Source of the DNA: a virus
Length of the DNA: 20,659 bases
Strand: one strand, 5' to 3'
IMG/VR virus record: IMGVR_UViG_3300013297_000018
Location: 1-20,659 of that record
The notes under the pieces are model-generated. The model was not told the origin of the DNA. It ran no database searches and saw nothing but the letters and a program-made list of their open reading frames with translations. The position numbers were made by a program, and so were the translations under genes. Below are positions 1 through 20,659 of the stretch, one piece after another. Each line of letters starts with the position of its first letter. Position 1 is the stretch's first letter.

Positions 1-1660
1 GAAGGATGTCGTTTAACGCGCTCGCGATCAAGGTCGTCGAGTCGTCGCAGGCGTATCCGCGAGCGTAGGGGTCGGCGGCGTTGGCGTGTGTAAAGGAGAG
101 AGTGTTAATCTGCCCGGGATCAGTGAGTCCGCCGTGACGGGTCGCGATCCTGCGAACGATATCGGCGGGGGTCGAAACGTACCCGCCTGCGCCGACGTTA
201 TCTCCCTGCGCGTCAACGGTGATCGCGCCGGCTGGAGAATGGAGGAGGAAGATGTACCCCCGTACGAGATCCACGGTGTAATCCGTGCTGAGCGTGAGCG
301 CGGTACCCGAGTCGAAGACGGTCTGCACCGCTTGGAGCGCGCGGTCATGAATCTGATAGATCAGCGCGCCAGGCGCGTTCGGATCAACCAGTATCGCCGG
401 GCGCTGACGGACCTGGCCGTAGGTGAGGGGCTTGGCCTTGCCAACGATCGCCGAGGGCTGCCAGTCGCCAATCGCCCACGATGCGTCGGTAAAGGTAAGC
501 GGGTAAGGACCGCCGACAACGGCGAGCGCAAGATCAGCGACCGTGGAACCGGAGCCTTCACGGGTCGAGTAGTACGCGGCGAGATTGGCCTCCGCACCGG
601 AGAGAGAAAGGTACATGTTCGTGCCGATCTCGGTCAGTGAGCGGGCCATGGACCAGACGCGGATTTCCCCGATACGTCCGAGGAAGTAATTACTGAGAGT
701 ATCGGCCTGTCTACCGATCGTGAAGTTAGTCAAGAGCACTGAGGTAAACGTACCGATGATCGCGGTCGATGCCACCAGTACGCGGTCCACGTAGAGATAG
801 ATGAATCCGGCGGAGACGTCGAGAACGCCCGCGAGATGATGCCAAGAGCCCGCGGGGATCGCGGTTGCCCACTGCGCGGAGAAACCTGTTCCGACGTCGT
901 TTCGTACCCCGAAGCGGGGGAGATTACCCCCCGAGAGATCAAGACGTCGCAGCCCCGCGGCGAGACCGTTTCGCACGCTCACGAGATCGTACTGACCGGA
1001 TGTCGTGGTATCAGGGCGGACCCAGCACTCGAAGCACATCGACCCCGCAGGCATCGCGAAGGGAGTGGTGCTTGCCGCGTACGAGGAGCCCGACATGTAC
1101 AGGCTGGACGGGGTAAATAGCTCTCGTTGGAGCGGTCGGGCGAAGAGCTGCTGGAGATCCGCGAGCTGGATGTTGATGTACTGAGTGTTCCAAGTGAGTC
1201 CTGCCGCCGTCCCATTAAAGATCGGCGCGAAGGACGAGAACGGGTCGACCGGGGAACCGAGGTAGACAGTGATCGCGCACCCCGCCCACGAGTAGGTGGT
1301 GAGAGCGTCAACCCCGCCGTCGTTGTTGATGATCTGGACATCGCCGAAGCCGGGCGATGCGGGGGAATCAAACGACCCCGAGAAAAGGGAGAACTGACAG
1401 TTGTACGCGGATCTAAGACGCGGGGCGAAGAGCTGATTCGTGGGGGTATCGGCGGGGAATGACTGATAGCTGCCGTTGGCTAGATAGACGGTAACCGGGG
1501 CTTGTGAGACCGGGTCCCACGGACGCGCTACGAGGAGATAGACGCGGTCGAGGAGCGGGTCCGCGAGGAGACGAGGGAGGGTTGACGGGACGGAGAGATC
1601 CCATGCGGCGGGGAGCTGGGAGACCCCGTATTGTCCGGGAGAGGTTAGGCCGATGATCAT
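1..1660 (-). CDS. Tail hub/tip protein with inserted LamG-like domain (partial, 3' end outside window)
   Basis: This frame is open from an ATG at 1660 to the left edge, giving 553 codons without a stop. An in-frame TAG lies four codons upstream, so the ATG is the earliest ATG start, although no clear Shine-Dalgarno is seen. Residues about 1-165 resemble the N-terminus of large phage tail-tip proteins (VYLLVARPWDP, FPADTPTNQLFAPRL, GFGDVQIINNDGG). Residues about 400-553 resemble the next part of the same family (GKAKPLTYGQV, ILVDPNAPGALIYQIHD, then an ADIVRRIA helix). Between them, about 180-375, is a concanavalin/LamG-type fold: FECWVRPD, SWHHLAGVLD, IYLYVDRVLV, FLGRIGEIRVWSMAR, LAAYYSTREGSG. 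It follows the tape measure gene, the usual position for distal tail and receptor-facing proteins. I infer a tail-tip structural protein with a carbohydrate-binding insert. The exact homologue is not certain, and the C-terminus is missing. Confidence 0.75.
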   Translation of the reverse strand, partial: MIIGLTSPGQYGVSQLPAAWDLSVPSTLPRLLADPLLDRVYLLVARPWDPVSQAPVTVYLANGSYQSFPADTPTNQLFAPRLRSAYNCQFSLFSGSFDSPASPGFGDVQIINNDGGVDALTTYSWAGCAITVYLGSPVDPFSSFAPIFNGTAAGLTWNTQYINIQLADLQQLFARPLQRELFTPSSLYMSGSSYAASTTPFAMPAGSMCFECWVRPDTTTSGQYDLVSVRNGLAAGLRRLDLSGGNLPRFGVRNDVGTGFSAQWATAIPAGSWHHLAGVLDVSAGFIYLYVDRVLVASTAIIGTFTSVLLTNFTIGRQADTLSNYFLGRIGEIRVWSMARSLTEIGTNMYLSLSGAEANLAAYYSTREGSGSTVADLALAVVGGPYPLTFTDASWAIGDWQPSAIVGKAKPLTYGQVRQRPAILVDPNAPGALIYQIHDRALQAVQTVFDSGTALTLSTDYTVDLVRGYIFLLHSPAGAITVDAQGDNVGAGGYVSTPADIVRRIATRHGGLTDPGQINTLSFTHANAADPYARGYACDDSTTLIASALNDIL

Positions 1661-1709
1661 AAGCGATGGCTATGTGTGGCGATGGTGCTGGTAATTAGGT
1701 CCGAGCGCC

Positions 1710-4700
1710 TTACGCTGCTCGCTCTAGATAGTTGGCGATCCGGGAGAGCTTCCCTTGCTGCTCCTGGACCGCGCTCGTCAGCCGGGTAAGCTGAACGTTA
1801 AGCATGCCCAGATCTTCGTGATTGCGATTCGAGGAGGACTGCACGCTGAGGACGACCGGCGACAGATCGATCACGGAGGTTGGATTGACACCGAGACCGC
1901 CAAGCCCACCTGCACCGCCCGCGCCGCTCCCTGTGCCGAGCCCGCCATTCCCGCCCGACCCGAACGGGCCGGAGTAAACATTCGATGTCCCGGGAATCTG
2001 ATAGCTCGTCTGCCCGATGAGCCGGGTGAGCATGTCTTGGACGCGCTGGAAATCTACTCCATACCCGAGCGTGGACGGGTTAACCCCCTTCGAAATACGA
2101 AGGAAAGTGTCGGCGAGGCCGGAGAAAGCGTTCCTCGCATCGATGTTCCCGCCTAGACCCGACGCGTAGTTCGCTTGGAGCTGACGTAGCGCCTCGGCCC
2201 GCTGCTGGTCGGGGGTAAGCGGCGAGAGCGAGGGATTGGTGAGAAGCGACTGCTGATACGCGATCAGTTTGTCGGTTGAGGCTGCGAAGGCTTGTGCGGC
2301 GTTGCTCAGCGTGGTTGCAGCGTTCGCTTGGTTCTGCGCGGCGAGAGCGAGGACCGTTGCGGGGTCGGTGAAGTTCGTTCCGGAGCTGCCGCTAGCGAGG
2401 ATGCCCGGACCGGCCTTCCGGAAACGCTCGATCAGATCCTTGATCTCGGGGATGTAGTCGCCCACGAGACCATAAAGCGCGACAGCCTGTTCGAGCTGCG
2501 CTTCCTGGATTTGCAGGCTCGCGAGAGTGAGATCAAACTTGAGCTTCGCGGCCTTCGTATCCTCGTGGAGATAGCCGTAGAGTTGCGAGAGAAGCGACGT
2601 GGCCGAAGTGTCAAATGCCGCTTGCTGCTGAGCCTTCGCGGCGTCTGCGAGCTTGCCGGCAGCCGCGAAGAACTCGTCGGCGGTAAGCGTGCCGGCTTGA
2701 GCGAGGGCGTTGAGAGACTCGCGGAGCTTGAGCGCTTGAGTCGCGATGTTCGCGAGCTGACCGGTCAGTCCTTGGTTCGAGAGCGTTGCCGCGAACTGAT
2801 TGATCGAGTCGAGGATGCCGGACTTGATCGCCGCAACTTGAGCTGCCTCGGCCGCACGAAGGGCGGCCACGAGCTTATGGAGTTCCGCGGTCGAGAGCCC
2901 CCCCTGCGCCGCGACCGCTCGCAGCCCATCGATCAGCCCCTGCGCGCCGGTATGGACCGCGTTGATCTGCGTGACGAGCGACGGGAGCGTCGAGTCGATA
3001 AACGCCTGCGCCGGGCTTACGGCCGAGGCTCTTGCCTGTTCCTTGGCTTGGCGAATCTCAATCGCGCGTTGCTCGTTGAGCTTAGCGAGAGCTTCGGCGT
3101 TTCCGTGCGCGAGCTTGATCGCGTCGTCGTAGCGCTTGTTGATATCGTAGATCGCCGCCGAGAGCGCCGGAAGCTGGGTGCGAGCGAACTGCGCAAAGAA
3201 ATCGGCGAGAGTCTGTGCGTCCTGCGCGCGGGTATTGCCGCCGGCCCCTGTCCCTCGCGTCGGGACGTTCGCTGTTGGGTTGGCAGCGATATTGATGGCG
3301 GCGTCGTGGGCGTCGGCGAACATCCCAGCGAACTCTTCCCAGCGACCGAGCGCGACTAGCTGTGCTTGAATCGCAGCGAACTCAAGCTCAACCTTTAAGA
3401 CCGCGTATTTATGTGCCTGTTCCGCGTACTTAGCGCTCCCGTCGAGATACTTGTAGAGCGAATCAAAGATCGCCATCGAGATCTCGGAATCCGAGAGCTG
3501 CGTCGGGATCTTGGCAAGCTCGGCGGTATAGACGTCGATCTGATGGCGAAGGGTCGCGATCGTCTCGTCCCACTTCGTCTTCGCTGCGGAGCGCTCATCG
3601 GCATCGGAGCCTTTCGAGAGCCGGGGACCGTTGCCGAGTGCCTTGATCTCCTGCTCGGTTGCGGCGATCCGGTCCTCGATGTCCTTGCGCTGGGCCGCCG
3701 CTCCTTTCTTCATTTGATCGTCGAAGGCGGCGAGCGAGGCGAGAAAGTCCGCGGTGCTCGTGTCGATACCGAGCGCGCTGTTCTTGAGCGCCTGAACGGT
3801 GTCGGAGAATTTGCGCGTGATACTAGCGATTGCCGTGTCAAGCGCGGTCGCATCGTCTTTGAACGTGGTCTGTGCTTGATGGAGATCGGCGAAGTACTGA
3901 GACGCCGCGGAGGCAACTTGCCCAGATACGCCCGGGAGATTCTGGGTCGCGAGGCGCTGTGCGAACTCGACTTGCGCTTTGAACTCGTCAAGGCTCTTGC
4001 CGGTATAGTCGTGGATGGCGGCTACGACCAGCGGGTCGAGACCGATCGACGAGGTATGGCGGATCGACTCGATCAGCGCGTAGTTGAGCGCCGCCTCCAT
4101 ATCGCGGCCGAAGTTGGTCATCAATCCGTCGACGTAGACTTTCCATTCGGAATTAGACCCCTGACCGCGGTGTTTGATACCGATGCTCGCGTCGAGTCCT
4201 TGGAAGATTCCGCCGAACGCGTCGAAGAACGACTTGACCTGCTTGGCGAGGGCCTGCCCGGCGGTGATAAGACCGATGGTCTTGTTGTCGCCGGTCGAGG
4301 TCGCGACATTTAAGCTCTCATCGAACTGGATAATGCTCTCTTTGGTTTTCTGGAGATGGTCATTGAGCGAGTTGACGAGTAATCCGAAGACCACCAGGAC
4401 CGCGGCCCAAGCACCGACCGCACCTAGTGCGCCCGCCGAGCCGGTACCGGAGAAGAGACCGGCCGCACCGGAGCCTGAGCCCGCGACGCCTGCGGTACCG
4501 GCTGAGCCCACGAGCCCAGCGTATCCGCCTCCGCCAGAACCTAGAGATGTGAAACCGCCGCCAAAATTCCCTGCGCTAGAGACTGAATACCCGCCGCCGC
4601 TTCCGAGCCCGGCTTGCGCTGCCTTGGCGGCCGCTTGGGTCGCGATCCATCGTAGAAGCCACTGCGCCATCGCCTCAAACCACTGCGTGAGCCAATCTTG

Positions 4701-7379
4701 GATCGTGTGCTGGAGAACGTTTACGAACGTATCGCGGCTAGCGTTGGCGAAGTCCGCGAGCTTGACGTCCGCGCCGTTGAGGAAATTGCCGATGAGCGAA
4801 GAGAACTCTTGTGAGAGAGAGTCGGCGAACTCCTTGTACCTCTGCTCCGAGATAACAACCGCCGCCTGCACTGCGTGAAGGCTGTTGATCTGCGCTTGAT
4901 CTCCTTCGAGCCGCGCACGGAGCAGCGCGAGCTGCTCAGCGTTCGCGCCTCGCTCCTGCTCAGCGAGAAGCCGCTCCTCGATCTTGCGCTTTTGGGTCGC
5001 CGAGGAAAGAAGGCCGAACTGCTGTAAAACGCTTGCGACCGAGGCTCCGTACGCAAGGGCTGCGGCGCGCTGCTCTTCCCAATCATCAACCACTGCCTTT
5101 ACATCTCCGACGCTGCCGGCCGAGGCGCGAATGAGCCGATCGATGTTGAGTTGCTCCTTCTTCGTGTCGATCTGCTGGCGCTCTAGGTCGAGGATTGCAC
5201 GATAGAGCGGAGAGAGAAGGGCGAGCTCGTCTCTCTCATCAGCCTGTGCGAGAGAGAGAGCGCGGGTCGCTTCGGTATTGCGGTTGCGGACATCGGCGAG
5301 CTGTGCATCGAGCGTGGCGAGCTGAGCGGACAGAGAGCGCTCCTCACTCATCGCGGCGATCGTGTGCTTGATCGAAGATTCGAGGGTGTAGTTGGCGTTC
5401 GCGAGGCTTGCAACCTCGGCTCGCTGCTCAACGTACTTCTTGTTGATCGCCTCGATCTCCACTGCGACCTTGGCCGCCTCACCAGTCTTTCGCAGATCAC
5501 GGAGTTTCTGCTCGACGGCCGTGAGCGCCTCAATCTCGGTCCGATGCTCTTTGTCGAGCGCGATCGTTTGTGCCGTTACCGCGGCAAGTCTCGCCTGTGC
5601 ATCAACCTCGACCGCATACTCGTAAAGGCCGGCCTGCGCTGCGGCCAAGAGCGATTCTTTGGCGTCCCGAGAAAGGAGTAGCTTGCGCGTTTGATCGTCG
5701 AGCTTGTCATCGTACGCTTGGAGTACCTTCGCAATGTCTTCGTAGATCGATTGGAGCGCTTTCTCTTTCTTCCCAACATCGTCGATTGCCGAGCCGTGCT
5801 TCTTGTATACCTCGTCTGAACCTTCAAGCGCTTGGCGATGGATCTTGTATTGCGCGGTAAGCGTGGCTATGGCCAAGACTTCCTCGCCGACATGTCGCAT
5901 TGCGTCACCCGCCCCCTTGGCGAAGTGCAAGGAGACGTCATCCGCGACGGACTTGGCCGTCTGAGCAACAACTAACAGCGCTCCACTTGTCGGCCCTGGT
6001 ATTTTAGCGAGAAACTCAAATAGCTTGGATAGACCGTCAATTGTCCCGCCTATAAGCGTACCGATCGCGTTTTGAACCTTCGCCGAGACTTCCCAGGTGA
6101 GCTGCTCCCACTCGTGATACCAGAGACGGATTTTGTAGATGACTTCACGGATCATCTCGCCGATATCGTGCCCGAGTTCGGCGGAGGCGGCGCGAATCGA
6201 GTCCCATCCGCCGACTGAGCCGGTCAAATCGTTGACGAGATCTTCAAGAGCGGGGATGACCTCGGAGGCGATTCCCTTACGGAACTCACCCATGACCGTT
6301 TTTGCGATCGTGATCGCCCCCGAGAGAGTATGCGCGTACGCCTCCGCAGCGCCCCCGATCTTCTCGGTAAGTATCGCGAATACATGCTGCTGGTACTCGG
6401 CGATTCTTCCCGACTCCACCATCTCTGTCAGCATGTCGCGTTGACCTTTGGTCAGCACGATACCGACGTCGGCGAAGGAGCGGAGACTACGGGTATTACC
6501 TTCCAGGATCTTACCGATCAGCTCTGAGGAACTTCTGAGATCCTTTCCGGTCGCGGACGAGAGATCGAGCGCGGCCCGGGTCGCTGCGGGGAATGCCTCT
6601 CTCCCGATCTTTTCAAACCGTGACAGGATCAGCTCGGCGCCGAGTATTACGTCATCGTCACGACCCGCGAGAGTGACGTAGGATTCGGCGAGCGCCTGCA
6701 TGTTCCGTGCGGAGAGACCGGACGCAGAGCCGTTAGAGCGAAGAGAGGCTTCGAGCTGGACGAGGGTTTGACGGTATTTCTCTCCCTCGATGACCGATTC
6801 TTTGAGGAATTCAAACCCGAATTCGGTCGCTTTCCAAGCGAGTCCGATCGCGGCGACGGCTGCGGCGATTCCGATGAGAGCCGGAGCGAGAGGGCCTAGG
6901 ACCTCTACGAGCTCAGAGATTTTGACGGCCTTCTCGCCGAGGAGACCGAGCTTTTCGGCGGCCTCGGCAGCGGCGGGGCCTGCGGTCCCGGTCAACTCGG
7001 TAAGCTTGCCGAGAAGAGTCTGAAATTGGGTGAGACCACCTCCTGCGGAGAGGAATTTCTCCTTCGCACGTTCGAGAGCCTGCTCGTACTGTGCATGGGA
7101 GATGAGACCGCGCTTTAGAGCCGCATCAAGTGTGATGTGTGCGTCTTGATAGCGTTTCTGCCCAGCGACGACGGGGTCTAGGGAGGCCGCGAGTCGACGA
7201 TAGGCCTCGTTGATCTTACTGATATCCGATTCGACCGAGGGTCCGGTCTGCTTGGATTTCTCTCCTACTTTGGTAAGCGCGGCCGCGACGTCGGCGAGCT
7301 TGCTAACCGCCTCGGTAAGCGCGGCGGTGGCGAGATCGAACTGAACCTTGCCTGTGACGGTGCCGACGTCGAGGCCCAA
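1710..7379 (-). CDS. Tail tape measure protein
   Basis: At 1889 residues this is by far the longest gene and lies just after the tail chaperone genes, the standard place for the tape measure protein, which fixes tail length and fills the tail tube before DNA ejection. The start is a TTG at 7379, preceded by GGAGGG about 10 nt upstream; the next ATG is far inside. Residues 1-160 are heptad-rich helix. A hydrophobic stretch lies near 160-186 (APALIGIAAAVAAIG). Residues about 190-400 look like the conserved prophage tape measure domain (LRSFADVGIVLTKGQRDML, AHTLSGAITIAKTVMGEF). Long Ala/Gln/Glu coiled-coil regions fill 480-860. A Gly/Ser-rich linker (920-985) precedes a second hydrophobic segment (985-1005, WAAVLVVFGLLV), and more coiled coil fills the C-terminal half. 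The protein ends with a Gly-rich linker and a short helix. The in-frame TAA of the preceding gene lies only two codons upstream of the TTG. Confidence 0.93.
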   Translation of the reverse strand: MGLDVGTVTGKVQFDLATAALTEAVSKLADVAAALTKVGEKSKQTGPSVESDISKINEAYRRLAASLDPVVAGQKRYQDAHITLDAALKRGLISHAQYEQALERAKEKFLSAGGGLTQFQTLLGKLTELTGTAGPAAAEAAEKLGLLGEKAVKISELVEVLGPLAPALIGIAAAVAAIGLAWKATEFGFEFLKESVIEGEKYRQTLVQLEASLRSNGSASGLSARNMQALAESYVTLAGRDDDVILGAELILSRFEKIGREAFPAATRAALDLSSATGKDLRSSSELIGKILEGNTRSLRSFADVGIVLTKGQRDMLTEMVESGRIAEYQQHVFAILTEKIGGAAEAYAHTLSGAITIAKTVMGEFRKGIASEVIPALEDLVNDLTGSVGGWDSIRAASAELGHDIGEMIREVIYKIRLWYHEWEQLTWEVSAKVQNAIGTLIGGTIDGLSKLFEFLAKIPGPTSGALLVVAQTAKSVADDVSLHFAKGAGDAMRHVGEEVLAIATLTAQYKIHRQALEGSDEVYKKHGSAIDDVGKKEKALQSIYEDIAKVLQAYDDKLDDQTRKLLLSRDAKESLLAAAQAGLYEYAVEVDAQARLAAVTAQTIALDKEHRTEIEALTAVEQKLRDLRKTGEAAKVAVEIEAINKKYVEQRAEVASLANANYTLESSIKHTIAAMSEERSLSAQLATLDAQLADVRNRNTEATRALSLAQADERDELALLSPLYRAILDLERQQIDTKKEQLNIDRLIRASAGSVGDVKAVVDDWEEQRAAALAYGASVASVLQQFGLLSSATQKRKIEERLLAEQERGANAEQLALLRARLEGDQAQINSLHAVQAAVVISEQRYKEFADSLSQEFSSLIGNFLNGADVKLADFANASRDTFVNVLQHTIQDWLTQWFEAMAQWLLRWIATQAAAKAAQAGLGSGGGYSVSSAGNFGGGFTSLGSGGGGYAGLVGSAGTAGVAGSGSGAAGLFSGTGSAGALGAVGAWAAVLVVFGLLVNSLNDHLQKTKESIIQFDESLNVATSTGDNKTIGLITAGQALAKQVKSFFDAFGGIFQGLDASIGIKHRGQGSNSEWKVYVDGLMTNFGRDMEAALNYALIESIRHTSSIGLDPLVVAAIHDYTGKSLDEFKAQVEFAQRLATQNLPGVSGQVASAASQYFADLHQAQTTFKDDATALDTAIASITRKFSDTVQALKNSALGIDTSTADFLASLAAFDDQMKKGAAAQRKDIEDRIAATEQEIKALGNGPRLSKGSDADERSAAKTKWDETIATLRHQIDVYTAELAKIPTQLSDSEISMAIFDSLYKYLDGSAKYAEQAHKYAVLKVELEFAAIQAQLVALGRWEEFAGMFADAHDAAINIAANPTANVPTRGTGAGGNTRAQDAQTLADFFAQFARTQLPALSAAIYDINKRYDDAIKLAHGNAEALAKLNEQRAIEIRQAKEQARASAVSPAQAFIDSTLPSLVTQINAVHTGAQGLIDGLRAVAAQGGLSTAELHKLVAALRAAEAAQVAAIKSGILDSINQFAATLSNQGLTGQLANIATQALKLRESLNALAQAGTLTADEFFAAAGKLADAAKAQQQAAFDTSATSLLSQLYGYLHEDTKAAKLKFDLTLASLQIQEAQLEQAVALYGLVGDYIPEIKDLIERFRKAGPGILASGSSGTNFTDPATVLALAAQNQANAATTLSNAAQAFAASTDKLIAYQQSLLTNPSLSPLTPDQQRAEALRQLQANYASGLGGNIDARNAFSGLADTFLRISKGVNPSTLGYGVDFQRVQDMLTRLIGQTSYQIPGTSNVYSGPFGSGGNGGLGTGSGAGGAGGLGGLGVNPTSVIDLSPVVLSVQSSSNRNHEDLGMLNVQLTRLTSAVQEQQGKLSRIANYLERAA

Positions 7380-7385
7380 AGCAGG

Positions 7386-7745
7386 TTAGCCCTCCGCCTC
7401 GATCATCGTCTCGATCTCGTCCGGATCGATCCCCGCAAGAACCATCGCTCTCCGTTCGGCGATTGCAGCCTGTTCCTCTGGACTCGCGAGTGTAAGCTCT
7501 CGTTCCGCGTCCTTCTCAGCAAGTCGCTCTTCAGTCATGATCCAAGGGATAAAGTCGAGCACGGTAAACGGAGCGGAATGTGCGTCTCGGTCGCGGTTCG
7601 GCTCGGCCACGACACGAGCGATTGCCCCTGCGCGGAGATCGGCTTGGATTTCCCCGAACGGTTCGATCTCGGCGTACGCAAGCCAGCTCCGGTACTGCTC
7701 GGCCGGCATTGCGTCTGCGAGGGCTGCCACGTCCCATACCCCCAT
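7386..7745 (-). CDS. Tail assembly chaperone, gpT-like part (expressed by -1 frameshift)
   Basis: This 119-codon frame from ATG 7745 contains the hallmark of the phage T-type/DUF4035 chaperone segment: SWLAYAEIEPFGEIQADLRA at about residues 20-39, followed by a charged helical tail. In lambda-like phages the T segment is made only as a G-T fusion and acts as a chaperone that brings the tape measure and tail tube proteins together. There is no Shine-Dalgarno before ATG 7745. The frame is open upstream through RIRRSALLRSFYRLALA back to 7796, where a slippery heptamer sits inside the preceding gene. I therefore think the natural product is the fusion (204 residues of G plus 136 residues read from 7796, 340 in total). 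Independent translation from 7745 is possible but poorly supported. Confidence 0.85.
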   Translation of the reverse strand: MGVWDVAALADAMPAEQYRSWLAYAEIEPFGEIQADLRAGAIARVVAEPNRDRDAHSAPFTVLDFIPWIMTEERLAEKDAERELTLASPEEQAAIAERRAMVLAGIDPDEIETMIEAEG

Positions 7746-7753
7746 GGCGAGCG

Positions 7754-8407
7754 CTAGTCGGTAGAAGCTGCGGAGGAGAGCGCTCCGCCTGATCCGTTTG
7801 GGGAGAGAACGGTAGTATGGCTTGCGACGGACGCGGCATCGACTGGATCAAGCGGGATGCCTAGCTCGGCCAACAGCGCCTCGTGATCGTCGACCGTGAT
7901 CTCCTTGGCGTAGAGAATGGCGTTTGAGATCAGTGCGAGATTGCTCGGCTCAAGCGCGAGGATCTCGTCTCGGGTGTATGGTCGTCCGCTCGGATCGCAC
8001 CATCGCCCTTCGAGGTGATCGACGAGGAACCTGATCTGTTCGATGGGGGCAGCGTCCTTGACGCGGTCCGCGCTCTCGACGAGACGAAGGAAATCGGCGG
8101 TCGAGTGCGGGCGGTAGAAGACGACGCCGGAGGAGGCGTTAGGGCCGAGACCAGGAACCTCGACCGAGCGGAGAGGCGCGCGATCCCGGGAGAGAGAGGC
8201 AGCGGTCAGGACGCGGGACGAGGTGTGGAGCTGAGAGAGGAAGGTGCTCGAAGGAAGAGCGGGTACGGGTGCCGCGCTGTCACCGTTCCGGCCAAGGGTC
8301 GGAGCAGACTTCCTGCGAGAGGTGCGGGCAGCGATGGTCTTGGCCGGCTTAGGGACTTTAGGGGCTTTAGGGGCTTTAGGGGCTTTAGTACTTCTGCTCG
8401 TGGGCAT
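7754..8407 (-). CDS. Tail assembly chaperone, gpG-like
   Basis: This 217-residue protein lies between the major tail protein and the T-like gene, the position of lambda gpG. A good Shine-Dalgarno (AAGAAGGA) lies 6 nt before ATG 8407. The N-terminus is unusually basic and repetitive (KAPKAPKAPKVPK, then TSRRK), encoded by a 9-bp tandem repeat. Residues about 60-205 form a mixed helical domain with VPGLGPNASSGVVFYRP, EQIRFLVDHLEGRWCDPSG and LEPSNLALISNAILYAKE, which resembles chaperones that recognise tape measure or tube proteins. The last 15 codons overlap the -1 frame of the T segment, and C CCA AAC lies at codons 202-204. The zero-frame product ends at TAG 7754. The assignment comes mainly from synteny and the frameshift arrangement, less from sequence similarity. 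Confidence 0.8.
   Translation of the reverse strand: MPTSRSTKAPKAPKAPKVPKPAKTIAARTSRRKSAPTLGRNGDSAAPVPALPSSTFLSQLHTSSRVLTAASLSRDRAPLRSVEVPGLGPNASSGVVFYRPHSTADFLRLVESADRVKDAAPIEQIRFLVDHLEGRWCDPSGRPYTRDEILALEPSNLALISNAILYAKEITVDDHEALLAELGIPLDPVDAASVASHTTVLSPNGSGGALSSAASTD
7796..7802 (-). promoter_or_regulatory. Slippery heptamer for programmed -1 frameshift (G to G-T)
   Basis: On the coding strand the zero frame reads TCC CCA AAC GGA, so C CCA AAC has the canonical X XXY YYZ form in the correct phase. A one-base backward slip continues as CGG ATC AGG and so on, without a stop, straight into the T-like frame at 7745. The distance to the zero-frame stop is 42 nt. This matches the arrangement known for the G and T genes of long-tailed phages. 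Slippage efficiency cannot be judged from sequence, because A-site AAC is less slippery than AAG or AAA in Escherichia coli. Confidence 0.75.
8356..8388 (-). repeat. 9-bp tandem repeat encoding Lys-Ala-Pro units
   Basis: On the plus strand the unit ctttagggg occurs three times in a row (8356-8364, 8365-8373, 8374-8382), followed by a partial fourth copy, ctttag. On the coding strand it encodes repeated Ala-Pro-Lys in the N-terminus of the gpG-like chaperone. The repeat length is a multiple of three, so copy-number slippage would change protein length without breaking the frame. Confidence 0.9.
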
Positions 8408-8467
8408 GATCGATCCTTCTTGGAGAGATTGGCTCTGGTTAACAGACAGTCCTAGGCGCGCTTACTT

Positions 8468-8938
8468 CTAGCCTGCGACGCCGAACGAGACGCCGTCGAA
8501 GATGAACGGCCCGCTCGGTTGGAACGTGACCGTGGCCTTCTTGACGCCACCAGTCTGCGATACGCGGTCGATCGACTCAATCGATCCCGACATGATCCAC
8601 TCGGCCTGTGCGGCACCGCCGCCGGCATCGCGGATCTGCACCCCGAAGACCGACTTTGCGAGGTGCAGCTTGTAGAGCCCGGTCAGGTGGTCGTGGGTCG
8701 CGTTGTTGTAGACGAAGTTGAGATCCCACGCCTTCGGGGTGCGGGAGAGCGGGCCGTAGACGTAGGAATCGATGTCGGAATCGTGAGACGTGACATCGGT
8801 CTTCTTGCGGACGAGAGACGGCCAACCGACGTCCCCGGTCAGCTCGGCAACAGCGGTGAAAACTCCGGACACGATGGGCGCGGCGTACTTCTCGATCGAG
8901 ATCTTTACGCCGTGGCCGCTAGTGGCTAGGACTCCCAT
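8468..8938 (-). CDS. Major tail tube protein
   Basis: This 156-residue protein lies directly before the chaperone pair, the usual place for the tail tube subunit. The sequence has the tube-protein style: a short N-terminal arm (SGHGVKISIEKY), beta-rich segments with VAELTGDVGWPSLVRKKTDVTS near residues 30-52, a DSDIDSYVYGPLSRTPKAWDL loop, a short helix (HDHLTGLYKLHL) and a C-terminal SGSIESIDRVSQTGGVKKATVTFQPSG. The last motif is typical of phage major tail proteins of the TP901/lambda V-like fold. The start at ATG 8938 follows a strong AAGGAGGT at 8958-8951, but with a 12-nt spacer. That ribosome site overlaps the 3' arm of a small hairpin. As the most abundant tail component it should be among the strongest expressed genes here. 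Confidence 0.85.
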   Translation of the reverse strand: MGVLATSGHGVKISIEKYAAPIVSGVFTAVAELTGDVGWPSLVRKKTDVTSHDSDIDSYVYGPLSRTPKAWDLNFVYNNATHDHLTGLYKLHLAKSVFGVQIRDAGGGAAQAEWIMSGSIESIDRVSQTGGVKKATVTFQPSGPFIFDGVSFGVAG

Positions 8939-8950
8939 AGGGTTGCGGGC

Positions 8951-8971
8951 ACCTCCTTAAGGCCCCTTAAG
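8951..8971 (-). promoter_or_regulatory. Hairpin overlapping the ribosome site of the major tail gene
   Basis: The coding strand carries CTTAAG-GGGC-CTTAAG running directly into GAGG. The two CTTAAG copies (8971-8966 and 8961-8956) can pair around a 4-nt loop. The second copy includes the first bases of the AAGGAGGT Shine-Dalgarno (8958-8951). Folding would partly mask that site. The stem is short and AT-rich, so the effect may be mild. A regulatory role is inference. Confidence 0.35.
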
Positions 8972-9063
8972 CGATGGGTGACGGTGGGTGGCGGGGGAGT
9001 GACGGGGATGGGCGAGACGGGCGCGAATAGATTCATAGGGCGAGCGAGAGTGCAAGGCGGCGA

Positions 9064-9477
9064 CTAGTCGGCGCTTGGAACGGTTAGGTTGTACTGCCCA
9101 TCGAGCGCGAGATGACAGGCGCGCGCGCGAGCATCGGTTTCGGGGTACGACGCGCCTCGGGTAATGAGCTGGAAGGTGTAGATCGGGTACCGCAGCGCGT
9201 CGTGAGTGATCGAGGTCGCGGCGCCGCCTGTGCGGAGAAGGTTGACAAAAGGGCCGTCCCCCGCGGGGAAGGTAAGACCCATCCCGCCGATGAAGAGGGT
9301 GAGCCCGAAGATCCCGAGCCCCGCGTCGGCGAGGATGGAGACCATGTCTTCGAGGAGGAAGCTGGGGTCGCCCGCCGAGCGTACGAGAAAGTTGCAGGAG
9401 AAGAGTTGGCGGGAGGCGGCGTCAGTCCCGATGTCGAAGGGGGGCTGGATGGCTGCGATGGAGAGATAGGTTCCCAT
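9064..9477 (-). CDS. Tail terminator / minor capsid protein (Minor_capsid_3-like)
   Basis: This 137-residue protein lies immediately upstream of the major tail gene, the place of tail terminator proteins that cap the finished tail and join it to the head. From about residue 40 it follows the pattern of the phage minor capsid 3/terminator family: a helix (LLEDMVSILADAGLG), then LTLFIGGMGLTFPAGDGPFVNLL with a central strand and loop. Next come ALRYPIYTFQLITRGASY and a last helix, ETDARARACHLAL, before a short tail. The first 40 residues look like an extension. ATG 9477 is the first start after an in-frame TAG and has only a weak ribosome site. The gp10-like gene that would normally lie next to it is about 5 kb away, separated by the plus-strand block. 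Confidence 0.7.
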   Translation of the reverse strand: MGTYLSIAAIQPPFDIGTDAASRQLFSCNFLVRSAGDPSFLLEDMVSILADAGLGIFGLTLFIGGMGLTFPAGDGPFVNLLRTGGAATSITHDALRYPIYTFQLITRGASYPETDARARACHLALDGQYNLTVPSAD

Positions 9478-9565
9478 TCCCGGAGGCAGCGAGCGAACGC
9501 GCTAGACCTTTGGGAGTAGTGTGCCACGGGGAGAGGGGTACCGCTAGTGGTCGAGGGGGAGGGAG

Positions 9566-9581
9566 CCACAATATACTGTGG
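9566..9581. promoter_or_regulatory. Operator-like inverted repeat
   Basis: CCACA-ATATAC-TGTGG is a 16-bp sequence with perfect 5-bp arms and a near-symmetric AT core, in an otherwise GC-rich intergenic stretch. The core contains TATACT on the plus strand and TATATT on the minus strand, both -10-like, but no good -35 is present at the right distance on either strand. It sits between the divergent tail terminator gene and plus-strand block, where a repressor or activator site would be expected. The rest of 9478-9660 shows nothing I can name. Confidence 0.35.
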
Positions 9582-9667
9582 TTTCGAGGGTGATCGGGGG
9601 CAAGCGCGCACGATGGTTCTCCCTCTGTGCTCTTCCCCTGTCGGGCAATTTCGACGAATCTAGGCTA

Positions 9668-9697
9668 TTGACATCCGTGCGCTGTGTGTAGTACTCT
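9668..9697 (+). promoter_or_regulatory. Sigma70-type promoter of the plus-strand block
   Basis: TTGACA at 9668-9673 is a perfect -35 box. TACTCT at 9692-9697 is a reasonable -10 box, with an 18-nt spacer. Transcription should start near 9704. CTATTG (9665-9670) and CAATAG (9702-9707) form an inverted repeat that brackets the promoter and could be operator half-sites. This is the best promoter match I saw in the window, and it points into the plus-strand genes. Confidence 0.65.
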
Positions 9698-9703
9698 CTA
9701 CCA

Positions 9704-9845
9704 ATAGTCGCTTCGGGGTGTCTCACCACCGGGTCATGAACCGACGATCGGCGCCGACCAACGACCCCGAAGTAACGGGCCTCTAGGCCCAATGAGCCGC
9801 GAGCGAAAGCCGCTCTCTCGCGGAGAAAATTGGAGGCTACCGCGT
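9704..9845 (+). ncRNA. Structured 5' leader of the plus-strand operon
   Basis: Just after the predicted transcription start, CTTCGGGGT (9711-9719) pairs perfectly over 9 bp with ACCCCGAAG (9764-9772). Inside this stem GGTC (9732-9735) pairs with GACC (9756-9759), and CCGA (9741-9744) with TCGG (9748-9751) around a CGA loop. A second hairpin follows at once, GGGCC-TCTA-GGCCC (9777-9790). The leader ends at a GGAGG ribosome site (9832-9836) for ATG 9846. It may stabilise the mRNA, act as an attenuator or bind a ligand. No known riboswitch class is recognised. Confidence 0.5.
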
Positions 9846-10172
9846 ATGGGAATCGGAGACATGCTCGCAGACCCCGGCTATTCCGAAAGTGGCCCTACTT
9901 GTCGGCACGGTCTACTGCGTTGTTTCGCCTGCGAACATGGTTTGGCGCCGGCCAAGCTGCCGAGCAAAGACGAAGTGCGCTCAGCCATCCGTCGTGCCGC
10001 AGCGCAGATGCCGATGCCGATGCCGATGCCGAGTCTGGAGGATCAACTTCGCGAGGAACACGTCGCCGAAATCGTGAAGGAGATAGCCAGTCTCTTCCCG
10101 TCTTTCGGCATCGGCTCGCAGGTGCCCCGGAGTCAAGTATTCGTACGTGGGCTCGTCCCTGAAAAACAGTGA
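9846..10172 (+). CDS. Small Cys/His protein of unknown function, first gene of plus-strand operon
   Basis: I do not recognise this gene. I prefer ATG 9846 (108 residues) because GGAGG lies 9 nt upstream. An in-frame ATG at 9792 would add 18 residues but has no ribosome site and sits against a hairpin. Residues about 16-31 read CRHGLLRCFACEHG, with three Cys and two His in a compact arrangement that could hold one zinc ion. Further on is a (Met-Pro)x4 run from a hexanucleotide repeat, then an acidic helix (LEDQLREEHVAEIVKEI) and a short C-terminus. A 76-nt stretch separates its stop from the start of the 711-residue protein, so the two are likely co-transcribed. A zinc-binding role is inference from spacing only. 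Confidence 0.6.
   Translation: MGIGDMLADPGYSESGPTCRHGLLRCFACEHGLAPAKLPSKDEVRSAIRRAAAQMPMPMPMPSLEDQLREEHVAEIVKEIASLFPSFGIGSQVPRSQVFVRGLVPEKQ
10007..10030 (+). repeat. Hexanucleotide repeat GATGCC x4
   Basis: Four perfect copies of gatgcc in tandem encode alternating Met and Pro in the 108-residue protein. The unit is a multiple of three, so changes in copy number stay in frame. Confidence 0.9.
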
Positions 10173-10248
10173 GGCCATAAGCCTTGCGCAGTACCAACTC
10201 TCCGGGACTTTCAAACCCCGGCCGACCACGAGAAAGGATCGATCGACC

Positions 10249-12384
10249 ATGCCCCACGACTTCAGTACCTTCAAGACCGCCGTCGCGCGCCAATTCGAGC
10301 GAATGCAGCACGGGCCGAATGCCCAACTATTCCGCGTCGACATCGCCCCCGACGATCTCTGGGCCGCGTACCTCGCGGCGTTCCCGCCGGGGACCAACCT
10401 CGTCTACCGCGAGCGGACCGAGTACGACTGTTCGTGCTGTAGACAGTTCGTGCGGACAATCGGGAACGTCGTCGGGGTCGTGGACGGAGCACTCGTCAGT
10501 CTCTGGGACGCGTGGATACCCGAGGAGCCGGCGTACCAGGCGGTGGCGGATGCGCTCGCGGCGAAGGTGCTGGCTGCGTCGATTACTGGCCCGTTCCTCC
10601 ACTACGAGCCGAGCGTCGGGACCGACAAGAACTTCGAGGAACTCACCGGGCTCGACGGCGGGATCACGGGGACCAAGACGTGGAGCCATTTCCATGTGAA
10701 TCTCGACAAGCAGCGATTCGTCCGCGCGAAGGACACCATCCCGACCGCGATTGGCGAGCGACGATCCGCGCATGACGTGTTCCTCCGCTCGCTGACGGAG
10801 ATCGACGACGACGCAATCGAGACCGTACTGGACTTGATCGGCCAGGGCTCTCTCTACCGCGGTGAGGAGCATCGGGCCACGGTCCAAGCGTTCCGCGTTG
10901 CGAAGCGGCAGTTCACCATTCTCGCAGCCGATCCGCGAGCGCAGGATCTGTATGCATGGACCGCAGACGCATCCGGGGCGGTCGCGCGGATTCGTAACAC
11001 CGTCATCGGCACGCTCCTGGTCGATCTGTCCGAGGGGAAGGATCTGGACGCTTCGGTCCGAGCGTTCGAAGCCAAGGTCGCACCGACCAACTACAAGCGC
11101 CCGAGCGCGCTCGTCACGAAGGCCATGATCGAGAAGGCCAAGGAGAGGATCGAGGAGCTGGGATTGACCTCCGCGCTTGATCGACGGTATGCGAGGATTA
11201 CCGATATCTCGATCAAGGATCTGCTGTTCGCCGACCGTAGCACCCGCAAGGCGATCACAGGCGGCGGCGTGTTCGATGATCTCCTCGAAGCGGCGCCGAC
11301 CCCGATCAAGAATCTCGACAAGATCGAGACGGTTCCGATTGATCGGTTCATCGCCGAGATCATCCCGCGCGCTGCGAGCCTGGAGATCCTCTTCGAGAAC
11401 CGGTTGGTCCCGAACCTCGTCACGCTGATCGCACCGGTTGACCCTACCGCCCGTCAGCTCTTCAAGTGGCGAAACGGCTTCTCTTGGTCCTACAAGGGAG
11501 AGATCGCGGACAGCGATATGCGGCAGGCGGTCGTCGCGCGCGGCGGCAGCGTGAGCGGTGTGTTCCGGTTCACCCACTCCTGGAACTATCGCGAGCGGAA
11601 TGCCTCGCTGATGGATCTGCACGTCTTCATGCCGGGGAGCAGAGCGAAGGCGGAGAACGGCATCCACGATACCTACGGCAACGCAGAGCGTGTCGGATGG
11701 AACAATCGACGTCATCTCCAGTCTGGTGGCGTCCAAGATGTGGACTACGTCAACGCCGCACCCGAGGGCTACGTGCCGGTCGAGAACATCACGTTTCCGG
11801 ATCTGCGCCGGATGCCGGATGGTGTGTACATCTGCAAGATCCACAACTGGCATCTGAGGCCCCCGACGCAGGGCGGCTTCAAGGCGGAGATCGAGTTCGG
11901 AGGGACCGTCTACGAGTATGAGTACACCAAGCCACTGAGGAACAAGGAATGGGTTACTGTCGCCGAGGTGACGCTGAGGAATGGAGTGTTCGATATCAAG
12001 CATCATCTGCCGGTCGGATCGGCGCCGAGAGAAGCTTGGGGACTGTCGACGCAGACGTTTCGCCGGGTAAACGCGGTTATGCTGTCGCCGAACCATTGGG
12101 ACGGGGAAGGCCCGGGAGGGAATGGAGTCGGCAACCGCCACTATCTCTTCATGCTCGAAGGTGCAAAGAATGAGGACGGCGCGCGAGGGTTCTACAACGA
12201 GTTCCTCGCCGAGGAGCTGACCCCGCACCGCAAGGTGTTTGAGGTGGTCGCGGGGAAGATGAAACCCACGGAGAACCCGAGCGGGGAGCAGTTGAGCGGG
12301 CTGGGGTTTTCGAGTACGGCGAGGAACACTCTGGTGTGCAGGGTGAAGGGGAGTTTCACGAGAACTGTTAGGGTGGTGTTCTAA
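10249..12384 (+). CDS. Large conserved phage protein of unknown function, DUF2135-like region
   Basis: The open frame extends upstream to 10147, but ATG 10249 (711 residues) has AAGGA 10 nt before it and starts the conserved part (MPHDFSTFKTAVARQFERM). I recognise the pattern from many tailed phages, without a known function. Conserved features are a CSCC motif at residues 61-64 in YDCSCCRQFVRTIGNVV, a central helical region (VARIRNTVIGTLLVDLSEG, NYKRPSALVTKAMIEKAKE) and an IAPVDPTARQLFKWRNGFSW junction near 400. After this, residues about 410-590 hold a beta-rich region (MDLHVFMPGS, YVPVENITFPD, GVYICKIHNW) resembling the YfaP/DUF2135 fold. The C-terminus (VMLSPNHWD, GNRHYLFMLEG, LSGLGFSSTARNTLVCRVKG) is also family-typical. 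The stop TAA overlaps the next ATG by one base (TAATG), so the two genes are coupled. There is no signal peptide or membrane segment. Confidence 0.85.
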   Translation: MPHDFSTFKTAVARQFERMQHGPNAQLFRVDIAPDDLWAAYLAAFPPGTNLVYRERTEYDCSCCRQFVRTIGNVVGVVDGALVSLWDAWIPEEPAYQAVADALAAKVLAASITGPFLHYEPSVGTDKNFEELTGLDGGITGTKTWSHFHVNLDKQRFVRAKDTIPTAIGERRSAHDVFLRSLTEIDDDAIETVLDLIGQGSLYRGEEHRATVQAFRVAKRQFTILAADPRAQDLYAWTADASGAVARIRNTVIGTLLVDLSEGKDLDASVRAFEAKVAPTNYKRPSALVTKAMIEKAKERIEELGLTSALDRRYARITDISIKDLLFADRSTRKAITGGGVFDDLLEAAPTPIKNLDKIETVPIDRFIAEIIPRAASLEILFENRLVPNLVTLIAPVDPTARQLFKWRNGFSWSYKGEIADSDMRQAVVARGGSVSGVFRFTHSWNYRERNASLMDLHVFMPGSRAKAENGIHDTYGNAERVGWNNRRHLQSGGVQDVDYVNAAPEGYVPVENITFPDLRRMPDGVYICKIHNWHLRPPTQGGFKAEIEFGGTVYEYEYTKPLRNKEWVTVAEVTLRNGVFDIKHHLPVGSAPREAWGLSTQTFRRVNAVMLSPNHWDGEGPGGNGVGNRHYLFMLEGAKNEDGARGFYNEFLAEELTPHRKVFEVVAGKMKPTENPSGEQLSGLGFSSTARNTLVCRVKGSFTRTVRVVF

Positions 12385-12770
12385 TGCGAGCCTTCCTCTG
12401 CCAAGAAGTAGACCTTGGCGACTACACGGACGACGTTATCGAGGAGATCACAGCCGATACTTTACCCGAGCTGCTTGAAGCGGCTGCGTTTTACACGAGC
12501 GAGAACACTGTCGGCAACCCGCCTCGTCTCTATCTGGTCTCCGAGGATCTGTCAAAGCAGTTCCAAGAAGTATTCAGTAGAAAGCTCGCACGGGATCGAG
12601 AAGAAAAGGCAGCGAAAGAATCAAAACTGAAAAGAGACGCCGTGAAGGCTAGAATCGATGAGCTGGAAAAGAGGCTCACAGAGATCGCGAGCGGGGAACA
12701 AGAACGATGGCTGCGCGCCGAGCTAGCCAAGGCGCAAGCAATCGCAACCCAAATCGGACCCGGCGAGTAA
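12384..12770 (+). CDS. Coiled-coil protein of unknown function, coupled to the 711-residue gene
   Basis: This protein has 128 residues. The ATG shares its first base with the last base of the preceding stop (TAATG), which indicates translational coupling. Residues 1-50 form a small acidic alpha/beta segment (DLGDYTDDVIEEITADTLPELLEAA, then PRLYLVSEDL). Residues about 58-125 are a highly charged helix with heptad spacing (LKRDAVKARIDELEKRLTEI), a likely coiled coil and dimerisation element. I do not recognise a named family. Its tight coupling suggests that it works with the 711-residue protein in similar amounts. Confidence 0.7.
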   Translation: MRAFLCQEVDLGDYTDDVIEEITADTLPELLEAAAFYTSENTVGNPPRLYLVSEDLSKQFQEVFSRKLARDREEKAAKESKLKRDAVKARIDELEKRLTEIASGEQERWLRAELAKAQAIATQIGPGE

Positions 12771-12812
12771 GTGAGTCAAACGAATCTATCAACCAAATAG
12801 GGGAGACACGTC

Positions 12813-13235
12813 ATGGAAGCATCCGTATCGTCAATGTTCGAGCAGGCTTCCCGATTCAAGCTCCGCTTCGACACGACCCGCGGCTCCCTCTCGACCGAGG
12901 ATCTCTGGGACCTCCCGTTGACCTCGACGACGGGAACGCGGGTGAATCTCGACGCAATCGCGGTCGATCTCAGCAAGCAGATGCGAGATACCGCTGAGGT
13001 CGTCTCCTTCGTGACACCGGCCGCGACCGATGCCGCGAAGACCGCGCTGCAACTGAAGTTCGATCTCGTGAAGTACGTGATCGGCGTGAAGATCGCGGAG
13101 CGCGACAAGAAGCAGGCCGCCGCGGATCGTCGCGAGAAAAAGCAGCGGATCTTAGAGCTGATCGCGAAGAAGGAGGACGAGACGCTCGGCACGAAGAGCG
13201 TCGAGGAGCTTCGCGCGCTGGCAGAGTCGCTCTAG
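12813..13235 (+). CDS. Conserved small phage protein of unknown function
   Basis: This 140-residue protein has GGGGAG 8 nt before ATG 12813. The sequence matches a pattern I recall from many tailed phages: an N-terminal MFEQASRFKLRF and GSLSTEDLWDLPLTS, a middle NLDAIAVDLSKQ, then LQLKFDLVKYVIGVKIAERD. A lysine- and glutamate-rich helix follows, ending RILELIAKKEDETLGTKS and VEELRALAESL. The second half is almost all helix. Family members are annotated as hypothetical and, as far as I recall, often lie near homologues of the 711-residue protein. A scaffold or regulatory partner role is only a guess. The stop is followed immediately by a structured intergenic region and a tRNA. Confidence 0.75.
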   Translation: MEASVSSMFEQASRFKLRFDTTRGSLSTEDLWDLPLTSTTGTRVNLDAIAVDLSKQMRDTAEVVSFVTPAATDAAKTALQLKFDLVKYVIGVKIAERDKKQAAADRREKKQRILELIAKKEDETLGTKSVEELRALAESL

Positions 13236-13412
13236 GTGCGGATGTAGAATACACGCCGAGAGGAGAGCACCGGGACGAGTCTGGAGTTCCCGCTCGGCGC
13301 TCAAAACGAAAGACCGAGTAGTCCACCGCGCGCTCCAGTCAAACGGCGGGGTGACCTCGGCAGAGAGGGCAGTGAGCCTTCGCACCGGGTGGAAGCCCCG
13401 GATTCTTCTCTC
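13236..13412 (+). ncRNA. Candidate structured RNA upstream of tRNA-Ile
   Basis: No gene is seen in this 177-nt gap, but several helices can be drawn. GTGCGGA (13236-13242) pairs with TTCGCAC (13379-13385), including one G-U, as a closing stem. CGCCGAG (13254-13260) pairs with CTCGGCG (13293-13299), and CGGGA (13271-13275) with TCCCG (13288-13292), stacked on one side. CCGAG (13314-13318) pairs with CTCGG (13356-13360), enclosing CCGC/GCGG (13326-13329 with 13346-13349). CCGGG/CCCGG (13385-13389 with 13397-13401) sits next to the tRNA. GC-rich sequence makes chance pairing common, so the support is moderate. It could be a processed leader, a terminator-like element or a separate small RNA. Confidence 0.4.
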
Positions 13413-13487
13413 GCGGTCGTAGCTCAGCCCGGATAGAGCGCTCGGCTGATAACCGAGAGGGCCGAAGTTCAAATCTTCGCGACCACA
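13413..13487 (+). tRNA. tRNA-Ile(GAU)
   Basis: A full cloverleaf can be drawn. The acceptor is GCGGTCG/CGACCAC with one C-A mismatch at the second pair. The D arm is GCTC/GAGC. The anticodon stem is CTCGG/CCGAG with loop CTGATAA (anticodon GAT at 13448-13450). The variable loop has 5 nt, and the T arm is CGAAG-TTCAAAT-CTTCG. The discriminator is A, and CCA is not encoded (ACCC follows), so the host CCA-adding enzyme would be needed. It reads ATC and ATT codons. ATC is by far the commonest Ile codon in the genes around it. Confidence 0.9.
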
Positions 13488-13532
13488 CCCCGTCCCCTTA
13501 CTTGCAGCCCCTAAAGAGAAAGAGAGATTCCC

Positions 13533-14144
13533 ATGACCGATAGCAAGCCATTCTCGGAATCCGATCTGCTCAACTACCTCGACCAACTCCCGATCCCGCC
13601 GGGGAAGGGCTGGCTCCTGCGTCCCTCGACAACCGGGCGCGGTTGGCGGCTGCTTACCACGTCGCTAGAGACCTCGCACCAGACCGCGAGAGAAGCGATC
13701 ATCGCGGCGATGACAGGCGAGCACGACGAGGCGCTGTCGAAACTGTTCCCGGGTGCCGAGCTGCCTGGACACGGGAGAGTGGCCGTGGACGACCATGCCA
13801 TTACCGCCAACGAGATCCGACATCTCGCGAGCCGCGGTCTGGGTTCCGAGTCCAACCGAGCCGCGATCGTAGACGCGCTCCGAGAGATCAGAGAGATGCC
13901 AAATAATCCGGGTCTAGAGACGACCACTCCCACACTCGGTAGAAAGCTCCATATCCGCGCTCTGCTCGCGGCTTATCCGATGTCCACGGCGGAGGAACTG
14001 TGGGAACTCCTCCCCCAAATCAGCCGAGATTACAACGGAACACCCAACGCCTACACCCTTGAGTCGGTGCGGGAAGATCTCGATTGGCTGTGCGCGCGGG
14101 GAGATGCGGCAGTAGACGACAGCGGGAGATACTGGACTCTATGA
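13533..14144 (+). CDS. Hypothetical protein with possible C-terminal winged-helix
   Basis: This 203-residue protein starts 46 nt after the tRNA. Only a weak purine-rich site (AAAGAGAGA) precedes ATG 13533. Residues 5-60 (ESDLLNYLDQLPIPPGKGW, LLRPSTTGRGWRLLTTS, REAIIAAM) look like a compact alpha/beta domain. Residues about 130-203 hold LHIRALLAAYPMSTAEELWELLPQ and SVREDLDWLCARGDAAVDD, then RYWTL. This helix-turn-helix plus short beta wing pattern resembles winged-helix DNA-binding domains. No family is recognised. A regulatory role is plausible but not shown. The TGA stop overlaps the next gene's ATG (ATGA). Confidence 0.6.
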   Translation: MTDSKPFSESDLLNYLDQLPIPPGKGWLLRPSTTGRGWRLLTTSLETSHQTAREAIIAAMTGEHDEALSKLFPGAELPGHGRVAVDDHAITANEIRHLASRGLGSESNRAAIVDALREIREMPNNPGLETTTPTLGRKLHIRALLAAYPMSTAEELWELLPQISRDYNGTPNAYTLESVREDLDWLCARGDAAVDDSGRYWTL

Positions 14145-14506
14145 GAATCGTTAACCGCGAGACGTTCCTATCGTTGCCGCGCGGCACTGTCTTCGCAAAG
14201 TGGGAGCCATGCTGCTTCGAGGATCTCTGCATCCTGACCAGCGTCGTCGAAGTGGCCAACGTACCTATCGACTTCCGGTACACATCGCTCGTAGACTCGC
14301 TAGGCGACCCCGAGGGCTCAAAAGAGCTGCCTCTGCTCAACCCGATTGATGTGCTTCTCGCGCTCGACGCCGGAGCGGAAGTACCGACCGACTTTGCCGT
14401 CGAGATCCGAGACGGGGTGTTCGATCAAGAGCAGAGATTTGCGGTGTGGAGTGCGGATGACGTACAGCGATTGATCGCTAGGTTATTGCTGGCGCTGCGA
14501 GGGTAG
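14141..14506 (+). CDS. Hypothetical protein, last gene of plus-strand block
   Basis: This 121-residue protein starts at ATG 14141, which overlaps the previous stop as ATGA. A longer frame from 14084 exists but would run deep into the preceding gene. The sequence opens MRIVNRETFLSLPRGTVFAKWEPCCFEDLCIL, with three Cys close together, and continues as an alpha/beta protein (DFRYTSLVDSLG, LPLLNPIDVLLALDAG, EIRDGVFDQEQRFAVWS, then a helix ending LLLALRG). I recognise no family. It faces the gp10-like gene with only 7 nt between the two stops, so there is no room for a separate terminator. The two transcripts may run into each other. Confidence 0.6.
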   Translation: MRIVNRETFLSLPRGTVFAKWEPCCFEDLCILTSVVEVANVPIDFRYTSLVDSLGDPEGSKELPLLNPIDVLLALDAGAEVPTDFAVEIRDGVFDQEQRFAVWSADDVQRLIARLLLALRG

Positions 14507-14513
14507 TAAGAGT

Positions 14514-14993
14514 CTATTTCGGTAAGATCTTCGCCGCGATCCGCTCGGCCATCCCGTTACTCGCGGCTAGCAGCGGCCTCTCTAGGTACTTCGGGCCCCC
14601 TTGCGAGAAGTGCGGCGGGGTTGCCTTCCAGCTCGGCGGGTCGTAAGCGCTCGGCGTCTCGTGGACCGCGGCAGCGTACGCCGCAGACCGTCCCTCTCCG
14701 AACGACACGGTCACCGAGAGAACCGAGCCGTTCGTCTCAAGCAGGGAAACCGAGCCCGAGTCGCGAAGCTCGCCAGAGTCGACCGGCACTGCGGCCTTTG
14801 CCGCGTCGAGGATTTCCCTCCCCTCGGCGAGGAGAGAGTTACCGAGTTGCCATTCGAATATTCCTGCCAGAGAGCCGAGCTTAGCGCGAACGGCATCTAG
14901 GCCCTCGATCGATGCGCCGAAATTTCCCAAGCTAGGCGGCGCCTTCGTCTTCGCTTTCGCCTGCTGTCGGGGCCGTGGCATCGTCGCTGGCAT
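14514..14993 (-). CDS. HK97 gp10-like tail completion / head-tail joining protein
   Basis: The conserved part (about 140 residues) matches the pattern of the gp10 family of neck or tail completion proteins: IEGLDAVRAKLGSL, a long helix LAEGREILDAAKAAVPVDSGELRDS, and YAAAVHETPSAYDPPSWKA with the family-typical Y-A-x-x-V-H-E. It closes with GPKYLERPLLAASNGMAERIA. The start is uncertain. In-frame ATGs lie at 15014, 14993 and 14981, all inside the upstream glycosyltransferase gene and none with a strong ribosome site. I give 14993 (159 residues, 62-nt overlap). It would act at the head-tail interface together with the tail terminator. It is separated from that gene by the plus-strand block. Confidence 0.75.
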   Translation of the reverse strand: MPATMPRPRQQAKAKTKAPPSLGNFGASIEGLDAVRAKLGSLAGIFEWQLGNSLLAEGREILDAAKAAVPVDSGELRDSGSVSLLETNGSVLSVTVSFGEGRSAAYAAAVHETPSAYDPPSWKATPPHFSQGGPKYLERPLLAASNGMAERIAAKILPK

Positions 14994-16236
14994 GCGCGCT
15001 TTCGAGGAGTCCATCGACGATCTCTTCGAGCATTGAGGTGAACATCTCCCCGGTCTGCGACCACGGCAGTTCCTCGGCGCGGCGTCGGCCGAGAGACCCG
15101 ATCTCCGCCCGAAGCACACGGTCCGCGTAGAGCGCCTCTAGCGCCTCGATCGTGGCGGCCTTATCCGCTACCCCGCCGATCGTATACTTCCCTTCACGTG
15201 ATCCATTCGGCGCCGACAGTGCGGTACTCGTACACGGGATCTGGATCGCCGCGCCGTTCAACCAACCCCGCTCGCCCAGCGCTGCCCACGACGGGACAAT
15301 GCACGGCACCCCGCAGGCCATAGCCTCCAGTACTGGCAGACACCAGCCCTCCGACTGCGAGAGGGTCAGGAAGGCGTCGAAGGCGTTGTAGAAGTAAGGG
15401 AGACTCGTCTCGGGCTGACCTTGGCCGAGATCCGGGCTGGCGATGAACACTCGCTCCGCGATCCCGTAGTACCGTGCGAGGGATGAGATGTCGACGCCGT
15501 CCGAGTCGCCGGTAGGTCCGACGTAGAGATAGAGATAGGCATTCGGCTGGTTGTCGGGGCTATCGGGCGTTCCGTGCAGCCATTCCGCGAAGTACGAGAT
15601 GAGTAGATCAAGGCGCTTGCGGTACTGGTTCCGGCCGACGTACCCCACGATGAAGGCGTCGTCGGGGATGCCTGGCTTGCAGATCGAAGCGCGGCACGCG
15701 AGACGGGTTTCCGGGTCCTTCGGCGCGTACAGCGTGGAGTCGACGCCGAGCGGGATCACCGTAACCGGGGCCAGATAGCCCCCTCGCGCGAGTTCGTCGG
15801 CCGCGAAGTCCGTCCATACCGCGACGTGAGTGATCGCGGGGTCGGCGAGTGCGCTCGCATGGATGTTCTTGGCGTCAACCGCGAGGTAGGCGATCACCGG
15901 GAACGGGAGCGGGGCGTCCGCGGGGGTATCGAACTCAGCGCGGAGCGCGGAGAGGTAATGCGGGATGTTCCACGGGTCGTTCAGTAGGACAACCGCATCG
16001 GGTTGCAGACGACGGGCGAGACGCGGAAGCCGGGAGATTCCGAAACCGTCTCGGCCGCCGTCGAAAGGGTGAACGCAGTGATAGAGCGGGTAGGGGTAGG
16101 GATGGGTTTCGTCGTGCCAGTTGATCGCGAGTACGTGGATTTCATGGCCTGCCGCGTGGAGCGCATCACAGACCGCATGAGTTACGCGGGAAAATCCAGA
16201 GGGCACAGCCCCGTCTCCACACCAGAGGATTTTCAA
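14932..16236 (-). CDS. GT-B fold glycosyltransferase (GT4-like)
   Basis: This 434-residue protein starts at TTG 16236, which overlaps the previous stop as TTGA and has GAGGG 6 nt upstream. The fold is GT-B. The N-terminal Rossmann domain has a glycine-containing loop (PSGFSRVTH, residues 12-20). The linker reads VTVIPLGVDSTLY (158-170), and the second domain opens with GYVGRNQYRKRLD (198-210). The nucleotide-sugar site is SEGWCLPVLEAMACGVPC (295-312), the E-x7-E type motif of retaining GT4 enzymes. The acidic C-terminus (ESEDEGAA) is probably disordered. It would transfer a sugar from an NDP-sugar to an acceptor that cannot be read from sequence. Its place in the head-tail operon suggests modification of virion proteins, but host surface or DNA glycosylation are alternatives. 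Confidence 0.88.
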   Translation of the reverse strand: MKILWCGDGAVPSGFSRVTHAVCDALHAAGHEIHVLAINWHDETHPYPYPLYHCVHPFDGGRDGFGISRLPRLARRLQPDAVVLLNDPWNIPHYLSALRAEFDTPADAPLPFPVIAYLAVDAKNIHASALADPAITHVAVWTDFAADELARGGYLAPVTVIPLGVDSTLYAPKDPETRLACRASICKPGIPDDAFIVGYVGRNQYRKRLDLLISYFAEWLHGTPDSPDNQPNAYLYLYVGPTGDSDGVDISSLARYYGIAERVFIASPDLGQGQPETSLPYFYNAFDAFLTLSQSEGWCLPVLEAMACGVPCIVPSWAALGERGWLNGAAIQIPCTSTALSAPNGSREGKYTIGGVADKAATIEALEALYADRVLRAEIGSLGRRRAEELPWSQTGEMFTSMLEEIVDGLLESAHASDDATAPTAGESEDEGAA

Positions 16237-16442
16237 GTGAAGCCCTCGGCCCGCGGGGCAGACGATTCGGCGGATTCGCTTGCAGATCGATCAAGCGCCT
16301 CAAGGGTCCCCTCTGCCGATAATCTTTCCAGCGCGCTTTCGAAAGTCCAGCCGAGGAGAACCAACTCGCGCTGCATGCCCAGAGAGAGCGAATCCCACGG
16401 AATTGACGTCGGTTGACGTCCGACAATGAGCCTATCTCTCAC
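16233..16442 (-). CDS. Small hypothetical protein
   Basis: This 69-residue protein should start at GTG 16442. That start overlaps the previous stop as GTGA, with GGAG 9 nt upstream. Longer in-frame ATG starts (16451, 16457) have ribosome sites that are too close. The sequence contains LIVGRQPTSIPWDSLSLGMQRELVLLGWTFESALERL, probably two helices, then a Ser/Glu-rich tail. It overlaps the glycosyltransferase start as TTGA. I recognise no family. Its coupled position suggests expression with the glycosyltransferase. Confidence 0.6.
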   Translation of the reverse strand: MRDRLIVGRQPTSIPWDSLSLGMQRELVLLGWTFESALERLSAEGTLEALDRSASESAESSAPRAEGFT

Positions 16443-16687
16443 GGTTTGCATCTCCATTTCTCTTCGACTGTGTCTTGTGTTTCGCGTGCGATCCCCTCTG
16501 CCCGCCGCAGATAGTAGAGCGAGAGACCTTTGCAAGGAGCGGATGGCGGTTCTGCCGGTTCACGGCGCGGACGATCTGTGTGCTTGCCGTATGGCTGCCC
16601 GCACCAGTAGCACGGCTCGTCAGCGTCGGCGGGTGGTCGAGCCATTGGGATCGAGCGGGCGACACGGCCCATGCGGATCGTAGGCAC
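16439..16687 (-). CDS. Small zinc-knuckle-like protein
   Basis: This 82-residue protein starts at GTG 16687, 12 nt after the previous stop. ATG 16672 is an alternative start, and neither has a clear ribosome site. Residues 26-36 read CYWCGQPYGKH, a C-x2-C-x6-H pattern, with a further Cys near residue 52 (SAPCKGLSLYYLRRAEGI). That set would suffice for one zinc ion. The same C-x2-C-G...H spacing recurs in the neighbouring 95-residue protein. The ends are basic and Pro-rich. The function is unknown; nucleic acid or protein binding is possible. Confidence 0.55.
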   Translation of the reverse strand: MPTIRMGRVARSIPMARPPADADEPCYWCGQPYGKHTDRPRREPAEPPSAPCKGLSLYYLRRAEGIARETQDTVEEKWRCKP

Positions 16688-16699
16688 AGTGGCAGCTAC

Positions 16700-16987
16700 T
16701 TAGATCGTCGCCTCGGGGTCGAAAACCGAGCGCATGCGCCGACCGATGCCGTCCTCGACCCAGCCCATCGTATAGACACCGTGCGGGAACATGCGAGTCA
16801 TGTCCTCGGCGGTTGCAGGTTGCATGCGGTCGGACGCACGCGAGATAATGCTCCCGTCGCCATCGCAATACTTGCAACCGCGGGGTCGACCTTCGTGCCC
16901 GAGTGAGTGCCACCCACAACCGGAACAGACGAAACCGTCCGGTGCGGGTGGGGTAGGATCGGCAGGTGGAATCCATTGATAGCTCAT
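16700..16987 (-). CDS. Small zinc-ribbon-like protein
   Basis: This 95-residue protein starts at ATG 16987, overlapping the methyltransferase stop as ATGA. After a Pro-rich N-terminus it has CSGCGWHSLGH (residues 21-31) and CKYC (38-41), a paired Cys/His arrangement typical of a small zinc ribbon. The second half, EDMTRMFPHGVYTMGWVEDG and IGRRMRSVFDPEATI, looks like a short alpha/beta element. No family is recognised. Its position between the methyltransferase and the glycosyltransferase suggests an accessory role in that group. Confidence 0.6.
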   Translation of the reverse strand: MSYQWIPPADPTPPAPDGFVCSGCGWHSLGHEGRPRGCKYCDGDGSIISRASDRMQPATAEDMTRMFPHGVYTMGWVEDGIGRRMRSVFDPEATI

Positions 16988-17859
16988 GAGTGCTCTCCAC
17001 GAATCGCGATCAGTGCGATCGAGGTAGTCCGTCGCCCGCCTGCAAGCTCGATGTTGAGATGGGAAATCGCGCTGGGACTATACGGAGGCTGATCGATATA
17101 CAGATCCTCGGGCTCCGCCCCCTGCGCAGCGTCGATCGGCAGCAGTATGTCCCCTTGAGCCTCTAGCGTCGTGGTGAGCATCGCGATATCCGCATCTCGA
17201 TAGAGCGAGAGATCGGGAGTGTCGAGCGGCAGGGTACCGGGGTCGGGGTCGTACTCGTACTCCGTGGTGTGGACCGCGATCCCTCCAGGCCGTAGCACGT
17301 CCATCTGCCGTGTGAAGAACAGAAGACCCGCATGCGCGCCACCGATATGCTCGAAGGACCCGCACGAGTAGGTGAGATCGAATCGACCGCGCCAGAGGTC
17401 CGAGGGGAGATCTGCCATGTCTATCGCGCGGTACTCGCAGCCGGCGGCGAATTCTTCCTCGCTCACATACCCGAGCCTGCCGAGCTGCGAGTGTCCCGCC
17501 GCGTGCTGGCCGGTTTCTTTCCATCCGGGGATGGTGTCGGCTTCGGGTTTGTCGGTCGCGAGGACTGAGCAGCCATGGCCCACGAACCACGCGGGGAGAG
17601 GCTCGCGACCTACCCCGAACCCGAGGACTCGCGGGCGGATGAGCGTGGAAGAACTGGCCTTCAGTACGCGGAAGACGTGAAGGATCACCGCGAACTCCCA
17701 GAGCTTGCGGTGCGGCGGGGTGAGCGGGAGATGGAGCTGTGCCGAGGCGAGAGAGAGCCAGTCGGCGCGGAAGTCGGAGGCTCGGACGCGGAGAGAGTGC
17801 GAGATGGGGGGGAGACCGAGCGCTTCAGAAGACGGGGAGAGTAATTCGCTACGGATCAT
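16984..17859 (-). CDS. Class I SAM-dependent methyltransferase
   Basis: I choose ATG 17859 (291 residues). It overlaps the preceding stop as ATGA, while the longer open frame to 18057 would run through that gene and into the glycosyltransferase. Motif I is VLGFGVGREPLPAWF (residues 78-92), followed by the acidic end of strand 2 (VLATDK, 99-104). Further motifs are AIDMADLP (145-152), FDLTYSCGSFEHIGG (160-174) and LRPGGIAVHTTE (189-200). These fit a Rossmann-fold small-molecule or glycan methyltransferase. DNA methyltransferase motifs (DPPY, NPPY, PCQ) are absent. The N-terminal 70 residues are helical and may bind substrate. Together with the two glycosyltransferases it probably methylates a sugar or a modified protein; the substrate is unknown. 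Confidence 0.85.
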   Translation of the reverse strand: MIRSELLSPSSEALGLPPISHSLRVRASDFRADWLSLASAQLHLPLTPPHRKLWEFAVILHVFRVLKASSSTLIRPRVLGFGVGREPLPAWFVGHGCSVLATDKPEADTIPGWKETGQHAAGHSQLGRLGYVSEEEFAAGCEYRAIDMADLPSDLWRGRFDLTYSCGSFEHIGGAHAGLLFFTRQMDVLRPGGIAVHTTEYEYDPDPGTLPLDTPDLSLYRDADIAMLTTTLEAQGDILLPIDAAQGAEPEDLYIDQPPYSPSAISHLNIELAGGRRTTSIALIAIRGEHS

Positions 17860-18041
17860 CGGTCTTCGACTTTTCCTCCGACCCACGTAGCGGCACACGA
17901 ACACAGATAGTGATGCTCGACATCCGAGTGCGTTGTGACGATGTATACGCGATGACCGCGACGCTCGTGTGAACGCTTGATATCGACGGCGATAGAGAGA
18001 CCCGATAGAGGCTCGGTTGTCAATGCGATACGTTCGCTCAC
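17856..18041 (-). CDS. Tiny Cys/His protein between glycosyltransferase and methyltransferase
   Basis: This 61-residue gene is seen from its overlaps at both ends: GTG 18041 overlaps the glycosyltransferase stop (GTGA), and its TGA overlaps the methyltransferase ATG (ATGA). The sequence has a strand-helix-strand start (IALTTEPLSGLSIAVDIKRS), a basic segment (HERRGHRVYIV) and a Cys/His cluster, THSDVEHHYLCSCAATWVGG, that could bind zinc. A longer in-frame extension to 18368 is the shadow of the upstream gene. The function is unknown. Confidence 0.6.
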   Translation of the reverse strand: MSERIALTTEPLSGLSIAVDIKRSHERRGHRVYIVTTHSDVEHHYLCSCAATWVGGKVEDR

Positions 18042-18826
18042 GGCACGAGAATAGCACGCGAGCGAGAGCGGCTGGTGTATCGCCAGTCCCGACCGCGCCA
18101 CGAATCGAAGACCGGCGGCGATGGGTCCTCGGGGCGGATCGCGGATCGGACGCCGATATGCTGACACATGCTCGGGCAGCTCGCTAGGATTCGACCATCC
18201 GCATACCGGTTCCGCAGCCAGTCTTGCAGCATGAGATCGTACTGCCCGGGCGCCGAAACCCCGCGCACCATCGGGTTCGACTGCCAGTACTCGCCGAGAG
18301 AGCGTGCGTCCTCCGCGCGGAGTGCGATGGCCTGTGTCCCGTAGAACGCGTGGACCGGATACTCCCAAGCGCTACTGCCCCGCGCGATCTCCGCTTCGAT
18401 CTGCGGGGTGTAGGCCGTGCCGAAGGAGTAGACGCGGTGCGCGGGGCCCGCGTGATCGTCGAGCCAATCGCCGACCGAGTCGAGGAAGTCCGCACACACG
18501 TCGATGTCGTCTTCGAGGTACAGCACCCACGGAGCGCCGGTCAGGGACCCAAGGCTGAGCGCGCGGCCAGCGTTCTCACAGGGTAGGAGCCTCGTCGCGC
18601 TTCCTGTGTACTGCGCACTGAGCGTTCCGAGCGCGGAGAATACGAGCGTACGTGCCTCAGCCGATCCGGAGCCTTCGACGAGAAGAAAGGTAGCTCGGCG
18701 CCGAGATTGCCACAGACCTCCGCGACAGATATTTTCAATCGTTGCTCGAAGATAGGATTCACCGCCGCTAACGAGCGTCCGATCGCAGGTCGGCATGACG
18801 ACAGCGATATCGGCGATGCGGTTCAC
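18038..18826 (-). CDS. GT-A fold glycosyltransferase (family 2-like)
   Basis: This 262-residue protein starts at GTG 18826, overlapping the previous stop as GTGA. The N-terminus is IAVVMPTCDR (residues 7-16), the usual first strand of GT-A enzymes. WVLYLEDDIDVCADFLDS (100-117) carries the acidic DxD-type metal site after a donor-binding region. The C-terminal half, with YSFGTAYTPQIEAEI, YGTQAIALRAEDARSL and GQYDLMLQDWLRNRYADGR, fits the acceptor side, and LMLQDWL is similar to the glycan-processing LgtD/GT25 style. It would add a sugar to a phage or host acceptor. It is the first enzyme of the chain that continues with the methyltransferase and the GT-B glycosyltransferase. Confidence 0.8.
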   Translation of the reverse strand: MNRIADIAVVMPTCDRTLVSGGESYLRATIENICRGGLWQSRRRATFLLVEGSGSAEARTLVFSALGTLSAQYTGSATRLLPCENAGRALSLGSLTGAPWVLYLEDDIDVCADFLDSVGDWLDDHAGPAHRVYSFGTAYTPQIEAEIARGSSAWEYPVHAFYGTQAIALRAEDARSLGEYWQSNPMVRGVSAPGQYDLMLQDWLRNRYADGRILASCPSMCQHIGVRSAIRPEDPSPPVFDSWRGRDWRYTSRSRSRAILVP

Positions 18827-19059
18827 GACGCCGCGCTCTCTCCACGCGCGGTCCGGAGAAGTGCCGCCGCGATCTCCTCACAGTCCGTGCGCGTCAGGAG
18901 CCGCGGGATCGGCTCGGCTTCCCGCTGCCCGCCATCCGCGCCGATGACAGTGCGGAGTGCACCGCTCCGGGTCTGGGTTTGCGAAATGAAGACGTAACCG
19001 CCTTCGACGAGGGGAATGGAAATAGAGTCTAGATGGGTGTTCGGCGTCTCGATGTCCAT
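18823..19059 (-). CDS. Small hypothetical protein
   Basis: This 78-residue protein starts at ATG 19059, 7 nt after the stop of the head-closure gene. It opens MDIETPNTHLDSISIPLVEGGYVFISQTQTR, a beta-rich segment. It then has ALRTVIGADGGQ and a helix PRLLTRTDCEEIAAALLRTA before a short tail. I see no named family. Its stop overlaps the glycosyltransferase GTG (GTGA), so it is part of the same transcript. It could be a small structural or accessory protein. Confidence 0.6.
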   Translation of the reverse strand: MDIETPNTHLDSISIPLVEGGYVFISQTQTRSGALRTVIGADGGQREAEPIPRLLTRTDCEEIAAALLRTARGESAAS

Positions 19060-19066
19060 GCGCGGA

Positions 19067-19519
19067 TTATAACCCGCCCCCGCCCTTCCCGATCCACATC
19101 TCGGTCATCAAAAGCGCATTCGTCCCCGGGTCCAAGAGCCCCTCGATCGCGACGATCGGGCCGACGACCCCGTTCGATAGCGTAATCTTGTCACGATCGT
19201 CGAACGGTTCAGTCCGCCCGGGCGCACCATTCGCCGGAACCGCACGCGGAATCGTGATCTTGGCGAGAGTCTGGATGACCGCACCGGTTCCCGGGTCGAC
19301 GCGGACCGCACCCCACTCGACGATCGCGGGGAGAGTGACGGGCGGGGCGAGGGATGCGGTACTGGAGGATTGACCCGCGTATCCGCCAGCGGGGTAGCCG
19401 GAGGGGGTTGAGGCTGCGGAGGCGCCGATCCATGCCTCGTGGGTGATGGTTGATTGAAGGGAAGCGGAGACGCGGTCGACCGCCGCGACGCCGTTTCGGA
19501 GAGTGTTGATGAGGGACAT
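19067..19519 (-). CDS. Probable head-closure / head-tail joining protein
   Basis: This 150-residue protein starts at ATG 19519, 12 nt after the preceding stop. The N-terminal helix (MSLINTLRNGVAAVDRVSASLQS) leads to a Gly/Ser/Pro-rich loop. A beta-rich core follows, AIVEWGAVRVDPGTG, AKITIPRAVPANG and FDDRDKITLSNGVVGPIVAIEG. The end reads DPGTNALLMTEMWIGKGGGG. The D-x-I-T-L-S-G...G-P-I-V pattern resembles phage stopper/head-closure proteins and related adaptors, which keep DNA in the filled head and receive the tail. The assignment also rests on order: connector, this gene, gp10-like, terminator. I am moderately sure of its place in the neck and less sure of the precise family. Confidence 0.65.
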   Translation of the reverse strand: MSLINTLRNGVAAVDRVSASLQSTITHEAWIGASAASTPSGYPAGGYAGQSSSTASLAPPVTLPAIVEWGAVRVDPGTGAVIQTLAKITIPRAVPANGAPGRTEPFDDRDKITLSNGVVGPIVAIEGLLDPGTNALLMTEMWIGKGGGGL

Positions 19520-19531
19520 CGGCTGGACGCG

Positions 19532-19726
19532 CTAACCGTACAATAGAAGAACGCCGCAGCTTCGAGCAAATAGGTCGCGTGAAGGATCGAATGCCCGAAA
19601 CGAGATGGAGTGCACCCATGTACCACCAACGAGTTTAGAGATTGAACTGCCAGACGTGAGCCATAGCGGCTCACCCAGCGAGTTCCGGCACAGCGAGAAC
19701 GGGACGATAGATTCGAGATCGATCAC
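19532..19726 (-). CDS. Tiny hypothetical protein between connector and head-closure genes
   Basis: This 64-residue gene is inferred from its GTG start at 19726, which overlaps the stop of the connector gene (GTGA) with GAGG just upstream, and from its clean end at TAG 19532, 12 nt before the next start. The sequence VIDLESIVPFSLCRNSLGEP, then LWLTSGSSISKLVGGTWVHS and ISFRAFDPSRDLFARSC, looks like a small beta-rich protein and not random translation. The longer frame to 19897 overlaps the connector gene and is not real. The function is unknown. It fills what would otherwise be a 200-nt gap. Confidence 0.6.
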   Translation of the reverse strand: MIDLESIVPFSLCRNSLGEPLWLTSGSSISKLVGGTWVHSISFRAFDPSRDLFARSCGVLLLYG

Positions 19727-20097
19727 ATTGCCTCGAATAGTACGCCCGCACCACTCGCGGCCCCGGCTGCGACCGCCATCGCTTTCAGGCTCGCGATCTC
19801 CGCCTCGATCGCCTGTACCGCGGACTGATCTACGCCCTGATGGATGTTGAGCCGCGAGACTTGGATCGAGACGACACCTTTGCCAGCGCTCGCCCATCGC
19901 GTGAGGAGCATGCCGAGAGCGGTTGCGGCAGCGGAGTACTTCCTGGCAGGCCCGGTGGAGTAGACGAGCCCGGCGTCGGCCAGTAACGCATCGATCTCCT
20001 CGTTCTGGAGAGAAACCGAGGTTGGGTCGGTGTCACCGATCTTGAGCCGGACGAAGTCCCGCTCAGTCGGGATGGAGAGATCGTAAGAGAAGGACAT
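19723..20097 (-). CDS. gp6-like head-tail connector (adaptor) protein
   Basis: This 124-residue protein opens MSFSYDLSIPTERDFVRLKIGDTDP, followed by SLQNEEIDALLADAG, the well-known pattern of phage head-tail adaptor proteins of the gp6/YqbG-like group. These are all-helical rings that bind the portal. Residues about 50-120 continue as helices (ARKYSAAATALGMLLTRWAS, VDQSAVQAIEAEIASLKAMA). ATG 20097 lies 15 nt after the previous stop. It anchors the identity of the whole module as a head-tail joining region. Portal, protease and capsid genes would be expected beyond the right edge. Confidence 0.8.
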   Translation of the reverse strand: MSFSYDLSIPTERDFVRLKIGDTDPTSVSLQNEEIDALLADAGLVYSTGPARKYSAAATALGMLLTRWASAGKGVVSIQVSRLNIHQGVDQSAVQAIEAEIASLKAMAVAAGAASGAGVLFEAM

Positions 20098-20112
20098 CGC
20101 GGAGCCCGGATC

Positions 20113-20364
20113 TTAGAGAGCAGACTCGATCTGAACCAATGGACCGCTAATGCAGTCGTGTTCAATATACGGGTCAACGATCTTCCAGCCCACTGCCCTG
20201 ATGGCCTCTTGAACAGAACAGTAAAGATCCCAATTCTCGTCCGCTGTGCCTTCAGGAAACACATCGAGACGAAAGAACGGCGGGTCACCGGAGATCTCGG
20301 CGTCCGGCCAAACGGCCATTACTGGATGTGACTCCCAATCCGGTGTGGTTTCGGTGTCGGTCAT
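20113..20364 (-). CDS. Small hypothetical protein
   Basis: This 83-residue protein starts at ATG 20364, overlapping the previous stop (ATGA). The acidic N-terminus (MTDTETTPDWESHPVMAVWP) precedes an alpha/beta segment, PFFRLDVFPEGTADENWDLY, with helix SVQEAIRAVGWKIVDPYIEH and a short end. I recognise no family. Its codon use and tight placement in the head-tail module support a real gene. Confidence 0.6.
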   Translation of the reverse strand: MTDTETTPDWESHPVMAVWPDAEISGDPPFFRLDVFPEGTADENWDLYCSVQEAIRAVGWKIVDPYIEHDCISGPLVQIESAL

Positions 20365-20657
20365 ACGCGGTGCAGCCGTCGTATCGCTGCCTTCCCCGCG
20401 CGAATCACGAGCGGACGCTTCAACCCGCCCTTCGCTTCCTCCGCCTCGATCGCTGCCTCCACGTCCTCGGCGGATTCCAGATCGCGGATCGTCTTGGCAG
20501 CCTCGGCAGCGGAAACCGCAGCGAGGTAGGTGGACCAGTCGGGAGCGGCTTCGTCATCGGCGGCGGTGGTGGGGCTAACAGCATCGGCATCGGGCGCGGA
20601 GTCTGCTAGCGAGTTGTTCTCTTCATGAACGGGGGGCAGATCGGCAATCGCTTGCAT
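20361..20657 (-). CDS. Acidic small protein at window edge (start may lie outside)
   Basis: The visible frame has 98 residues from ATG 20657, only 2 nt from the window end, so a longer protein cannot be excluded. The first half is acidic and low in complexity (VHEENNSLADSAPDADAVSP, EAAPDWSTYLAAVSAAEAAK). The second half is a helical, more basic segment, DLESAEDVEAAIEAEEAKGG and LKRPLVIRAGKAAIRRL. I recall similar short proteins before head-tail adaptor genes, but no function is known to me. Confidence 0.55.
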   Translation of the reverse strand: MQAIADLPPVHEENNSLADSAPDADAVSPTTAADDEAAPDWSTYLAAVSAAEAAKTIRDLESAEDVEAAIEAEEAKGGLKRPLVIRAGKAAIRRLHRV

Positions 20658-20659
20658 AA

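Follow-up and report, generated by a model that had tools for sequence, protein, structure and literature searches.

The window, as we call the whole stretch of DNA analysed, is a 20,659-base viral record from a single metagenomic contig. Its structural genes lie on the minus strand. Six plus-strand genes (A to F) and a tRNA-Ile gene stand between the gp10-like gene and the tail terminator-like gene, forming an accessory block at ~9846-14506 that separates the two. The opposite orientation of this block, described in a first-pass annotation, was confirmed. The sole near relative of the window in the viral collection is the 48-kb contig L005, which serves as the reference for the features of the junction:

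9064-9477, minus strand: tail terminator-like gene, left border of the slot (PF12691, E 6.2e-6; 99% amino acid identity to L005)
9478-9845, plus strand: leader and promoter region, mostly identical to L005
9846-10172, plus strand: gene A, 108 aa, passenger; L005 shares its first residues only
10202-10221, plus strand: hairpin CCGGGACTTTCAAACCCCGG in the leader of gene B, read from the sequence; identical bases precede B in L005
10249-11508, plus strand: core of B, aa 1-420, without known fold, with a DCxCC motif near aa 60-64; 83% identical to L005
11518-12036, plus strand: interchangeable beta-sandwich of B, long type, aa 424-596; 31% identical to L005
12046-12384, plus strand: C-terminal domain of B, aa 600-711, and stop codon; 83% identical to L005
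12384-12770, plus strand: gene C, 128 aa, passenger between B and D; an unrelated 88-aa ORF takes its place in L005
12813-13235, plus strand: gene D, 140 aa, helical partner of B (phrog_2018; model pLDDT 90)
13413-13489, plus strand: tRNA-Ile(GAT), passenger (ARAGORN; Rfam, 64 bits)
13533-14144, plus strand: gene E, 203 aa, passenger; no significant family match, not found in L005
14141-14506, plus strand: gene F, 121 aa, passenger (phrog_11827, E 2.9e-16); truncated remnant in L005
14514-14993, minus strand: gp10-like neck/tail-completion gene, right border of the slot (PF04883, E 1.5e-5; 99% amino acid identity to L005)

L005 matches most structural proteins of the window at 91-100% identity and also carries a plus-strand block at the gp10/terminator junction. 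In the distant relative L112 the two border genes are adjacent, 11 bases apart, and the junction is empty, bearing out the earlier statement that they are usual neighbours. Two further distant relatives have other genes in the gap: three same-strand ORFs in L111, one of them with a lysozyme-like start, and one ORF of 527 aa in L113. The junction is therefore a variable accessory slot. In having accessory genes lodged between two conserved late genes, the block resembles a phage moron. Its expression at a different time from the late genes is plausible and compatible with its orientation; an orientation opposite to the neighbours is unusual among loci carrying B and D (6 of 75). Elsewhere in the structural module, glycosyltransferase- and methyltransferase-like genes (14932-16236 and 16984-18826) differ between relatives, and the major tail protein of the window had no match in the phage collection.

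The first-pass annotation had also given the block its own promoter, a structured leader and a structured intergenic RNA candidate. The signals for a promoter are mixed: a perfect TTGACA lies at 9668-9673 and is conserved in L005, but the -10-like TACTCT at 9692-9697 is weak (3/6 match to the hexamer) and a promoter scan of 9478-9845 called none. The two RNA structures were not supported. The leader folds no better than shuffled sequences (z -1.7), the intergenic segment 13236-13412 does not rise above its shuffles either (z -1.4), and neither matched an Rfam family. The tRNA-Ile(GAT) was recovered by ARAGORN and as a tRNA by Rfam; no tRNA was found in L005. The ORF of gene A is also open from an ATG at 9792, the start chosen previously. 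Because the frame upstream breaks in L005, we place the start most likely at 9846.

Only B and D, among the six genes, were found in other phage loci. Family searches with gene A gave no match, and gene C is absent from the other loci compared. Thus, the variable passengers A, C, the tRNA, E and F are not part of the unit. The claim that the block is a self-contained unit is upheld for B and D but not for the whole ~5 kb, as relatives lack the other genes or have them in altered form. The same division applies to the suggestion of an undescribed system: the block contains one, the B-D pair, but is not itself that unit.

B (711 aa) is a full-length member of phrog_1735 (E 7.3e-240 over aa 4-711) and D is a full-length member of phrog_2018 (E 2.9e-44 over aa 6-139). 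PHROGs lists both families without function. Among 50,697 phage records, 496 contain relatives of B, as do more than 500 viral contigs; the gene pair, present in ~1% of the phage genomes searched, still has no assigned function. The carriers include many Vi01-like Ackermannviridae, Mydovirus, Schitoviridae, phiCbK and Cellulophaga phages. Pairing was scored in 108 viral loci, two of which lack D and end just after B. In the 106 testable loci D always lies within 5 kb of B (106/106, median gap 20 nt), usually directly downstream (≤150 nt away in 84/106). On bacterial contigs D accompanies B in 74 of 77 loci, and the remaining three end just after B. The pairing, the relation to TerD and DUF2135 and the domain exchange described below appear to be undescribed: we found no description in the literature searched, which covered few subscription journals, and none of the pairing and exchange for the two PHROGs families. 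A few loci have unusual layouts, with D ~2 kb after B (L054, 9998-14180), ahead of B (L108, 9581-9970) or 4.6 kb from B (L064, 12796-13230). In Salmonella phage Vi01 (L060, 5995-8014), B is annotated as two overlapping ORFs, reflecting a frameshift or a sequencing error.

The structure model of B is confident (pLDDT 91) and contains a core, a beta-sandwich and a C-terminal domain. TerD is its best PDB fold match (Foldseek, E 3.9e-4 and 1e-3). The match to 2kxt (E 3.9e-4, probability 1.00, TM 0.54 by target), scored for the whole B model with no aligned residue range in the output, identifies a TerD-like beta-sandwich fold in B. Pfam TerD matched neither B nor 51 relatives. Residues ~433-541 align with E. 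coli YfaP (DUF2135) with a probability of 90.6-90.7% in hhalign, versus 0.1% for two unrelated E. coli control proteins. The profile match covers the D-L-D-x-H ... L-D-x-D region, and D456, D497 and D499, invariant in B, coincide with the matching acidic positions of YfaP. Some phage copies of B are already annotated as YfaP/COG4676. However, the best Pfam DUF2135 score is 12.7 bits, below the cut-off of 22, and YfaP has neither the B core, nor the C-terminal domain, nor a partner D. B likewise differs from TerD and the Ter systems (Ca2+-binding, tellurite and phage inhibition) in that the TerD-like fold is one domain of a larger protein; no other Ter genes were found among the annotated neighbours of B and D. 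Short relatives of B in Rhizobium, Vibrio, Xanthomonas and Serratia phages match the profile over the core only. In one of them, RHph_X66, a B-like C-terminal segment follows the core and the sandwich is missing, as judged by eye in this single protein. The fold search with D gave no PDB match below E 0.8. The annotation of B as "DNA-directed RNA polymerase" in some Klebsiella and Salmonella phages has no family or structure support.

The DNA alignment between the window and L005 ends at 11517 and restarts at 12036, and the gap is the sandwich. Protein identity is accordingly 83% in the core, 31% in the sandwich and 83% in the C-terminus. Other close pairs of loci show the same profile (73/35/80% for L021 and L057, 73/35/79% for L008 and L024). 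Conversely, the sandwiches of the window and L023 share 73% identity, while the two cores are 38% identical. The sandwiches fall into two types, a long one of about 173 aa and a short one of about 155 aa. On a core tree built without the sandwich, and leaving out the 24 of 110 rows that could not be assigned to a type, the type changed at least 15 times, with 11 changes forced by supported branches. This count uses the stricter typing, by sandwich identity; typing by a single motif gives 26. The identity of D correlates with that of the core (r 0.66, Mantel p about 0.0005) but not with that of the sandwich (r 0.11). The sandwich is swapped and D co-varies with the core, so the lasting machine consists of the core, the C-terminus and D, with the sandwich as its replaceable part. 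Repeated exchange of one sensor-like domain in a body that is kept is the pattern expected of a protein that recognises changing targets, and we take it as a strong sign that targets do change. The same B body with two natural sandwiches offers a direct experimental handle.

The B-D pair is also found in 43 Micromonosporaceae loci. In a comparison of 32 loci, the neighbours of three reference loci were, apart from the pair itself, not widely shared. B-D nucleotide identity reaches 97.8% over ~2.9 kb between Phytohabitans, Plantactinospora and Micromonospora, and the flanks are not shared; the unit has sharp ends, which in several genomes fall at a short repeated site. Both genes are under purifying selection in the bacterial copies (dN/dS 0.25-0.36 for B and about 0.05 for D). 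These data indicate that B and D work, and spread, together as one unit. A pair on a bacterial chromosome also allows gene removal without touching a phage.

An obligate partner that tracks the scaffold, combined with one exchanged domain, looks like a specificity module. We therefore tentatively favour the view that B and D form an intracellular recognition complex used in conflict, with an interchangeable recognition domain. The physical complex, the recognition of a ligand and the conflict role are what we infer from this pattern. The accessory cassette occupies the variable slot between two late genes, with B and D as its presumed working part. D would bind the conserved core of B, and the core and C-terminal domain would serve as a scaffold displaying the TerD/DUF2135-type sandwich. 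This sandwich would be the replaceable recognition domain and probably binds Ca2+, as predicted from the conserved acidic residues; swapping it would re-aim the complex at another ligand or protein and leave the machine unchanged. Type I restriction specificity subunits (HsdS) similarly carry an interchangeable recognition module in a conserved frame; the likeness of B to HsdS is by analogy alone, a replaceable recognition module in a constant frame.

TerD binds calcium, according to the title of structure 2kxt, and a role against superinfecting phages has been proposed for the Ter genes that phages carry (PMC7824862). The use of B and D by phages may most likely be intracellular, in superinfection exclusion, counter-defence or host takeover. 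PADLOC gave no match for the block to a known anti-phage defence system. In its broader form, a proposal that we make more tentatively still, the pair would be an undescribed two-protein conflict system of diverse phages, mobile in Micromonosporaceae, with its specificity set by the exchangeable TerD/DUF2135-type domain. As a counterpoint, Vi01-like phages commonly carry B and D, and in Vi01 itself the two genes adjoin replication genes, which could point to a housekeeping role in the phage. Recurrent exchange could also reflect regulation by various small ligands instead of conflict.

Alternatively, B might serve a MoxR AAA+/VWA chaperone pair as client or adaptor and act in the assembly or remodelling of phage proteins. 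In Alteromonas phage AD45-P2 the genes directly upstream of B are MoxR and VWA genes, and Piffle and other phages have such genes in its vicinity. Yet MoxR occurs in only 15 and VWA in 13 of 56 B-positive records, and complete phiCbK and Vi01 have neither. These counts rule out an obligate partnership and make the chaperone reading unlikely: the phage MoxR-VWA systems (PMC7824862) are sometimes beside B and D but optional, present in about a quarter of records. For MoxR presence versus sandwich type, Fisher's test gave p 0.054, and we claim no association. A role of the pair in RNA or tRNA maintenance during infection seems less likely still. tRNA genes lie within 1 kb of B and D in 14 of 79 phage loci, versus 7.3 expected (p 0.005), and one short-form B relative adjoins RtcB. 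However, the accessory regions of large phages are marked by tRNA clusters, and family searches detected no RNA-binding family. The Ro60/TROVE reading of the B core was rejected, as the 50 PDB matches listed for B include no such structure.

It is improbable that B belongs to the virion or is injected and binds a surface ligand through its sandwich. The exchange does resemble the modularity of receptor-binding proteins, and in the window the two genes sit among structural genes. But B is there on the strand opposite to them, and in Vi01 it adjoins the clamp loader, RegA and MazG genes. We give equally little credence to a mainly selfish gene pair that brings its carrier no benefit as it spreads: the sharp-ended, mobile ~2.9 kb unit of the Micromonosporaceae is what such an element would look like, but B and D are under purifying selection, are widespread in Vi01-like phages and contain no recombinase signature. 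A chimeric assembly, suggested by the single metagenomic contig and its mosaic identity to L005, is very improbable, as all ORFs of the window are intact, the junction flanks are 91-100% identical to L005 and the same sandwich exchange recurs in many independent loci.

Repeats were observed around several bacterial copies. On the Phytohabitans flavus chromosome (L177, 997.76-1004.40 kb), four same-strand copies of CCGCTCATCGGC flank and precede B and D, 0.6-3.9 kb apart and mostly followed by AGATCCG; the repeat is also present in L163, L159 and L164. The pattern has five perfect matches in 9.6 Mb. These repeats resemble a cassette-array or recombination site but not an attC core; no tyrosine recombinase was found within about 28 kb of the L177 copies. 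In Salinispora (L174, 12566-12936), the right flank of the pair consists of repeats of ~140 and ~220 bp that occur in many copies in related genomes.
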